Source: an uncultured bacterium
Lineage (GTDB): Bacteria > Bacillota_I > Bacilli_A > RFN20 > CAG-826
Reading direction: 5' to 3'
Assembly: GCA_949288485.1 (NCBI GenBank)
Contig: CASEKC010000004.1
Location: 62,001 to 126,000, forward strand
Length of the DNA: 64,000 nt
Shown here: positions 1 to 64,000 of the stretch, in pieces
Layout of the letters: each line of letters begins with the position of its first letter
How positions within the stretch are numbered: position 1 is the stretch's first letter
Made by a program: the position numbers and the translations under genes
Notes under the pieces: generated by a model
Seen by the model: the letters and a program-made list of their open reading frames with translations, nothing else
What the model was told of the DNA's origin: nothing
Database searches by the model: none

Positions 1-2340
1 ATGGATACAATCTTAAACTTAGGTTTAAATGATGCTTCTGTCGAATTATTAGCAAAAGCTAGCGGTAACGAAAGATTTGCTTACGATTCATATCGTAGAT
101 TTATCTTAATGTTCACAAACATTGCTAAAGGTCATCCAAGAACTAACATGGATAAAATGTTAGAAGAATTAAAAGAAACTAAAGGTTATAAACTTGATAG
201 TGATGTCCCAGCTGAAGATTTAAAAGAATTAGTTAAAAAATATAAAGAATATTATCACAACACATTCGGTGAAGACTTCCCAAGTGATCCATACGTTCAA
301 TTACACGAAGCAGTTACAGCTGTCTTTAGATCATGGGATAACGATAGAGCAAATGTTTACCGTAAGATGAATGGTATTCCTTATGAATGGGGTACAGCAG
401 TTAACGTCCAATCAATGGTTTTTGGTAACTTAAATGACAATTCCGGTACAGGTGTTGCTTTCTCAAGAGACCCATCAACAGGTAAAAAAGAAATCTATGC
501 TGAATACTTACCATGCGCTCAAGGTGAAGACGTTGTCGCAGGTATTAGAACACCAATGCATATCGATGAATTAAAGAGAAGAATGCCAGATGTTTATGAA
601 CAATTCGCAACAACAATTAAACAAATGGAAGCTCATTATAAAGATATGCAAGATATGGAATACACCGTTGAAAACGGAAAACTCTATTTCTTACAAACAA
701 GAAATGGTAAGAGAACAGCTCAAGCTTCATTACAAATCGCTTTCGATTTATTAGACGAAGGTGTTATTGATGAAGAAACAGCAGTTTGCAGAATCGAACC
801 ACAATTATTAGATTCTCTCTTACACCCAACATTCGATAAAGATGATTTAAAAGCTCATACAGCAATCGCTTCTGGTAACCCAGCTTCTCCAGGTGCAGGT
901 GTCGGTAAAATTGCTTTCGATGCTAAAGAAGCAGAAGAAAGACATGCAAATGGTGAAAAAATTGTCTTAGTTAGAGCTGAAACATCTCCAGAAGATATCG
1001 AAGGTATGGTCGCTGCAGAAGGTATCTTAACTATGAGAGGCGGTATGACTTCTCACGCAGCTGTCGTTGCTAGAGGTATGGGTAAATGCTGTATTACTGG
1101 TTGTAGCGCAGCTATCGTTGATGAAGAAGCTAGAACTCTTACAATCAATGGTAAAGTTTATACAGATAAAGATACGATCTCACTCAACGGTTCAACAGGT
1201 GATGTCTATGAAGGTGCACTTAAACTCGTCGAAGCTGATACATCATCAGGTAACTTCGGTAGATTAATGACCTTAGCTAACAAATATAAGAGATTATCAA
1301 TCAGAACAAATGCTGATACTCCACGTGATGCTATCCAAGCAGCTAAATTCGGAGCTGAAGGTATTGGCCTTTGTAGAACAGAACATATGTTCTTTGATAA
1401 AGATAGAATCTTCCATATGAGAAAAATGATTCTTTCTGATACAGTCGAAGAAAGAGAAGCAGCTTTAGCAGAACTTCTTCCATATCAAAGAAATGACTTC
1501 TATGGATTATATATGTCCATGAAAGATTTAGATGAAATCAATGTTAACATCAGATTACTTGACCCACCTCTCCACGAATTCTTACCTCAAGAAGAAGATA
1601 AGATTCAAGAATTAGCAACAGCTTTAAATAAGAGCGTTCAAGAAATCAAAGATAGAATCGCTTACTTACATGAATTCAACCCAATGATGGGCCACAGAGG
1701 ATGTAGATTAGACGTTTCTTATCCAGAAATTGGTAGAATGCAAGCAAGAGCTATTATGGAAGCAGCTATCCAAGCTAGTAAAGAATTAAAACGTGATATC
1801 CAACCAGAAATCATGATTCCATTAACTCTTGATCTTAAAGAATTCAAATTCGTTAAGAAAATTATTTGTGATGAAGCTGATAAAGTATTAGCAGAACACA
1901 ATTCTCACTTACATTACCATGTTGGTACAATGATTGAAATTCCACGTGCTGCTTTACTCTCAAGTGAAATCGCAAGTGAAGCTGAATTCTATTCATTCGG
2001 TACTAACGACTTAACACAAATGACATTTGGTTTCTCAAGAGATGATGCTTCTAAATTCTTACCAGATTACTATAGCAATAAGATTTTTGAAAGCGATCCA
2101 TTCCAAACTGTCGACCAAAAAGGTGTTGGTAAATTAATTAAAATGGCAGTTAAAGATGGTAAAGAAACACGTCCAAATCTCTTAACTGGTGTTTGTGGTG
2201 AACACGGTGGTGATCCAAGAAGTATTGAATTCTTCAATAGAGTTGGATTAGATTATGTCTCATGTTCTCCATATAGAGTCCCAATTGCAAGACTTGCAGC
2301 TGCTCAAGCTGAAATCTTACTTAAAAAAGAAGGTAAATAA
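1..2340 (+). CDS. ppdK: Pyruvate, phosphate dikinase, 5'-truncated by window edge
   Basis: Interconverts pyruvate + ATP + Pi and PEP + AMP + PPi; in anaerobes it commonly serves PPi-linked glycolysis. The visible 779 residues start inside the ATP-grasp domain (MDTILNLGLND normally sits near residue 100 of an ~880-residue enzyme), so the ATG at base 1 is internal and the true start lies upstream. The phosphohistidine swivel domain shows GGMTSHAAVVARGMG with the phospho-acceptor His at visible residue 352. The PEP/pyruvate barrel shows GLCRTEHMFF, FGTNDLTQMTFGFSRDD and the catalytic Cys732 in GVCGEHGGDP. Its codons use more C-ending forms (AAC, TTC, CTC) than neighbours, which suits high expression. 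A strong terminator follows. Confidence 0.97.
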   Translation: MDTILNLGLNDASVELLAKASGNERFAYDSYRRFILMFTNIAKGHPRTNMDKMLEELKETKGYKLDSDVPAEDLKELVKKYKEYYHNTFGEDFPSDPYVQLHEAVTAVFRSWDNDRANVYRKMNGIPYEWGTAVNVQSMVFGNLNDNSGTGVAFSRDPSTGKKEIYAEYLPCAQGEDVVAGIRTPMHIDELKRRMPDVYEQFATTIKQMEAHYKDMQDMEYTVENGKLYFLQTRNGKRTAQASLQIAFDLLDEGVIDEETAVCRIEPQLLDSLLHPTFDKDDLKAHTAIASGNPASPGAGVGKIAFDAKEAEERHANGEKIVLVRAETSPEDIEGMVAAEGILTMRGGMTSHAAVVARGMGKCCITGCSAAIVDEEARTLTINGKVYTDKDTISLNGSTGDVYEGALKLVEADTSSGNFGRLMTLANKYKRLSIRTNADTPRDAIQAAKFGAEGIGLCRTEHMFFDKDRIFHMRKMILSDTVEEREAALAELLPYQRNDFYGLYMSMKDLDEINVNIRLLDPPLHEFLPQEEDKIQELATALNKSVQEIKDRIAYLHEFNPMMGHRGCRLDVSYPEIGRMQARAIMEAAIQASKELKRDIQPEIMIPLTLDLKEFKFVKKIICDEADKVLAEHNSHLHYHVGTMIEIPRAALLSSEIASEAEFYSFGTNDLTQMTFGFSRDDASKFLPDYYSNKIFESDPFQTVDQKGVGKLIKMAVKDGKETRPNLLTGVCGEHGGDPRSIEFFNRVGLDYVSCSPYRVPIARLAAAQAEILLKKEGK

Positions 2341-2372
2341 TTAATTTTATCTATCTTATATAAAGACTAACA

Positions 2373-2405
2373 AAAAGAGGCTAACTTAATGGTTAGTCTC
2401 TTTTA
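2373..2405 (+). terminator. Rho-independent terminator of ppdK
   Basis: GAGGCTAAC and GTTAGTCTC pair (one G-U) around a 6-base loop and are followed by TTTTAATTT, 37 bases after the ppdK stop. Confidence 0.85.
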
Positions 2406-2454
2406 ATTTATAAATTTTATCTTTATAATTTAATCAATAAGGTAAGGTAATAAT

Positions 2455-2898
2455 ATGAAATTTTGTGTTGAATGTGGAAGAAAGCTTGAAGATGATACTA
2501 AATTTTGTCCTAGTTGTGGTAAAAAACAACCTTCTTTAGAAGAAGATAATTTATTTGATAATAATGAAAATAATATTAACAATAATGAAAATGAAGATAT
2601 AAAAGAAGAAATTAATGAAGAAAATAATGATGTTATTTTAAATAATAACACTATTACTATTGAAGAATATAATGATGAAAACAAAGGTAAAGCTAGTTTA
2701 GTTTTAGGAATATTATCAATTATTTTTTCTTTACTTCTTGTTTCTTCGCCAATTGGTTTAATATTAGGTATAATTGGTTTATTAACTTCTAAAAATGGAA
2801 GATATAAATCACTTAACGCTATTGGAATAATTATTTTCCTTGTAGAAGCAATTATACTTTTAATTGGTTTAATAATTTATTATTTATCAAGTATTTAA
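2455..2898 (+). CDS. Zinc-ribbon membrane protein of unknown function
   Basis: 147 residues. The N-terminus is a double CxxC zinc ribbon (CVECGRKL...CPSCGKKQ, residues 4-25) of the kind annotated zinc_ribbon_2. An acidic, Asn-rich linker (about 30-75) follows, then a hydrophobic C-terminal half with two or three membrane spans (about 80-115 and 120-147). This layout resembles zinc-ribbon plus DUF4190-like small membrane proteins. No catalytic motif is visible and I assign no function. A TATAAT-like hexamer lies about 30 bases upstream and AAGG about 12 bases before the ATG. It converges on ispE across a shared hairpin. Confidence 0.8.
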   Translation: MKFCVECGRKLEDDTKFCPSCGKKQPSLEEDNLFDNNENNINNNENEDIKEEINEENNDVILNNNTITIEEYNDENKGKASLVLGILSIIFSLLLVSSPIGLILGIIGLLTSKNGRYKSLNAIGIIIFLVEAIILLIGLIIYYLSSI

Positions 2899-2899
2899 A

Positions 2900-2926
2900 A
2901 AAATGTCGATTAATTCGACATTTTTT
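2900..2926. terminator. Bidirectional terminator between convergent genes
   Basis: AAATGTCGA and TCGACATTT pair around a 5-base loop, with A and T tracts on both sides. It lies between the ends of the zinc-ribbon gene (+) and ispE (-) and serves both. Confidence 0.85.
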
Positions 2927-3776
2927 ATTTAATTAATTTAGTTAATATAGTTTGATATCCTTTAAAATAAAGTTCTTTTTCTGCTTTTTTTAATAATTTA
3001 GTATTTGTAGAAATTGCAAAGATAGTTGAGCCACTTCCACTCATTGAAACAACTTCAAATCCATATTTTTTAACATCATTAAAGGTGTCAATAATTTTTT
3101 CTTGTAAGATAGAAGCAGGTTTATATAATGAATTAAAAACATTTTTTCCAAGTTCAGTTAAATCTTCATTAATAAATAATTTTAAAACATTTGTTAAATC
3201 ACCAGTTTCCAAACTATATTTATCAGCTTCTTTAAAGACTTGTTCTGTTGATGATCCATAAATCGATTTTACTAATAAAACATAATATGTTTTTGGAATT
3301 TCAATAAAGGTTAATTCATCACCTCTTCCTTTTACAATAGCAGGTTTATTATAAAATTGAACAAGAACATCACTTCCTATTGAATTACAAATTTCTTTAA
3401 TTTCTTCTTCACTTGGATGAAGATTAAAAAGACGAATAATTCCTCTAAAAGCTGCTGCAGCATCGGCACTTCCTCCGCCAAGTCCAGCTTGAAGAAAAAT
3501 ATTTTTATGTATTTCAACACTTAAATTTACTTTAAAATGAAATTTATTTCTACATGCATCAATCATTTTATGAACAAGATTATATTTTGAAATTCTCAAT
3601 GAAAAATCATCACAAACAACGAAATCGTCTGGAGTTGTTTTTGGTAATATAGAAATAACTAAAGTATCATGAAGTTCAACTGGTAAAACAATTGATTCTA
3701 ATTCATGATATCCATCTTTTCTTAATCCTAAACAATTAAGAGATAAATTTATTTTGGCATTTGCTTTTTCTATCAT
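2925..3776 (-). CDS. ispE: 4-diphosphocytidyl-2-C-methyl-D-erythritol kinase
   Basis: GHMP-family kinase that phosphorylates CDP-methylerythritol in the MEP route to isoprenoids; cytoplasmic. 283 residues, the family norm. KANAKINLSL lies at the N-terminus, the GHMP ATP loop LQAGLGGGSADAAAAF around residue 95, and the C-terminal Gly-rich motif VSMSGSGSTIFA near 243. Its ATG lies 10 bases after the rsmA stop, so it is the last gene of the mnmE-tatD-rnmV-rsmA-ispE unit. Its presence implies the MEP rather than the mevalonate pathway. Confidence 0.95.
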   Translation of the reverse strand: MIEKANAKINLSLNCLGLRKDGYHELESIVLPVELHDTLVISILPKTTPDDFVVCDDFSLRISKYNLVHKMIDACRNKFHFKVNLSVEIHKNIFLQAGLGGGSADAAAAFRGIIRLFNLHPSEEEIKEICNSIGSDVLVQFYNKPAIVKGRGDELTFIEIPKTYYVLLVKSIYGSSTEQVFKEADKYSLETGDLTNVLKLFINEDLTELGKNVFNSLYKPASILQEKIIDTFNDVKKYGFEVVSMSGSGSTIFAISTNTKLLKKAEKELYFKGYQTILTKLIK

Positions 3777-3786
3777 ATCGAAATAA

Positions 3787-4611
3787 TTATAAAGAAATTA
3801 TATTAAGTTTCAATAACTCTTTAGTTAATTTTTCAAAATCATTTACACTTAATTCTTCTGCACGCATATTTTCTTTTAAAGAAACATTATTTAAAACATT
3901 TTTAATAACATTTTCATCATTAATCATTGTTTTTAAATTATTAAAAATAGTTTTCCTTCTTAATTTAAATAAAGTTTTACTAACCCTTAATAAAGCTAAA
4001 TTAAATTTATAATCACTATTTTCTTTTTTTGTAATTTTAAAAACTATTGAATCGACATTTGGCATCGGGAAAAAGTTATTTTTGGATACTAAAAATAATT
4101 TTTTAACATCGAATCCATAATTTATTAATATATTTAATGCATTATAGTCTTTTCCTTTTAAAGAAAGTAAACGATTTAAAGCTTCGTTTTGAACCATAAA
4201 TACTCCTTCTTTAAAATTAGAAAAATCTTTTAAAATATGTTCAATTATTTCAGTTGTTATATAGTATGGTAAATTTCCAATTATTTTAGAAAAAGAATAA
4301 TCTTTAAATGTTAAAAAATTACCTTTAATAACTGTTAAATTTGTTTTATTTGAATAACAATTATTTAAAAAATTAACAAACTTTTGATCATATTCTACAA
4401 CAGTTAAGCAAATATTTTTATTTAATAATTCACCTGTTAATGCTCCAAGTCCTGGACCGATTTCTAATATATTTTCATTATCTTCAATAGATAAAGAATT
4501 AACAATATCCGTTATTACTTTTTGATCAATTAAGAAATTTTGGCCTAATTCTTTTTTTGCATGAGAAAATTCTAAATTAAAAAAATCTTTTATTTCATCC
4601 TTATTTAACAT
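3787..4611 (-). CDS. rsmA: 16S rRNA adenine(1518/1519)-N6 dimethyltransferase
   Basis: KsgA/RsmA, which dimethylates two adjacent adenines in helix 45 of 16S rRNA late in 30S assembly. 274 residues. Motifs are GQNFLIDQ (about 23-30), the SAM-binding loop ILEIGPGLGALTGELL (about 48-63) and the catalytic motif NLPYYITTEI. The start lies inside the end of rnmV (11-base overlap), which suggests translational coupling. This pairing with rnmV is widespread in Firmicutes and joins 5S and 16S rRNA maturation. Confidence 0.96.
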   Translation of the reverse strand: MLNKDEIKDFFNLEFSHAKKELGQNFLIDQKVITDIVNSLSIEDNENILEIGPGLGALTGELLNKNICLTVVEYDQKFVNFLNNCYSNKTNLTVIKGNFLTFKDYSFSKIIGNLPYYITTEIIEHILKDFSNFKEGVFMVQNEALNRLLSLKGKDYNALNILINYGFDVKKLFLVSKNNFFPMPNVDSIVFKITKKENSDYKFNLALLRVSKTLFKLRRKTIFNNLKTMINDENVIKNVLNNVSLKENMRAEELSVNDFEKLTKELLKLNIISL

Positions 4612-5143
4612 CTTTTAATACCTCCAAAATTTCATTTTTGCTAATTTTAAGCATATTTAATCTTTTTAAAAAAGTTTTTGAATTTGTAAAACCTAGATGA
4701 AAATATTCAGATAGATATTTTCTTTTGGAAAACGAATCATCATTTCCAGTTAAACCTAATTCATAAAGATCAAAACTAGTTAAATTTCCTTTGTTTAATT
4801 CATCAAATTTCTGAGCATTTTTTAACGCTAATAGAATTTCTTCTTTACTTGATTCAGCTACTCCAACTTTGTTATTTTTTATTGAAAATTCTTTTCTTAC
4901 AAAAGAATTTAACGCTCCTTTGCAATGTTCATTAATTTTATTTCTAATTTGTATACCAGGAAAGTCTGGATCTGTAAGAATTATAACCTTTCCACGTGAA
5001 AGATATGAATTTATAAAATCAAAATCTTTTTGTTCTATTGCAGAACCATTAACTGAATAAAAGTCAGCATCAATAAAGGAAGTTAATAAATCTATATCAC
5101 TTTTCCCTTCAACAACTATTAAAGCATTTATTTTAGTTTTCAT
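4601..5143 (-). CDS. rnmV: Ribonuclease M5 (5S rRNA maturation)
   Basis: Toprim-domain nuclease that trims 5S rRNA precursors. I place the start at 5143 (MKTKINALIVVEGKSD), 180 residues, because the Toprim fold begins at once there. The longer frame to 5200 only adds a basic, hydrophobic tail overlapping tatD. The Toprim glutamate is in VVEGKSD and the acidic pair in ILTDPDFPGIQIRNKI. It overlaps tatD by 11 bases upstream and rsmA by 11 bases downstream, so the three genes are translationally coupled. Confidence 0.93.
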   Translation of the reverse strand: MKTKINALIVVEGKSDIDLLTSFIDADFYSVNGSAIEQKDFDFINSYLSRGKVIILTDPDFPGIQIRNKINEHCKGALNSFVRKEFSIKNNKVGVAESSKEEILLALKNAQKFDELNKGNLTSFDLYELGLTGNDDSFSKRKYLSEYFHLGFTNSKTFLKRLNMLKISKNEILEVLKDVK

Positions 5144-5918
5144 AAGTTTCCACGTGAAAAATATTAATTGAATTTTTATAAACTTCTTCTTCAAAAACAT
5201 CTATATCCATATTTAATAAATTGCTTGCAAAAATTGAAGTATTTTTAATAAATTTTGGTTCATTTAACTTTCCACGATATGGCATAGGTGCTAAATATGG
5301 AGCATCAGTTTCTAAAACTATACTATTTAATGGTATAGAGGTTAATACTTGCTTAGTAACAATACTATTTTTAAAGGTTAATACACCACCAAAAGCTATT
5401 TTATAACCTAATTTTATAAATTCTTTAGCCATTTCTAAACTACCAGAATAGCAATGCATTACACCTTTCTCTTTAACTGGATGTTTTTTTAAAATATCAA
5501 AGGTATCTTGAATTGCATCGCGACAATGAATCGTTAAAGGTAAATTATATTTATTTGCTAAATCAATATGTTTTATAAACATATCTTTTTGTTTAATTTT
5601 TATTTCTTCTTCTTTTTCCCAATAATAATCTAAACCAGTCTCTCCGATTGCGAGTATTTTATTAGAAAATTTTAATAAATATTCTAACTTAGAAAAAATT
5701 TCATCATTAAATGATTTATGTTCAGTTGGCATAATTGCTATTGAAGCAAAAATTTCTTCATATTTATTTGCTAATTCAACAGCCTTTTTGGAGGATTCAT
5801 AATCCCATCCAACACATAAAAACTTATTAATCCCATTTTCTTTAGCTTCTTTTAAATATAGATCTAAATTTTCTAATAATCTTGGTTCGTTAAGATGAAT
5901 ATGTGTATCAAAAATCAT
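5133..5918 (-). CDS. tatD: TatD-family metal-dependent hydrolase/DNase
   Basis: TIM-barrel metallohydrolase of the YcfH/TatD group, with 3'-exonuclease or general hydrolase activity. 261 residues, normal length. Metal ligands are visible in DTHIHL (N-terminus), ETGLDYYW (about 93), TIHCRDA (about 129) and ETDAPYLAP (about 203). Only one base separates it from the mnmE stop, and its 3' end overlaps rnmV. In B. subtilis the same tatD-rnmV-rsmA string sits next to metG on the other side of the origin; here it has joined mnmE. Confidence 0.94.
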   Translation of the reverse strand: MIFDTHIHLNEPRLLENLDLYLKEAKENGINKFLCVGWDYESSKKAVELANKYEEIFASIAIMPTEHKSFNDEIFSKLEYLLKFSNKILAIGETGLDYYWEKEEEIKIKQKDMFIKHIDLANKYNLPLTIHCRDAIQDTFDILKKHPVKEKGVMHCYSGSLEMAKEFIKLGYKIAFGGVLTFKNSIVTKQVLTSIPLNSIVLETDAPYLAPMPYRGKLNEPKFIKNTSIFASNLLNMDIDVFEEEVYKNSINIFHVETYEN

Positions 5919-5919
5919 A

Positions 5920-7242
5920 TTATTTACCTACACAAAAACGAGAAAATATTTCTTTAGCAATATCAAAATCATGATCTTCGCCAGTTAAAGATAATAAAGA
6001 CAAATACATATCTTTAATATCAGCACTTAATAAATCAATAGATAAGTCATTTTCATTATCTTGTTTGACTTTTTTCATCATTTCTAAAATATTTTTTAAA
6101 ATTCCAAGTTCTCTAACGTTTGAAATTGATGGATTTTCATAATTTTCTTTTGATAAATTTAATTCTTGTAAAATAGCTTTTTTAAGATTATCGATTTCAT
6201 TATTTAACGCTGAAATATATAGTTGATTATCATCTTTTTTATTAATTAAATCAGCTTTATTATTAACGATTATATATTTTTTATCTTTAATTAAAGACAA
6301 TATTTCTTTATCTTCATCATCAAAAGTTGAATTGTCAAAAACAGCGATAACTAAATCAGCATCATTAAGTTTTTTAATACTTTTATTGATGCCAATTCCT
6401 TCGATTATATCGTCACTTTCTCTAATTCCAGCAGTATCAAAAAGATTAATAACTACACCATTTAAAACAAATTTTCCTTCAACAACATCACGTGTAGTGC
6501 CTTTTATATCACTAACAATTGCTTTATCTTCGTTTAATAAAGCATTTAAAATAGAAGATTTTCCAACATTTGGTTTTCCAACGATTGCAACGTTGATACC
6601 ATCTCTAATAATATTTCCTTTATTTCCGTTTTTAATCAATTCTTCGATATAATTAATATTTTTATTCATTATAAAATCTATTTTTTCTTTATTAACTTGT
6701 TCAATATCTTCATATTCAGGATAATCAATATTTACTTCAATTAAACTTAATAAATCACCTAAATCTTTTTTAATAGGATTAATAAGTTTAGAAGTAGATC
6801 CATCTAAAGACATTAAAGCAATCTTTTTTGATTCTTTAGATTCAGCATTAATTAAATCATTAATAGATTCAGCTTGAATTAAATCCATTTTCCCATTCAT
6901 ATAAGCACGGGAAGTAAATTCTCCTCCACTAGCTAATCTAGCACCGTTTTTTAAAGCTAATTCTATAATTTGATTAAAAATAATTGGTGAACCATGAGAA
7001 ATTATTTCAACACTATCTTCTCCAGTAAAAGATTTTGGTCCTTTATAGGCTAAAAGTATTACTTCATCTATTTTTTCTTCCCTATCAACAATATATCCAT
7101 ACAAAATTGTAGATCTATCAACATTTATTTCTTTAGAAAAAAACGATGAACAGATCTTAAAACAATCTTCACCACTTAATCGAATAATAGCTAAAGCACT
7201 TCTCATAGGAGGTGTAGCTAAAGCAACAATAGTTTCTAACAT
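5920..7242 (-). CDS. mnmE: tRNA modification GTPase MnmE
   Basis: GTPase that, with MnmG, installs the 5-carboxymethylaminomethyl group on wobble U34 of tRNAs. 440 residues. The N-terminal folate-binding domain opens TIVALATPP. The G domain carries GKPNVGKSSILNALL (about 215), DTAG (about 267) and NKAD (about 325). The protein ends with the catalytic motif FCVGK. No mnmG or rsmG follows, unlike the usual near-origin order. The start lacks a Shine-Dalgarno and lies 6 bases after a perfect TATAAT on the minus strand, so the mRNA is probably leaderless. Confidence 0.97.
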   Translation of the reverse strand: MLETIVALATPPMRSALAIIRLSGEDCFKICSSFFSKEINVDRSTILYGYIVDREEKIDEVILLAYKGPKSFTGEDSVEIISHGSPIIFNQIIELALKNGARLASGGEFTSRAYMNGKMDLIQAESINDLINAESKESKKIALMSLDGSTSKLINPIKKDLGDLLSLIEVNIDYPEYEDIEQVNKEKIDFIMNKNINYIEELIKNGNKGNIIRDGINVAIVGKPNVGKSSILNALLNEDKAIVSDIKGTTRDVVEGKFVLNGVVINLFDTAGIRESDDIIEGIGINKSIKKLNDADLVIAVFDNSTFDDEDKEILSLIKDKKYIIVNNKADLINKKDDNQLYISALNNEIDNLKKAILQELNLSKENYENPSISNVRELGILKNILEMMKKVKQDNENDLSIDLLSADIKDMYLSLLSLTGEDHDFDIAKEIFSRFCVGK

Positions 7243-7254
7243 ATATTGATTATA
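7243..7254 (-). promoter_or_regulatory. -10 element of a probable leaderless mnmE promoter
   Basis: On the minus strand TATAAT (7254-7249) is followed by CAATAT and then the mnmE ATG. A start site 6-7 bases after the -10 would fall on the ATG. No clear -35 is seen; that region is occupied by the jag terminator. Confidence 0.55.
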
Positions 7255-7284
7255 ATAAAAAAGGAGAATTAATTCTCCTTATTT
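7255..7284 (-). terminator. Terminator between jag and mnmE
   Basis: A perfect 20-base palindrome (AAGGAGAATT + AATTCTCCTT, 7261-7280) contains part of the jag stop codon. On the minus strand it is followed by six T and then directly by the mnmE -10 element, so one 40-base stretch ends one transcript and starts the next. Confidence 0.75.
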
Positions 7285-7938
7285 TTCTTCTCCTTGTGAA
7301 ACTTCTTCAATATGGATATTGCTTGTAGGAGCATTTCCGCCAACATATTTGACAACAATTGCTCTATCTTTTCCATCTCCAATTGATTCAGTTTTAATAT
7401 TTTTCCATGTTGTTAAAGCGTTGTGAACTTTTTTTCTTTCATCTGGAGTCATTGGTTCAAGTTTAATATCAACGTGTGTTCTTGAAACTTCTTTAGCAGC
7501 TCTTTTAGCAACTGCGACGACACGTGCATATTTTTTATCTTTATAATCACCAATATCTAATAAAATTCTGAATTTTCTTTTAAATTTAGAAGAAACAGCA
7601 AGTTTTGTTAATTCGTTTAATGATTGTAACGTTTGGCCATTTTTACCAATTAATAATGAATTGCGATCCGTTTCAATTAAAATTTTAATTAGTCCATTTC
7701 TAAAGAATGCTTTTAATGAAACTTCAATTCCTAAGCCATCTTTAATGACACCTTGAATATAGTTTTGAGTATATTCAATAACATCAGCTGTATCATATAC
7801 AACAATGATAGCTTTTTTTGTAAATAAACCTTTTTTCTCTTCCTCTACTTCATAAAGTAATTCTTCAACAGGAAGATTTAATTCTGTACTTGCGTTTTTT
7901 AATGCGTCTTCTACAGTTTTTGCACTAAATCTATTCAT
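7279..7938 (-). CDS. jag: RNA-binding protein Jag/KhpB (EloR)
   Basis: 219-residue RNA-binding protein linked in Firmicutes to control of cell elongation and usually encoded after yidC. Order: Jag-N domain (about 1-50, SAKTVEDALKNASTELNLP), a KH domain with LIGKNGQTLQSLNELTKLAV (about 117-136), and a C-terminal R3H domain with RTHVDIKLEPMTPDERKKVH. Two bases separate it from yidC, so it is part of the rpmH-rnpA-yidC-jag operon, which ends at the palindrome over its stop codon. Confidence 0.94.
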   Translation of the reverse strand: MNRFSAKTVEDALKNASTELNLPVEELLYEVEEEKKGLFTKKAIIVVYDTADVIEYTQNYIQGVIKDGLGIEVSLKAFFRNGLIKILIETDRNSLLIGKNGQTLQSLNELTKLAVSSKFKRKFRILLDIGDYKDKKYARVVAVAKRAAKEVSRTHVDIKLEPMTPDERKKVHNALTTWKNIKTESIGDGKDRAIVVKYVGGNAPTSNIHIEEVSQGEEK

Positions 7939-7940
7939 TT

Positions 7941-9752
7941 TTATTTAACTCCTCTTTTAACAAATACGAAATGTAAAATTAAACTTTGTAAAATTGAGAA
8001 TATTGCACCAGCAAACCAATAAACACCCATAGCTGCAGGAAGGCTAAAGCCCATAATAATGATGAAAATAGTCATAACCCATTGAGTAATCTTCATAGTT
8101 CTTTGACTTTTATTCATTGCATCAGAGTTGACTGTTTTAGCAACATTCTTTGTTCTTTTTTTATTTAACCATTGAGGTAAAAGCATTGAAACAATTTGAG
8201 AAGCACTCATTAAAATAATTAATACTAAAGCTGTCCACCAACCAGCTTGTGATGGCCAACCAGCAAAATTACTTAAAACACTCCAAATTGAATCAGATAA
8301 ATTTAATCCTAAAACAGCATCTGTTGCTAAAGATGCACTTCCTTGTAATGCATTCCAAACACAAATAAATAACGGGAATTGAATAATGACTACGAGTAAA
8401 GACATAAATGGATGTACTTTATGCTTTTTATAAAGAGCTGTTTGAGCTTGAGCTAATCTTTGTTTATCGTAATCATTAGTATTAGCGTTTGGATATTTTT
8501 GTTGTAATTTAGCAATTTCTGGTTGTAAATATGACATTTTTTGTTGTGATAAAGTTGATGGGAATGTAACAGCCATAAATAAGAATCTAACAATAAGAGT
8601 CATTAATAAAACTGCTCCAATTTGGCCCCAACCATTCATACCAAATAGATGCGATAAGTTTTCAACTCCAACACCAATAGGATAAACAAGTAAACCTTCT
8701 AAGAAACCATGTTCAGAGAAAGCTTGTCCCCATCCTTGCCAGAAATCTAAAGCTTTTCCTTCAATTTTAACAGTGTTATTTAATGGATCATTAGTTAAGT
8801 TACCGTAGAATCCATCATCAACTGTAATACAAGTTCTAACATTCATTACTTTTTGATCAAGTAATGTTCTATAAGCGTTAGCAAAATTAGCGGTCATAAC
8901 ACCGTTAACACCAACTTCACCTTTAGCAATTTCATCATTCCAATCATTTATATTTTTATAATAATCGATTGTTTCATTGCCGTTTTCATCAGTTGATAAT
9001 CCATAATGTTTTAAATATCCATAATTAGCTAAAATAGATTTTTCTTCTCTTTCTTGGCGCATTTGATCTAATAATTGTTCTTTTTCAGGACCATTTTCTA
9101 ATCCTTTATATCTAACTAATTCTTCTTCACTATAACCATATAATGCAGAAAAAGTTAAATTAGAAAAATCACTAAGTATATAAGAATCAATAACTGTGTG
9201 ATCTTCTCTAGCTTTTTCAACCATTAAAGTTAAAGATTTTTGATCTAATTCATTATAAAAACTATAAGAAGGAACAATGTAACCTTGAGAAGCTGCGTTA
9301 TTAAATAATTCAACAGTTAAATCATTTAAACCAACATACATTCTATAAGTTGTTTCATTTTCATCTTCTTCATTAGCTTTTAAACTAGCCCTTAATTCAC
9401 CTGCGTTGACAGAAATAAGATTTTCATTATAAGAAGTAAATAATCTATTTTTAAACTCTTCGCTATTTTCACTATAAGTAACTTTTCCTGTATCATCAAC
9501 AAATTCGAGTTCCTCTATTGTTAATAAATCACTGCTTAAACCACTTGTAGATTGAAAATCTAATAAAATTTCATTAATAGCAAAATCTTCTACATTACTA
9601 GATGCAGAATAAAAAGTTGTATTAATAGGGTCATATGCATATCTAAAATTTGAAGTATCAGTTACACTACAAAAAGAATTACAGGAAGCTAAAATTAAAG
9701 CGAATCCGACTCCTCCTGAAATTGCAAGTGTATTTCTTAAACTTTTTTTCAT
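7941..9752 (-). CDS. yidC: Membrane protein insertase YidC with large extracellular domain
   Basis: YidC/Oxa1 insertase that folds proteins into the cytoplasmic membrane. The N-terminus is a lipoprotein signal peptide with lipobox LASC (Cys24). The core occupies the C-terminal ~260 residues: IVRFLF with the conserved intramembrane Arg, the cytoplasmic helical hairpin QKMSYLQPEIAKLQQKYP, and further spans ending near residue 597. At 603 residues it is more than twice a typical Gram-positive YidC. Residues ~30-340 form a mostly hydrophilic outside domain between the lipid anchor and the first core helix. It need not be homologous to the Gram-negative P1 domain. Confidence 0.95.
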   Translation of the reverse strand: MKKSLRNTLAISGGVGFALILASCNSFCSVTDTSNFRYAYDPINTTFYSASSNVEDFAINEILLDFQSTSGLSSDLLTIEELEFVDDTGKVTYSENSEEFKNRLFTSYNENLISVNAGELRASLKANEEDENETTYRMYVGLNDLTVELFNNAASQGYIVPSYSFYNELDQKSLTLMVEKAREDHTVIDSYILSDFSNLTFSALYGYSEEELVRYKGLENGPEKEQLLDQMRQEREEKSILANYGYLKHYGLSTDENGNETIDYYKNINDWNDEIAKGEVGVNGVMTANFANAYRTLLDQKVMNVRTCITVDDGFYGNLTNDPLNNTVKIEGKALDFWQGWGQAFSEHGFLEGLLVYPIGVGVENLSHLFGMNGWGQIGAVLLMTLIVRFLFMAVTFPSTLSQQKMSYLQPEIAKLQQKYPNANTNDYDKQRLAQAQTALYKKHKVHPFMSLLVVIIQFPLFICVWNALQGSASLATDAVLGLNLSDSIWSVLSNFAGWPSQAGWWTALVLIILMSASQIVSMLLPQWLNKKRTKNVAKTVNSDAMNKSQRTMKITQWVMTIFIIIMGFSLPAAMGVYWFAGAIFSILQSLILHFVFVKRGVK

Positions 9753-9763
9753 TTAATTTCCCC

Positions 9764-10084
9764 TTAAATATCTCTAAATATATTTTTAAATATTTCGAAA
9801 TTTTCGTTGTATTTAGAAATATCGTAATTTTTTGAGATTAAAATAATTAAATCTATGTTTTTAGTATAATCAGTAAGTTCATCAATCATACTTCTAATTT
9901 GTCTTTTAATTTTATTTCTTGTTACAGCATTTCCATTTTTTTTACTAACTAATAGACCAATTCTGGTATATCCATAATCATTTTTACGAAAATATATAAT
10001 GAAAAGTGCATTTCTTTTAAATTTTCTAAGATTTAATATTTCTTTATATTCGAGATATTTTTTTATAGTATTTTCTTTCTTCAT
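9764..10084 (-). CDS. rnpA: Ribonuclease P protein component
   Basis: Small basic protein cofactor of RNase P, which removes the 5' leader of pre-tRNAs. 106 residues. It carries the family signature as RNKIKRQIRSMIDE (consensus RNRxKRxxRE) preceded by GLLVSKKNGNAVTRN. It lies 14 bases after rpmH and 11 bases before yidC in the conserved order. Confidence 0.94.
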   Translation of the reverse strand: MKKENTIKKYLEYKEILNLRKFKRNALFIIYFRKNDYGYTRIGLLVSKKNGNAVTRNKIKRQIRSMIDELTDYTKNIDLIILISKNYDISKYNENFEIFKNIFRDI

Positions 10085-10098
10085 TAAAACAGCAAAAA

Positions 10099-10245
10099 TT
10101 AGTTATATAAAGAAACGACTAATTGTTTTCTTCCTTTTCTTCTTCTAGCTGCTAAAACCTTTCTTCCATTAGCGGTAGACATTCTTGCTCTAAAGCCATG
10201 TTTTCTCATTTTGTGTAATTTACTAGGTTGATAAGTTCTTTTCAT
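10099..10245 (-). CDS. rpmH: Ribosomal protein bL34
   Basis: Reading the minus strand from the ATG at 10245 gives 48 codons starting [20 protein letters not shown] and ending in a run of Arg/Lys and LVVSLYN before TAA. This is unmistakable bL34, slightly longer than the usual 44-46. AAAGGAG lies a few bases upstream. It is the first gene of the rpmH-rnpA-yidC-jag unit, and its upstream side faces dnaA across the origin region. Confidence 0.98.
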
Positions 10246-10276
10246 ATCGTTTGCGTCTCCTTTTCAAGCATTAAGA

Positions 10277-10306
10277 ATTATATATGTATATATACATATA
10301 TGTCAA
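10277..10306 (-). promoter_or_regulatory. Promoter of the rpmH-rnpA-yidC-jag operon
   Basis: On the minus strand TTGACA (10306-10301) and TATAAT (10282-10277) are perfect consensus hexamers 18 bases apart. The spacer is an alternating TATATGTATATATACATA self-complementary tract. A start site near 10270 leaves a ~25-base leader with AAAGGAG. Confidence 0.85.
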
Positions 10307-10440
10307 ATTCATTTAATATTTTACAACATTTTTTAAAATTTAAGTAAATCTTATTTCTAGATAAATTTTTAAGAGATTTTAATAATCAACAATGATGTTT
10401 AAAACCATCGTAATTGTACTGTTAAAAATTTAAAGATATT

Positions 10441-10640
10441 CGACAATTATCTTTAAAATTAGTGTTGAAAAATATTTTTATGTTGAAAACTTTCCACATT
10501 TTCTAATGTTAATAACTTTTCATAAATAGTTTTCAACATCTTTTACACAATTAAATTTGTTGAAAACAAGGAAAAACCGATATTGTTCGGTCATATTAAG
10601 ACTTATTTTTGTTGAAAACTTTTTCTTCACACTTATTCAT
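10441..10640. other. Upstream half of a bipartite origin (DnaA-box-like repeats)
   Basis: The 446-base gap between rpmH and dnaA holds no gene. It contains TGTTGAAAA at 10463, 10481, 10558 and 10610 and its complement GTTTTCAACA at 10529. TTTTACACA lies at 10541 and CTTTCCACA at 10490. TGTTGAAAA differs by one base from TGTGGAAAA, the complement of the box TTTTCCACA found after dnaA. The gene-strand switch here and the location next to dnaA fit an origin or a dnaA autoregulatory region. The part 10307-10440 is AT-rich without clear motifs. Confidence 0.7.
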
Positions 10641-10691
10641 ATTTAAAAATTAAATTTAAGTGGTAAAATTATAAAAAACAAAAAATATTTT

Positions 10692-12053
10692 ATGGACATT
10701 AGCAATTTAAATACACAAAGAGAAATTTGGGATAAAGTTTTAAAAACGATTGATAAAAATGGTAAAAGCCCTCGTGGAGCTTCTACTTTTTTTAAAAAAA
10801 CATTTATTCATACTGTCCAAGGAAATAAAATCATTGTCGGTTGTGAAAATGAAACAACTGCCAATATTTTAAAAAATAATTTTAAAGATCTTTTTTTAGC
10901 AAACGTTTCAACAGTAACTGGAACAAATTTTGATATTGTTTTCGTTCCGCTAGCTGAACTTAGTGTTAAATCTAAAGATGACATAATTAAAGAGAACGAA
11001 CCAAAATTTTTTAAAGGATGTTATATTAATCCAGATTTTACTTTTGAAAGATTTGTCGAAGGCCCTTGCAATACACAAGCTAGACAAGGTGCTTTATTAG
11101 TAGCTTCAAATTTAGGTAAAATGTACAATCCTTTTTATATTCAAGGTGACTCAGGATTAGGAAAAACTCATTTACTCCATGCCATTGCTCATTTTATTAG
11201 GGAAAATTTTCCCGAAAAGAAAGTTTTGTGTATTTCTTCTCAAAATTTCTTTGATGAATACATTAATTTTGCAAAAAATGCTACAAACGATCTTAATTTA
11301 ACTGATTATTTAAAAAAATTCGATGTTCTTTTAATTGACGATATACAACAATTGAAAGGAAAAGAAAAAACGTTAGATTATTTCTTTGATATTTATCAAT
11401 ATTTTATAAATAATAATCGACAAATTGTTTTAACAAGTGATAGACCACAAAATGAATTATCAGGTATTCCAAATAGATTAATTACTAGATTTTTACAAGG
11501 TTTGACTGTTTCGATTACTAAGCCTGATTTTTCTACGTGTAAACAAATTTTATTGAAGAAAATCGAATTTTCTCAACTTGAAAAAGATTTTATTTCTGAA
11601 GAAGCAATTGATTACATCGCTGAAAATTATTCTTCATCAATTCGTCAATTAGAAGGAATTTTAACTCGTTTAACTTTCTTTACGACAATTAATAATATTC
11701 AAAAAATCGATTTAAGTGTTGTATTTGATGCTTTAAATATAAAAGATGTTAAGATTGACAAAAAACGCAAGGCTGATTCTTCTAAAATTATTACTACTGT
11801 AGCTGATTATTATTCAATCTCTATAGAACAATTAACAGGAACTGCAAGAAAATATCAAGTTTCCTTAGCTCGACAAGTCGCTATCTATCTTATACGTACT
11901 ATTTTAGATCTTCCTTATACTGAAATAGGTAAATTATTCTCGAACAGAGACCATTCGACAATTATCCATTCTATAACTAAAGTTGAAGAATTGTTGAAAA
12001 CTGATACTCAATTAAGGGCAGTTATTGATAGTTTAAAAACTAAATTAACCTAA
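10692..12053 (+). CDS. dnaA: Chromosomal replication initiator DnaA
   Basis: AAA+ initiator that binds origin boxes and melts the origin. 453 residues. Domain I opens QREIWDKVLKTI; domain II is short. Domain III carries GDSGLGKTHLLHAI (Walker A, about 153), LLIDDIQQLKG (Walker B, about 216) and a sensor at TSDRPQNEL. Domain IV carries the box-reading signature NRDHSTIIHSITKVEE near the C-terminus. No Shine-Dalgarno precedes the ATG: the preceding 20 bases are A/T only. Box-like repeats before and after the gene suggest autoregulation. Confidence 0.97.
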   Translation: MDISNLNTQREIWDKVLKTIDKNGKSPRGASTFFKKTFIHTVQGNKIIVGCENETTANILKNNFKDLFLANVSTVTGTNFDIVFVPLAELSVKSKDDIIKENEPKFFKGCYINPDFTFERFVEGPCNTQARQGALLVASNLGKMYNPFYIQGDSGLGKTHLLHAIAHFIRENFPEKKVLCISSQNFFDEYINFAKNATNDLNLTDYLKKFDVLLIDDIQQLKGKEKTLDYFFDIYQYFINNNRQIVLTSDRPQNELSGIPNRLITRFLQGLTVSITKPDFSTCKQILLKKIEFSQLEKDFISEEAIDYIAENYSSSIRQLEGILTRLTFFTTINNIQKIDLSVVFDALNIKDVKIDKKRKADSSKIITTVADYYSISIEQLTGTARKYQVSLARQVAIYLIRTILDLPYTEIGKLFSNRDHSTIIHSITKVEELLKTDTQLRAVIDSLKTKLT

Positions 12054-12072
12054 AAACCTTACTTTTCTAGCC

Positions 12073-12130
12073 TTTTCCACACTTTCAACATTTTCCACAC
12101 ATATTATTATTAATATATAAATAAATAAAG
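12073..12130. other. Core origin: tandem DnaA boxes plus AT-rich unwinding tract
   Basis: Three 9-mers abut without a gap: TTTTCCACA (12073-12081), CTTTCAACA (12082-12090) and TTTTCCACA (12091-12099). One base later a trinucleotide run ATT-ATT-ATT (12103-12111) begins, followed by a pure A/T tract to about 12127. This matches the known bacterial basal origin layout of boxes, then DnaA-trios (3'-[G/A]AT-5' on one strand), then the unwinding element, and lies between dnaA and dnaN as in B. subtilis. Confidence 0.75.
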
Positions 12131-12171
12131 TTTATAATTATTAAAGTTAAATCTTCAGGAGAAATAAAAAT

Positions 12172-13293
12172 ATGAAATTTACAATTATCAGAGAAGAATT
12201 CTTAAAAGCTTTACTTAATACATCAAAAATAATTTTAGGTAAAAATTCAGACCCTATTTTGAATAACGTTAAGATAGATCTTTTTGAAGATAAATTAGAA
12301 ATAATTGGGTCGAATGGAGAAATTTCAGTTAAAAGCATTGTTTTTAAGTATAAAAACGACAAAACGTTAATTAGAGATTTAACACCAGGTAGTATTTTAA
12401 TTAACGCGAAAATGATTACCGAGATAGTTAGAAAAATAGATAGTGATGAAATAAACTTTGTTGTTGAAGATAATTCAACTGCAAAAATTCAAACTTTAAA
12501 ATCAAATTTTAATCTAAATGTAATAAGACCTGAAGAATATCGTGAATTAGATTTTGAAGAAAATGGAGAAAAAATTACTTTATCCAGAGATGAATTTGTT
12601 AATTGTGTTTCTCAAACTTCATTTTCAGCTTCTACAAAAGATAATCGTCCTATTTTACAATGTGTTAATATTGAATCAAATGGACAATCCGTTCATTTTA
12701 CAGCTACAGATGGCGCAAGATTAGCTAGAAGAGAAGTTGAATTATGTTTAGATAATAAGTTCTCAGTAAATATACCTGCAAAATCTTTAAATGAAGTTGT
12801 TAAATCATTACTTGATGAAAAGGAAGTTTCATTATTTATTTCTGAAAAGAAAGTCTTATTTAAACTTGATGATTGTATAATCACTTCAACAATTGTTATT
12901 GGTGATTATCCAAATACTAAAAATATTATCCCTCATAATTATTTCTATCGTCTTGAAGTTAATTCTAATGAATTTTTAAAAACTCTTGATAGAATCGTCC
13001 TTTTCTCAATTGATCGAGAAAATATTGTTAAACTTACTATGAATGAAGAAGAAGTTACTGTATCATCTCGTTCACAACAAGTTGGTGATGCTAAAGAAAG
13101 TTTACAATTATTTAAATTCAGTGGAGAAAGATTACAAATATCTTTCAATGTTGAATTTGTTTCAGCAGCTATTAGAGCATTAAAAAGTGATGATGTTGTT
13201 TTATCTTTTTTAGGTGAAATGAAACCATTTACCGTAACCAAAAAAGATGATGATAAAGTTATTCAATTAATTACTCCAGTTAGAACTTATTAA
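12172..13293 (+). CDS. dnaN: DNA polymerase III sliding clamp (beta subunit)
   Basis: Ring-shaped processivity clamp loaded on DNA behind the replication fork. 373 residues, family-typical, starting MKFTIIREEFLKALLNTSKII. The three clamp subdomains are recognisable: ISLSRDEFVNC-like motif at about 138, RPILQCVNIE at about 158, and the C-terminal pocket ending VIQLITPVRTY. A good Shine-Dalgarno (CAGGAG) lies 10 bases upstream. The origin core lies immediately upstream, so its promoter probably shares that AT-rich tract. Confidence 0.96.
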   Translation: MKFTIIREEFLKALLNTSKIILGKNSDPILNNVKIDLFEDKLEIIGSNGEISVKSIVFKYKNDKTLIRDLTPGSILINAKMITEIVRKIDSDEINFVVEDNSTAKIQTLKSNFNLNVIRPEEYRELDFEENGEKITLSRDEFVNCVSQTSFSASTKDNRPILQCVNIESNGQSVHFTATDGARLARREVELCLDNKFSVNIPAKSLNEVVKSLLDEKEVSLFISEKKVLFKLDDCIITSTIVIGDYPNTKNIIPHNYFYRLEVNSNEFLKTLDRIVLFSIDRENIVKLTMNEEEVTVSSRSQQVGDAKESLQLFKFSGERLQISFNVEFVSAAIRALKSDDVVLSFLGEMKPFTVTKKDDDKVIQLITPVRTY

Positions 13294-13334
13294 TTTTCAC
13301 GTGAAAACTTTTTAATAAAATTACTTTTGAAATA

Positions 13335-13403
13335 AAGGTAATTTTTCTATACTCTTTTAAAGAGTGGATTTTTACCTTCCTTTAATATATAATATTAAAG
13401 GAG
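13335..13403 (+). promoter_or_regulatory. Stacked hairpins covering the yaaA ribosome-binding site
   Basis: AAGGTAA (13335) pairs with TTACCTT (13372), enclosing a second stem, ACTCTT/AAGAGT. Immediately after it CCTTTAATAT (13379) and ATATTAAAGG (13392-13401) form a perfect 10-bp stem with a 3-base loop that includes most of the AAAGGAG used by yaaA. The loop region also reads TATAAT (13388-13393), so a promoter is an alternative reading. Confidence 0.4.
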
Positions 13404-13409
13404 TTTTTT

Positions 13410-13637
13410 ATGTCTAAGATAAATCGTACAGAAATTAAAATTGAAACTGATTATATTACACTTGGTCAGTTTTTAAAATTTGCTAATGTTATTGATAGTG
13501 GCTTTTTAGCTAAATCTTTTTTGTTAGAACATAAGATTTTAGTCAATAATGAATTAGAAAATAGAAGAGGAAGAAAACTTAGAGATAAAGATTTAATCGA
13601 CATAGATGATTCTTTGTTCTTTGAAATCGTAAAATGA
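13410..13637 (+). CDS. yaaA: S4-domain RNA-binding protein YaaA
   Basis: 75-residue single S4 RNA-binding domain (ITLGQFLKFANVIDSGFLAKSF...ILVNNELENRRGRKLRDKDLIDID), the protein usually encoded between dnaN and recF in Firmicutes. Its stop TGA overlaps the recF start in ATGA, giving a 4-base overlap and probable coupling. It is one of only two intact genes here that end in TGA. Confidence 0.92.
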   Translation: MSKINRTEIKIETDYITLGQFLKFANVIDSGFLAKSFLLEHKILVNNELENRRGRKLRDKDLIDIDDSLFFEIVK

Positions 13638-14725
13638 TAATCGAAAAAATTAAATTAACTAATTTTAGAAATTATAAAACACTTTCATTATCATTTGAAA
13701 AAGGCATTAATGTCTTTTACGGAAATAATGGAAGTGGCAAGACTAATTTAGCTGAAGCTATATATTTTATTTCACTTACTAAGTCGTTTCGAACTAGTAA
13801 TGAACTAGAATTAATTAATAATGAATCAAATGATTTTGCTTTGATTAATTCATCTATTGAAAAAGGTAGAAATTTCAAAAAAATAGACATTTATATTTCT
13901 AAAGATGGAAAAAAGATCTCTATTGATAATAAAAATATCAATAGAATCTCATTATTATCTCAAGAAGTTAACATAATTTATTTTTTACCAAGAGATGTAA
14001 ATCTTTTTAAAGAATCACCTAGGGTAAGGAGAAATTTCTTTAATATTGCATTATCTAAACAATTTAGTGAATATTTAAAACTTTTAAATGATTATGAAAA
14101 AGTATTAAAAATGCGTAATGAAATTTTAAAAGAAGAAAATCCAAATATAACATTGTTAGATGTTTATGCTGAACAATTAATTGCTTATTCTTTTAAAATT
14201 TATAAATATCGAAAAGAATACTTTAATAAAATTAATATTTTCTTACCGGAAATATATCAAAAAATATCATTAAAAAAATCTTTAATTAAACTAGTTTATT
14301 TACCATTTGTTGATGATTTATCAAATTACAAGGATATTGCTTTAAATAAATATAAAAATGCTTTAGAAAGCGATTTAAAAATGAAAAGAACGACTATTGG
14401 AATTCATTTAGAAGATTTTTATATTTTACTAGATAACAAAAATATAACTTTATATGGGTCTCAAGGAGAAAATAGAATGGCTGTCTTATCTTTAAAACTA
14501 GTTCCGTATTTCTTGATAAACGAAAAAGAAAATAAGCCGATTGTCATTTTAGATGATGTGTTAAGTGAGCTGGATGAAAATAATAAACTTAATCTATTAA
14601 ATTTTTTAAAGGTATTTGAACAAGTATTCATTACAACTACAAATAAAATAACTATGGAAAATATAACCAATTTCTTAGTTTTGAATAACAATGTCTCAAA
14701 GGAGGGAAGTTATGAAGGAAGATAA
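13634..14725 (+). CDS. recF: DNA replication and repair protein RecF
   Basis: SMC-like ABC ATPase that helps load RecA at gaps. 363 residues. It opens IIEKIKLTNFRNYKTLSLSF, has Walker A at FYGNNGSGKTNLAEAIYF (about 29-46), signature region SQGENRMAVLSLKL (about 276) and Walker B IVILDDVLSELD (about 303). It overlaps yaaA by 4 bases and runs 14 bases past the preferred gyrB start. Confidence 0.96.
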   Translation: MIIEKIKLTNFRNYKTLSLSFEKGINVFYGNNGSGKTNLAEAIYFISLTKSFRTSNELELINNESNDFALINSSIEKGRNFKKIDIYISKDGKKISIDNKNINRISLLSQEVNIIYFLPRDVNLFKESPRVRRNFFNIALSKQFSEYLKLLNDYEKVLKMRNEILKEENPNITLLDVYAEQLIAYSFKIYKYRKEYFNKINIFLPEIYQKISLKKSLIKLVYLPFVDDLSNYKDIALNKYKNALESDLKMKRTTIGIHLEDFYILLDNKNITLYGSQGENRMAVLSLKLVPYFLINEKENKPIVILDDVLSELDENNKLNLLNFLKVFEQVFITTTNKITMENITNFLVLNNNVSKEGSYEGR

Positions 14726-16832
14726 ATTTGAAAAAGAAGAAGTAAAAGAAGAAAATTCTTCAGAAAATGAAGAAGAAGTTTTCACGATCGATGAAGACGC
14801 TGGTTTTACTGATACTGAAAAGAATTTAGATAAACGTATTTCTAAAGATATCATTGAAGTTATTGATGAAAAAGCTCTTGAAAAAGGAAGTGAAAATTAT
14901 ACTAGTGAAAATTTAACAGTTTTAGATGGTTTAGATGCTGTTAGAATTAGACCTGGAATGTATATTGGGTCAACTTCATCAACTGGACTTCATCACCTTG
15001 TTTGGGAAATTGTTGATAACGGTATTGATGAAGCTTTAGCTGGATTCTGTGATACTATTAACGTTTCTATTAATCGTGATGGAACAATTACTGTTTCTGA
15101 TAATGGTAGAGGTATTCCTGTAGATAAAGTTACTAAAACCGGATTAAGTGGTGTGGAAACTGTTTTTACAGTTTTACATGCTGGTGGTAAATTTGGTGAT
15201 AATGAAGGATATAAAGTTTCTGGTGGACTTCATGGTGTTGGTGCTTCTGTTGTTAATGCTCTTTCTTCATGGCTTGAAGTAGTTGTTGATAAAGACGGAG
15301 GAGAGTATTTCATTCGTTTTGAAAATGGTGGACATATTGTTAAACATCTTGAACGCGTTGGAAATACAACAAAGCATGGAACAAAAGTTACATTTAAACC
15401 AGATCCATTAATTTTTACAGAAACTACTGAATTTAATTTTGAAACTATAAAAAATCGTTTAAGACAAATGGCTTTCTTAAATAAAAAAGTCAAAATTAAT
15501 TTAACTGATTTCCGTGTTGATCCTGCAAAAGAAGAATCATTCTATTACGAAGGTGGATTAAAAGAATACGTTCATTTCTTAAATAAAACTTCAATTCCTT
15601 TAGTTGATGATATTTTCTATTGTGAAGGTATCCAAAAATTTAAAGATATCAACGAAAAAGAAGAAACTATCGCTGTTGAAGTTGCAATGCAATATATTGA
15701 TGGTGATAATACTAATAATATTTATTCATTCTGTAATAATGTTTCCACTGGCAACGGTGGTACTCACGTTGAAGGTTTTGGTCTTGCGATGACAAGAGTT
15801 TTAAATAACTATGCACGTGATAATAATGTTTTAAAGAAGAATGATAAAGAAAATTTCAATTCAGAAGACTGGAAAAAAGGATTAACTGCAATTATTTCTA
15901 TTAAGCATCCAAATCCTCAATATGAAGGTCAAACAAAAGGAAAATTAGGTAATCCTGAAGTTAAGAAAATCGTTTCAAACGTTTTAGGACAAGCTTTAGG
16001 CAGATATTTAGAAGAAAATAAAAATAAAGCTTTATTAATCATGAGAAAGATTTATGAAGCTTATGAAAGAAGATTAAAAATTGAATCCTATAAAAAGAAT
16101 CTCGAAAAGAAAAATGGTTTAGATTTAGCTACACTTCCTGGAAAATTAGCAGATTGTTCTTCAAATAATCCAGAAGAATGTGAATTATTTATTGTTGAGG
16201 GTAATTCTGCTGGAGGTAGTGCTAAATTAGGTAGAGATCCACGTATTCAAGCAATTTTACCTTTAAGAGGTAAAATTTTGAATGTTCAAAAAGCTCAAGA
16301 ACATAAAATTATGGATAATGCTGAAATAGGAAATATGATTACTGCAATCGGTGGTGGTTATGGTGAAAAATTTGATGTTAGTAAAATTAGATATCATAAA
16401 ATTGTCATTATGACCGATGCTGATGTTGATGGTTCTCATATTCGTATTTTACTTTTAACATTCTTTAATAGATTTATGAGACCTTTAATTGAAAAAGGTT
16501 ATGTTTATATTGCTCAACCACCTTTATACAAAGTTGAATATAAAGGGAAAGCATATTATGCATATTCTGATGAACAATTAAACGTTATTAGAAAGCAATT
16601 AAATTTAAAGAGTGGATATCCTTTCCAAAGATATAAAGGTTTAGGTGAAATGGATCCAGATCAACTTGAAGAAACAACAATGAATCCTGAAGTTAGAAAA
16701 ATGCTTAGAGTTACAGTTGATGATGCAATCACTGCTGATCAAATTTTCAATGATTTAATGGGTGAAGATGTTGCTCCAAGAACTGAATTTATTAAAGATA
16801 ATGCTCAATTTGTTAAAAATCTTGATATTTAA
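14712..16832 (+). CDS. gyrB: DNA gyrase subunit B with acidic N-terminal extension
   Basis: ATPase half of gyrase. I choose ATG 14712 ([10 protein letters not shown], 706 residues) over 14691 because AAGGAGGG lies 7 bases before it; it sits inside the recF end. GHKL motifs [11 protein letters not shown] and DNGRGIPVD, and Toprim motifs [12 protein letters not shown] and [12 protein letters not shown], are clear. Before [18 protein letters not shown] there are about 65 acidic, Lys-rich residues, against ~20 in B. subtilis GyrB. The extension looks disordered and has no known role. Confidence 0.96.
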
Positions 16833-16855
16833 TCAAGAAAAGTGAGGTAAAAAAT

Positions 16856-19372
16856 ATGGCAGATGAAAATAAGATTGAAATTGAAAGCGGAATAGTACCA
16901 TCTTTAAAAGATGCTGAAATCGTTGATGAAGTTAAATCCTCATTTCTTGATTATGCAATGAGTGTTATTATTTCACGTGCTTTACCAGATGTTAGAGATG
17001 GATTAAAACCTGTTACAAGAAGAATTATCTATTGTATGGATGAAAGTGGATATACACCTGATAAACCTTTCGTCAAATGTGCTAAAGTTGTTGGTGATGT
17101 TATGGGTAAATATCATCCTCATGGAGACTCTTCAATTTATATGGCTATGGTACGTTTAGCTCAAGATTTCTCAATGCGTTATCCACTTGTTGATGGACAT
17201 GGTAACTTTGGTACTATGGATGGTGATGATCCTGCAGCTTATCGTTATACTGAAGCAAGAATGGAAAAATTAGCTTTAGAAATGGTTAGAGATATAAATC
17301 TTAATACAGTTGATTTTTCACCAAATTATGATGGTAACTTAGAAGAACCTAATGTTTTACCAGCTCATTTCCCAAATCTTTTAGTTAATGGAAGTGATGG
17401 TATTGCAGTTGGTATGGCTACAAAAATGCCTCCACATAACCTTAAAGAAGTTATTTCTGCTTTACAAGCTTATGCTAAAAATCCTGAAATAACAGTTGAA
17501 GAATTAATGGGAATTATGAAAGGTCCTGATTTTCCTACTGGCGGAATAGTTTATGGACTCAACGGCATAAGAGATTATTATGCAACAGGTAGAGGAACTT
17601 TTATTTTAAGATCAAAAACTCAAATAGTTGAAGAAAGTAATGGTAAAAGTAAAATAATCATTACTGAAATTCCTTATCAAACAAATAAAGCAAGTATTGT
17701 TGCAAAGGTAGGAGAATTATATAGAGATAAAAAGATTGAAGGAATTACATCAATTAAAGATTTCTCAAAAGCCAATGTTCATATCGAAATTGAATGTAAA
17801 AAAGATGCAGTTCCATCGGTTGTTTTAAATCAATTATTTAAAAATACTCAACTTGAAACTTCTTATGGTGTTATTAATTTAGCTATCGTTAATGGAGTTC
17901 CAAAAGTTTTATCTTTAAAAGAATTACTTCAAAATTATATAGATTTCCAAATCGAAATAGTTAGAAGAAGAACAATTTTCTTACTCGATAAAGATGAGAA
18001 AAGAAAACATATTATCGAAGGTTTATTAATTTGTAGAGATAATATCGATGAAATCGTTCAAATGGTTAAAGAAAGTGAAAATAACCAAGATTTCGTTCAA
18101 AAAGCAATTGCTTCAAGATTCCAATTTAGTGAAGTTCAAGCTAATGCAATTATTACTTTACAACTTGGAAGATTAACTCATTTAGAAAATAATAGATTAT
18201 TAAATGAAAAAGCACAATTAGAAAAAAATATCGAAAATTATCACTTTATTTTATCCTCACGTGAAAACATGTTGGATGTTGTTTTAAATGAATTAGAAGA
18301 AATTAAAACAAAATTTGGTGATGAAAGAAGAACATTAATTTCTAATGAATTTATTTCAATTGAAGATGAAGATTTAATTCCTGAAGAAGAAGTTGTCATT
18401 ACTCTTACGGAAAAAGGATATATTAAAAGAATGCCTGCTAATGAATTTAAAGCTCAAAATAGAGGTGGAAAAGGAATTAAAGGCATGACTACTTATGAAG
18501 ATGATGAAGTAGATAAATTAGTTTATAGTAAAACTCATACCGATATTTTATTTTTCTCTAATTTTGGAAGAGTATATAGAAAAAGAGGATATGAAATTTC
18601 CGAAGGTAGCCGTATTGCAAAAGGAACACATATTGGTAATCTTTTAAATTTAGATAAAAATGAAAAAATTGTTTCAATTATTGCTGCTGATGACTACGAA
18701 AATAAATATCTTTTCTTCGCAACAAGAAAAGGTTTAGTCAAACGTGTTAAACTTGAAGAATTTGTAAGAATTAATACAAATGGTAAATATGCTATTAAAT
18801 TTAATGATGATGATAATTTACTTGATGTAAAGGTTACTAATGGTAATGCTAAAGTACTTTTAGCTAGTGATGAAGGTCAACTTGCATTATTTGATGAAAC
18901 TCAAGTAAGAGCTATGGGAAGAACCGCTAAAGGTGTAGGTGGTATGAAATTAGGAAAAGCTCACCTTGTTTCTTTAGCAACATCGAACGAAGGTAATTTA
19001 GTATTCGTTATTAGTGAAAATGGTTTAGGTAAATTATCTGAAATCGAAGATTATAGAGAAACACACCGTAATTCAAAAGGTGTAAAAACTATAAAAATCA
19101 CTGAAAAAACCGGAAAATTATGTGCTATGAAAGTTGTTAATGGTGATGAAGATTATCTTGCAATTACAAATAGTGGAATAATTATCCGTTCACCACTTTC
19201 TCAAGTAAGAAGATGTGGTAGAAATTCCCAAGGCGTTATTTTAATGAATATGAAAAATGAAAATGATCATATTTCATCTATAACAATTCTTCCTCATGAA
19301 GAAGAAAATGTTATAGAAAATAATACCGAAAATACTATTAATAACGAATCAGAAAAGATAGAAACAAATTAA
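16856..19372 (+). CDS. gyrA: DNA gyrase subunit A
   Basis: DNA-cleaving half of gyrase. 838 residues. It shows [20 protein letters not shown], the quinolone-site helix [17 protein letters not shown] and the catalytic Tyr in [10 protein letters not shown]. The C-terminal beta-pinwheel contains the GyrA box QNRGGKG, which marks it as gyrase rather than topoisomerase IV. A Ser follows Asp in the quinolone loop, the usual wild-type state. GAGG precedes the start 23 bases after gyrB. Confidence 0.97.
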
Positions 19373-19378
19373 TTTATA

Positions 19379-20389
19379 ATGAATCCTTTAATTTTTTATA
19401 AACAAACATCAAAAAACGACAATTTCGAAGCTTCTAAATTAAAAAAAGCTTTAATTAATTCTTTAGAGATTAGAAATGCATCATATGTGAATTCGATTTT
19501 AGATGAAACATATGATGTAATTCATTTCTTAAATTTAGAAGATGTAGCTTATTATTCAAATTCTATTAAAAAGAGTGTTAAAAAAGTAATAAGTCTCTTT
19601 TATTGTGAAGAAGATCAAAGAGGTAGAATTTTAGAAGAAAATAAAAGAGAAAATTTATATGTTATTAAAGCTAATGATGTGGAAATTTTAAATAAACTTG
19701 ATTGTATTTTTGTTCCTACAGAAAAAGCGAAGGAATATCTATTATCTTTTAATGTTAAAACGAGAATTGAAGTTTTATATTATCCTTTAAGAAGTGTAAA
19801 ATTTAATTTAGAAAACAATGTTTTAAAAAATGTCGTTTATAGATATTTTCAAATAGATGAATCTTCTATTATTGCGACTGTTTCCCTTTATTTTAAAGAC
19901 TACGAAGCTTTTAAAAAGATTAAAGAATTAGCTTTATCATTTCCTAAAATAAAATTTATTGTTTTAACAGAAGCTGATCCATTTAAATCTTTTTCTTTAA
20001 AAACAAAAAAATTATTTAAGCAAAAAATAAATAATATTATTTTTGCTTCAAATTTAAATGATGATATTTATAATTCGTTATTTTTTAACTCAAAAATGTA
20101 TATTAACATTTCTTCTTCATATGGTAATATAATCGAACTTTTTGATGCAATGGCTTCTAAAACGCAGATTTTTACATTAAATTACTCATCTTTTTGTGAT
20201 ATCACAATTGATAAAGAAACATCGTATAACTATAATAATCTTGATTTATTAAAATCTGGTATAAATGAATATTTATCTGGTTTAATTGAATCAACTACTA
20301 AAAAAGCATACGAATTTTCAAAAGAAGCAAATGTTAATAAAGTAGGTGAAAAATTAATTGATATATACAAGGATATTTTGGAGGAATAA
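19379..20389 (+). CDS. Glycosyltransferase-like protein (GT-B fold, degenerate)
   Basis: 336 residues, 6 bases after gyrA and 2 bases before serS, so co-transcribed. The C-terminal half looks like a GT4-type Rossmann half: IIATVSLYFKDYEAFKKIKELA, FIVLTEADPF, NNIIFASNLNDDIYNSLFFNSKMYINISSSYGN, then EGFG-like IIELFDAMASKTQIFTL. The typical E-x7-E pattern is weak, so activity is uncertain. There is no signal peptide or membrane segment. No Shine-Dalgarno; translation probably follows from gyrA. Confidence 0.6.
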   Translation: MNPLIFYKQTSKNDNFEASKLKKALINSLEIRNASYVNSILDETYDVIHFLNLEDVAYYSNSIKKSVKKVISLFYCEEDQRGRILEENKRENLYVIKANDVEILNKLDCIFVPTEKAKEYLLSFNVKTRIEVLYYPLRSVKFNLENNVLKNVVYRYFQIDESSIIATVSLYFKDYEAFKKIKELALSFPKIKFIVLTEADPFKSFSLKTKKLFKQKINNIIFASNLNDDIYNSLFFNSKMYINISSSYGNIIELFDAMASKTQIFTLNYSSFCDITIDKETSYNYNNLDLLKSGINEYLSGLIESTTKKAYEFSKEANVNKVGEKLIDIYKDILEE

Positions 20390-20391
20390 AG

Positions 20392-21672
20392 ATGCTAGAT
20401 ATTAATTATATTATTGAGAATAAAGAGAAAGTTAAAGAACTTTTAAAAAGAAAAAATTACGAAGCTGATATTGATTCATTATGTGAACATATATTAGAAA
20501 AAAGAAAAATTCAAAGAGAAGTTGAAACAAATAAATCTGAACAAAATAAATTATCAAAAAGTGTTCCACAAGTTAAAAAAGAAGGTGGAGATGTTACTAA
20601 AATATTCGAAGAAGTTAAGCATTTAGCAGCTTTAAATAAAGAAAAAGAAGAAAAATTAGAAGTTTTAGAAAAAGAAATTAACTCAGTTTTAGTTGCTTTA
20701 CCAAATCTTCCTGATGAAGATTTACTTCCTGGAGAAAAAGAAAATAATAAACCAATTTATTTTTATAAAGATAAACCATCATTCTCATTTAAAATTAAAG
20801 ATCATGTTGAACTTGCTGAATCATTAGGTTTAATTGATTATGAAAGAGGTGCAAAAGTAAGTGGTGCAGGAACTTGGTTTTATACTAGTTTAGGTGCTCA
20901 ACTTGAATGGGCTTTACTTAATTTCTTTATTAGTGAGCATCTTAAAGATGGATTTACTTTTATGCTTCCACCACACATTTTAAATTATGATAGTGGATTT
21001 ACAGCAGGACAATTCCCTAAATTTGAAAATGATATTTTTAAACTTGATTTACCTGATCAATTTAAATTTATGCTTCCTACAGCTGAAACAGCTTTAGTAA
21101 ATTATTATCGTAATGAAATTTTGAGTGGAAAAGATTTACCAAAAAAATTCTTTGCATATACTCCTTGTTATAGAAAAGAAGCTGGTACAAACCGTGCTGA
21201 AGAAAGAGGCATGATCAGAGGATATCAATTTAATAAAGTAGAAATGGTTGAATATACTGCTGATAATGATTCTGATAGAGCATTTGAAGAATTAGTAAAT
21301 AAGGCTAAAACTTTAGTAGAAAAATTAGGATTACATTTCAGAATTACAAAACTTGCTGCAGGTGATTGTTCTCACTCAATGGCAAGAACTTATGATATCG
21401 AAATTTATTTCCCTTCATTAGATATTTATAAAGAAGTTTCTTCTGTTTCTAACGCAAGAAGTTATCAAGCAAGAAGAGGTATGATGAGATATAAAGATGA
21501 AGAAGGAAAAATGCATTATATGCACACATTAAATGGAAGTGGATTAGCAACTTCAAGAGTATTCCCTGCTTTACTTGAACAATATCAAAATGAAGATGGT
21601 TCAGTAACAATTCCTGAAGTATTACGTCCATTTATGGGTGGATTAACTGTTTTAAAACCAATAAAAAAATAG
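20392..21672 (+). CDS. serS: Seryl-tRNA synthetase
   Basis: Class II synthetase that charges tRNA-Ser. 426 residues. An N-terminal coiled-coil arm (about 27-105, rich in Lys/Glu) precedes the catalytic domain. Motif 2 is FAYTPCYRKEAGTNRAEERGMIRGYQFNKVEM and motif 3 is LNGSGLATSRVFPALLEQ. GGAGG lies upstream within the end of the preceding gene. It ends in TAG. No T-box leader is visible because the gene follows directly on the gyrA unit. Confidence 0.97.
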   Translation: MLDINYIIENKEKVKELLKRKNYEADIDSLCEHILEKRKIQREVETNKSEQNKLSKSVPQVKKEGGDVTKIFEEVKHLAALNKEKEEKLEVLEKEINSVLVALPNLPDEDLLPGEKENNKPIYFYKDKPSFSFKIKDHVELAESLGLIDYERGAKVSGAGTWFYTSLGAQLEWALLNFFISEHLKDGFTFMLPPHILNYDSGFTAGQFPKFENDIFKLDLPDQFKFMLPTAETALVNYYRNEILSGKDLPKKFFAYTPCYRKEAGTNRAEERGMIRGYQFNKVEMVEYTADNDSDRAFEELVNKAKTLVEKLGLHFRITKLAAGDCSHSMARTYDIEIYFPSLDIYKEVSSVSNARSYQARRGMMRYKDEEGKMHYMHTLNGSGLATSRVFPALLEQYQNEDGSVTIPEVLRPFMGGLTVLKPIKK

Positions 21673-21683
21673 TATAATCTTTA

Positions 21684-21766
21684 AGCCGTTACAAATTAAT
21701 CTTTCGAACCAGGTCAGGATGGGAACATAGCAGCCTTAAGAAAATCTTTAATTGTGTAACGGTTTT
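21684..21766 (+). ncRNA. ffs: Small signal recognition particle RNA (4.5S-like)
   Basis: The conserved SRP hairpin is explicit: CCAGGTCAGGATGGGAAC (21709-21726) followed by ATAGCAGCCTTAAG, with the asymmetric loop and tetraloop order of helix 8. Outer ends CCGTTAC (21686) and GTAACGG (21755-21761) pair, giving an ~80-base, Alu-less RNA; the T-run that ends it follows at once. TATAAT at 21673-21678, just after serS, is a plausible -10. serS-SRP-tadA is close to the common Firmicutes order. Confidence 0.95.
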
Positions 21767-21786
21767 TTTAATGTTTTAATTTAAAT

Positions 21787-22242
21787 ATGAATAAAGAAAT
21801 TTATTATCAAGAATACATGGATATTGCTTTAAAAGAAGCAAAAAAAGCTTATAAAAATGGCGATGTACCTGTCGGAGCAGTTTTAATTGATGAATCAGGT
21901 AAAATTATCGCAAAAGGTTTTAATAAAAAAGAAAAAGATAATGATGTTACAAAACATGCTGAAATAATTGTCATTAAAAAAGCCAATAAAATTTTAAATA
22001 ATTGGAGATTAGAAAATTTAACTTTAGTTGTTACTTTATCACCTTGCTTAATGTGTTTAGGAGCAATTATTGCTTCAAGAATTAAAAAAGTTGTTATAGG
22101 GTGTAAGGATAATAAATTAAGTGATAAAGAAAATATAATTTTAAATGATTTATATTTTGATAATAATATAGAAATTTTAAAGGGTATTAAAGAGAATGAA
22201 TGTAAAAAGATATTAAATGATTTTTTTAATAAAAAACGATAA
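21787..22242 (+). CDS. tadA: tRNA-specific adenosine deaminase
   Basis: Zinc deaminase that makes inosine at A34 of tRNA-Arg(ACG). 151 residues. Zinc and catalytic residues are in KHAEIIVI (His/Glu) and TLSPCLMCLGAI (two Cys); PVGAVL precedes them. It begins right after the SRP RNA terminator with no clear Shine-Dalgarno. The dnaX/recR genes that often follow are absent. A 149-codon frame on the opposite strand is its shadow. Confidence 0.93.
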   Translation: MNKEIYYQEYMDIALKEAKKAYKNGDVPVGAVLIDESGKIIAKGFNKKEKDNDVTKHAEIIVIKKANKILNNWRLENLTLVVTLSPCLMCLGAIIASRIKKVVIGCKDNKLSDKENIILNDLYFDNNIEILKGIKENECKKILNDFFNKKR

Positions 22243-22274
22243 TTTTTTAAGTTTATAAACACGACAATTATCGT
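22236..22274 (+). terminator. Possible weak terminator after tadA
   Basis: ACGATAATT (22236-22244, over the tadA stop) pairs with AATTATCGT (22266-22274) around a ~21-base loop. The T-rich stretch after it is interrupted, so termination would be leaky. Confidence 0.35.
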
Positions 22275-22369
22275 AAATATTTCTATTTTTGTTAACAATG
22301 TAAAAAATGTAAAGATTATAATACTAAAATTATTCTTTTTAAAAAAATAATTTTGTGTAATAATAAGGC

Positions 22370-25084
22370 ATGCTCAAAATAAGAAATGTCACAAAATATT
22401 ACTCAAAAAACGGTAAAAAATTTGTGATTTTAAAAGGAATAAATTTAGATTTTTCTAATCAAGGATTATATGTGATTTTAGGTCCTTCAGGTAGTGGAAA
22501 ATCTACTCTTTTAAATTTAATTGGGAAAATAGATAAACCTAATGAAGGTGATATATTTTATAATGATTTAAATATTAATGAATTTAATGAAAAGGACACT
22601 AATAATTATCGATTAAATGATATCGGATTTATTTTTCAACAATATAATTTAATTTCAAATTTAACAGTTGAAGATAATATTTTATTAGGGTTAGAAAATC
22701 ATAAAATTAAAAAGAAAGATAAAGATAAATTAGTCGAAGAAATATTAAAAAAGCTCGATTTATTAGGTTATAAAAAGAAAAAAGTTAATCTTTTAAGTGG
22801 TGGCGAACAACAAAGAGTCTCTATTGCTAGAGCATTAATAAAAAATCCTTCTACTATTTTAGCTGATGAACCTACTGGTGCTTTAGATCATAAAAATAGT
22901 GAAATAATAATGAATCTTTTAAAAGAAATTTCCGCTACAAAATTAGTCATTTTAATTACTCATAACGAAGAATTAGCTAGACTATATGGAGATGAAATTA
23001 TTTATTTAAAAGATGGGGATGTTTCTAATAAGGAAACAATACATAAAGAAATTTTAAATAATTTTGATATAAAAAGTGATAAAAAAGAATATAAAACAAG
23101 TAATTTTTCTTTTTTAAATAGTTTAAAAATTACAACAAAAAATATTTTTTCAAAAAAAGTTAGAAGTTTTTTAACACTTTTAGGTTCTTCTTTTGGATTA
23201 ATTGGATTATCTTTAGTTTTGGCTTTATCGAGTGGTGTAAATAATTATGTAAAAAGAGTAGAAAAAGAAGCATCTATGATGCTTCCTATAACTATTCCAA
23301 TTATTACAGAGGTCGATAATTCCTCAATAGATTCTTCTTTAATTGAGTTTCCTAGTGGTGATTTTATTTATGCTAATGATAATGTTTTAAGCAAAAATGA
23401 AGTAAAAATTAATTATTTAAATGAAAAATATATTAATTATCTAAATTATATTAAAAATAATACTCCTTATATGGAAGATTTTATTATCAATAGAAGTGAA
23501 GATTATGCATTAAAAATAATAGGTAAAAATATAAGTGACGAAATATATTTAATAGATAACACAAAAGAATTTTCAACTAATAGAAATAATACGATTTCTA
23601 AATTTTTTTATTCATCTAACACAACTTTTCATCCTATGAATGGAAGCGAAGATTATATAAAAGAAAATTATGATTTATTGTATGGTAGTTATCCAAATTT
23701 TAACAATAGAAACGAAGCAATACTTGTATTAGACGAATATAATTCGCTTCCACGTGAAATGTTTTCAATACTTGGTTTTGAAGGATTTATGAGTATTAAT
23801 TTTAAAGACATGGTAAATAAAACATACAAAATATTAAATAATGACGAATATTATAATTTAAATAAAAATTTAGATGTTTATGGCCCAAATGGATTTCCAC
23901 GTGAAATATATACTATAAATGTTAAAAAAATGAACATGATTTTTAATGATACAAATATGGGTCAAGAAATAAAGATTGTTGGAATATTAAGACCAAAAGA
24001 AGGATTAACCCTTTCTTCCTTAGGAAGTGGGGTTTGTTATCAACAAAGTTTAATTGAGGATATATTAAACAAGAATTTAAATAGCGATGTAAATAAAAAA
24101 ATTACTCAAAATTTTGTTTTTAAAAGTTATCAAGAGCCTAGTTATTTTAAAAATGCAATTTTAAATCTTTATAGAGAATTTGATATGTATGATGATGTAT
24201 ATGGAGCAGATGGAATAAGTGTTTTAGCTTCTAGAATAAACTCATTAATAAATAATTATTTCGACTTTTATTCTCCAACTAACGGAAATTTATTAGTTAA
24301 TGGAATTGAAGATTTTATGAAAGAATTATCCTCTTCAGGAATAAATTTAAATTCACATTATGTTTTTGAAGTTGGAATAAAAGAATCTATGATGAAAATT
24401 TTAGGTTATTTAGAAAACCAAAATTATACTGAATTTTATGATTCATTTATTAATTTTATTTCATTTTTAAACAACTATTCACAAATAGAATCTATTATGA
24501 TTTATCCAAAAGATTTAGATTCAAAAGATCAAATTTTGAAATTATTAGATGAATACAATGTTATTTCTAATAATTTAGGCGATGAATATCATGCTTCAAA
24601 AAAAGAAGAACAAGTCTATTACACTGATTTAGTATCTCTTTTAGGCAATCAAGTTTTTGAATTAACTGAGATAATGAATATTGTACTTATTATTTTTAGT
24701 TCTATTTCTTTAATAGTTTCATCAATTTTAATGGGGATTATAACTTATTCTTCTGTTTTAGAGAGAAGTAAAGAAATTGGAATTTTGAGAAGTTTAGGCA
24801 TAAAAAGAGGAGAAGTTGGACAAATATTTATAAATGAAAGTATTTTAATTTCTCTAGTTTCTTCTATTTTAGGATTTATTGTTGCTTCTTTAATTACAAT
24901 CCCATTAAACAATTTATTAAATTATTTATATTCAGATTATTATTTAGGTTCGATATTTTTTATTACATCTTATAATCTGCCGATATTAATTATAATTTCA
25001 ATAATAATTGGATTTATATCAGGTTTAGCCCCATCTATTATTGCAGGTAGAAAAAATATAATTGAAACTTTGAGGAATTATTAA
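22370..25084 (+). CDS. ABC transporter, fused ATPase and FtsX/MacB-type permease
   Basis: 904 residues. The N-terminal ABC domain (1 to about 225) has GPSGSGKSTLLNLIG, signature LSGGEQQRVSIARAL and TILADEPTGALD. A first membrane span (about 268-290) leads into a large extracellular domain (about 290-770), then three C-terminal spans in the MacB/FtsX pattern (NIVLIIFSSISLIVSSILMGI onward). Such proteins act in export or mechanotransmission; substrate unknown. No Shine-Dalgarno: a TAATAA element ends 6 bases before the ATG, hinting at a leaderless mRNA. The P-type ATPase follows after 2 bases. Confidence 0.9.
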   Translation: MLKIRNVTKYYSKNGKKFVILKGINLDFSNQGLYVILGPSGSGKSTLLNLIGKIDKPNEGDIFYNDLNINEFNEKDTNNYRLNDIGFIFQQYNLISNLTVEDNILLGLENHKIKKKDKDKLVEEILKKLDLLGYKKKKVNLLSGGEQQRVSIARALIKNPSTILADEPTGALDHKNSEIIMNLLKEISATKLVILITHNEELARLYGDEIIYLKDGDVSNKETIHKEILNNFDIKSDKKEYKTSNFSFLNSLKITTKNIFSKKVRSFLTLLGSSFGLIGLSLVLALSSGVNNYVKRVEKEASMMLPITIPIITEVDNSSIDSSLIEFPSGDFIYANDNVLSKNEVKINYLNEKYINYLNYIKNNTPYMEDFIINRSEDYALKIIGKNISDEIYLIDNTKEFSTNRNNTISKFFYSSNTTFHPMNGSEDYIKENYDLLYGSYPNFNNRNEAILVLDEYNSLPREMFSILGFEGFMSINFKDMVNKTYKILNNDEYYNLNKNLDVYGPNGFPREIYTINVKKMNMIFNDTNMGQEIKIVGILRPKEGLTLSSLGSGVCYQQSLIEDILNKNLNSDVNKKITQNFVFKSYQEPSYFKNAILNLYREFDMYDDVYGADGISVLASRINSLINNYFDFYSPTNGNLLVNGIEDFMKELSSSGINLNSHYVFEVGIKESMMKILGYLENQNYTEFYDSFINFISFLNNYSQIESIMIYPKDLDSKDQILKLLDEYNVISNNLGDEYHASKKEEQVYYTDLVSLLGNQVFELTEIMNIVLIIFSSISLIVSSILMGIITYSSVLERSKEIGILRSLGIKRGEVGQIFINESILISLVSSILGFIVASLITIPLNNLLNYLYSDYYLGSIFFITSYNLPILIIISIIIGFISGLAPSIIAGRKNIIETLRNY

Positions 25085-25086
25085 TT

Positions 25087-27624
25087 ATGCTAGAGAAGTT
25101 GAAAAAAATTAAAGATTTAAGAAATAAAAAGAAAGATAAAAAGGAAAAGAAAAACACGATTAAAAGATACTCTCCAAAATATTCTAAAGGATTATCTTCT
25201 TATCAAGTTGAAAAAAGAATCCAAGATCGTTTAGTTAATAAAACTAAAATTAAAATTTCTGGAACTTATTTTCGAATTATTTGTAAAAATGTTTTTACAT
25301 TCTTTAATATTCTTCTTATTGCTATAGGCGTTGTTTTAATTATCTTTAATCTTTGGACTTCAGCAATTTTCTTATTAATTTTAATTCTTAACTTAGGAAT
25401 TGGATTATTTCAAGATATTAGAGCAAAAAGAGCAGTTGATAAACTTTCTTTAATTGAAAAAGACTATATAACTGTTATCCGTGATGGTAAAAAGATTGAA
25501 ATTTCAAGCGATGACATTGTCTTGGATGATATTATTTTTTGTAAAAAAGATACAAAAATTCCTTGTGATTCAATATTAATAAATGGTGAAGGTAATGTTA
25601 ATGAATCACTTTTAACTGGCGAATCAATTCCTGCTAAAAAGGTTTTAAATAGTAAATTATATAGTGGAACATATGTTACAAGCGGTTCTTTTTATGCTCG
25701 AGTTGATAAAGTTGGAGAAGAAAATTATATTTCTAAACTTCAACTTAAGAGTAAAGAATTTAAAGAACCACATTCTAAAATGTTTATTCAACTCAATAGA
25801 CTATTTAGAGTTATTGGTATTTTTGTTATTTGTATTGGGATTTTAGATTTAATTGAATTTGGAGTTATTTCTATTATTAATATTGATCCTGATATTAGTA
25901 GTATTTATGAATGGTTAGTTAAAAATAATCGTATTATTTTAACGTTAGCCGGTTCATTAGTTTCAATGATTCCTTCAGGAATGTATCTTTTAACAAGTGT
26001 TGCTTTAGCAGTTGGCGTTATTAAGTTAACAGCTCAAAAAGTACTTGTAAAAGATATGTATTCTCAAGAAACTTTAGCAAGAGTTGATACATTATGTATC
26101 GATAAAACTGGTACCATTACTGATGGTTCGTTATCTGTTTTTAACTATAAATTATTTACAAAAAATATGTATCATGATCGTTTTGAAGCTTTAATTGCTT
26201 CTTATTGTCATAAATTAGGCGAAGATAATGAGACTTCAATTGCTTTACTAAATTATTTTAAAAGTAAAAAAATATTTAAAGTTGAAAATTATATTCCGTT
26301 CTCAAGTGTTTATAAATATAGTGCTGCCGAACTTGAAGATAATGGAACTTTAGTTATTGGAGCTTATAATTTCTTTCCTTTAAAAAATAGCAATTTAATT
26401 AAAGATTATATAGAAGAAAATTCACTTGCAGGTTTTAGAACATTAGTTGTTGGCTTAACAAAAGGAAAAATTATTAATAATAAATTACCTGAAGATATTG
26501 AGGCAATTGCAGTTATTCTTTTACAAGATCATATTAGAGAAGAAGCAAAAAAATCTATAAAATGGTTTAATGATAACGATGTTGATATTAAAGTAATTAG
26601 TGGTGATAATCCTTTAACTGTTTTAAAAATTGCTGAAGCTAGTGGAGTTAGAAATTCTGATAAATATATTTCTTTAGAAAATTTAACTGAAGAAGAAGTT
26701 AAAGATGCAGCATTAAAATATACAATTTTTGGAAGAGTATCTCCTGAACAAAAAGAATTGATTATTAAAACTTTAAGAGAAAATGATCATACTGTTGCAA
26801 TGGTTGGAGATGGAATCAACGATATTTTATCTTTAAAAAGTGCCGATGTATCAATTGCTTTAGAAAGTGGAAGTAAAGCAAGTAGAGATATAGCAAATTT
26901 AGTTCTTTTAAATAATGATTTCACTAAATTACCTGATGTAGTTTTCCAAGGAAGAAGAGTCATAAATAATTTACAAAGAACTTGTTCTTTATTTTTAACA
27001 AAAACAATTTTTGCAGTTTTATTAAATGTTTTCTTCCTTATTTATGCTTTAATTACACAATTTGGAAGTTCAAATGCTCAACTTTGGCCATTCGCACCAA
27101 ATAATTTTTATTGTTGGGAATTATGTACAATTGGTGTTTCAGCCTTCCTTTTAGCTTTAGAGCCAAATAAAAATATTATTAAAGGTGACTTCTTATCTAA
27201 TATTATTAAAAATGCTCTCCCTCATGGTGTTTTACTTGGTTTAGCTATCATTCTTTTATATTTAACTTTCTTTTTAGGATTACAATCTTTCTTTGATCGA
27301 TTCCAGGTTTTAAATATCGCTACATTATTTATATCTTTAGGTTCATTTATACCATTAATCGAAATTTCTCGTCCATTAAATAAATATAGAACTTCGATAT
27401 TAATTCTAGCGGCAGTTTTAGTATTTTCATTATATTTATGGTCAACTTTTGGTGTTAACTGGTTATTAATTAATGGAAATTCGTCCGCTCCTAGATATAT
27501 GAGCTGGGAAGAATATGTTGCAACTTTATTCCTTTTATTAATTTATCTAGTTTTATATGTTAGTTATCGTCTTATTTTAAAATTAAAGGAGAAATATCAT
27601 GGCAAGTTCATCTTTAGAAAATAG
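25087..27624 (+). CDS. P-type cation-transporting ATPase (CtpE/YfgQ-like)
   Basis: 845 residues. A basic N-terminus is followed by the actuator motif LTGES (about 178-182), membrane helix 4 with MIPSGMYLLTSVALAVG, the phosphorylation site DKTGT (Asp339), the hinge motif MVGDGINDILSLKSADV, and about ten spans in all. The M4 PSGM sequence and overall shape match the HAD-IC group containing mycobacterial CtpE, implicated in Ca2+ uptake, so a divalent cation is likely but unproven. No N-terminal heavy-metal domain. It overlaps the TetR gene by 26 bases. Confidence 0.92.
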   Translation: MLEKLKKIKDLRNKKKDKKEKKNTIKRYSPKYSKGLSSYQVEKRIQDRLVNKTKIKISGTYFRIICKNVFTFFNILLIAIGVVLIIFNLWTSAIFLLILILNLGIGLFQDIRAKRAVDKLSLIEKDYITVIRDGKKIEISSDDIVLDDIIFCKKDTKIPCDSILINGEGNVNESLLTGESIPAKKVLNSKLYSGTYVTSGSFYARVDKVGEENYISKLQLKSKEFKEPHSKMFIQLNRLFRVIGIFVICIGILDLIEFGVISIINIDPDISSIYEWLVKNNRIILTLAGSLVSMIPSGMYLLTSVALAVGVIKLTAQKVLVKDMYSQETLARVDTLCIDKTGTITDGSLSVFNYKLFTKNMYHDRFEALIASYCHKLGEDNETSIALLNYFKSKKIFKVENYIPFSSVYKYSAAELEDNGTLVIGAYNFFPLKNSNLIKDYIEENSLAGFRTLVVGLTKGKIINNKLPEDIEAIAVILLQDHIREEAKKSIKWFNDNDVDIKVISGDNPLTVLKIAEASGVRNSDKYISLENLTEEEVKDAALKYTIFGRVSPEQKELIIKTLRENDHTVAMVGDGINDILSLKSADVSIALESGSKASRDIANLVLLNNDFTKLPDVVFQGRRVINNLQRTCSLFLTKTIFAVLLNVFFLIYALITQFGSSNAQLWPFAPNNFYCWELCTIGVSAFLLALEPNKNIIKGDFLSNIIKNALPHGVLLGLAIILLYLTFFLGLQSFFDRFQVLNIATLFISLGSFIPLIEISRPLNKYRTSILILAAVLVFSLYLWSTFGVNWLLINGNSSAPRYMSWEEYVATLFLLLIYLVLYVSYRLILKLKEKYHGKFIFRK

Positions 27625-28141
27625 AATTCAAGAAACATTTTTAAAGCTTGCTAAAAAAATTCCGTTAGAGGAAATTGATGTTTCTAAACTTTGTGGCGTT
27701 TTAAAAATTACTCGCCAAACTTTTTATTATCACTATAAAAATATATACGATTTAGTTCTTTCTATTTATATAAATAAAAGACTTGTCGCTACAAATTTAG
27801 CATCGATAAATGAAATAATTAAAGAATTTGTTAATTTTTTATATAAGGATGAAATGTTTAATAAAGAAGTAGCCGATTCTAATGCCTTTTTAGCTTTAAA
27901 GGATTTTTCTTTTTCTTATTTTTTTCAATCATTTTCATTATATTTAAATAAATACGATTTAATTGATTCTTTTAAAAAAAGAAAGATTTCTAAATATTTA
28001 TCATATAGTATTTCAGATTTAATATTAGATTTATTTATTGATTCATCTTATGATGAGAATAAAATTATTGATGAATGTTTACTTTTCATTGATGATAAAA
28101 TAATTAAAAATATTGTAATTAATTTTAAAAATAATGTTTAA
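27599..28141 (+). CDS. TetR-family transcriptional regulator
   Basis: 180 residues. The N-terminal helix-turn-helix reads EEIDVSKLCGVLKITRQTFYYHYKNIYDLV, the TetR pattern; the C-terminal ligand domain is divergent. It starts inside the ATPase gene (26-base overlap) with AAAGGAG just upstream. It probably controls the ABC-ATPase operon it ends, an inference from position; no obvious palindrome was recognised at the operon start. Confidence 0.88.
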   Translation: MASSSLENRIQETFLKLAKKIPLEEIDVSKLCGVLKITRQTFYYHYKNIYDLVLSIYINKRLVATNLASINEIIKEFVNFLYKDEMFNKEVADSNAFLALKDFSFSYFFQSFSLYLNKYDLIDSFKKRKISKYLSYSISDLILDLFIDSSYDENKIIDECLLFIDDKIIKNIVINFKNNV

Positions 28142-28296
28142 TTGTGCTATTATTAATAAGTCCTATCTCTTTTTAAAAAGAAATTTTGAATTTTATTAAA
28201 TATTTTGGATACACGTTGGATGATCTTTATTTAATAAAAATAAAAAAGAAAAGATTATCTTAATAAAAAAGTTATAAAAAAGGAGAGAAGCAAAAG

Positions 28297-29427
28297 ATGA
28301 AAAAAGAAGATGTTATATCAACATTAGTCTACTTAGTAATGTTAGTAATAGTAGTTATTGTTGGTTATTTTATAATTTCTGCTAATAGTGAAGCTATTTT
28401 ATCTAGTTTAGGTAATAATTCTTCAGCAATTTATGGTTTTGTAATTATTTCTTTAATTATTGGAGTTTTAATAAATGTTATATTTGTTGAAGTTGGCCAT
28501 GCTTTAGGAGCTAAAATTGGTGGATATAATATTTTATCATTTAATGTTTTTGGTCTATGTTTTTATAAAGTTTTAGTAAATGATAAATTAAAAACTAAAT
28601 TTGGATTTAAAAGTTTTGATGGTTTAGCTGGTGAAACAAAAATTTTACCTTCTAATAAAAAAGAAAAACATAATCCAGTTGCTTATATTATTTTTCCATT
28701 TGTTTTAATTTTATTAGAATTTTTAGCACTTTATCTTTCATTTATGTTTATAAGTGATGATTCAAACTTTGCATTTATTAAATATGCTATCGTTTTAATT
28801 GCAACAGTTGGTGGATTATTTATTCTTTATGATTACATTCCTTTTAAATTAGACGCTGCTACCGATGGATATCGTTATACTTTACTTGTTAAAAAGATAA
28901 ATGTTGAAGCATATAATACCCGTTTAGAGATTGAAGGAAATATTTTACTTAATAAAGATAATAAAAATTACAAAGTTTTTGATGAAATCACTGATTATAC
29001 CGCTGATGTAAATTTCCTTTCTATTTATAATTATTTAGAAAATAATGATTTTAAATCTTCTTATGAATTAGTTAATAAAATTATTAATACCACTTCAAAA
29101 GTAAGTAATGAAACAATTTTAAAAGCTAAAATGTGGTATTTATATTTACTTTTAAAAGAAGATAAATTAGATGAAGCTAAAAAATATTTTGAAGAATTTG
29201 ATGATAGTGCTACAAACTATTTAAAAAAGAATAATTCTCTTTTAACGTTAAGAACATATAATCTTTATTTAATTAAAGTTGAAAAAGCTGAATCTTTAAT
29301 TGAAGAAACATCTATTAAATATTTAAAAACATATAAAAATGAAGTTTCCACATTTAAAGAAAAAGATAAAAAATTATTTGAAAGTGATGTAGTTAATAAT
29401 AATAGTGAAAATAAAAAGTCCGAATAA
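28297..29427 (+). CDS. M50-like membrane protein with degenerate zinc motif
   Basis: 376 residues with about five membrane spans in the first ~200 and a helical, TPR-like cytosolic tail. VEVGHALGAKIGGY (residues 64-77) aligns with the site-2 protease HExxH motif, but the first His is Val64; Glu65 and His68 remain. The second motif is kept as YIPFKLDAATDGY (Asp190-Gly191). Loss of one ligand suggests an inactive member or altered metal site. GGAGAG precedes the start. The 155 bases upstream hold a GATGATCTTT...AAAGATTATC stem of unknown meaning. Confidence 0.65.
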   Translation: MKKEDVISTLVYLVMLVIVVIVGYFIISANSEAILSSLGNNSSAIYGFVIISLIIGVLINVIFVEVGHALGAKIGGYNILSFNVFGLCFYKVLVNDKLKTKFGFKSFDGLAGETKILPSNKKEKHNPVAYIIFPFVLILLEFLALYLSFMFISDDSNFAFIKYAIVLIATVGGLFILYDYIPFKLDAATDGYRYTLLVKKINVEAYNTRLEIEGNILLNKDNKNYKVFDEITDYTADVNFLSIYNYLENNDFKSSYELVNKIINTTSKVSNETILKAKMWYLYLLLKEDKLDEAKKYFEEFDDSATNYLKKNNSLLTLRTYNLYLIKVEKAESLIEETSIKYLKTYKNEVSTFKEKDKKLFESDVVNNNSENKKSE

Positions 29428-29445
29428 ATCGGACTTTTTATTTTA
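29413..29445. terminator. Bidirectional terminator
   Basis: GTCCGA and TCGGAC pair around ATAAA, flanked by A5 and T5, overlapping the stop of the M50-like gene. The mscL gene converges from the other side. Confidence 0.9.
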
Positions 29446-29461
29446 TAGATTTTAAAGTAAC

Positions 29462-30178
29462 TTATTCAGGTTTATTACCTTTTTCATCAGATGGAGGTAA
29501 TTGTTTATCTTCTACTTTAACAGGATTTTGTTTTCTTAATTCATCTCTAATTTGAACGAGTAAATCAACTTCCTTTAAAGCAGGAGCACCTGGAGCAGGG
29601 GGTACTGGTCTTTCTTCTGGATGAGCAAGATAATATTGTTCTTGAAGTTTTGCTTCAAATTCTTTGCTCTTGTTAGAAAGATAAGTGAATACTTTAATAA
29701 TAATGAATAATGTTAAAGCAATAATTAAGAATGAAATAATTGCGTTAATAAATGCTCCCCAGTTTATAACTGCAGCTTGGTTATAAGCATATGTTTGACC
29801 ATATAAGGTATAATTAGAAGTGATGGAAGCTTTAACTGTTTCAATAACAGATGGAGTAACTTCTTCAGCAGAATATGTAGCGTTTGCTAAGTTTTCTGCT
29901 AATTCTTGTAACATACCTTTATCAAATGTTTGACCTAAACCAAGCGCACTATTCATGCCTTGTTGAGCACTTGTAACAGCTGGAAGAACAGTAATTAAAC
30001 CGCTTAATCCACCTGGAACAGTCCAAGTACAAACTGAGAGTAAAATATTAACTAATGATGTAACGATTGCATTAAAAGCACCACCAATAACAACACCAGT
30101 AGCCATATCAAGGACATTTCCTCTAGCTACGAAAGCTTTAAAATCTTTCCATAAAGATTTAGCTTTGTTCTTTTTCAT
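29462..30178 (-). CDS. mscL: Large-conductance mechanosensitive channel with expanded loop
   Basis: Pore that opens under osmotic downshock. I place the start at 30178 (MKKNKAKSLWKDFKAF, 238 residues) because GAGGAG precedes it; the frame to 30256 adds only a hydrophobic upstream read. M1 is FVARGNVLDMATGVVIGGAFNAIVTSLV and M2 is NWGAFINAIISFLIIALTLFIIIKVF, with the usual charged C-terminal bundle ending in LLVQIRDELRKQN. The extracellular loop between M1 and M2 is ~95 residues, against about 30 in typical ~140-residue MscL. Confidence 0.92.
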   Translation of the reverse strand: MKKNKAKSLWKDFKAFVARGNVLDMATGVVIGGAFNAIVTSLVNILLSVCTWTVPGGLSGLITVLPAVTSAQQGMNSALGLGQTFDKGMLQELAENLANATYSAEEVTPSVIETVKASITSNYTLYGQTYAYNQAAVINWGAFINAIISFLIIALTLFIIIKVFTYLSNKSKEFEAKLQEQYYLAHPEERPVPPAPGAPALKEVDLLVQIRDELRKQNPVKVEDKQLPPSDEKGNKPE

Positions 30179-30320
30179 AAATACTCCTCGTTGCATATAA
30201 TAAACTAATAAAACAATAAAAACTACATAAATTTTATATAAATTGATAAATTTCATATTTTAAATATGAATATCCTAAATTATAATATTTAATATATTTG
30301 CTTTTTAGGGGTGATAAAAA

Positions 30321-31181
30321 ATGAATAAAATAATAGTTATGTGTGACTCCACATGCGATTTAGGTGAAGAACTGATAAAGAAAAACGATATTAAAGTTGT
30401 TCCTTTACATGTTTCTATTCCTGGAGATGAAAGAGATTATCTTGATGGAGTTAATCTTTTTCCTGATGAAATTTATAAACGTGTTGAAGAAAGTGGTAAA
30501 ACACCAAAAACTGGAGCTAGAAATATTGGCGAATTCATCGAAGATTTTAAAAAATATATCGATGATGGATATGATATTATTTATACAGGAATTGGTTCAA
30601 ATTTATCTTCTTCATATAATAACGCTTTACTTGCAACAAAAGAATTTCCCGAAGGAAGAATTGAAGTAATTGATGGAAAAAATTTATCTACTGGAACTGG
30701 TTTACTTGTATTAAAAATGTGTAAATTTAGAGATGAAGGTGATGATATTCATGAAATTGCTAGAAAGGTAAGAGAATTAGTCCCTCATGTAAGTGCTAAA
30801 TTCTGTATTGATCAACTTGATTATTTATATAAAGGTGGAAGATGTTCAGGCATGACAAAATTATTTGCTAACATCTTATCAATTCACCCTATTGCAAAAA
30901 TAATTAACGGTAATTTAACTGTTTATAAGGTTCCACGTGGAAAATATGTTAAAGCAGTTGATTTACAAATAGAAGAATTTATGAAAGATTTACCAAATAT
31001 TGATACTTCTAATATTTTCATTACTCATAGTGGAAGAATGGAAGGAATGGAAGAATATATTTATGAAAAAATTAAAAATTATGTAGATCCTTCAAATATT
31101 CATATTACAAGAGCTGGGAGTGTTATTTCATCTCATTGTGGACCTAAAACTGTTGGAATTTTATATATTTTACATAAATAA
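30321..31181 (+). CDS. DegV-family fatty-acid-binding protein
   Basis: 286 residues. DegV proteins bind a fatty acid and, as FakB, present it to the kinase FakA for phospholipid synthesis. It opens KIIVMCDSTCDLGEELIKKNDI, with SGKTPKTGARNIGEF, TGIGSNLSSSYNNALLA and the C-terminal hairpin motif VISSHCGPKTVGILY. AGGGGTG lies before the ATG. No fakA is nearby. The 64-base gap to mscL must hold divergent promoters. Confidence 0.9.
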   Translation: MNKIIVMCDSTCDLGEELIKKNDIKVVPLHVSIPGDERDYLDGVNLFPDEIYKRVEESGKTPKTGARNIGEFIEDFKKYIDDGYDIIYTGIGSNLSSSYNNALLATKEFPEGRIEVIDGKNLSTGTGLLVLKMCKFRDEGDDIHEIARKVRELVPHVSAKFCIDQLDYLYKGGRCSGMTKLFANILSIHPIAKIINGNLTVYKVPRGKYVKAVDLQIEEFMKDLPNIDTSNIFITHSGRMEGMEEYIYEKIKNYVDPSNIHITRAGSVISSHCGPKTVGILYILHK

Positions 31182-31195
31182 TTATTAAAAATATT

Positions 31196-31231
31196 AAAAC
31201 CTCTTATTCGATTAATGAATAAGAGGTTTTT
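31196..31231. terminator. Bidirectional terminator between degV and tldE
   Basis: AAAACCTCTTATTC and GAATAAGAGGTTTT pair perfectly (14 bp) around a 7-base loop. Confidence 0.92.
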
Positions 31232-31255
31232 CATTTATAACTAATTTAAAATAAA

Positions 31256-32572
31256 TTAACTATTAACTGCTATATTTTTAACAGCTAATGAAGGAACATC
31301 ATTTGAAGAAAGTGTAAGTTTATGGTCGTTTCCTACTGCAATAACATCATTAAATACTTTAAATAAGTTACCAGCAATAGTAATCAATGTTAAAGGACCA
31401 GCTTTTTTACCATCTACAACATGATATCCTTCACTTTGAAGTGAGAAATCACCACTTTCAGGGTTAAGTCCAGCATGTAAACCATTGATATCAGTGATAT
31501 AAACACCATTTTTAATTTTAGCAAATAATTCTTCTTGAGATAATTTTCCAGGTTTTAAAACGATATTTGAGAAAGAAATACCCATTTTTGAACCACTTCT
31601 TGAAGCATTACCGGTTGATTCAACCCCATCTTTAGCGGCGGTTTCAAGATTATAGAAATATGTTTTTAAAACACCTTTATCAAAAACTCGTTTATTTTCA
31701 CACGCAACACCTTCATCATCAAAATATGTGAAGAAACAATTTTTAGTTAATGGTTTTTCATCAATTGTAATTTTTTTAGATAAAACTTTGGTATTAAGTT
31801 TTCCTTCTAATAATGATGAATGTTTTTGAACTGCTTCGGCACTACAAGAACTTAAAAGTGCATTTAATAAAGAAGAAACTACATCAGGAGACAAAACTGC
31901 CTTATATTTTTTATTTTTAATTGGAGTTCCATGTAAAAGTGAAATAGCTTCATTTACAATTTTTGTAGCAAATTTATCTAAATCAAATTTTGATGGATCT
32001 GAATCTAAGAAAATATCTCCGCCAGATTTAATTTCATCGCCTTCTTTAACAACAACACTTCCATAAATATAGAAATAATTTCCTTTGTTTTTTAAATTTA
32101 ATCCGTAAGAATTAGAGAAATTTTCTTCACTAGAATTTTCACTATATTCAACTTGAACTTCGCTTACTCTAGAATCTAAACTCTTTAATTTATCTTCTAA
32201 TTTTTGTAAAAGTTCAATTTTATCTTCAACTTTCCATTCTTCTAAAGCTTTTGAATAAACATTTTTCTTATGATATTTTTTACTACCTTCAAAAATAATA
32301 GGTTTTTCTTCTTTTTCATTTAAAGAAGCTGCAGTTTTAATAGTATCGATTAAGAAAGAAGAGGTGGTTGCATCATCTTTTTCAGTTGTTGCCGAACCAA
32401 TTTTTCCATTAAAAATACCACGAGCTAAAATTTTTGAAGAGGTTGAAACTGAATATGAATCAATTTCTGAATGGAATAATGAGAAAGAGAAGTTTGTGTT
32501 TTTTGTTATAACAATTTCACTTGCTTCTAAACCAGATTCGCTAGCAAGTTTAATAAATTTTTTAGAATTCAT
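31256..32572 (-). CDS. tldE: TldE/PmbA subunit of metalloprotease
   Basis: Non-metal-binding partner of TldD; the heterodimer trims unfolded peptides and in some bacteria matures peptide antibiotics. I set the start at 32572 (MNSKKFIKLASESG, 438 residues): GAGGAGG precedes it, and the longer frame only reads through the tldD end. It overlaps tldD by 11 bases. GNASRSGSKMG and the C-terminal TLITIAGNLFKVFNDVIAVGND are family-typical, and no HExxxH is present. Confidence 0.92.
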   Translation of the reverse strand: MNSKKFIKLASESGLEASEIVITKNTNFSFSLFHSEIDSYSVSTSSKILARGIFNGKIGSATTEKDDATTSSFLIDTIKTAASLNEKEEKPIIFEGSKKYHKKNVYSKALEEWKVEDKIELLQKLEDKLKSLDSRVSEVQVEYSENSSEENFSNSYGLNLKNKGNYFYIYGSVVVKEGDEIKSGGDIFLDSDPSKFDLDKFATKIVNEAISLLHGTPIKNKKYKAVLSPDVVSSLLNALLSSCSAEAVQKHSSLLEGKLNTKVLSKKITIDEKPLTKNCFFTYFDDEGVACENKRVFDKGVLKTYFYNLETAAKDGVESTGNASRSGSKMGISFSNIVLKPGKLSQEELFAKIKNGVYITDINGLHAGLNPESGDFSLQSEGYHVVDGKKAGPLTLITIAGNLFKVFNDVIAVGNDHKLTLSSNDVPSLAVKNIAVNS

Positions 32573-33968
32573 TGATTGATCCTCCTCTTCCACCAACAAT
32601 AATTTCATCAACTCTAATTGTTGGTTGTCCAACATTTACTGGAATTGATCCTGATGCAGAACCACACATTCCTTGTCCAAAGCCGCCATCATTAGCAACC
32701 ATATCAATATGTTTTAAAATATCTCTAGCATTTCCAACTAATGTTGCGCCTCTAACTGGGCAAAGAATTTTTCCATCTTTAATAATATAAGCTTCACTAC
32801 AACCGAAGTTGAAATCTCCAGTTGAAGGATTAACGCTACCTCCTCCAAAACTTACTGCATATAAACCTAATTTCGTAGATTTAATAATTTCATCTGGAGT
32901 GTTTTTTCCTGGAGCAATATAAGTATTTGACATTCTAGAAGTTGGTTCGAATTTATATGATTGTCTACGGCAAGCACCATTTCCTTTTTCACCCATTCTT
33001 CTACCATTGAAGTTATCAACTAAGTAACCAGTTAAAACACCATCTTTAATTAATTCGTTCTTTTGTGGAACATTTCCTTCATCGTCTAGAGAATTTGAAC
33101 CCCATTCATTTGGTAAAGAGCCATCATCATAAGCGCTTACAATTGGATTTGCGATAACTTGACCTTTCATTCCTGAGAAGACTGATAAACCCTTAGCAAC
33201 AGAAGTCGCTTCTAATTGGTGTCCACAAGCTTCATGGAAGATAACTCCACCCCATCCATTTCCAATAACGACTGGGTATTTTCCTGCAGGACATTCTTTT
33301 GCTCCTAACATTAAAATTAATTTTTCAGCGTGTTCTTTTGCAAGTTTTTCAATATTAATGTTTTTTGTAAAGAACTCCCAACCAGCTTGAGTACCTGGAC
33401 CATCAAATCTTGTTTCGATTTTTCCATTTTCAGTTGCAACACTAGCTAATGCTAAACGACCATAAATACGGGTTGTATTCCAACATTTTCCCTCACTATT
33501 AAAAATTGAAACATCATTATGAGTAATTGCAAAATTTGTTGTTACTCTTGTAATTCTTTTATCAGATGAACTAATAATAGTTGAAGCCTTCTTTAAATAA
33601 TCGATTATTGTTTGATTATCAACGCTTTCAAGAGGGATTTCAACTTTATGTATATTTTTGACTCTAACTTTTTTAAGAGTTGTTAAAGTTTCAACAATTC
33701 TTGGGCTTGTAAAAGATGCTTTTAATGAAGCAACAAGTTTGAATAATCCTTTTTTTGTAAGGTCATTTGTATAACCGTATACACTTCTATTTTCTTTTAA
33801 TAATCTAATTCCAACGCCGTTAATAACATTGCTTCCAACACCCTCAACATTTCCATTTTCCAAAGAAAAACTTTTTAAGAGAGTGTCTTCATAATAGATT
33901 TCAGCAAAGTCTGCGCCAGTAGAAGTAGCTTCATTTAAAATATCGATAGCTAATTTCTTACTTATCAT
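32562..33968 (-). CDS. tldD: TldD zinc metalloprotease subunit
   Basis: 468 residues with the zinc motif FHEACGHQLEA (HExxxH) and downstream Cys ligand region GCSEAYIIKDGK. It acts with TldE, whose gene is translationally coupled. GGAGG lies 9 bases before the ATG at 33968. Its substrate here is unknown; no RiPP precursor is recognisable beside it. Confidence 0.95.
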   Translation of the reverse strand: MISKKLAIDILNEATSTGADFAEIYYEDTLLKSFSLENGNVEGVGSNVINGVGIRLLKENRSVYGYTNDLTKKGLFKLVASLKASFTSPRIVETLTTLKKVRVKNIHKVEIPLESVDNQTIIDYLKKASTIISSSDKRITRVTTNFAITHNDVSIFNSEGKCWNTTRIYGRLALASVATENGKIETRFDGPGTQAGWEFFTKNINIEKLAKEHAEKLILMLGAKECPAGKYPVVIGNGWGGVIFHEACGHQLEATSVAKGLSVFSGMKGQVIANPIVSAYDDGSLPNEWGSNSLDDEGNVPQKNELIKDGVLTGYLVDNFNGRRMGEKGNGACRRQSYKFEPTSRMSNTYIAPGKNTPDEIIKSTKLGLYAVSFGGGSVNPSTGDFNFGCSEAYIIKDGKILCPVRGATLVGNARDILKHIDMVANDGGFGQGMCGSASGSIPVNVGQPTIRVDEIIVGGRGGSINEF

Positions 33969-34041
33969 CTATATTTTCCTCCATTAATACTTAAAATCAT
34001 AAATTGAATTTAATTTTTGTAAAGAAAAAAGATATAAAAAC

Positions 34042-34061
34042 ATGTAAAGTTTTCTTTACAT
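34042..34061 (-). terminator. Terminator of the SNF2 helicase gene
   Basis: ATGTAAAG and CTTTACAT pair around four bases; on the minus strand the hairpin is followed by GTTTTTATATC. It lies in the 154-base gap between the helicase stop and tldD. Confidence 0.6.
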
Positions 34062-34122
34062 TTGTTTATTTTTGATTATTTTTGTTATTGTTTTCCGTTT
34101 TAAAATTGAAAAATAGAGATTT

Positions 34123-37100
34123 TTACTCTTTTCCTAGAATGTATAAGATATCTTCTTTTTTAAGATTTGTAATAGAAGAGTCGTCATTAGAAATAATTGA
34201 ATTTGCAACCTCTTTCTTTATCTTTTGAAGTTCTAAAACACGTTGTTCTATTGAATTATTTACAATCAATTTTAATACTTTAACATTTCTTGTTTGGCCA
34301 ATTCGATATGCTCTATCGCTGGCTTGTTCTTCTATAGCATAATTCCACCATGGATCAAGATGAATAACGACATTTGCTCCTATTAAATTAAGTCCAGTTC
34401 CTCCAGCTTTTAAAGAAACTAAAAGTACATCGTAAGCATCATTAAAATTAAAATCTTGAGCAATTTTTAATCTTTCTTGAGATTTAGTATCGCCTTTAAT
34501 TATTCCATAAGTTATTTTTCCTTTATTTAATTTATCTTTAATAATATTTAATGCGCCAACAAATTGAGAAAAGACTAAAACTTTATTGTTAGAAGAGATT
34601 TCTTCTTTTATACAATTTATTAAAGTATTAATTTTTTCACTTCCTCCTTCATATTTATCTATATATAAAGAAGGATCGATACATATTTGTCTTAATCTTG
34701 TAAGAGTTGGAAGAATATCGAAAGTATTTGTTGTTTCTTTCATCTTTTCTCTTGCTTTAAAAATTTCTGCATCATAAATTTTTTGTTGTTCTTTATTCAT
34801 TTCACAAGTTAATAAAATTTCATATTTATCTGGTAAATCTTTTAAAACATCGTTTTTATTACGTCTTAAAATAAATGGAGCGATTTTTCTTTTTATTTCA
34901 TTTTTATAATTTTCATCACTTTCATATGATGATTTAAATTCATTTAATGGTGGAAGAAAAGAAGACATTAAAAAATCAAAAATTGACCATAAATCTATAA
35001 TACTATTTTCAATTGGAGTACCTGTTAAAACAAATTTATTTTTAGCTTTTATCTTTTTAACCGATTTTGTTTTTAATGCATCAACATTTTTAATAAATTG
35101 TGCTTCATCTAAAATTAAAATATCAAATTCAATATTTTCATATTTTTTAATGTCGTTTCTTAAACTTTCATAACTTGTTAAATAAACTGCTTTTTTATTT
35201 AAATCTATATTTTTTATAATGTTTTCTCTTTCATTAATACTTCCATATATTGGGTTAATTTCTATATTTTCATTACTAAATTTTTCAAATTCATTGATCC
35301 AGTTATAAATTAAAGAAGTAGGTGTAACAATTAAAATTGGTTTAGAAATATTTAAAGAAGTTAAAAATGTGATAATTTCTAAAGTTTTTCCTAATCCCAT
35401 ATCATCAGCTAATATACCACCAAGATTATATTTATATAAAACTTTTAACCAATAATATCCTTCTTTTTGATAATCTCTTAAAGAAGCTGTGATAAAAGAA
35501 GGAATTTCAAAATCTTTAGTTTTGAAATTCTTAATATCTTCATATAATTCATCAATAACTTTATTATTTTTATCTTCTAATACTTCTAAATTTTTAAAAA
35601 CATAATAAAGAGGTAATTCTTTATTTTTTTCTATTTTTTTATTGGAAATTAAAGAAAAATCGTCAACTATATTTTTAAAATTAGTTGCATCGCTATTTTC
35701 TAAACCAATAATTTCATTATTAATTAATACAAAAGATTTTTTCTTTTTTATCGAAGAAATAATTTCTAACAATTCTTCATCACTATATTTACTTTCTTCT
35801 AATAAAATATCTAATAAATTAGATTGATAATTAATTTTTATACCTGGTTTTTTAAATTGATAGATCTTTTTATTTAATATAGAATCACTAAAATATATTT
35901 GACTTATTTCTTTTAAATCAGTTAATTCACTATTTAAAAAATTCCGAATAAGATGAGAATCACTAATTTTTCCATTTTCAAACCCATATTTATTAATTAG
36001 TTTTGAATAAAAGGAAAGTAAATAATTATCATTTTGATTAAATAGATAAGAACTAGTAATTTCTTCATTATTTTTAATATATTTAGTTGTAAGAGTTAAT
36101 TTATCATCGTTTAAATCTATATATGATTCAATAATTAAACTATGTTTTTTAAATTTAGAAACAATTGCCTTATCAATTTCAAAATATTTTTCATTTGAAA
36201 GATAAAATTTATATTTAAATTCATCAAAAACTTTAGAAATATTAGTAAAGGGTGCGGAAATAATTAAAGGAATTAAATTATTAATTATTTTATTATCGGT
36301 ATAAATATCGATTGTTTGATCTATTTTATTAATTAAAAATGGAAAACCACTTTTAAAGATTTCATATTGTGAAGGTAATTTATCTATCCTTAAATCTCCG
36401 TCTTCATTTATTTTTATTTTTATATCAATTGGATTTAAAGTTATTTTATATAAAATTTCTTCAATATAAATATGCGAACCTTTTAAAAGTGGAAAATAAT
36501 TTGGATTAGATAAAAAATTAAGATCATAGTTATAAAGTGAATCTTGATTAAAAAGTAAATATTCAATTAATCTTTGAGAATTTTCATCAAAATTAGAGAG
36601 TTTATGAACAAATTCTAAATTTTTACCATATTTATGATTACTTTTATTAGTAATATAAGATAAAAATTTAGTTACATTTTTTTGAGAATAAAAAGAATTT
36701 ATACCAATTTTTAATTGATAAAATTCATGCTTTTTATTAAATTCTGGGATTATTTTAACTTTATTTTTTAATTCATCTTCTGAAAAAAATTTTTCATAAA
36801 TTGAATTTAATTTATATAAAAATAATTTGTTTTCTTCTTCGCGAATTTTTTCATAATTTATCTTATTAAATTCTTCAAGAATTGTAGGCAATTCATCTTT
36901 ATATTTCATTTTTATAAATGAAATTATTTCATCGGTTACTTGATAAGAAGAAAATTCACTTTTTAACCAAAGATTTTTTCCTTCAATATTTAATTTAAAA
37001 ACTATAATATCGCTATTTTTTATTGTTATAAACATTGATAAGATAGAATTATTAATTTCGTAATTTATATCAAAATAATCTGAAAATTTTTGAGGAATTT

Positions 37101-38598
37101 CTTTTTCCTCAATATCTTCAAAATATTTATTAAGGTTTGTAACTGTTTTTTCTTGACTATCTTTAAAAAATGAATCAAATAAATATTCTAAATATATATT
37201 TTTCCCTCTAAAATAAAACCATAAATCTCTTTTGATATGTGTTAAATCAAAATTATGTTCAGTTCTACTAGTTTCGAAAAATTTAGTTATTAAAAATAAT
37301 ATTTCGTCATTTTTAATTAATGATTCTTTAAAAGCTGCGATTAATGAGATGGTAGTAGTTTGATAAGGACTTAATTCGAATAATTTCTTGATTGTTTTTA
37401 TATCAAAATAAGAAGAATATTTTTCATAATCAAAATCTTTAATTTTTATTAATTTAGCTAAAACTTTATTCTTATCGATTTCATTTTCTACTCGATTATA
37501 AAGAATTATTAAGTTGAAATCGTTAGCATTATCTAATAAATAATTAAAATTAGATTCATTTAACGAGATAAATTCTAAAGAATAATATAAAAAAGATTTA
37601 TAAAATTCACGCAATTCAAAATTAAAATTACTCATCTCATCAACAACTAATTTTAAATTTTTATAATTTTCATTAAAAAGAGAGTAAATTAATGAGTTAT
37701 TTAAATTATGGACAGGAGAAGTTATATCAGTGTCATTTAAAGGAAATAATGTTTCTTTAATTGATGTTATGTGTTTATTTTTAATTATATTTTGATTAAT
37801 TATGTCTAAGATATTTTCATTGTATGAAACAAAATATTTTAAAATTGAGAAATAATCTTTGCTTTTAAAATAAAAAGGGACATTTTTATCATTTAAAAGA
37901 GTTAGAAGTTCGATAATTTCACTATCGTTATTTAATTCGCAAAATTCTTTTATCTTTTTAAATACATCAATAAAGGTAGGTGAATTATTAATATTTTTAA
38001 TGAAATCTTGTATCTTTTGTGAATATTTTGATGGTTTAATGAATATATTTTTATTATTAAAAACAAGTTTATTACCCTTTTTATAAATATAAGAGTTATT
38101 ATTTAAATAATTAAGATCTATTCTTCCTAAATTAGCCTCTTTAGCAAAATTAGATATTTTATGTTTTTCTTTGATATATAAAATAAGAGCATATAAATGC
38201 TTACAATCTCCTTCATAAGGACAAGTACAATATAAAGAAATAACGTTATCATCAAAAGTTATAGATGTATCATATAAATCACTTCCAGAAATTGATGCGC
38301 TAACTTCATTTTCATCATCAATAAATAAATCAATATTATAGTCATTAGCATAACTTCTAGCGCGACTTCTAATTTTTATAGGGAAAAAATAATCTAAAAG
38401 ATTAAGATGAAAAACATCATAAATAGTTAAATTATCTACAACTTTTTTATTATTTAATGAATTAACGTTTTTAAGTGGAAAATTAAAAGGTCTATTTTCT
38501 AAAGGAAAATAAATTGAAGCTTGAGAAGAATTAATTGAAATAACTATTCCAAATTTAAAATTATCAAAATAAACAACTTCACCTTTTTTAATATTCAT
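34123..38598 (-). CDS. SNF2-family helicase with SWIM zinc finger
   Basis: 1491 residues. Near the N-terminus is a SWIM finger (C124, C126, C132, H134 in CTCPYEGDCKH). A long divergent middle follows. The SNF2 motor has GILADDMGLGKTLEIITFL (about 1060), LILDEAQFIKN, VLTGTPIEN, and the C-terminal half VLVFSQFVGAL, SLKAGGTGLNLIGAN and QASDRAYRIGQT. Bacterial SWIM-SNF2 proteins (YwqA-like) are dsDNA translocases thought to remodel nucleoprotein. The ATG is preceded not by a Shine-Dalgarno but by an extended -10-like TGTTAAAAT ending 8 bases before it. It is divergent from the KAP-like gene. Confidence 0.93.
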   Translation of the reverse strand: MNIKKGEVVYFDNFKFGIVISINSSQASIYFPLENRPFNFPLKNVNSLNNKKVVDNLTIYDVFHLNLLDYFFPIKIRSRARSYANDYNIDLFIDDENEVSASISGSDLYDTSITFDDNVISLYCTCPYEGDCKHLYALILYIKEKHKISNFAKEANLGRIDLNYLNNNSYIYKKGNKLVFNNKNIFIKPSKYSQKIQDFIKNINNSPTFIDVFKKIKEFCELNNDSEIIELLTLLNDKNVPFYFKSKDYFSILKYFVSYNENILDIINQNIIKNKHITSIKETLFPLNDTDITSPVHNLNNSLIYSLFNENYKNLKLVVDEMSNFNFELREFYKSFLYYSLEFISLNESNFNYLLDNANDFNLIILYNRVENEIDKNKVLAKLIKIKDFDYEKYSSYFDIKTIKKLFELSPYQTTTISLIAAFKESLIKNDEILFLITKFFETSRTEHNFDLTHIKRDLWFYFRGKNIYLEYLFDSFFKDSQEKTVTNLNKYFEDIEEKEIPQKFSDYFDINYEINNSILSMFITIKNSDIIVFKLNIEGKNLWLKSEFSSYQVTDEIISFIKMKYKDELPTILEEFNKINYEKIREEENKLFLYKLNSIYEKFFSEDELKNKVKIIPEFNKKHEFYQLKIGINSFYSQKNVTKFLSYITNKSNHKYGKNLEFVHKLSNFDENSQRLIEYLLFNQDSLYNYDLNFLSNPNYFPLLKGSHIYIEEILYKITLNPIDIKIKINEDGDLRIDKLPSQYEIFKSGFPFLINKIDQTIDIYTDNKIINNLIPLIISAPFTNISKVFDEFKYKFYLSNEKYFEIDKAIVSKFKKHSLIIESYIDLNDDKLTLTTKYIKNNEEITSSYLFNQNDNYLLSFYSKLINKYGFENGKISDSHLIRNFLNSELTDLKEISQIYFSDSILNKKIYQFKKPGIKINYQSNLLDILLEESKYSDEELLEIISSIKKKKSFVLINNEIIGLENSDATNFKNIVDDFSLISNKKIEKNKELPLYYVFKNLEVLEDKNNKVIDELYEDIKNFKTKDFEIPSFITASLRDYQKEGYYWLKVLYKYNLGGILADDMGLGKTLEIITFLTSLNISKPILIVTPTSLIYNWINEFEKFSNENIEINPIYGSINERENIIKNIDLNKKAVYLTSYESLRNDIKKYENIEFDILILDEAQFIKNVDALKTKSVKKIKAKNKFVLTGTPIENSIIDLWSIFDFLMSSFLPPLNEFKSSYESDENYKNEIKRKIAPFILRRNKNDVLKDLPDKYEILLTCEMNKEQQKIYDAEIFKAREKMKETTNTFDILPTLTRLRQICIDPSLYIDKYEGGSEKINTLINCIKEEISSNNKVLVFSQFVGALNIIKDKLNKGKITYGIIKGDTKSQERLKIAQDFNFNDAYDVLLVSLKAGGTGLNLIGANVVIHLDPWWNYAIEEQASDRAYRIGQTRNVKVLKLIVNNSIEQRVLELQKIKKEVANSIISNDDSSITNLKKEDILYILGKE

Positions 38599-38672
38599 AT
38601 CTATTTATTTTAACACGATTAATCTATCTTTTATTTAACAATCTTTTTTAAAATATTAAAATAGTATTTAGT

Positions 38673-39632
38673 ATGAATAAGAATGAATTATTAAATGTCT
38701 TAAAAGAATTTATTGTAAGTAAAGATAATGTAATTTTAATTGATGGTAAATGGGGAAGTGGTAAAACTTATTTACTTAATGAATTTATTAAAGATTATAA
38801 AGAAACTCCAATATACTATGTTTCTCTTTTAGGAAAGAGAAACATAGATGATATTAATACTTCTTTATATATGGAAGTACATAAAGATGAAGTAATTCAT
38901 AGTATAGTTCCTACTTCAGTATCGCCATTTAATGATGTTTCATCATTAGATTATATTTTAAAAATAAATAATAAATGTAAATATTTAGTTATATTAGATG
39001 ATTTAGAAAGATATGGTTCAACTAATTATGATGAATTTCTTTCTTATGTATCTTCACTTGTTTTAAAAGGAGTTAAAGTAATAGTAGTTTCAAATCTTTC
39101 TTATTTAGGAAGCGGTGAAAAATATAATTTTGAAATGTATAAAGAAAAGATTTTTGATCATGTTTATAAAGCTGATTTATTTTCTTCTTCTTTACTAGAA
39201 AGAAAATTAAATAAATATTATAAATATTTTGATGAATCTTTAATTTCTTTATTTAATAATAATATTCGTATAGTAGATAAATGCGAAGAATTCTTAGAAA
39301 TAATTGATAATCATCTTAAAGATAAGTTTCCACGTGATAATGAAAGTGTGATTAAATCTATAATTTTCTATACTTTAATCTTTTTAACTACTTTTTATAA
39401 TGAAATTCCTTTATCGTATCCAAAACTTCAAATCAAAGGAAAAGAAGAAGAAAGAAAATATATCTTTTCAAAATGTGAAAATGAAGAAGATGGTTGGGAA
39501 ATCTTTAAAGTATATGAATTCTCTTTAAATATAGTTTCATCTTATAAATTAGATAATCCTTTAGATTTAATAATTGCTCTTTATTTCCTTTATATTTATG
39601 GAAAGGAAGACTATTTATTATCTATTTTTTAA
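38673..39632 (+). CDS. KAP-like P-loop NTPase
   Basis: 319 residues. Walker A is GKWGSGKT (residues 25-32) and Walker B is YLVILDDLERYG (about 100-112). WGSGKT together with DDLER is the hallmark of KAP-family NTPases, although the membrane helices often inserted in that family are not clear here. KAP proteins occur in anti-phage systems and membrane signalling complexes, so a defence role is possible but unsupported by neighbours. No Shine-Dalgarno lies before the ATG; A/T-rich -10-like elements end within ten bases of it. Confidence 0.65.
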   Translation: MNKNELLNVLKEFIVSKDNVILIDGKWGSGKTYLLNEFIKDYKETPIYYVSLLGKRNIDDINTSLYMEVHKDEVIHSIVPTSVSPFNDVSSLDYILKINNKCKYLVILDDLERYGSTNYDEFLSYVSSLVLKGVKVIVVSNLSYLGSGEKYNFEMYKEKIFDHVYKADLFSSSLLERKLNKYYKYFDESLISLFNNNIRIVDKCEEFLEIIDNHLKDKFPRDNESVIKSIIFYTLIFLTTFYNEIPLSYPKLQIKGKEEERKYIFSKCENEEDGWEIFKVYEFSLNIVSSYKLDNPLDLIIALYFLYIYGKEDYLLSIF

Positions 39633-39661
39633 AAATATAGAAAGTTTTATTTATGAATAAA

Positions 39662-39739
39662 TTAGTCAACTGTTGGTTGACTAATTTTAATAAAAGTCAA
39701 CTAACAGTTGATTTATTGTTTTAAAGTTTTTGTTATAAA
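39662..39739 (+). promoter_or_regulatory. Operator pair 1 and promoter for the first small lipoprotein
   Basis: Distal site: TTAGTCAAC-N5-GTTGACTAA (39662-39684), a perfect 9-bp inverted repeat. Proximal site: GTCAAC-N5-GTTGAT (39696-39712). The sites start 31 bp apart. TATAAA at 39734-39739, extended by TG two bases upstream, lies 21 bp after the proximal site. The same arrangement recurs near 42.0 and 45.9 kb. Confidence 0.8.
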
Positions 39740-39798
39740 ATAAGTTTGTTTTATACATCTTTTAAATTTATTTAAATTTAAAATAAGGAAGAAAAATT

Positions 39799-40263
39799 AT
39801 GAAAAAGCGCTTTTTATTATTGGTTTCTATATTTAACTTAGCATTATTAAATTCTTGTTCTTTGTTTTATCCATATTTAAATGTTAAATCTTATGTTAAA
39901 AACAATTCTGCTTCTTTAGTTGGAGTTTTATTAAGAGATAAATCAAATTTTATAAAAATTAAAAATGATAAAAATGAAGAAGATTTTTTAAACGATTTTT
40001 CATCAATTAAAAGATCTAATAAAGATAAAGGAGATAAATGTGGATTTGATGAATTTTATGTAGTTTTCCATTCTTCTAAAAATGATGAATATTTTGGATA
40101 TGGAAGAAGAGTTTTCCTTCTTTATGAAAATTTTTCATTATCTAATTTAGAAGAAATAAGTATAAAACAAAGTAGTGAATGTTATACAAGTTCAGTCGAT
40201 AAATATTTTGAAGTTTGCAATAACTATTTTGATTTACCTGCTGATTTAACTACGTGTGGCTAA
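39799..40263 (+). CDS. Small lipoprotein, copy 1 (unknown function)
   Basis: 154 residues with a lipoprotein signal peptide (lipobox LNSC, Cys20), so probably anchored outside the membrane. The mature part has KNEEDFLNDFSSIKRS, KGDKCGFDEFYVVFHSSKND and EYFGYGRR, with several Cys (two in SECYTSS...EVCNNY, one at the end). Almost the same sequence is encoded at 47310-47771. No domain recognised. A purine-rich AAGGAAG is the ribosome-binding site, and paired palindromes lie ~90-140 bases upstream. Confidence 0.75.
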   Translation: MKKRFLLLVSIFNLALLNSCSLFYPYLNVKSYVKNNSASLVGVLLRDKSNFIKIKNDKNEEDFLNDFSSIKRSNKDKGDKCGFDEFYVVFHSSKNDEYFGYGRRVFLLYENFSLSNLEEISIKQSSECYTSSVDKYFEVCNNYFDLPADLTTCG

Positions 40264-40281
40264 AAAAAGATAATGTTAATT

Positions 40282-40330
40282 AAAAATTATCTCGATAAAA
40301 CTTTAAAAAATTATTATATAGATAATTTTT
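40282..40330 (+). terminator. Inverted repeat after lipoprotein copy 1
   Basis: AAAAATTATCT and AGATAATTTTT pair (11 bp) across a ~27-base A/T-rich loop. It may end the lipoprotein transcript before the XRE gene, although the loop is long for a terminator. Confidence 0.4.
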
Positions 40331-40377
40331 AAATATCTTGATGTCGAATATTTTATAGATTTATTATATTTAGGATA

Positions 40378-40938
40378 ATGATTAGTAACGAAGAAATTGG
40401 ATTAAGAATTAAAAATTTAAGAAAAGAGAAAAATCTTTCACAAGAAGAGTTAGGTGAAAAAATAGGGATTAGTAAACAAGCTGTTTCTTATTTAGAAAGT
40501 GGAAGAAATCAAATCTCTTTAGACATTTTGGATAAACTCCATACAATTTTTAATATCTCGATTGATGAGCTTTTTTATGGAGAAATAAAAGAAAAGGATG
40601 TAAATAATAAAGAAGATAATGAAAACATAGAAAAAATGACTAAAGAAGAAAATATTAAGAAAGAAACTAAAAGAACAATAAAAAAAGATCCGTTATTATT
40701 AATATTGTTAAGTATTTTGATATTACTTTTTATTGTTCTTCTTATTCAAATTATATATGCTTGTTTAAATCCAATATATTATAACTACACAACAGAGATT
40801 GTTTTTTGGTTTGCTTTTATCGACACCAATGAATCGACAATATTTTTGTTTTTTTTCATTATTTTTTCAATTTTATTTCTTATAGATTTAATTTTATTAA
40901 TTTTGAGGGCGTATTATGTTATTAAAAAGAAAAATTAA
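40378..40938 (+). CDS. Membrane-anchored XRE-family regulator
   Basis: 186 residues. An XRE helix-turn-helix (EIGLRIKNLRKEKNLSQEELGEKIGISKQAVSYLESGRNQISLDILDKL, given here by its ends at about residues 6-54) is followed by a charged linker and two membrane spans (about 105-130 and 150-180). Coupling of DNA binding to the membrane suggests sensing of an envelope or export signal. No Shine-Dalgarno: TATATT ends 7 bases before the ATG. It overlaps the next lipoprotein gene by 23 bases. It is the natural candidate for binding the three operator pairs around it; it has no such pair of its own. Confidence 0.85.
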   Translation: MISNEEIGLRIKNLRKEKNLSQEELGEKIGISKQAVSYLESGRNQISLDILDKLHTIFNISIDELFYGEIKEKDVNNKEDNENIEKMTKEENIKKETKRTIKKDPLLLILLSILILLFIVLLIQIIYACLNPIYYNYTTEIVFWFAFIDTNESTIFLFFFIIFSILFLIDLILLILRAYYVIKKKN

Positions 40939-41956
40939 TTTATTTGTTTTATTTTTTTCACTTTTATCTATTTCTTCATGTAATTTAAAAACTAATGAAG
41001 AAATAGATAGTTTTACTATTAATGATTTAAAAGATAAGTATAAATTAAATAGTAATAATAATGTTATTGATTTTGGAGATAGCTTAAAAATCGTAATAGA
41101 TGATTTAAGTTTTTTAAATGATAATAACGAAAAAGCAAAAAGAAGTAGTAATGATGAAGAAATAGAGTGCTTTGTTTTTGCTAATTATTTTAAAGAAGAA
41201 GGCAATAAAACAATCAGCGGAACATTAAGTGCTACTGAATATAGTAGCCCAAAGGACATAGATGATCTTTTAGAATATGTTTCTACTGATCTGTATAATT
41301 TATTAATTACCCCATATGATTATATTGAGCTCGATATTGGTAGTGACTGGAATTTTATTAATTCTACACTGGACTATGCAACGGTGTCTGATGAAAATCA
41401 AATTGGCGCAATAATAACAAATAATATTTCTCATTATTCTATGAAATATAAAGCTTCAGCAAATAGTTATTACTATGAAGATTTATGTTTAAATCAAATT
41501 AAAATTAAACCTTTAAGGTATAAAGATATACGTGCCAACGAATTAGATTTTTATTTTGATACAAATAATTTAGACCACGGTGTTAGTGAACGTTTTCCAC
41601 CTCGAAACGATAATGGTTTAGTTTATGGGTCTTTTTCATTGCTAACCAAAGAACAATTTTTTGGATATTCTTATGAAGCTTTATCAAATACTCCAAAAAC
41701 GGATCTTTATTTATTTGATAACAATAATATTTCTATACATTTCGAATATGTAAATTCTAATAAAGGAAGTGGAAAAGAAGTTGACTATGCTTCTGGGTCA
41801 TCAATGCAAGCTTGTAACGCTGTTTACACTTCTCAAAACGATTCGGATTTTATAATGGAAACTAAAACCGAAATCACACTTTTAGAATATAAGGGTAATC
41901 CATTTGATTTTGGTAAAGCTAAATTTGTAATTGAAAAAGATTTAAATTCGAAATAA
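40916..41956 (+). CDS. Lipoprotein of unknown function
   Basis: 346 residues. Signal peptide with lipobox SISSC (Cys22). The mature protein is acidic, rich in Asn/Asp/Ser, with no recognised domain; stretches such as ELDIGSDWNFINSTLDYATV and ISIHFEYVNSNKGSGKEVDY suggest a beta-rich fold. It starts inside the XRE gene with GAGGG upstream, so regulator and lipoprotein are made together. It could be the outside sensor or partner of the membrane-bound regulator (inference). Confidence 0.7.
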   Translation: MLLKRKINLFVLFFSLLSISSCNLKTNEEIDSFTINDLKDKYKLNSNNNVIDFGDSLKIVIDDLSFLNDNNEKAKRSSNDEEIECFVFANYFKEEGNKTISGTLSATEYSSPKDIDDLLEYVSTDLYNLLITPYDYIELDIGSDWNFINSTLDYATVSDENQIGAIITNNISHYSMKYKASANSYYYEDLCLNQIKIKPLRYKDIRANELDFYFDTNNLDHGVSERFPPRNDNGLVYGSFSLLTKEQFFGYSYEALSNTPKTDLYLFDNNNISIHFEYVNSNKGSGKEVDYASGSSMQACNAVYTSQNDSDFIMETKTEITLLEYKGNPFDFGKAKFVIEKDLNSK

Positions 41957-41983
41957 TTTTTGATTTTTATTAAAAAACGATAT

Positions 41984-42061
41984 AAGTCAACTATTAGTTG
42001 ACTCTTTTACATTAAGTAAACTATTAGTTGATTGAGAAATTTGTGTTTATAGGAATATATT
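41984..42061 (+). promoter_or_regulatory. Operator pair 2 and promoter for the C39-like/ABC operon
   Basis: Distal GTCAAC-N5-GTTGAC (41986-42002) and proximal GTAAAC-N5-GTTGAT (42016-42032), 30 bp apart; both spacers are TATTA. TATATT (42056-42061) begins 23 bp after the proximal site. AAGGAG precedes the gene at 42085. Confidence 0.8.
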
Positions 42062-42084
42062 AAACTTATATCAAGGAGATTTTT

Positions 42085-43230
42085 ATGAACATAATTAATG
42101 GCTTATTTATTTTATCTAATTTAGTTTTAAGTGCTTTTGCACCACTAAAAACAGAGAAAGTTTCAAGATTTAATCAACTTCCAATGAAATCAGAAATTAT
42201 ATTGCGCGACTTAAACGGAAACAACTTTATTCTTGAAGAAATGGAAAATAGTTATGCTATTTATCAAAAAAGCGGAGAAAATTTATTTTTTATTGAAGGT
42301 TCAAATTCTGTGAATTCTCCATATTTTGGTAAAAATTATGATAACTTAATTTATTTAGGCCCAGGAAATTATTACGTGTTTGAAAATGACACTCTTACAA
42401 ATTTATTAACGGAAGAAACATTAAAAACCAATGGAAGAAAGTTAAATTACAATCCTGCTTCAAAAATTAACTCAAATAATGCTGAAAAGCGTGTAGCTAA
42501 TGCTGAACAAAAATATATTAAATATGCAGATTATATTAAGCAATTAAAAGATGTACCTAGTAATACTGAAGGAGATTGTGGAATTATAGCTTTAAGTATC
42601 TTGCTTTCGTACTATGATTCTTGTATAGATGATAGGTTTTTAGACGATTCAGACTTCGCACCAACTAAAACAATCGATATTTGAGAAGTTCCAAATATTA
42701 GCGATTATTCTCAGACGCCTATGATTAGTAATTCTTTTAGAACAAGTTTTAAAAACGAATATTCGGTGTGTAATACATTTATACAATTTTTTTCAGGCGG
42801 GTATCCAATGGCGGACGCAGAATTATATACTACAATTGATAATTATTTAAATTCTCAAAATTCAGATATAAAGAATGACTATTATTTTGATCATCAAACT
42901 GTTTTCAATTTAGATATTGTAACAAAAGTTTATGACTATATTAGAGACGACGTTCCTGTTGTAATGGTTCTTGCTAATTATACAGACGATAAAGGTTATC
43001 ATGATGGCGAATGGCATGATGTTGTAGCTTATGGAATTAAAAACGATCATCTTGTTGTACATTTAGGTTATGATAATAGATCAGAAATTGAATTATCTAC
43101 TATTGGCTTATATGGATTTTATGCTATGAACCCTTTAAAAGAACATACACATCATTCTGAAAATATGAAATTTGTTCATAATGGCAAAAATTATGGTATG
43201 TGTGGATGTGGCATATATAATATTATTTAA
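42085..43230 (+). pseudogene. Secreted C39-like cysteine peptidase interrupted by in-frame TGA
   Basis: Two frames in the same phase (42085-42684 and 42721-43230) form one ~381-codon protein broken only by TGA at 42682-42684. A signal peptide opens it. The catalytic Cys165 is in EGDCGIIALSILLSYYD, before the stop. The His (residue ~311, GEWHDVVAYG) and an Asp/Asn (VHLGYDNR) lie after it, as in papain-like C39 peptidases. The rest is undamaged and Trp is TGG elsewhere in the gene, so this is a recent nonsense change, a sequencing error or readthrough. AAGGAG precedes the start; the ABC exporter follows after 2 bases. Confidence 0.7.
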
Positions 43231-43232
43231 TT

Positions 43233-45746
43233 ATGATTACTATTAAAAGTATTTTAAAAATATATAAATTAAAAAAGAAAAAAGAAGTAAAAGCTTTAGA
43301 TAATGTTTCCCTTACATTTTCAGGTAATGGAATTACCTTTATTTTAGGAAAATCTGGAAGTGGGAAATCTACTCTATTAAATATTTTAGGTGGATTAGAT
43401 AAACCAACTAGCGGGGAATTAATTATCGATGGTAAAAATACTTCTACATTTAAAGAATCTGATTATGATGATTATCGTAATAATTATTTAGGTTTTATTT
43501 TTCAAGATTATAATTTACTAGATGAGTTCAATGTTATCGATAACATTGAACTATCCTTAAAAATTAAAAATAGTGAATGTAATAAAGAAAAAATAGATAA
43601 AATCTTAGAAGAATTAGAAATTAAAGATTTGTCTTTAAGAAAAATAAATGAATTAAGTGGAGGACAAAAACAAAGAGTAGCAATTGCTAGAGCTTTAGTT
43701 AAAGAACCTTCTTTAATTTTAGCTGATGAGCCAACTGGAGCACTTGACGAAGATACAAGTTTACAATTAATGGAAGTTTTAAAAAGATTAAGCAAAGATA
43801 AATTAATTATTGTTGTATCGCATAACCGTGAATTAGCTTCTAAATTTGGAGATAGAATTATTGAACTTAAAGATGGAAAGGTGATTTCGGATACTTTAAA
43901 TAGAAAAGAAGAAATAAACGAATCTAATAATCAAAATGAATCTTCACTTGATAAAAATTACCATAAAGGTAAATTGCCTTTATTAACTAGTCTTAAAATT
44001 GGTCTTCGTAATTTAAGATTAAAAAAAGTTAAATTATTTTTTACTCTTTTTCTTTCATTTTTCTCATTTACCCTTTTTGGTTTAGTTTCAACTTTAATAT
44101 TTTTTGATGGTGAAAATGTAACTGCTTCAGCATTAAAAAGCATAGATACCAGTTCATATATAATTTTTAAAAACAATCCAAATCCCAATATTTCATTTAA
44201 CAATAATTTAAGTGAATTAAAAACTTTAGAAGAAGAATTTAATATAGATATTGATTCAATAAGTACATCTTTAGATTATAATTCATATCCTAGTAATACT
44301 AATTTTTATCCATTAGGTTCAAATGGAATAGTGAGTTCAATTTATGGAGAAATATATCTTGATGAAAGTAGAATTAATAATCTAGGTTTTTCTTTGGCTG
44401 ATGGAAAATATCCTTCAAAAATAGATGAAATTGCTTTAACTGATTTCCATTTTCTTAATTTTACTCAATTTGGATTTACTGATTATACCGATTCTTCTGA
44501 TGGCAAAATAATTGAGCCAAGTAAAATTAAAAATTACTCAGATTTAATAGGCAAAACTATTAATATTGATGGTAAAAAATTTAAAATAACTGGATTTATA
44601 AAAACTAATATTGCCGAAGATTTTTTAAATAAATTTTCGCTTATTTATAATAATGATTATAAAAATTCTTCATATGAAACAATTAATAATAATTTTACTA
44701 TTTCTTATGAACAAAATTACTCTAATCTTTTATATGTAAACAAGGAATTTTATGATGATTTAATTAATTTTAATGGTTTTTTAAATGTCTCAGATATTAA
44801 ATATTCAAATGATCTAATTCTAGATTCGTTTTCTATTAATATTCCGCTTATGGATGATGATTATTATTATTGGTCTTATATAGATTCAATTTCATCTCTT
44901 AATAAAATTGATAGAGATTATGTCTTTTTTGATTCTACTAAGACAAAATTAGAGAAAAATGAAATTTTAATATCTTCTTCTATATATGAAGACCATAAAG
45001 ATTTCTTTGATAGTGAAAATTCAAAGGATTTTAACTATTCAATGAGATATAGTTTAAACGGTGAAGAAGTTAATGCTGAAGGTAAAATCGTTGGTTATTT
45101 TAATGACGAAGATTCTTTAAAAATGAATAGTATTGTACTTGATGAAGATTTTTATAGTGAATTAACTAATGGTTGCGAATATTCTTTTAATTCTTTTATT
45201 TTTAAGAATAATTCAAATGAAACAAATAATGCATTTAAAACTTTTATTCATAATAAATTTGGGTCTGATTATAGCAATAAATTTGTTATTTACAATAATA
45301 TTGTTGCTAAAATTAGTGGTATCTCAGACTCATTTAAGCTTTTAAAATTTGGACTTTCTATTTGTGGAGTATTTCTAGCAATTTTTTCAATGATACTTTT
45401 TGGAAACTTTATATCTAATAGTATTTCTTATAGAAAAAAGGAAATTGGAATTTTAAGAGCGTTAGGATGTAGAAAAATTGATGTATTTTCAATATTCTTT
45501 TTTGAAGGATCAGCTATTGCTTTAATAAATTTCGTTTTATCTTTAATAGGAACGATAGTTTGTGTTGTTGTAATTAACAATTATTTAACTTCATTTATTT
45601 TAGTTAAAGCTAGTTATTTAAATATTGGAATAATTGAAATATTACTTTTATTATTAATTTCAATACTAGCAAGTACAATTTCTACATATATTCCTACCTA
45701 TCACTATACTAAGAAGAATCCTTTTGATGCAATTAATGGAAAGTAG
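43233..45746 (+). CDS. ABC transporter, fused ATPase and MacB-type permease (island copy)
   Basis: 837 residues with the same plan as the protein at 22370: ABC domain with LGKSGSGKSTLLNILGGLDKP, LSGGQKQRVAIARAL and LILADEPTGALDE; first span near 265-290; a large extracellular region; three C-terminal spans starting GLSICGVFLAIFSMILFGNF. It starts 2 bases after the C39-like gene. A role in exporting or processing a peptide with the neighbouring protease fits the context, but no substrate gene is evident. Confidence 0.9.
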   Translation: MITIKSILKIYKLKKKKEVKALDNVSLTFSGNGITFILGKSGSGKSTLLNILGGLDKPTSGELIIDGKNTSTFKESDYDDYRNNYLGFIFQDYNLLDEFNVIDNIELSLKIKNSECNKEKIDKILEELEIKDLSLRKINELSGGQKQRVAIARALVKEPSLILADEPTGALDEDTSLQLMEVLKRLSKDKLIIVVSHNRELASKFGDRIIELKDGKVISDTLNRKEEINESNNQNESSLDKNYHKGKLPLLTSLKIGLRNLRLKKVKLFFTLFLSFFSFTLFGLVSTLIFFDGENVTASALKSIDTSSYIIFKNNPNPNISFNNNLSELKTLEEEFNIDIDSISTSLDYNSYPSNTNFYPLGSNGIVSSIYGEIYLDESRINNLGFSLADGKYPSKIDEIALTDFHFLNFTQFGFTDYTDSSDGKIIEPSKIKNYSDLIGKTINIDGKKFKITGFIKTNIAEDFLNKFSLIYNNDYKNSSYETINNNFTISYEQNYSNLLYVNKEFYDDLINFNGFLNVSDIKYSNDLILDSFSINIPLMDDDYYYWSYIDSISSLNKIDRDYVFFDSTKTKLEKNEILISSSIYEDHKDFFDSENSKDFNYSMRYSLNGEEVNAEGKIVGYFNDEDSLKMNSIVLDEDFYSELTNGCEYSFNSFIFKNNSNETNNAFKTFIHNKFGSDYSNKFVIYNNIVAKISGISDSFKLLKFGLSICGVFLAIFSMILFGNFISNSISYRKKEIGILRALGCRKIDVFSIFFFEGSAIALINFVLSLIGTIVCVVVINNYLTSFILVKASYLNIGIIEILLLLLISILASTISTYIPTYHYTKKNPFDAINGK

Positions 45747-45872
45747 AATCAAACCACTTTACAAAATAAAACTTATTTTAAATTGAATATTTATACAATA
45801 TAAGAATGCGTTTTTCTTAAGAAAATGAAAAAAATATGGTTAAAAATAAGTATTTTCTACTAAGCTACATAA

Positions 45873-45950
45873 TGTCAACTTTTTGTTGACAATTTAATAC
45901 AAAAGTAAACAAATAATTGCTTGATATTGCCTTATTTTAGTTAGTAAAAA
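45873..45950 (+). promoter_or_regulatory. Operator pair 3 and promoter for the caspase-like operon
   Basis: Distal TGTCAAC-N5-GTTGACA (45873-45891) and degenerate proximal GTAAAC-N5-ATTGCT (45905-45921), 31 bp apart. TAAAAA (45945-45950) lies 23 bp after it. The preceding stretch from 45747 holds only an A/T-rich TTTTCTTAAGAAAA palindrome. Confidence 0.72.
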
Positions 45951-45975
45951 TAGTTATACGAGGAGGGTTATAATA

Positions 45976-47313
45976 ATGAACATAGTAACAATAATTTTAC
46001 AAACAACTTTAAGCTTATCTGTATTTTTTAATACTGAAAATACGTCCATTTCTAATCACAATTTTGATTCTATTAAAAATTTAACATTGGAATCTGGAGA
46101 GAAAAAAGAAATTAATTTAGATTTTTTGAGTAATAATCAGTATTGCTTGTATGAAATAAAAACAAAAGGAGACTGTGATACATATTTAGAATTATATGCT
46201 GATGGGAAATTAATAAAAAGCAATGACAATGATGGAGGATCTAAAAATTCAGTTATCTATTTTTCCAGAGAAAAAGGTGTATCTTATTCATATGTAGTTA
46301 AAAATAAAGAATCAAGCAAAAAGAATTTTACGGTTACTTTTTTGCCAGAGTATCCAGTTTATTTTAATAGTGTTGATTTACCTGATGACCCGGATGGCGC
46401 CAAAGCAATTAATACAATTAATGATGTCGAGAGTATAATAGACGATCTTAATAGTAACGGATATTATGTTAATAATTGTGTAAATGCTTCATTCTCTGAT
46501 ATGAATTCTAACGGAAGTAATGGCAGAAATAAATTTAATAATAAATATTATTTTATCAGCTCTCATGGTAGTGAATATGGAAGAATAACTTTTAATTTGA
46601 ATTCAAAAGTTTATGCATCTTCTTTTCCAATAATGGATAAATGTGAAGTAGCTATTTTTGCAATTTGTCATGGAGGAAAAGAAGGGAATGTAGCCGATTA
46701 TGTTGTTAAATATAAATCTGTTAAAAATTCAATAGGATGGCCCGGATCAACTTATACTGATATTTCTAAAACATTTACTGATACACTTTTTTATCGATTT
46801 AAATATGGCGATAATATTTATGAAGCAGCTGATGCCGCTTTAAATGAAATTAATTCGGTTTATTGGTATAAAAATGTTTTTAATAGCTGGGGTAAAGATA
46901 CTATTAAAGATTTTAAAATTTACGGTCTTGAAGAAAATCAATTAAGAAATAATTTTATTAATTTTAGCCAAAAAAAGAATGATAAATATATCTTTAATAT
47001 TGATAACGACGTTCTTAAAAAAATGATTGATTATTCATGTGATGGAGAAAATTATAAAATATTGTGTATTAACAATGTTGCAACTAACTATATTGCAAAA
47101 GAAATTAATGGCCAGTATTATTCGAATTTTAAAGATTTTAATTTAAAATCGCTTATTGAAAAAGATTCACCCAACCAATTATTATACATTTTTGATGGTG
47201 AGAAATATTATAATATTGAAGTATTGAATTATAATGAGAAAAACATTTTTTATGATTTCTCAAAAGACGAAATTCTAAATATAGACAATTTGAGGAGATA
47301 TATTAGATTATGA
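45976..47313 (+). CDS. Secreted PPC-domain plus caspase-like (clan CD) protease
   Basis: 445 residues with a short hydrophobic N-terminal signal. Residues ~35-130 resemble a bacterial pre-peptidase C-terminal (PPC) beta-domain (LTLESGEKKEINLDF, DTYLELYADGKLIKSNDNDGG). Residues ~145-320 look like a CHAT/clostripain-type caspase fold: YFISSHGSEYG (His197), AIFAICHGGKEGN (Cys231), SIGWPGSTYTDISKTFTDTLFYRFKYGDNIYEAADAAL, given here in pieces. The C-terminal ~120 residues are unknown. AGGAGGG precedes the start. It ends in TGA within ATGA, coupling it to the lipoprotein. Confidence 0.7.
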   Translation: MNIVTIILQTTLSLSVFFNTENTSISNHNFDSIKNLTLESGEKKEINLDFLSNNQYCLYEIKTKGDCDTYLELYADGKLIKSNDNDGGSKNSVIYFSREKGVSYSYVVKNKESSKKNFTVTFLPEYPVYFNSVDLPDDPDGAKAINTINDVESIIDDLNSNGYYVNNCVNASFSDMNSNGSNGRNKFNNKYYFISSHGSEYGRITFNLNSKVYASSFPIMDKCEVAIFAICHGGKEGNVADYVVKYKSVKNSIGWPGSTYTDISKTFTDTLFYRFKYGDNIYEAADAALNEINSVYWYKNVFNSWGKDTIKDFKIYGLEENQLRNNFINFSQKKNDKYIFNIDNDVLKKMIDYSCDGENYKILCINNVATNYIAKEINGQYYSNFKDFNLKSLIEKDSPNQLLYIFDGEKYYNIEVLNYNEKNIFYDFSKDEILNIDNLRRYIRL

Positions 47314-47771
47314 GAAAAAAATATTTTATTTTAGCTTATTTATTTAGCATTTCATTAACTTCATGTTCATTGTTTTATCCTTATTTAAACATCAAATCAT
47401 ATGTTAAAAGTAATAATGCATCTTTAATTGGAGTTATAACAAGATTTGATCATCAATTAATTGAACTTAAAGATAACAAAAATGAAGAAGATTTTTTAAA
47501 TGATTTTTCTTCAATAAAAAGATCGTATAAAGATAAAGGTGATAAATGTGGAATTGATGAATTTTATGTAGTATTTCATTCTTCTAAAAATGATGAATAT
47601 TTCGGATATGGAAGAAGAAATTTTGTAATATATAATTCCTTTTCTTTATCTAATTTAGAAGATATTAAGATTAAAGAAGCGCAGGAGTGTTATACGGATT
47701 CAATTAGTGAATATTTTAAAATTTGCAATGAATATTTTGATTTACCAGAATTAATAAATCAATGTGGTTAA
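47310..47771 (+). CDS. Small lipoprotein, copy 2
   Basis: 153 residues, lipobox LTSC (Cys19), close paralogue of the protein at 39799: both share SCSLFYPYLN, KNEEDFLNDFSSIKRS, DEFYVVFHSSKNDEYFGYGR and the Cys pattern. DNA similarity is also high in the middle of the gene, indicating recent duplication. Coupled by a 4-base overlap to the caspase-like protease, it may act as its surface partner or inhibitor (inference). Confidence 0.75.
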   Translation: MRKKYFILAYLFSISLTSCSLFYPYLNIKSYVKSNNASLIGVITRFDHQLIELKDNKNEEDFLNDFSSIKRSYKDKGDKCGIDEFYVVFHSSKNDEYFGYGRRNFVIYNSFSLSNLEDIKIKEAQECYTDSISEYFKICNEYFDLPELINQCG

Positions 47772-47796
47772 AAAATATTTTATAGTACAAATATGT

Positions 47797-47829
47797 ATTG
47801 AATATATATTCAATATAAACATTTTTTTC
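47797..47829 (+). terminator. Terminator of the caspase-like operon
   Basis: A perfect 20-base palindrome, TATTGAATAT + ATATTCAATA (47797-47816), is followed within a few bases by T7. Confidence 0.65.
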
Positions 47830-47858
47830 TTGATATTTATCCCTTTCTTTTCTATAAT
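47830..47858 (+). promoter_or_regulatory. Promoter of rpmE
   Basis: TTGATA (47830-47835), 17-base spacer, TATAAT (47853-47858). A start near 47865 gives a ~55-base leader. Confidence 0.85.
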
Positions 47859-47864
47859 CTCGAT

Positions 47865-47920
47865 ACATGCTTTCTTTGAACAAGAAAATAAGAAAGTTCA
47901 AGGCGGAAGGAGTAAAGAAT
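47865..47920 (+). promoter_or_regulatory. Possible autoregulatory leader of rpmE
   Basis: Two mutually exclusive pairings are visible: CTTTCTT with AAGAAAG, and TTGAAC with GTTCAA, the latter ending just before GGAAGGAG. Ribosomal-protein leaders for L31 are known in Firmicutes; whether this belongs to that family cannot be told by eye. Confidence 0.35.
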
Positions 47921-48127
47921 ATGAAAGAAGGAATTCATCCAAAGTATCAAAAATGCCAAGTTACTTGCGTATCTTGTGGTGCAACATTTGAAACAGAATC
48001 AACAATGAAAGAAATTAGAGTTGATACATGTTCAAATTGCCATCCATTCTATACTGGAAAACAAAGATTCGTTCAAGCTGATGGTAGAGTTGATAAATTC
48101 AATAAAAAATACGGATTTAAAAAATAG
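47921..48127 (+). CDS. rpmE: Ribosomal protein bL31 (zinc form)
   Basis: I choose ATG 47921 ([20 protein letters not shown], 68 residues), the canonical L31 start, with GGAAGGAG upstream; longer frames read through the leader. Four Cys (QKCQ, CVSC, CSNC region) mark the zinc-binding C+ type rather than the zinc-independent paralogue. [22 protein letters not shown] is the typical C-terminus. Confidence 0.97.
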
Positions 48128-48148
48128 TTTAAAATTAAATTTATTTAT

Positions 48149-48182
48149 AAGAAAAAATGGAGATTAAACTCCATTTTTTCTT
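48149..48182 (+). terminator. Terminator of rpmE
   Basis: AAGAAAAAATGGAG and CTCCATTTTTTCTT pair around ATTAAA. The A/T-rich remainder up to metG holds only short A/T inverted repeats. Confidence 0.88.
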
Positions 48183-48281
48183 ATATAAAAGAACATAAAA
48201 AAATGGTATATTAATCAAGGATTATTTATTAATTTATTTATATATAAATAATAAATAAAAGAAAGAAAGGTTATTTAATTT

Positions 48282-49871
48282 ATGGAAAAGAAAAGATTTT
48301 ATATAACAACTCCAATTTATTATCCATCTGGAAATGCTCATATTGGTCATGCTTATTGTACAACTTTATGTGATGTTTTTGCTCGTTATAAAAGAATGAG
48401 ACATTTTGAAACATTCTTTTTAACAGGTACTGATGAACATGGTTTAAAAATAGAAAAAAATGCTAAAGCAGCTGGAAAAGATCCTCAAACATATGTTGAT
48501 GAAATCGTTGCTAAATTTAAAGATTTATGGAGAGTAATGGAAATTTCTAATGATGATTTTATTAGAACTACTGATCCAAAACATATTGCTGTTGTTCAAA
48601 AAGTTTTTTCTCATATGATTAAAAACGATGATGTCTATTTAGGAAGCTATAAGGGATGGTATTGTATACCATGTGAATCTTTTTGGACTGATACACAAGT
48701 AGGCGAAAATCATCTTTGTCCTGATTGTGGAAGAGAAGTTGTTAAAGAAGAAGAACCTTGTTTATTTTTTAAAACTCAAAAATATTTACCAGAATTAAAT
48801 ACTTTCTTTGATAAAGAAAAAAGTGTTTATCCTATTGGTAGAAAAAATGAGATGATTAATAATTTTATTAAACCAGGATTAGAAGATTTGTGTGTTTCAA
48901 GAACTTCATTTAAATGGGGTGTTCCAATTAATGAATATGAAGGACATGTTTCTTATGTTTGGGTTGACGCTCTTTTTAATTATGTTTCGGCTTTAAATTA
49001 TTTAACTGATGATGATTCTTTATATAAAAAATTCTGGGAAAGTGAAGAAAGTGAAATTATTCATGTAATTGGTGCAGATATTACTCGTTTCCATACAATT
49101 TATTGGCCAGAATTTTTAACATCAATGGGATTAAGACTTCCAGACCGCGTCTTTGTTCATGGTTTATTAATGATGAAAGATGGTAAAATGTCTAAATCAA
49201 AAGGAAATGTCGTTTCGCCTTATCCATTAATCGAAAGATATGGAGTTGATGCTTTAAGATATTATTTAACTAGAGAAATTATTTTTGGAAACGATGGTCA
49301 ATTTACTCCAGAACAATTTATTGATCGTATTAACATGGATTTAGTTAATAATTATGGAAATTTAGTTTCTAGAACAATTTCTATGATTGAAAAATATTTT
49401 GATGGAGTTATTCCTTCCTATTTAAAAGATATTAATGAACAAGATAATGAAATTGATTCTTTAATTAAGTTAACTATTGATAAATATATTAGTGAACTTG
49501 ATGATTTAAAAATTACTGAAGGATTTATTGATGTAATGAATTTAATTTCAAGAGCTAATAAATATATTGAAGAAACAACTCCATGGGCTTTAGCAAAAGA
49601 TGAGAGTAAAAAAGAAAATTTAAAATCTGTTTTAGCTCATTTAGCACGTGTTTTATTTGTTTCAACAAAACTTTTAGAACCAGTTCTTGTTAAAAAGGTT
49701 AAAGAAGTATACGAAGAACTTAATTTAACTAATGAAGAAGCTGATTTTGACAATATTTTAAATGAACATTTATTAGATAATAAAAAGGTTAAAAAAGGAG
49801 CAATCCTCTTCCCAAGACTTGATGTAAATAAAGAAGTTGAATATGTTAAGTCTTTAATGACTAATAAATAA
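48282..49871 (+). CDS. metG: Methionyl-tRNA synthetase
   Basis: Class I synthetase. 529 residues. HIGH motif as SGNAHIGHAY (about 14-23), zinc knuckle CIPCESFW...CPDCGRE (about 127-152) and KMSKS as GKMSKSKGN (about 302). The C-terminal tRNA-binding OB domain of longer MetRS is absent. AAAGAAAGG lies upstream without a classic Shine-Dalgarno. In many Firmicutes metG neighbours tatD-rnmV; here they are ~43 kb apart. Confidence 0.97.
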   Translation: MEKKRFYITTPIYYPSGNAHIGHAYCTTLCDVFARYKRMRHFETFFLTGTDEHGLKIEKNAKAAGKDPQTYVDEIVAKFKDLWRVMEISNDDFIRTTDPKHIAVVQKVFSHMIKNDDVYLGSYKGWYCIPCESFWTDTQVGENHLCPDCGREVVKEEEPCLFFKTQKYLPELNTFFDKEKSVYPIGRKNEMINNFIKPGLEDLCVSRTSFKWGVPINEYEGHVSYVWVDALFNYVSALNYLTDDDSLYKKFWESEESEIIHVIGADITRFHTIYWPEFLTSMGLRLPDRVFVHGLLMMKDGKMSKSKGNVVSPYPLIERYGVDALRYYLTREIIFGNDGQFTPEQFIDRINMDLVNNYGNLVSRTISMIEKYFDGVIPSYLKDINEQDNEIDSLIKLTIDKYISELDDLKITEGFIDVMNLISRANKYIEETTPWALAKDESKKENLKSVLAHLARVLFVSTKLLEPVLVKKVKEVYEELNLTNEEADFDNILNEHLLDNKKVKKGAILFPRLDVNKEVEYVKSLMTNK

Positions 49872-49884
49872 AATTATTTATTAA

Positions 49885-49930
49885 TAAAAAAAGATGGTGC
49901 CTTTATGGGATAGAAATATCAGCACCATCT
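49885..49930 (-). terminator. Hairpin with U-tract only on the minus strand
   Basis: AGATGGTGC (49892-49900) and GCACCATCT (49922-49930) pair; the 21-base loop contains GATA-GAAA-TATC. An A7 tract precedes it on the plus strand, so only a minus-strand transcript gets stem plus T7. As a metG terminator it would lack a good T-run. No minus-strand gene is nearby. Confidence 0.5.
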
Positions 49931-50038
49931 ATTACCTTTATTATAAATATAAAAATAAAAAAATAGATTAAAATATGTATTTTTTATTTATATAAGAAAG
50001 AATTGTTTATTATATTTGTCACTAATTTAATAATAAAA

Positions 50039-50341
50039 ATGGAAAAACTAGATTTTAATAAAGATTTTAATTTTATAAATAAGCATAATGTAAGTTATTA
50101 TGCTTATTTAAACAATAAAGAAGTTATATTTTTATCTTATAAAAAATATGAAGGAATTATAACTTTACAATATTTAGAAAATGGTGGGATAACTTCTTTA
50201 ATTGATAATAAAATAATTATTAAATTAAAGAATGGATATTTAGAAATAAGTAAACTTAAATATATGAATAGAGAATATTCTTCAAAAGAATTTATAAAGT
50301 TAATTGGAGAAAAGAATTTAATTAATAATTATTTTAAATAA
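50039..50341 (+). CDS. Small protein resembling a stand-alone Fmt C-terminal domain
   Basis: I use ATG 50039 (100 residues); a TTG at 50003 would add 12. The C-terminal part reads GITSLIDNKIIIKLKNGYLEI and SKLKYMNREYSSKEFIKLIGEK, which follows the pattern of the OB-like C-terminal domain of methionyl-tRNA formyltransferase (G-I-x(n)-G-x-L-x-I-x(2)-L-Q-x(2)-G-K-K-x-M-x(3)-F-x(3)-G). No formyltransferase catalytic domain is attached. It lies between metG and the rRNA methyltransferase. Low-confidence homology. Confidence 0.5.
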   Translation: MEKLDFNKDFNFINKHNVSYYAYLNNKEVIFLSYKKYEGIITLQYLENGGITSLIDNKIIIKLKNGYLEISKLKYMNREYSSKEFIKLIGEKNLINNYFK

Positions 50342-50369
50342 AAATATAATTAAATTAGATATAAAAGAT

Positions 50370-51707
50370 ATGAAAAATGAACTTATAAATGTTAAATGTG
50401 TAGATTTTACCTTTGATGGACAAGGTTTAGCTAAAGATAAAAATAAAAGGACATATTTTGTTCCTTCTCTTTTAATTGATGAAGAAGCTGAAATTGAAGT
50501 TTTATATCATAAAAAAGATTATGATATTGGTAAAATTAAAAAGATAACTAAATTATCTCCATATCGAATAAATCCTAAATGTCCATGTGCCACTGCTTGT
50601 GGAGGATGCTCTTTTCAAAATCTTTTATATGAAAAAGAGTTGGAATATAAAAGAAAAGTTGCAATTAATACTTTAAAATCAATTGCTAAAATTGATGTAA
50701 AAAATCCTTCTATAATCGGAATGGAAGAACCATATTATTATAGAAATAAAATCCAAGTTCCTTTTGGTTATGATAAACAAAAAAGACTAGTTTATGGTTT
50801 TTATCGTTTGAAAAGCCATGATATTGTTCCTATTTCTGAATGCGTAATTGAAAGTAAAGAACATGTTTCTATTTTAAAAAGCATTAAAGATTTAATGTTA
50901 TCAATGAAAATAAATGCTTATGATGAAGATAAAGATGAAGGTATCTTAAGGCATGTTTTAATACGTGTTGGCAAAGTAAGCAAGGAAATAATGGTTGTTT
51001 TAGTAGTTAAAGAAAAACAATTTAAAAATAAAGGTGTTTTTGTTAAAGAATTAGTTAAATTAAATCCTGAAATAACGACTGTCATTTATAATTACAACGA
51101 AAGAAGAACTAATGTAATTTTAGGCGAAAAAGAAGAAGTTGCTTATGGAAGAGGATTTATTTTTGATTCTCTTTTAGGAATAAATTTTAAAATTTCTTCA
51201 AAATCTTTTTATCAAGTGAATCATGATCAATGTGAAAAATTATATTCTTTAGCAATTTCTAAAGCACATTTAACTAAAGAAGATGAAATTTTAGATGCTT
51301 ATTGCGGAATAGGAACAATTGGTTTAATCGCTTCAAAATATGTAAAAAATGTTTTAGGAGTAGAAATAGTTAAAGAAGCAATTGAAGATGCCATTCAAAA
51401 TGCAAAATTAAACAATATTAAAAATGCTATATTTATAGTTAGCGACGCAAAAGATGTCATGCTTAAAAAAGCATATGATTGTGTTTTTGTTGATCCACCA
51501 AGGAAAGGTTTAGATCCTAAATTTTTAAAAGGAATTATGAATTCTCATCCTAAAAAAATTGTCTATATTTCTTGTGATGTAGGAACACTTGCTAGAGATT
51601 TATCTATTTTAAAGAAAAATTATAATATTGAATCTATTGATTTCATAGATATGTTCCCAAGAACCTTCCACGTGGAAACAGTCGCTTATTTAGAATTAAA
51701 AAGATAA
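50370..51707 (+). CDS. 23S rRNA (uracil-C5)-methyltransferase, TrmA/RlmCD type
   Basis: Methylates C5 of uridines in 23S rRNA; Gram-positive members often handle both U747 and U1939. 445 residues. An N-terminal TRAM domain (about 1-60) precedes four Cys for an Fe-S cluster in CPCATACGGCSFQ with a later Cys. A SAM-binding loop LDAYCGIGTIGL (about 308) and VDPPRKGL follow; the catalytic Cys402 is in YISCDVGT. No Shine-Dalgarno is obvious. The MazG-like gene follows after 18 bases. Confidence 0.92.
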   Translation: MKNELINVKCVDFTFDGQGLAKDKNKRTYFVPSLLIDEEAEIEVLYHKKDYDIGKIKKITKLSPYRINPKCPCATACGGCSFQNLLYEKELEYKRKVAINTLKSIAKIDVKNPSIIGMEEPYYYRNKIQVPFGYDKQKRLVYGFYRLKSHDIVPISECVIESKEHVSILKSIKDLMLSMKINAYDEDKDEGILRHVLIRVGKVSKEIMVVLVVKEKQFKNKGVFVKELVKLNPEITTVIYNYNERRTNVILGEKEEVAYGRGFIFDSLLGINFKISSKSFYQVNHDQCEKLYSLAISKAHLTKEDEILDAYCGIGTIGLIASKYVKNVLGVEIVKEAIEDAIQNAKLNNIKNAIFIVSDAKDVMLKKAYDCVFVDPPRKGLDPKFLKGIMNSHPKKIVYISCDVGTLARDLSILKKNYNIESIDFIDMFPRTFHVETVAYLELKR

Positions 51708-51725
51708 TTAAAAAGGAAGAAAAAA

Positions 51726-52049
51726 ATGATAAAAAAAGAGACGGTTGAAAGAATTAAAAAATTTAGTGATGATCGAAATTTTGATCAATTTCATTCTCCT
51801 GCAAATTTAGCTAAATCTATATCAATAGAAGCTAATGAATTACTTGAATGTTTTCAATGGGACGAAGTTAATTTTAATCTTGATGAAGTTAAAGATGAAT
51901 TAGCTGATGTAAGTGTTTATATTATTGATTTAGCACTTAAACTTAATTTAGATTTAGATGAAATTATTAATAATAAAATGAAGAAAAACGAAGATAAATA
52001 TCCTATTGAAAAAAGTTATGGCAAAGCAACTAAATACGATAAATTATAA
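51726..52049 (+). CDS. MazG-like nucleotide pyrophosphohydrolase
   Basis: 107 residues, all-alpha NTP-PPase of the small RS21-C6/MazG-like type. Metal-binding acids are in SIEANELLECFQW (E-x3-E) and DELADVSVYIIDLA (E-x2-D). Hydrolyses non-canonical or excess dNTPs to dNMP, by family knowledge. AAAAGGAAG precedes the start; co-transcribed with the methyltransferase. Confidence 0.88.
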   Translation: MIKKETVERIKKFSDDRNFDQFHSPANLAKSISIEANELLECFQWDEVNFNLDEVKDELADVSVYIIDLALKLNLDLDEIINNKMKKNEDKYPIEKSYGKATKYDKL

Positions 52050-52100
52050 AATTGCTTGTCAAAAATTTATTTTAGCCTTAACATTATTATTAATTCATAA

Positions 52101-52165
52101 GCAATATAGCGAATTTATATTTTATTTATTTAATAAATAAATATTTTTTCACCCCCCTATATTGC
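52101..52165 (+). repeat. Nested inverted repeats in a 280-base gap
   Basis: GCAATATAG (52101-52109) and CTATATTGC (52157-52165) form a 9-bp outer stem. Inside lies a second near-perfect A/T inverted repeat (TTATTTATT/AATAAATAA) and an unusual C6 run (CACCCCCC) sits just before the outer 3' arm. No gene fits this gap (52050-52329). It may be a structured leader or small RNA. Confidence 0.35.
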
Positions 52166-52185
52166 ATATAATATTTTTCTCCTTT

Positions 52186-52222
52186 AGTCGAATGATAACG
52201 TTATCATTCGACTTTATTTTTT
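52186..52222 (+). terminator. Perfect 28-base palindrome, terminator
   Basis: AGTCGAATGATAAC and GTTATCATTCGACT are exact complements with no unpaired loop in DNA; TTATTTTTT follows. It ends whatever is transcribed through the gap, or could bind a dimeric regulator upstream of the ene-reductase operon. Confidence 0.75.
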
Positions 52223-52329
52223 AAATTAAATATTTAATAATTCATAAATTTAAAGTTTATAGATTATTCTTTTTACTTTTTATTTTATAATATTCTTAAA
52301 TTCATAAAGTTATTAGGGAGAAAAAAATA

Positions 52330-54387
52330 ATGAAAAAAGATTATGAGACTCTATTTACACCTCGGAAGATAGGGAATGTAACTATTAAAAATAGAATAGT
52401 TTTATGTCCTATGGGTGGAACATCTCTTTTTGGTTGGATGGAAAGAAACCATTTTGATAAAGAAGCGGCTGATTTCTTTTTAACAAGAGCAAAAAATAAT
52501 GTTGGATTAATTATTCCAGGTATCGCTCCATTAAAAGATACGATTTTAAATCGCTGGCTTTATAAAAATAAGAAGATGTTTGAAGAATTAAAGGTTTATA
52601 TGGAAGAATTCCATAAAACAGGTGCTAAATTATTTGTTCAACTTACAGCTGGATTTGGTAGAAGTTTTGCAATTACTGAACCTTTAAAAATAATAGCTAA
52701 AAATAAAGTTTTATCATTTATTGCTAAACCTATTATTGATGCTTCATATTTATGTGCTTCTCCTAGTGAACTTCCTTCACGTTGGGATCCATCTATAAAA
52801 TGTAGAGCTTTAACAGTTAAAGAAATTCATGAAATTATTGAAGCTTATGCTTTAACTTCAAAAATGTTAAAAGATGCTGGTGTTGATGGAGTTGAAGTTC
52901 ACGCTGTTCATGAAGGCTATTTATTAGATCAATTTACTTTAAAATATACAAATCAAAGAACTGATGATTATGGTGGAAGTTTTGTTAATAGATATCGTTT
53001 CCCTGTAGAAGTAGTTCATGCAATTAAAGATAAATGTGGTAAAGATTTCCCTGTTTCTTTAAGATATTCAGTTATTTCTAAAACAAAAGGCTTTGATCAT
53101 GGCGCACTTCCTGAAGAAGGTAGTAACTATACTGAAGTAGGAAGAGATTTAGAAGAATCTTTATTAGCAGCAAAATATCTTCAAGACGCTGGATATGATA
53201 TGTTAAATTGCGATAATGGTACATATGATGCTTGGTATTGGGCTCACCCACCAGTTTATATGCCTAACAATTGTAATTTAAATGATGTTGCTGAACTTAA
53301 AAAAGCAGTAACAATCCCTTTAGTTTGTGCAGGCAAAATGACTTTAGATGTTGCTAGCGAAGCAATAAAAGAAGGAAAAATTGATGCAATGGGTGTTGCA
53401 AGACAATTTTTAACCGATCCAGCTTGGGTAACTAAAGTTATGGAAGACCGATTAGAAGATATTATGCCATGTATTCATTGTCATAATGGCTGCTTTAACA
53501 TGGCTCATTATAAAGGAGTTGCAAATGATCAAGCATTTAGCGATGTTCAACATATGTCTAGATGTGCTTTAAATCCTGAAACAATGAATAGTGCTTATCG
53601 TATTGAAAAAGCAAAAACCCCAAAAACAATTGCTGTTATTGGTGGAGGAATTGGTGGAATGGAAGCTGCGAGAGTTGCTACTTTAAGAGGTCATAAAGTT
53701 ACAATTTATGAAAAAAGTGACCATTTAGGTGGCGTTTTCTGTGAAGCTTCTAATTTCGACTTTAAGGATAGCGATAAAAAACTTATTAGTTGGTATATTA
53801 GACAAATGGATCAACTACAAGTTAATATTAAGTTAAATACAACAATTAATAATATAGAAGAATTAAAAGAAGATGAAATTATTGTAGCAAATGGCGCTAA
53901 AGCCAGAAAATTAAATGTTAAGGGCGCTGAGAAATGTATTGATGCTTTATCTTATTTAGATAATAAAGAGCAAGTTGGAGATAAAGTTGTAATTATTGGC
54001 GGTGGTTTAACCGGATGCGAAATTGCTTACGACTTAATTTTAAAAGGAAAAACAGTTTCAATTGTTGAAGTTAAACAAGATTTAATGGCTGTAAGGGGTT
54101 TATGTTTAGCTAATTCTTCTTATTTAAGAGATTTCTTTAAACTTCATAAAACCGATGTTCATTTAGATACTAATGTCAGGGAAATTACAGATAAAGTAGT
54201 AGTTTGTGTTGATATTTATGGAAATGAAGTTGCATTAGATTATGATACAGTTATTTGTTCAATTGGCTATAATCCAGCTCCACTTGCAAAAAAATCATCT
54301 CATGTTCACCTTGTTGGAGATGCAAAAGAAGTTGGAAATTTAAGAAATGTTATTTGGGGTGCTTATAAAGTAGCAATGGATTTATAA
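52330..54387 (+). CDS. NADH:flavin ene-reductase (2,4-dienoyl-CoA reductase/Old yellow enzyme class)
   Basis: 685 residues. The N-terminal FMN TIM barrel starts LFTPRKIGNVTIKNRIV and has GVDGVEVHAVHEGYLLDQF and MGVARQFLTDP. A 4Fe-4S motif follows (CIHCHNGCF...SRCALNPE, about 377-415). Two Rossmann dinucleotide sites come next: IAVIGGGIGGMEAARVA (about 437) and KVVIIGGGLTGCEIAYDL (about 552). Enzymes of this build reduce C=C bonds conjugated to carbonyls. It leads an operon with both aconitase X subunits; AGGGAG precedes the ATG. Confidence 0.92.
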   Translation: MKKDYETLFTPRKIGNVTIKNRIVLCPMGGTSLFGWMERNHFDKEAADFFLTRAKNNVGLIIPGIAPLKDTILNRWLYKNKKMFEELKVYMEEFHKTGAKLFVQLTAGFGRSFAITEPLKIIAKNKVLSFIAKPIIDASYLCASPSELPSRWDPSIKCRALTVKEIHEIIEAYALTSKMLKDAGVDGVEVHAVHEGYLLDQFTLKYTNQRTDDYGGSFVNRYRFPVEVVHAIKDKCGKDFPVSLRYSVISKTKGFDHGALPEEGSNYTEVGRDLEESLLAAKYLQDAGYDMLNCDNGTYDAWYWAHPPVYMPNNCNLNDVAELKKAVTIPLVCAGKMTLDVASEAIKEGKIDAMGVARQFLTDPAWVTKVMEDRLEDIMPCIHCHNGCFNMAHYKGVANDQAFSDVQHMSRCALNPETMNSAYRIEKAKTPKTIAVIGGGIGGMEAARVATLRGHKVTIYEKSDHLGGVFCEASNFDFKDSDKKLISWYIRQMDQLQVNIKLNTTINNIEELKEDEIIVANGAKARKLNVKGAEKCIDALSYLDNKEQVGDKVVIIGGGLTGCEIAYDLILKGKTVSIVEVKQDLMAVRGLCLANSSYLRDFFKLHKTDVHLDTNVREITDKVVVCVDIYGNEVALDYDTVICSIGYNPAPLAKKSSHVHLVGDAKEVGNLRNVIWGAYKVAMDL

Positions 54388-54397
54388 GGAGTAATTT

Positions 54398-55687
54398 ATG
54401 ATTGATTACAAAATGGAGTTAGCTCAAGACCAAATTGATATTTTAGAAGGTAAAAAGGGTGATACCTTAAGAAAAATGATGGAAACACTCGTTCTTTTTG
54501 GTGATATTTTTGGTGCAAAAAGAATGGTTCCGGTAACTCATAAAGAAGGACATCTTGTTACTTCTTTTGGAATTCCTTTATTAAGACCATTATTTAAAAC
54601 TATGGAAGAAATTAATAAAGAAGGATTAAAAGCTGAAGGAGGTTTTACCTGTGATCCAGCACCTTTAGATTATGAAAATGTTAAATGTAATCTTTTAGAA
54701 AAGGTAGTTTTTAATAAAATTTTATATGGAAAACAAGAAGAATACACTGAACAAATGTTAAAAGCTGGTTTAGTTGATAAGGATTCTTTTTCTTGCACAT
54801 GTTATTTAGAAGAATGCGGTAATAGACCTAAAAAAGGTGATATTTTATCTTGGGCCGAATCAAGCGCGGTTGTTTTTGCGAATTCTGTTTTAGGTGCAAG
54901 ATGTAATAGAAATTCGGGAATGCTTGATTTATTCGGTTCAATTATTGGATATGTTCCAGAGTTTGGTTTATTACTTGATGAAAATAGAAAAGCAACTTGG
55001 ATTGTTGAAGTTAAAACAAGTAAAGTTCCTGAAGCACAAATCTTAGGTTCAGCAATTGGAATAAAAGTAATGGAAGAAGTTCCTTATATTAAGGGTCTTG
55101 ATAGATTTATTGGAAGCGAACTTGATCATGAAAATGAAGCTTATTTAAAAGATATGGGTGCAGCAAGCGCTTCAAATGGAGCAGTTGGCTTATTCCATGT
55201 AGAAAATTTAACACCTGAAGCTAAAGAAAGTGGTGAAAATTTAATTTCCCCTAATGCTAAAAAATATATTATAGACGATACTGAATTAGATAGAGTTTAT
55301 AAATCATATCCAAATATGTGGAAAAAGAAAGATGCTAATCCAGAGATTACTTTTATCGGATGCCCACATTTAACTTATTATCAATTAAAGTCTTGGTGTG
55401 AAAATATTGTTAAATCATTAAAAGATCACTCTAAAAATAAAGTAAATGGGCAAGTAATTTTAACTAGTGCTCCAAAAGTAAAAGCTAAATTTATTAAAGA
55501 AAATGAATCTTTATATAAAGAAGTTTATGATTATGGAGTTAGACTTTCTTCGATCTGTCCTTTGATGTATACAAATAATCCACTTGTTCATGGCAAAGCA
55601 ATTTTAACTAATTCTAATAAATTAAGAACTTATTCAATGGCTCGTTATTTTAAAGATGATGAGATTTTAGAATTAATTACTAAATAG
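54398..55687 (+). CDS. Aconitase X catalytic (large) subunit
   Basis: 429 residues matching the AcnX large subunit: KMELAQDQIDILEGKKGDTLRKMMETLV, ESSAVVFANSVLGARCNRN, and a Cys-rich part CTCYLEECGN (Cys133, 135, 140) with further Cys in FIGCPH and SSICPLMY, likely Fe-S ligands. Known AcnX enzymes dehydrate cis-3-hydroxy-L-proline (bacteria) or mevalonate 5-phosphate (archaea). With ispE present, the mevalonate role is unlikely. AAGGAG precedes the start; the small subunit follows. Confidence 0.9.
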   Translation: MIDYKMELAQDQIDILEGKKGDTLRKMMETLVLFGDIFGAKRMVPVTHKEGHLVTSFGIPLLRPLFKTMEEINKEGLKAEGGFTCDPAPLDYENVKCNLLEKVVFNKILYGKQEEYTEQMLKAGLVDKDSFSCTCYLEECGNRPKKGDILSWAESSAVVFANSVLGARCNRNSGMLDLFGSIIGYVPEFGLLLDENRKATWIVEVKTSKVPEAQILGSAIGIKVMEEVPYIKGLDRFIGSELDHENEAYLKDMGAASASNGAVGLFHVENLTPEAKESGENLISPNAKKYIIDDTELDRVYKSYPNMWKKKDANPEITFIGCPHLTYYQLKSWCENIVKSLKDHSKNKVNGQVILTSAPKVKAKFIKENESLYKEVYDYGVRLSSICPLMYTNNPLVHGKAILTNSNKLRTYSMARYFKDDEILELITK

Positions 55688-55700
55688 GAGGAAGAAAGAC

Positions 55701-56141
55701 ATGAAAACATTTAAAGGAAGAGTTATTGCTAAAGGTAGTTTTACTGGCGAAGCTGCTGTTTCTCATCAAGGATTCAATACACTTGCTTCTTTCCAAAAAT
55801 CAGCATTAATGAAAAAGAAAAAAGTTATTGTTAGTGATCAAAATAATAAAGATTTATATGGTGTTGACATTACTAATAAAATTTTGTGTTTACCTATTAC
55901 AATTGGTTCAACCACTGGGGGATTAGTTATTCAAACAGTTTGTGATATGGGTATAAATCCTGCTGCATTCCTTTTTAGTGAAGAAATCGATTCATTAGCA
56001 GCTAGCGGAATTGTTTTGGCAAAAGTTTGGCAAAATTCACCTATTATTTGTATAGATAAATTGGGAAAAGAATTTTTGGATACTGTTAAAACAGGTGATA
56101 AATTAGAAATAAAAGAAGATGGCACTGTAACCATTTTATAA
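55701..56141 (+). CDS. Aconitase X small (swivel) subunit
   Basis: 146 residues of the DUF126/AcnX_S type: FKGRVIAKGSFTGEAAVSHQGF at the start, then LPITIGSTTGGLVIQTVCDMGINPAAF. It supplies the swivel domain that completes the AcnX active site; separate subunits are common. GGAGGAAG precedes the ATG, 13 bases after the large subunit. Confidence 0.9.
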   Translation: MKTFKGRVIAKGSFTGEAAVSHQGFNTLASFQKSALMKKKKVIVSDQNNKDLYGVDITNKILCLPITIGSTTGGLVIQTVCDMGINPAAFLFSEEIDSLAASGIVLAKVWQNSPIICIDKLGKEFLDTVKTGDKLEIKEDGTVTIL

Positions 56142-56175
56142 ATAAGTTAATATTTAAAAATATTGCCTATTTTAA

Positions 56176-56197
56176 GGGAATAAGTTTAATTATTCCC
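56176..56197 (+). repeat. Hairpin and C-run after the AcnX operon
   Basis: GGGAATAA and TTATTCCC pair around GTTTAA and run into C6. A short GC-richer patch (CTACGTCGACGT) follows, odd for this genome. No T-run, so not a standard terminator. Confidence 0.35.
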
Positions 56198-56285
56198 CCC
56201 ACAACCTACGTCGACGTTTACTAGACAAGAATGCTTTTTAAAGTAAAAATATTCACTTTTTAAGCAAATTTTATAAAAATGTAAT

Positions 56286-56322
56286 AAAAAAGAGCCATTC
56301 TTTCAAAACTTGGCTCTTTTTA
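56286..56322. terminator. Bidirectional terminator between AcnX and CAT-like genes
   Basis: AAAAAGAGCCA and TGGCTCTTTTT pair (11 bp) around a 13-base loop. Confidence 0.9.
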
Positions 56323-56331
56323 TCTACTTTT

Positions 56332-56991
56332 TTATAAATCTAAATATTTATCTAAATTATTTAACATTTCATTTAATTTAATGAATGCTGCACTTAATGG
56401 ATAACCATCAATAAAACAATGTGAAACGGTGATGTTAAGTGTTAAATAATAATGATTATCATTTTTATCTAAATAATATTTATCCCATAAAACACGAGGA
56501 ACACTACTTGAAGTATAATTTTTCGAAGGAGTTGGATGATTCATCCCTAAAATAGAAATTGTAGGAACGCAGGTCATATAATAAACAGCATAATCTTCAT
56601 CATTATAAACTAAGTCGATATCAGTTTTATTTTTAATTAAATCAATATTTTTTCTTGTTTCTTCATAAAATACTTTAAATGAATCTCTTAAATCGTTACG
56701 TGTATTATAATAAACTCCATTATTTCCAATTACTGTATAGGTTGGATGAATAGTTTCAAAATAAACAATTTCATTATTTATTTCACGAAGATGAAATTCA
56801 TAAATACTATTCATTGCAAGTGTAGTTAAATATAAAAATGGTATAAAAAATGATATTTTTTTCTCATTTTTATATTTAACTAAGTTAGTAACATCTACTT
56901 TAACATTAAATCCATAAGTAGGATCATCAAATGTTTTAAAATAATTATATTGATTAATTTTTTTAAATGTTTTCTTATCTATAATTTTCAT
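56332..56991 (-). CDS. Chloramphenicol-acetyltransferase-like acyltransferase
   Basis: 219 residues, the length of type A CAT. The catalytic region reads NITVSHCFIDGYPLSAAF (about 186), matching the CAT motif H-x3-D-G with the catalytic His; the N-terminus FKKINQYNYFKTFDDPTYGF fits the family's opening. The doubled His and several drug-contact residues of resistance enzymes are not obvious, so it may acetylate something else. It stands alone on the minus strand, divergent from the GH3 gene. Confidence 0.8.
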   Translation of the reverse strand: MKIIDKKTFKKINQYNYFKTFDDPTYGFNVKVDVTNLVKYKNEKKISFFIPFLYLTTLAMNSIYEFHLREINNEIVYFETIHPTYTVIGNNGVYYNTRNDLRDSFKVFYEETRKNIDLIKNKTDIDLVYNDEDYAVYYMTCVPTISILGMNHPTPSKNYTSSSVPRVLWDKYYLDKNDNHYYLTLNITVSHCFIDGYPLSAAFIKLNEMLNNLDKYLDL

Positions 56992-57086
56992 AGCTTTATT
57001 TTCCCTTCAAAAATTATATAAAAGAAATAACTAATATTAAATATTTGATATAATAAAAAGGACATTTAAGAGGAAATAAATAGTTT

Positions 57087-59492
57087 ATGGATATTAAAGA
57101 AGAAATTAAAAATTTAAGTATTGAAGAAAAAATAGCTTTTTTAAGAGGAAAAGATTCTTGGACAACAATTCCTTTAGAAAAAATTAATTTAAAAAGTATT
57201 CGAATGAGTGATGGGCCTCATGGTTTAAGAAAAGAAAATAATAAAAATAAAAAAGGAATAGCTAATTCTTATAGTGCAGTTTGTTTTCCTACTGCTTCTT
57301 TATCAGCTTGTTCATTTGATAAAAATTTATTATATGAAATTGGAAGAAGAATCGGGAAAGAAGCTAGAAATCAAAATATCCAATTAGTTTTAGGTCCTGC
57401 AATAAATATTAAAAGAAATCCATTATGTGGAAGAAATTTTGAATATTTTAGTGAAGATCCATATTTAACTGGCAAACTTGCTACTTATTATATAAAAGGT
57501 ATTGAATCTAATAATGTTGGAGCATGTGTTAAACATTTTGCAGTAAATAGTGAAGAAAAAGATCGTGCAAGAATTAATGAAGTAGTTGATTTAAGAGCAT
57601 TACATGAAATTTATTTAGAAGCATTTAGAAAAACTATTATTGAAGCTAATCCAGCTTCAATAATGCCTTCATATAATTTAATAAATGGTGCTTATGCTTG
57701 TGAAAATAAATATCTTTTAACAGATATTTTAAGAAATGAATGGGGATTTAAAGGAATCACTATTTCTGATTGGGGAGCAGTTAATGATCCTACTTTATCT
57801 ATTAAAAATGGTTTAGATATAGAAATGCCTAATTCAGGAAACGTTAATTATTTTAAAGTTTTAGAAGATTATCGAAAAGGAAATATTAGCGAAGAAGAAA
57901 TCAATAAAGCTGTTGAAAGATGTATTTCTTTATATCGAATTGTTGAAAATAATCAAAATGAAGTTTGTGATTATTCTTCCGACCATGAATTTAGTGTTAA
58001 AGCTGCTGAAGAATCAATAGTTTTACTTAAAAATGATGGTAAATTATTACCTCTTCATGATAATGATACAATACTTTTTGTTGGAGAATTTATTAACCGT
58101 GTTCGTTATCAAGGACTTGGTTCATCAAAAGTTAATCCATATCGTTTACCAGGATTTATTAAAGAATTAGAAAAATTTTCTTCACATTATCAATATGCTA
58201 GAGGATATGATTCTTTATCACTTCAAAATAGTAAACCTTTAATAAAAGAAGCAGTTGATTTAGCTAAAAATAAAAATAAAGTTGTTATTTTCTTAGGTTT
58301 ACCTAATGAAGTTGAAAGTGAAGGATATGATAGGAAAGACGCTTCTTTACCTCTTCCTCAAATTGAACTTGTTAATGAAATTGCGAAAGTTAATCCAAAT
58401 ATTATTGTTGTTTTAGAAAATGGTGGAGTTGTTGAACTTCCTTTTATTGATAATATTCGTGGTTTAGTCGAATGTTATTATGGAGGAGAAGGAATTAATG
58501 AAGCTTTACTTAATATTTTATATGGAAAAGTAAATCCAAGTGGAAGATTAGCTGAAACATTCTTTAAAAAATTGTCTTCTTCAGTAATGAGCAATTATTT
58601 AACTAATAATCGTTACGATAATCCTCATAAAGAATCAATTTTTGTTGGTTACAGATATTATGTTTCTCATGCTGATGAAGTTTTATTCCCATTTGGATAT
58701 GGACTTTCCTATTCAAATATTACTTATTCAAATTTTAATATTGATAAAGAAATGGTTAATGAAAATGAAGAAATTAAAGTTTCTTTTGATTTAACAAATA
58801 ATTCTTCAATTGATGGTAAAGAAGTAGTTCAACTTTATATTGGTAAACCAAATGATGTTGTTTTTAACTGTAAAAGAGAATTAAAAGAATTTGATAAAGT
58901 TTTGGTGAAAGCTAATTCATCAACCCATGTTGAATTAACTTTACCTTATTCTTCTTTTACATATTACGATATAAATCTTAAAAAATTCATTGTTCAAGAT
59001 GGTATTTATAATATTGAAATTACTAAAAACTCTTTAGATGTTATTGAAAAATTTAGAGTTAAAGTAAATGGAGTAAGAATGGATTATAGTGATTCACCAT
59101 ACTATTTAAAAACTCAAAAATATTTTAAGGGTGATGTTAAAAATATTAGTGATGAAGAATTTTTAGAATTAGATAAATCATTAGTTTTAAGAAATATTAA
59201 TAAAGAACATATTGTTCATGATTTAAATTCTTCTTTAGATTTAGCAATTTATTATGGATCTAAAGGTGCTAAGTTGTTAAAAAATATCTTTATGTGTATT
59301 AAAACTATTCGTGAAGATAATTTTATTAAACAAATGATTTTTGATTCACCAATTAGACAAATGATTTATTTTTCTAATGGATTAATTAATAATGATAATT
59401 CTAAGTTAATGATTGATATTTTAAATGATAAAAACTATGTTAAAAATACTTTTAAATTTTTAATGAGTTTATCAAAAAATAACAATAAATAA
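57087..59492 (+). CDS. Glycoside hydrolase family 3 beta-glycosidase
   Basis: 801 residues, no signal peptide, so probably intracellular. The (beta/alpha)8 domain has RMSDGPHGLRK, GPAINIKRNPLCGRNFEYFSEDP, CVKHFAVNSEE and the nucleophile Asp228 in GITISDWGAV. Domain 2 (VVLLKNDGKLLPL, GLPNEVESEGYDR) and a fibronectin-III-like domain (GKEVVQLYIGKP) follow, then ~140 extra helical residues. Likely cleaves imported oligosaccharides; specificity cannot be read. TATAAT at about 57049 and GAGGAAA precede the start. Confidence 0.93.
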   Translation: MDIKEEIKNLSIEEKIAFLRGKDSWTTIPLEKINLKSIRMSDGPHGLRKENNKNKKGIANSYSAVCFPTASLSACSFDKNLLYEIGRRIGKEARNQNIQLVLGPAINIKRNPLCGRNFEYFSEDPYLTGKLATYYIKGIESNNVGACVKHFAVNSEEKDRARINEVVDLRALHEIYLEAFRKTIIEANPASIMPSYNLINGAYACENKYLLTDILRNEWGFKGITISDWGAVNDPTLSIKNGLDIEMPNSGNVNYFKVLEDYRKGNISEEEINKAVERCISLYRIVENNQNEVCDYSSDHEFSVKAAEESIVLLKNDGKLLPLHDNDTILFVGEFINRVRYQGLGSSKVNPYRLPGFIKELEKFSSHYQYARGYDSLSLQNSKPLIKEAVDLAKNKNKVVIFLGLPNEVESEGYDRKDASLPLPQIELVNEIAKVNPNIIVVLENGGVVELPFIDNIRGLVECYYGGEGINEALLNILYGKVNPSGRLAETFFKKLSSSVMSNYLTNNRYDNPHKESIFVGYRYYVSHADEVLFPFGYGLSYSNITYSNFNIDKEMVNENEEIKVSFDLTNNSSIDGKEVVQLYIGKPNDVVFNCKRELKEFDKVLVKANSSTHVELTLPYSSFTYYDINLKKFIVQDGIYNIEITKNSLDVIEKFRVKVNGVRMDYSDSPYYLKTQKYFKGDVKNISDEEFLELDKSLVLRNINKEHIVHDLNSSLDLAIYYGSKGAKLLKNIFMCIKTIREDNFIKQMIFDSPIRQMIYFSNGLINNDNSKLMIDILNDKNYVKNTFKFLMSLSKNNNK

Positions 59493-59548
59493 TTAGTAAA
59501 TAAATAACAACTTTAAATAGAATTATATTTATAATATAATTCTTAATC

Positions 59549-60535
59549 GTGAAAAATAGTGCATTTAAAGGTAGTTTAATTTTACTTTTAGTATCCTTTT
59601 TATGGGGGATAAGTTTTATATTTCAATCAATGGCATCTAACTATATGGATGCTTATACTATTTTATATCTTAGAAGTTTAATTGGAGCATTAACGATACT
59701 TCCTTTTATGTTATTTTTCTTAAAAAAAGATAAGAAAAATAACATAAAATATAATAAAAAAGATATGATAATTGCTCCTTTATTATGTGGAATAGCTTTA
59801 TGTTTTGCTTCTCTTTTTCAACAATTGGGTCTTGAAACAGTAAGTGCAGGTAAAACTGGGTTTTTAACGTCGTTATATATAATTTTAGTACCTATTTTTG
59901 GTCTATTTTTACATAAAAAGTGTGGTTTAAATGTATATATATCTATTTTTATTGCTTTAATAGGTTTATTACTTTTATCTTTTGATTTTGAAAGTGGATT
60001 TACTTTTTCTAGTGGTGATTTATTAATCTTAGTTGGTACTTTATTTTTTGCTATTCAAATATTATTAGTAGATCATTATTCAAAGAAAACAAATGTTTAT
60101 TATCTTTCTTTTGGTCAACTTATTATTCAAGGAATAATTTCTTTCATAATTAGATTGATATTAGGATTTGATGTAAATGCCTTTTTAGAAATGATGAATT
60201 TAGAATCAATTATTTCGATTTTATTTATTGGCATTGTTTCAAGTGGAATAGCTTATACTTTGCAAATGGTTGGTCAAAAAAGTGATGTTAATCCAACTGT
60301 TGCAAGTTTAATTTTATCGCTTGAAAGTGTATTTAGTGCTGTTAGTGCTGTAATTATTTATCAATTTTATAAATTTAGTGATGTTAACCAAAATATGTCT
60401 ATTGAAGAAATAATTGGTTCAATAGTTATGTTTGTTGCAGTTATTTTTTCTCAACTTCCTTCTTCATGGTTTAAAATAAAGAAGAAAAGCGAAATAAAAG
60501 AGATTGATGGCAAAAACGAAACTAATAATACCTAA
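59549..60535 (+). CDS. EamA-family (DMT) membrane transporter
   Basis: 328 residues with ten hydrophobic spans in two EamA repeats (GSLILLLVSFLWGISFIFQS at the start; LLILVGTLFFAIQILLVDHY in the second half) and a Lys-rich tail. Drug/metabolite transporter superfamily; substrate unknown. The start is GTG. Two overlapping TATAAT hexamers (59530-59540) end 8 bases before it and no Shine-Dalgarno is present, so a near-leaderless mRNA is likely. Confidence 0.88.
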   Translation: MKNSAFKGSLILLLVSFLWGISFIFQSMASNYMDAYTILYLRSLIGALTILPFMLFFLKKDKKNNIKYNKKDMIIAPLLCGIALCFASLFQQLGLETVSAGKTGFLTSLYIILVPIFGLFLHKKCGLNVYISIFIALIGLLLLSFDFESGFTFSSGDLLILVGTLFFAIQILLVDHYSKKTNVYYLSFGQLIIQGIISFIIRLILGFDVNAFLEMMNLESIISILFIGIVSSGIAYTLQMVGQKSDVNPTVASLILSLESVFSAVSAVIIYQFYKFSDVNQNMSIEEIIGSIVMFVAVIFSQLPSSWFKIKKKSEIKEIDGKNETNNT

Positions 60536-60666
60536 ATATTTATGTTTTAACCTTATTTTACTTTCAAATGAAATTATAACTTTAAATTATATAAAATAAT
60601 TGAAATTAAATAATTGTAATAGATATACTTTCATATTATAAAATATCTATCAAACGGAGGTCTTTT

Positions 60667-61308
60667 ATGACAAAATTCGCACTTCAAATAAATAAAATTT
60701 GTTTGGCAGCAATGTTTTTAGCTTTAGGATGGCTTTTTCCTTTTATAACTATGCAAATTCCTGAATTTGGAAATATGCTTTTACCAATGCATATACCTGT
60801 ATTTTTAAGCGGATTTGTTTTAGGTCCGGTTTATGGTGTTTTTATTGGTTTTATTACACCAATTACAAGAACTTTAATTTTTGGAAACCCACCTTTAGTT
60901 CCTACATCATTATCAATGATGTTTGAACTTGCAACTTATGGTGGAATTTCTGGACTTTTATTTATGTTTTTAACTAGAAATAAAAAAATGTCGAATTTAG
61001 ATTCACTTGTTCCAATTTATATTTCATTAATTGTTGCAATGATTGCTGGTCGTATTGTTGGTGGATTTGCTACTTATCTTTTCACTTTCTTAAAAACAGA
61101 TGGATCTTCTTATTCTTGGACTCTTTATTGGTCAAGCTTCTTTGTTACCGCATGGCCAGGAATGTTATTACAAATTATTTTAATTCCAGCAATTATTCGT
61201 TTACTTTATGGATTAAAATTAATCCAAAAATTTATGCCTTCTTATCATTTGAAAAATAAAGAAGTAGAGGAAGAAGAAATTAATAATAATACTAACGAAA
61301 AAGAATAA
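60667..61308 (+). CDS. ECF transporter substrate-binding (S) component
   Basis: 213 residues with about six spans: CLAAMFLALGWLFPFITMQIP, MLLPMHIPVFLSGFVLGPVYGVFIGFITPITRTLIFG (in pieces) and later spans match the ECF S-component fold (ECF_trnsprt). It binds a vitamin or similar solute and works with a shared EcfA-A'-T module encoded elsewhere. Strong GGAGG upstream; a stem ATAGATAT/ATATCTAT lies just before it. The kinase gene follows after 6 bases and suggests the substrate is phosphorylated on entry. Confidence 0.85.
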   Translation: MTKFALQINKICLAAMFLALGWLFPFITMQIPEFGNMLLPMHIPVFLSGFVLGPVYGVFIGFITPITRTLIFGNPPLVPTSLSMMFELATYGGISGLLFMFLTRNKKMSNLDSLVPIYISLIVAMIAGRIVGGFATYLFTFLKTDGSSYSWTLYWSSFFVTAWPGMLLQIILIPAIIRLLYGLKLIQKFMPSYHLKNKEVEEEEINNNTNEKE

Positions 61309-61314
61309 TATCTG

Positions 61315-61926
61315 ATGGATTACATTAATATAGTAAAAAATAAAATAGATAATTTATTAAAGAATAAAAAAAATATTATTATTGCTATTGACGGAGATAG
61401 TGCTAGTGGAAAAACAACACTAGCACTATCTTTAAAATCTATATATAAAGATAAATTAGCTATTATTCATATCGATGATTTTTATTTAGAAAATAAAGGT
61501 AACATCGATATGAATAATATCTCTTCTTTATATGATGGAAATATTAATTATAAAAGATTAAAAGAAGAAGTAATTGATAAATTGTTAGATAAAAATATAT
61601 CTTCTTTTTCTTATTTAGTTTTTAATTGTAAAACTCAAAAATATAATGATGAAAAGGAAAGAATAAATAAGAAAGAGAATAAGATAATTTTAGTTGAAGG
61701 AAGTTATTCACAAAATATTGATAAACTAGGTAAATATTTTGATTATTCAATATTTTTAAAATTTGATGATGATACATTACAAAAAGAAAGAATTAAAAAA
61801 AGAAATGCCTCTAATTTTGAAATGTTCTTTAAAAAACGGATAATATTAGAAAAGAATTATCAAGCACACTATGATATTGTGAAAAAGTGTGATTTTTTAA
61901 TAAATGTAAGTGGTTATAATAGTTAA
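61315..61926 (+). CDS. Uridine kinase-like P-loop kinase
   Basis: 203 residues. Walker A is IDGDSASGKTTLAL (about 25-38), followed by IIHIDDFYLENKG, the DDFY motif of the uridine kinase/phosphoribulokinase/pantothenate kinase superfamily, and IILVEGSYSQN. The C-terminal RIKKRNASNFEMFFKKRI forms a lid-like region. Substrate probably is what the adjacent ECF component imports: a nucleoside or vitamin. Confidence 0.82.
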   Translation: MDYINIVKNKIDNLLKNKKNIIIAIDGDSASGKTTLALSLKSIYKDKLAIIHIDDFYLENKGNIDMNNISSLYDGNINYKRLKEEVIDKLLDKNISSFSYLVFNCKTQKYNDEKERINKKENKIILVEGSYSQNIDKLGKYFDYSIFLKFDDDTLQKERIKKRNASNFEMFFKKRIILEKNYQAHYDIVKKCDFLINVSGYNS

Positions 61927-61961
61927 ACTATTTCGAACGAAAGTTAAAATAGATTATTTGA

Positions 61962-61996
61962 AAGACTTTTAAAAAAATATGTAAGTCTTACTTTTT
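61962..61996 (+). terminator. Terminator of the ECF-kinase unit
   Basis: AAGACTT and AAGTCTT pair around a 14-base loop; ACTTTTT follows. Confidence 0.65.
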
Positions 61997-62001
61997 AATG
62001 A

Positions 62002-62028
62002 CTAGTTTTTAAAATATTTGTAAACTAG
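62002..62028 (+). promoter_or_regulatory. Hairpin upstream of the TIM-LarA operon
   Basis: CTAGTTT and AAACTAG pair around 13 bases, ~30 bases before the start at 62058. No T-run follows. It could be a leader structure or operator; nothing identifies it. Confidence 0.3.
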
Positions 62029-62057
62029 AATATAAGCAAATGTAAGGGCTTTCATAC

Positions 62058-62867
62058 ATGAAAAATATTTATTTAAACTTAAAAAGATTCGATATCCCTC
62101 GCAAAGATGGCGGTATCAACGACACAGCCTTAAACGAAAGTTATGGAAAAACTATTGTTTCTGGCATTGAAAAAATGAATTTGGACATTCCAATTACAAT
62201 CTATTTCCAAGAATCTAATCTCTTCCCTGCATTAAGTGAAGCAAAAAAGATTCATATTGGATGTCAAGGAGTCCATTATGCAGATGTTAGTGCTAATGGC
62301 AATTTTGGTGCGTTTACAACTTCTAGAACAGCTAAATCTATGAAAACAATCGGAGTTAATGATTGTTTAATTGGTCACTGTGAAGAACGAAATCACTTAA
62401 ATTATCTTACTTCACTCGGCGGAGGAAGTTATGATATCAACCTTATTTTAAATAAGGAAGTTAAATGCGCTACTGATTTAGGAATGAATGTTCTTTATTG
62501 TATTGGTGAAAAAATGGAAGAACAAGATCATAAATATGAGGTTTTAAAAAATCAATTGTTAGTTGGTTTAAAAGATGTTGATCTATCAAAAGTTACAATT
62601 GCTTATGAACCTGTTTGGGCAATTGGACCAGGAAAAACACCTCCAGATAAAGAATATATCGCAGATATCGTTAAACATATTAAAAGCGTAGTTCCTTGCA
62701 ATGTTGTTTACGGTGGTGGTTTAAAAATTGATAATGCAAAAATGCTAGCTTCAATTAAAGAACTTGATGGCGGATTAATTGCATTAACAAGATTTGGAAA
62801 AGATTTCGGTTTTTATTTAAATGACTTTGAAGAAATCGTAAATACATATAAGGAGGGGCTAAAGTAA
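62058..62867 (+). CDS. Triosephosphate isomerase-family protein
   Basis: 269 residues, TIM barrel. Catalytic residues are all present: YLNLKRF (Asn7, Lys9), IGHCEERN (His107) and AYEPVWAIGPGKTP (Glu184, loop 6), then VYGGGL. Departures from housekeeping TpiA: the N-terminus is not GNWKMN, and GHSERR has Cys108 for Ser. Joined to a LarA-type gene one base downstream, it may be a paralogue acting on another sugar phosphate, such as tetrulose phosphates, rather than glycolytic TpiA. Confidence 0.85.
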   Translation: MKNIYLNLKRFDIPRKDGGINDTALNESYGKTIVSGIEKMNLDIPITIYFQESNLFPALSEAKKIHIGCQGVHYADVSANGNFGAFTTSRTAKSMKTIGVNDCLIGHCEERNHLNYLTSLGGGSYDINLILNKEVKCATDLGMNVLYCIGEKMEEQDHKYEVLKNQLLVGLKDVDLSKVTIAYEPVWAIGPGKTPPDKEYIADIVKHIKSVVPCNVVYGGGLKIDNAKMLASIKELDGGLIALTRFGKDFGFYLNDFEEIVNTYKEGLK

Positions 62868-62868
62868 T

Positions 62869-64000
62869 ATGAAAGTTAATTTAGAGTATGGTGATGGCCA
62901 AGTTGCTGTAGAAGTACCTGAAGGTAGTGATATATTTGAAACTGGCGTTACTGTAAAAGATCCAGAAGGATTAAAAGATGTAAAAGAAGCAACATTAAAT
63001 GCTTTAAGACATCCACTTGATATGAAACCAATTTCCGAATTGGTTCATAAAGGAAGCAAAGTAACAATTGTTTTCCCAGATAAAGTTAAAGGTGGATTCC
63101 AAGATGATTCGCATCGTAAAACTTCAATTCCGTTAATTATTGAAGAATGCGAAAAATACGGTGTTGAAGAAAAAGATATCATACTTATTTGTTCAAACGG
63201 TTTACATAGAAAAAATAAACCTGAAGAAATTAGAAGAATATTAGGAGATGAATTATTTGATAGATTCTATCCAAAAGGACAAATTATCAATCATGATAGT
63301 GAAGATCCTGAACATATAGTCGATCTTGGCTATGAACCAAAATTCAATGCTAAAGTCGTTATCAATAAGTACGTTTATGATAGCGATGTAACATTCTTAA
63401 TTGGACATACTCAAGGTAATCCATATGGTGGATATAGTGGTGGATATAAACACTGTGCAACCGGTATTTCAAACTGGGAATCAATTTCTTCTCATCACTG
63501 TCCAGCTGTTATGCATAGAGATGATTTCGTTCCTGTTACTTCGCATTCATTAATGAGACAAAAATTTGATGCTATTGGTGAATGGATGGAACATGGAATG
63601 GGAAGAAGTTTCTTCTGTGTTGATGCAGTATTAGATTCATTCTCACATCAAATCGCTGTATTTGCTGGTGAAGCACATGCAGTTGAAAAAGCTAGCTGGG
63701 AAGTTGCAGATAAAAGAACATATGTCCATTGGGCAAAGAAAAAATATGACGTCATTATTATGGGTCTTCCAAATGATTTCCAATATGGAACAAGACAAGG
63801 AAGAAATCCTATCTTAATTGAACAAGCAATCGCTGCTCAAATCGTCAGACTTAAAAGAGTTATGAGTGATAATCCAGTTATTATCGCTTTAGCTCAATGT
63901 GATGACTTCGGAGATGAAGAATTCCCTGCAATGAAAGATGTCTTTGATTATTACGTTAATAATGGAAATACATTACCAGATATCGAACATTATTACGATA
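62869..64000 (+). CDS. LarA-type nickel-pincer racemase/epimerase, 3'-truncated by window
   Basis: Starts at ATG 62869 with AGGAGGGG upstream and stays open to the window end (377 codons seen; ~420-430 expected). Opens MKVNLEYGDGQVAVEVPEGS. It has LarA-like motifs: SHRKTSIP, CSNGLHRKNKPEE (catalytic-His position), GHTQGNPYGGYSGGYKHCATG (in pieces; cofactor-linking Lys) and SSHHCP. LarA enzymes use a nickel-pincer nucleotide to invert alpha-hydroxy acids; homologues act on other 2-hydroxy and sugar acids. No larB/C/E is visible. Confidence 0.85.
   Translation, partial: MKVNLEYGDGQVAVEVPEGSDIFETGVTVKDPEGLKDVKEATLNALRHPLDMKPISELVHKGSKVTIVFPDKVKGGFQDDSHRKTSIPLIIEECEKYGVEEKDIILICSNGLHRKNKPEEIRRILGDELFDRFYPKGQIINHDSEDPEHIVDLGYEPKFNAKVVINKYVYDSDVTFLIGHTQGNPYGGYSGGYKHCATGISNWESISSHHCPAVMHRDDFVPVTSHSLMRQKFDAIGEWMEHGMGRSFFCVDAVLDSFSHQIAVFAGEAHAVEKASWEVADKRTYVHWAKKKYDVIIMGLPNDFQYGTRQGRNPILIEQAIAAQIVRLKRVMSDNPVIIALAQCDDFGDEEFPAMKDVFDYYVNNGNTLPDIEHYYD

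Follow-up and report, generated by a model that had tools for sequence, protein, structure and literature searches.

Analysis of the window, the whole 64,000-nucleotide stretch of DNA studied here, which lies in a low-GC genome of 1.36 Mb, revealed a gene for a predicted exported cysteine peptidase that carries a PPC-like domain in front of a caspase-fold, CHAT-like catalytic domain and is coupled to the gene of a small membrane-anchored partner. The interpretation as a clan CD-type protease with a coupled partner is supported; the domain fold (via a homologue) and the gene pairing are well supported, and catalysis and inhibition are what we infer. As an explanation of the pair we tentatively favour, at a likelihood a little short of even, a clan CD peptidase that is exported and a surface lipoprotein that serves as immunity protein or inhibitor, the two being exchanged as a cassette. 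The protease gene is organised as follows:

45960..45967, forward strand: Shine-Dalgarno-like GAGGAGGG, 5' of the protease ATG (sequence)
45976..47313, forward strand: predicted exported PPC plus caspase-fold (CHAT-like) cysteine peptidase, 445 aa, ATG start
45976..46035, forward strand: N-terminal hydrophobic export signal, residues 1-20 (sequence; model helix 2-19)
46060..46356, forward strand: PPC-like beta jelly-roll domain, residues 29-127 (confidently modelled; fold matches)
46357..46929, forward strand: caspase-fold catalytic domain, residues 128-318 (family alignment, hhalign, homologue model, fold search)
46564..46566, forward strand: codon CAT of the predicted catalytic His197, in ISSHG (sequence, family alignment)
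46666..46668, forward strand: codon TGT of the predicted catalytic Cys231, in AICHGG (sequence, family alignment)
46930..47310, forward strand: C-terminal domain, residues 319-445 (~125 residues), the fastest-diverging folded part

The stop codon of the protease, TGA (47311-47313), overlaps the ATG of the gene for lipoprotein B (47310) as ATGA; scans for promoter and terminator consensus sequences gave chance-level matches only. The original prediction, which had been made from the letters of the window, described the open reading frame, both dyad motifs and the overlap with the lipoprotein as they stand in the DNA, and its proposal of a secreted protein agrees with the putative N-terminal hydrophobic export signal over residues 1-20. 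The stretch GWP...FTDTLFYRF...AADAAL, which it had called a tail of the kind seen in CHAT-like folds, corresponds to the conserved beta5/alpha4/alpha5 portion of the CHAT-like domain. His232 of AICHGG is not conserved, and most family members in the alignment have Tyr at that position.

AlphaFold modelling of the window protein reached a mean pLDDT of 44.5 overall, with a confident PPC region and a poor catalytic region. Residues 26-127 of this model match jelly rolls of proteases and a genuine PPC structure (Z 11.1 to 3afg and Z 8.8 to 5sv5, the B. anthracis collagenase PPC), in keeping with the PPC-like domain that had been placed in front; we name the domain PPC-like because Pfam PPC has no sequence match in the protein. 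With the window's own model too poor in the catalytic part, the caspase-type alpha/beta fold was recognised through a homologue, the L026 catalytic domain, which is 25% identical to that of the window and was aligned with L025, L027 and the window. The model of this domain (pLDDT 75.4, pTM 0.80) has SAVED-CHAT as its top PDB match (Z 17.1, 174 residues, 2.8 A), with gingipain R (Z 15.7), DdvA (8rot, 15.3), legumain (14.2), MALT1 (13.6) and separase (12.9) as further matches, gingipain K and caspases also matching, and a best Foldseek match at E 7.1e-9. A fold that is not caspase-like had been named as one outcome that would overturn the prediction, and the best matches of the homologue model are clan CD folds. 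The motifs around His197 and Cys231 align with those of the family, and their equivalents in the homologue model stand directly after core strands (His71 after strand 65-70, Cys103 after strand 97-102), that is, at the clan CD dyad site, which supports the layout suggested for the two residues. The Pfam CHAT model (PF12770, curated cut-off 24 bits) recognised one distant homologue at 28.6 bits, with four others at 15-21 bits, and gave no match to the window protein; since the latter is below the Pfam cut-off, we call it CHAT-like and do not assign it to PF12770. Taken together, modelling and alignment point to a predicted clan CD (caspase-fold) CHAT-like peptidase.

Used alone as a query, the window protein retrieved one counterpart, 71% identical, in 1 of the 25 other genomes of the genus, and nothing in Pfam, NCBIfam, PDB sequences, PADLOC, phages, plasmids or viral contigs, so that family-based searches were needed. 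A two-sequence profile and then family profiles added G079, G047, G202, G341, G473, G317, G524, G306, G338 and G760, giving about ten distant relatives across Bacilli. The hhalign comparison of the window profile with the G317/G341/G524 group, the CHAT-matching homologues, gave 98.7% (E 3.4e-16) over 324 columns, PPC included. One element of the original prediction needs amending: a PPC domain before a caspase-like domain, which had been regarded as an unusual build, is the standard architecture of this small family. Both His and Cys are kept in 10 of the 12 members in the alignment and both are absent in the other two (G306 and G202), with Leu and Ser replacing them in G306. In G338 the protease gene is split over two frames, perhaps through an error in the MAG. 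The G202 member (L038 12252-13364), without His or Cys, adjoins ABC transporter genes; the small partner is absent downstream, and the upstream side lies beyond the contig end.

The family is rare and patchy, found in 2 of 26 genomes of the genus, in 5 of the 395 genomes sampled from the class (a count that includes G580, matched in the PPC region only) and in 7 of the 392 sampled from the phylum, and neither Pfam, NCBIfam nor PADLOC has a model for it. The order level yielded weak matches (L006-L012), which were discarded as PPC-type only or chance and not homologues of the catalytic domain, and a plasmid- or phage-borne origin was dropped when phage, plasmid and viral collections gave no support. 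Between the window and its sister species the protease gene is under purifying selection, with 71% identity and a dN/dS of 0.14 for the whole protein. Among the large parts, the catalytic domain is conserved best (87% identity, dN/dS 0.08), and the PPC domain has a dN/dS of 0.10, the export signal 0.28 and the C-terminal part 0.22 with 52% identity. This 71% identical counterpart with its dN/dS, together with the dyad motifs aligned in 10/12 members, sets the open reading frame beyond chance.

The pair occupies a variable chromosomal site (39632-47867) between a KAP-NTPase gene and rpmE-metG. At this site the flanks touch in G022, G023 and G005 (empty site), G010 holds glycosyltransferases, and G014 a decayed island remnant without the protease. 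In the window the site holds, besides the protease, the following genes:

39799..40263, forward strand: lipoprotein A, a protease-less paralogue, 67% identical to lipoprotein B
40378..40938, forward strand: XRE helix-turn-helix protein with a membrane part
40916..41956, forward strand: island lipoprotein of 346 aa, no Pfam match above cut-off
42085..43230, forward strand: gene of a secreted C39-like peptidase, interrupted by an in-frame TGA (42682-42684)
43233..45746, forward strand: ABC transporter, FtsX-type permease, 837 aa
47310..47771, forward strand: lipoprotein B, 153 aa, lipobox LTSC with Cys19, overlapping the protease stop

Lipoprotein A, the XRE protein with its membrane part (XRE-TM), the 346-aa lipoprotein and the ABC-FtsX transporter form a backbone common to the window and the sister species G003, where they are ~94-95% identical. 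The dS of this backbone is 0.06-0.21, against 1.30 for the protease and 0.79 for lipoprotein B, and the pair has 76% DNA identity between the two genomes. Its place also differs: the pair stands 3' of the ABC gene in the window and before the ABC gene in G003, in the slot that the split C39-like peptidase gene takes in the window. Low backbone dS, high pair dS and the different slot together indicate that the pair is an exchangeable cassette or a differently sorted ancient paralogue. Each sister species carries an older, distinct allele of the protease-lipoprotein B pair, and each of their islands holds a second, protease-less lipoprotein, lipoprotein A, which is without a protease of its own and 94% identical in both. 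In G760 (L036 2734-5986), the genes ahead of the protease are those of a lipoprotein that has a matrixin-like match and of an ABC-FtsX transporter, an arrangement that parallels the C39-like and ABC-FtsX genes of the window. Elsewhere in the window, an SNF2-type helicase gene (34123-38598) shows 71% identity and a dN/dS of 0.32 between the sister species, and its neighbour (32562-33968) is slower (93%, dN/dS 0.08).

A small membrane-anchored protein adjoins the protease in all ten dyad-bearing members, and with the ATGA overlap this makes it an adjacent, co-translation-like partner; gene order in these ten loci supports the enzyme and partner pair that had been suggested for the window. The form of the partner varies. 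The window, G003 and G079 have a lipoprotein; G317, G341, G047 and G338 have a protein with one helix and an outer domain of ~100 residues. In G524 (L027) the partner is an XRE-TM protein ending in an outer domain like that of the helix-anchored partners, its gene (5201-5860) overlapping the protease start by ATGA, and in G473 and G760 the neighbour is a multi-helix protein without an outer domain. In G306, across two contigs, a lipidated protein of the one-helix type lies behind a C-terminal fragment of the dead protease. From these partner types, including the lipidated one of G306, lipid and helix anchors seem interchangeable. The notion that dead proteases are without a partner was abandoned when the partner was found beside the G306 remnant.

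No homology of sequence links the window lipoproteins with the TM-anchored partners: a relationship suggested by visual inspection and by a first, small set (hhalign 25%; best shuffle Z 4.6) is not claimed, since the hhalign value fell to 1.6% with the larger member set. They match no Pfam family and bear no sequence likeness to known inhibitors. Because they lack homology to the TM partners and to Pfam, the label "inhibitor" rests on position and topology. At the G079 locus (L034 3456-6211), a predicted exported protein of 753 aa with a weak trypsin-like match and DUF7689 adjoins the protease, and its gene overlaps that of a 165-aa lipoprotein by ATGA, forming a second pair of a secreted peptidase-like protein and a lipoprotein.

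In the explanation we favour, the caspase-fold cysteine peptidase, with its PPC-like jelly roll in front, would be exported and leave the cell, and lipoprotein B, co-translated with it, would be held on the outer face of that cell's membrane. The peptidase would most likely act extracellularly on other cells or surface proteins, and lipoprotein B, at the surface of the producer, would most likely bind it and serve as its specific inhibitor or immunity protein. Protease and lipoprotein B would move as one cassette within the hotspot island, and lipoprotein A may be a leftover or broadening immunity copy. The joint production of an exported peptidase and an outer protein anchored in the membrane accords with a protease and its surface inhibitor, and cassette exchange and the spare lipoprotein A fit an immunity role; peptidase catalysis, its target, lipoprotein binding and inhibition are inferred. 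Counter to an inhibitor stand the partner of G306 (two contigs), which seems retained beside a member without both catalytic residues, the fusion of the L027 partner domain to a helix-turn-helix protein, which suggests signalling, and the neighbour of two members, a multi-helix protein without an outer domain.

Because of the L027 fusion, outside-in signalling stays a rival, unlikely but the most credible of the alternatives. The partner would then be a receptor or substrate of the exported peptidase, with its state relayed to a membrane-bound XRE regulator, and the ATGA overlap of the L027 XRE-TM gene with the protease start, the partner-like extracytoplasmic domain at the end of its product, the XRE-TM genes near the protease also in the window, G003 and G079, and the occurrence of a clan CD-fold domain in the transmembrane anti-sigma factor DdvA (8rot, Z 15.3) are all consistent with it. 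The fusion occurs, however, in only 1 of 10 dyad-bearing loci, the XRE-TM protein of the window has no comparable outer domain, and the window lipoprotein has no cytoplasmic part. A marginally less probable reading would see a CHAT-like protease outside the cytoplasm, together with a receptor that is anchored in the membrane and in some cases directly fused to a DNA-binding domain, as a cassette-exchanged module of small-genome Bacilli for outside-in proteolytic signalling or kin recognition. The interchange of a lipid anchor and a single TM helix among the partners, again including that of G306, keeps a tether or cofactor role in contention, if with a slightly smaller chance still: the lipoprotein would keep the peptidase, which has no anchor of its own, on the producer surface for the maturation or shedding of surface proteins, and FtsX-type ABC transporters do adjoin the protease in the window, G003 and G760. 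This account leaves unexplained both the protease-less lipoprotein A, 94% identical in both sister species, and the cassette exchange of the pair.

The faster divergence of the C-terminal part than of the other folded parts (52% identity) would fit a polymorphic toxin, in which the caspase domain processes itself to free a C-terminal effector (residues 319-445) and the lipoprotein is the immunity to that effector; Sec-exported polymorphic toxins do have caspase-like releasing domains and toxin domains (PMC3482391). We consider this improbable, as the C-terminal part seems common to the family (hhalign reaches residue 389) and is not a swapped tip, and a Pfam search found no known toxin domain in the window protein. 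Least probable of all, by a hair, is a pseudoenzyme or adhesin that has retained the caspase fold for binding only: two relatives have lost both His and Cys, but both are present in 10 of 12, and no other large part of the window protein is as well conserved as the catalytic domain (87% identity, dN/dS 0.08).

Both clan CD and the CHAT domain are familiar, and the CHAT-type proteases known best act inside the cell as executors of bacterial immunity (Craspase, SAVED-CHAT). CHAT proteases (PF12770: SAVED-CHAT, TPR-CHAT/Craspase, separase-like) likewise have a caspase fold, with the closest structural match at Z 17.1, a His in a GHG-type motif and a Cys after a core strand, whereas the window protein is predicted to be exported, has a PPC-like domain and a membrane-anchored partner, and falls below Pfam detection. 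Nothing marked it as an anti-phage CHAT protease, as PADLOC matched neither the proteases nor the lipoprotein and no CRISPR, SAVED or other defence neighbours were seen. Gingipains (C25) and other exported clan CD peptidases share export and clan, gingipain R being the second-best match (Z 15.7); compared with gingipains, the window protein has just one, small catalytic domain, preceded by a PPC-like domain, and a lipoprotein partner.

SpeB-Spi, staphopain-staphostatin and B. fragilis Bfp-Bfi are likewise exported cysteine proteases adjoining a small protein of ~110-150 aa. The SpeB, staphopain and Bfp proteases are papain-like enzymes of clan CA, in contrast to the clan CD of the window protease. 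The window partner is without detectable homology to known inhibitors, and its inhibitory role is proposed by analogy. The small partner may be a lipoprotein in Bfi as in the window, and the distribution is likewise mobile (PMC2873492): in Bacteroides fragilis, C10 protease genes share transcripts with genes of small inhibitor-like proteins, some of which are predicted to be lipoproteins, and large insertions house two of the four protease genes (PMC2873492). A 2012 paper described exported bacterial toxins that contain caspase-like domains (PMC3482391), and polymorphic toxin systems with such domains likewise combine a Sec-exported caspase-fold peptidase with an immunity-like neighbour (PMC3482391); the window system differs from them in lacking both a large protein with repeats and a variable toxin tip.

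A search of the open-access literature found no description of an exported PPC plus CHAT-like family with a membrane-anchored partner. Should the lipoprotein prove to be an inhibitor, the two would form an extracellular clan CD protease-immunity pair and a small target for structure work, and the distinct alleles in two sister species offer ready cognate and non-cognate pairs for specificity tests. Unlike the intracellular executors, the CHAT-type fold is here predicted to be exported and is coupled to a membrane-anchored partner.
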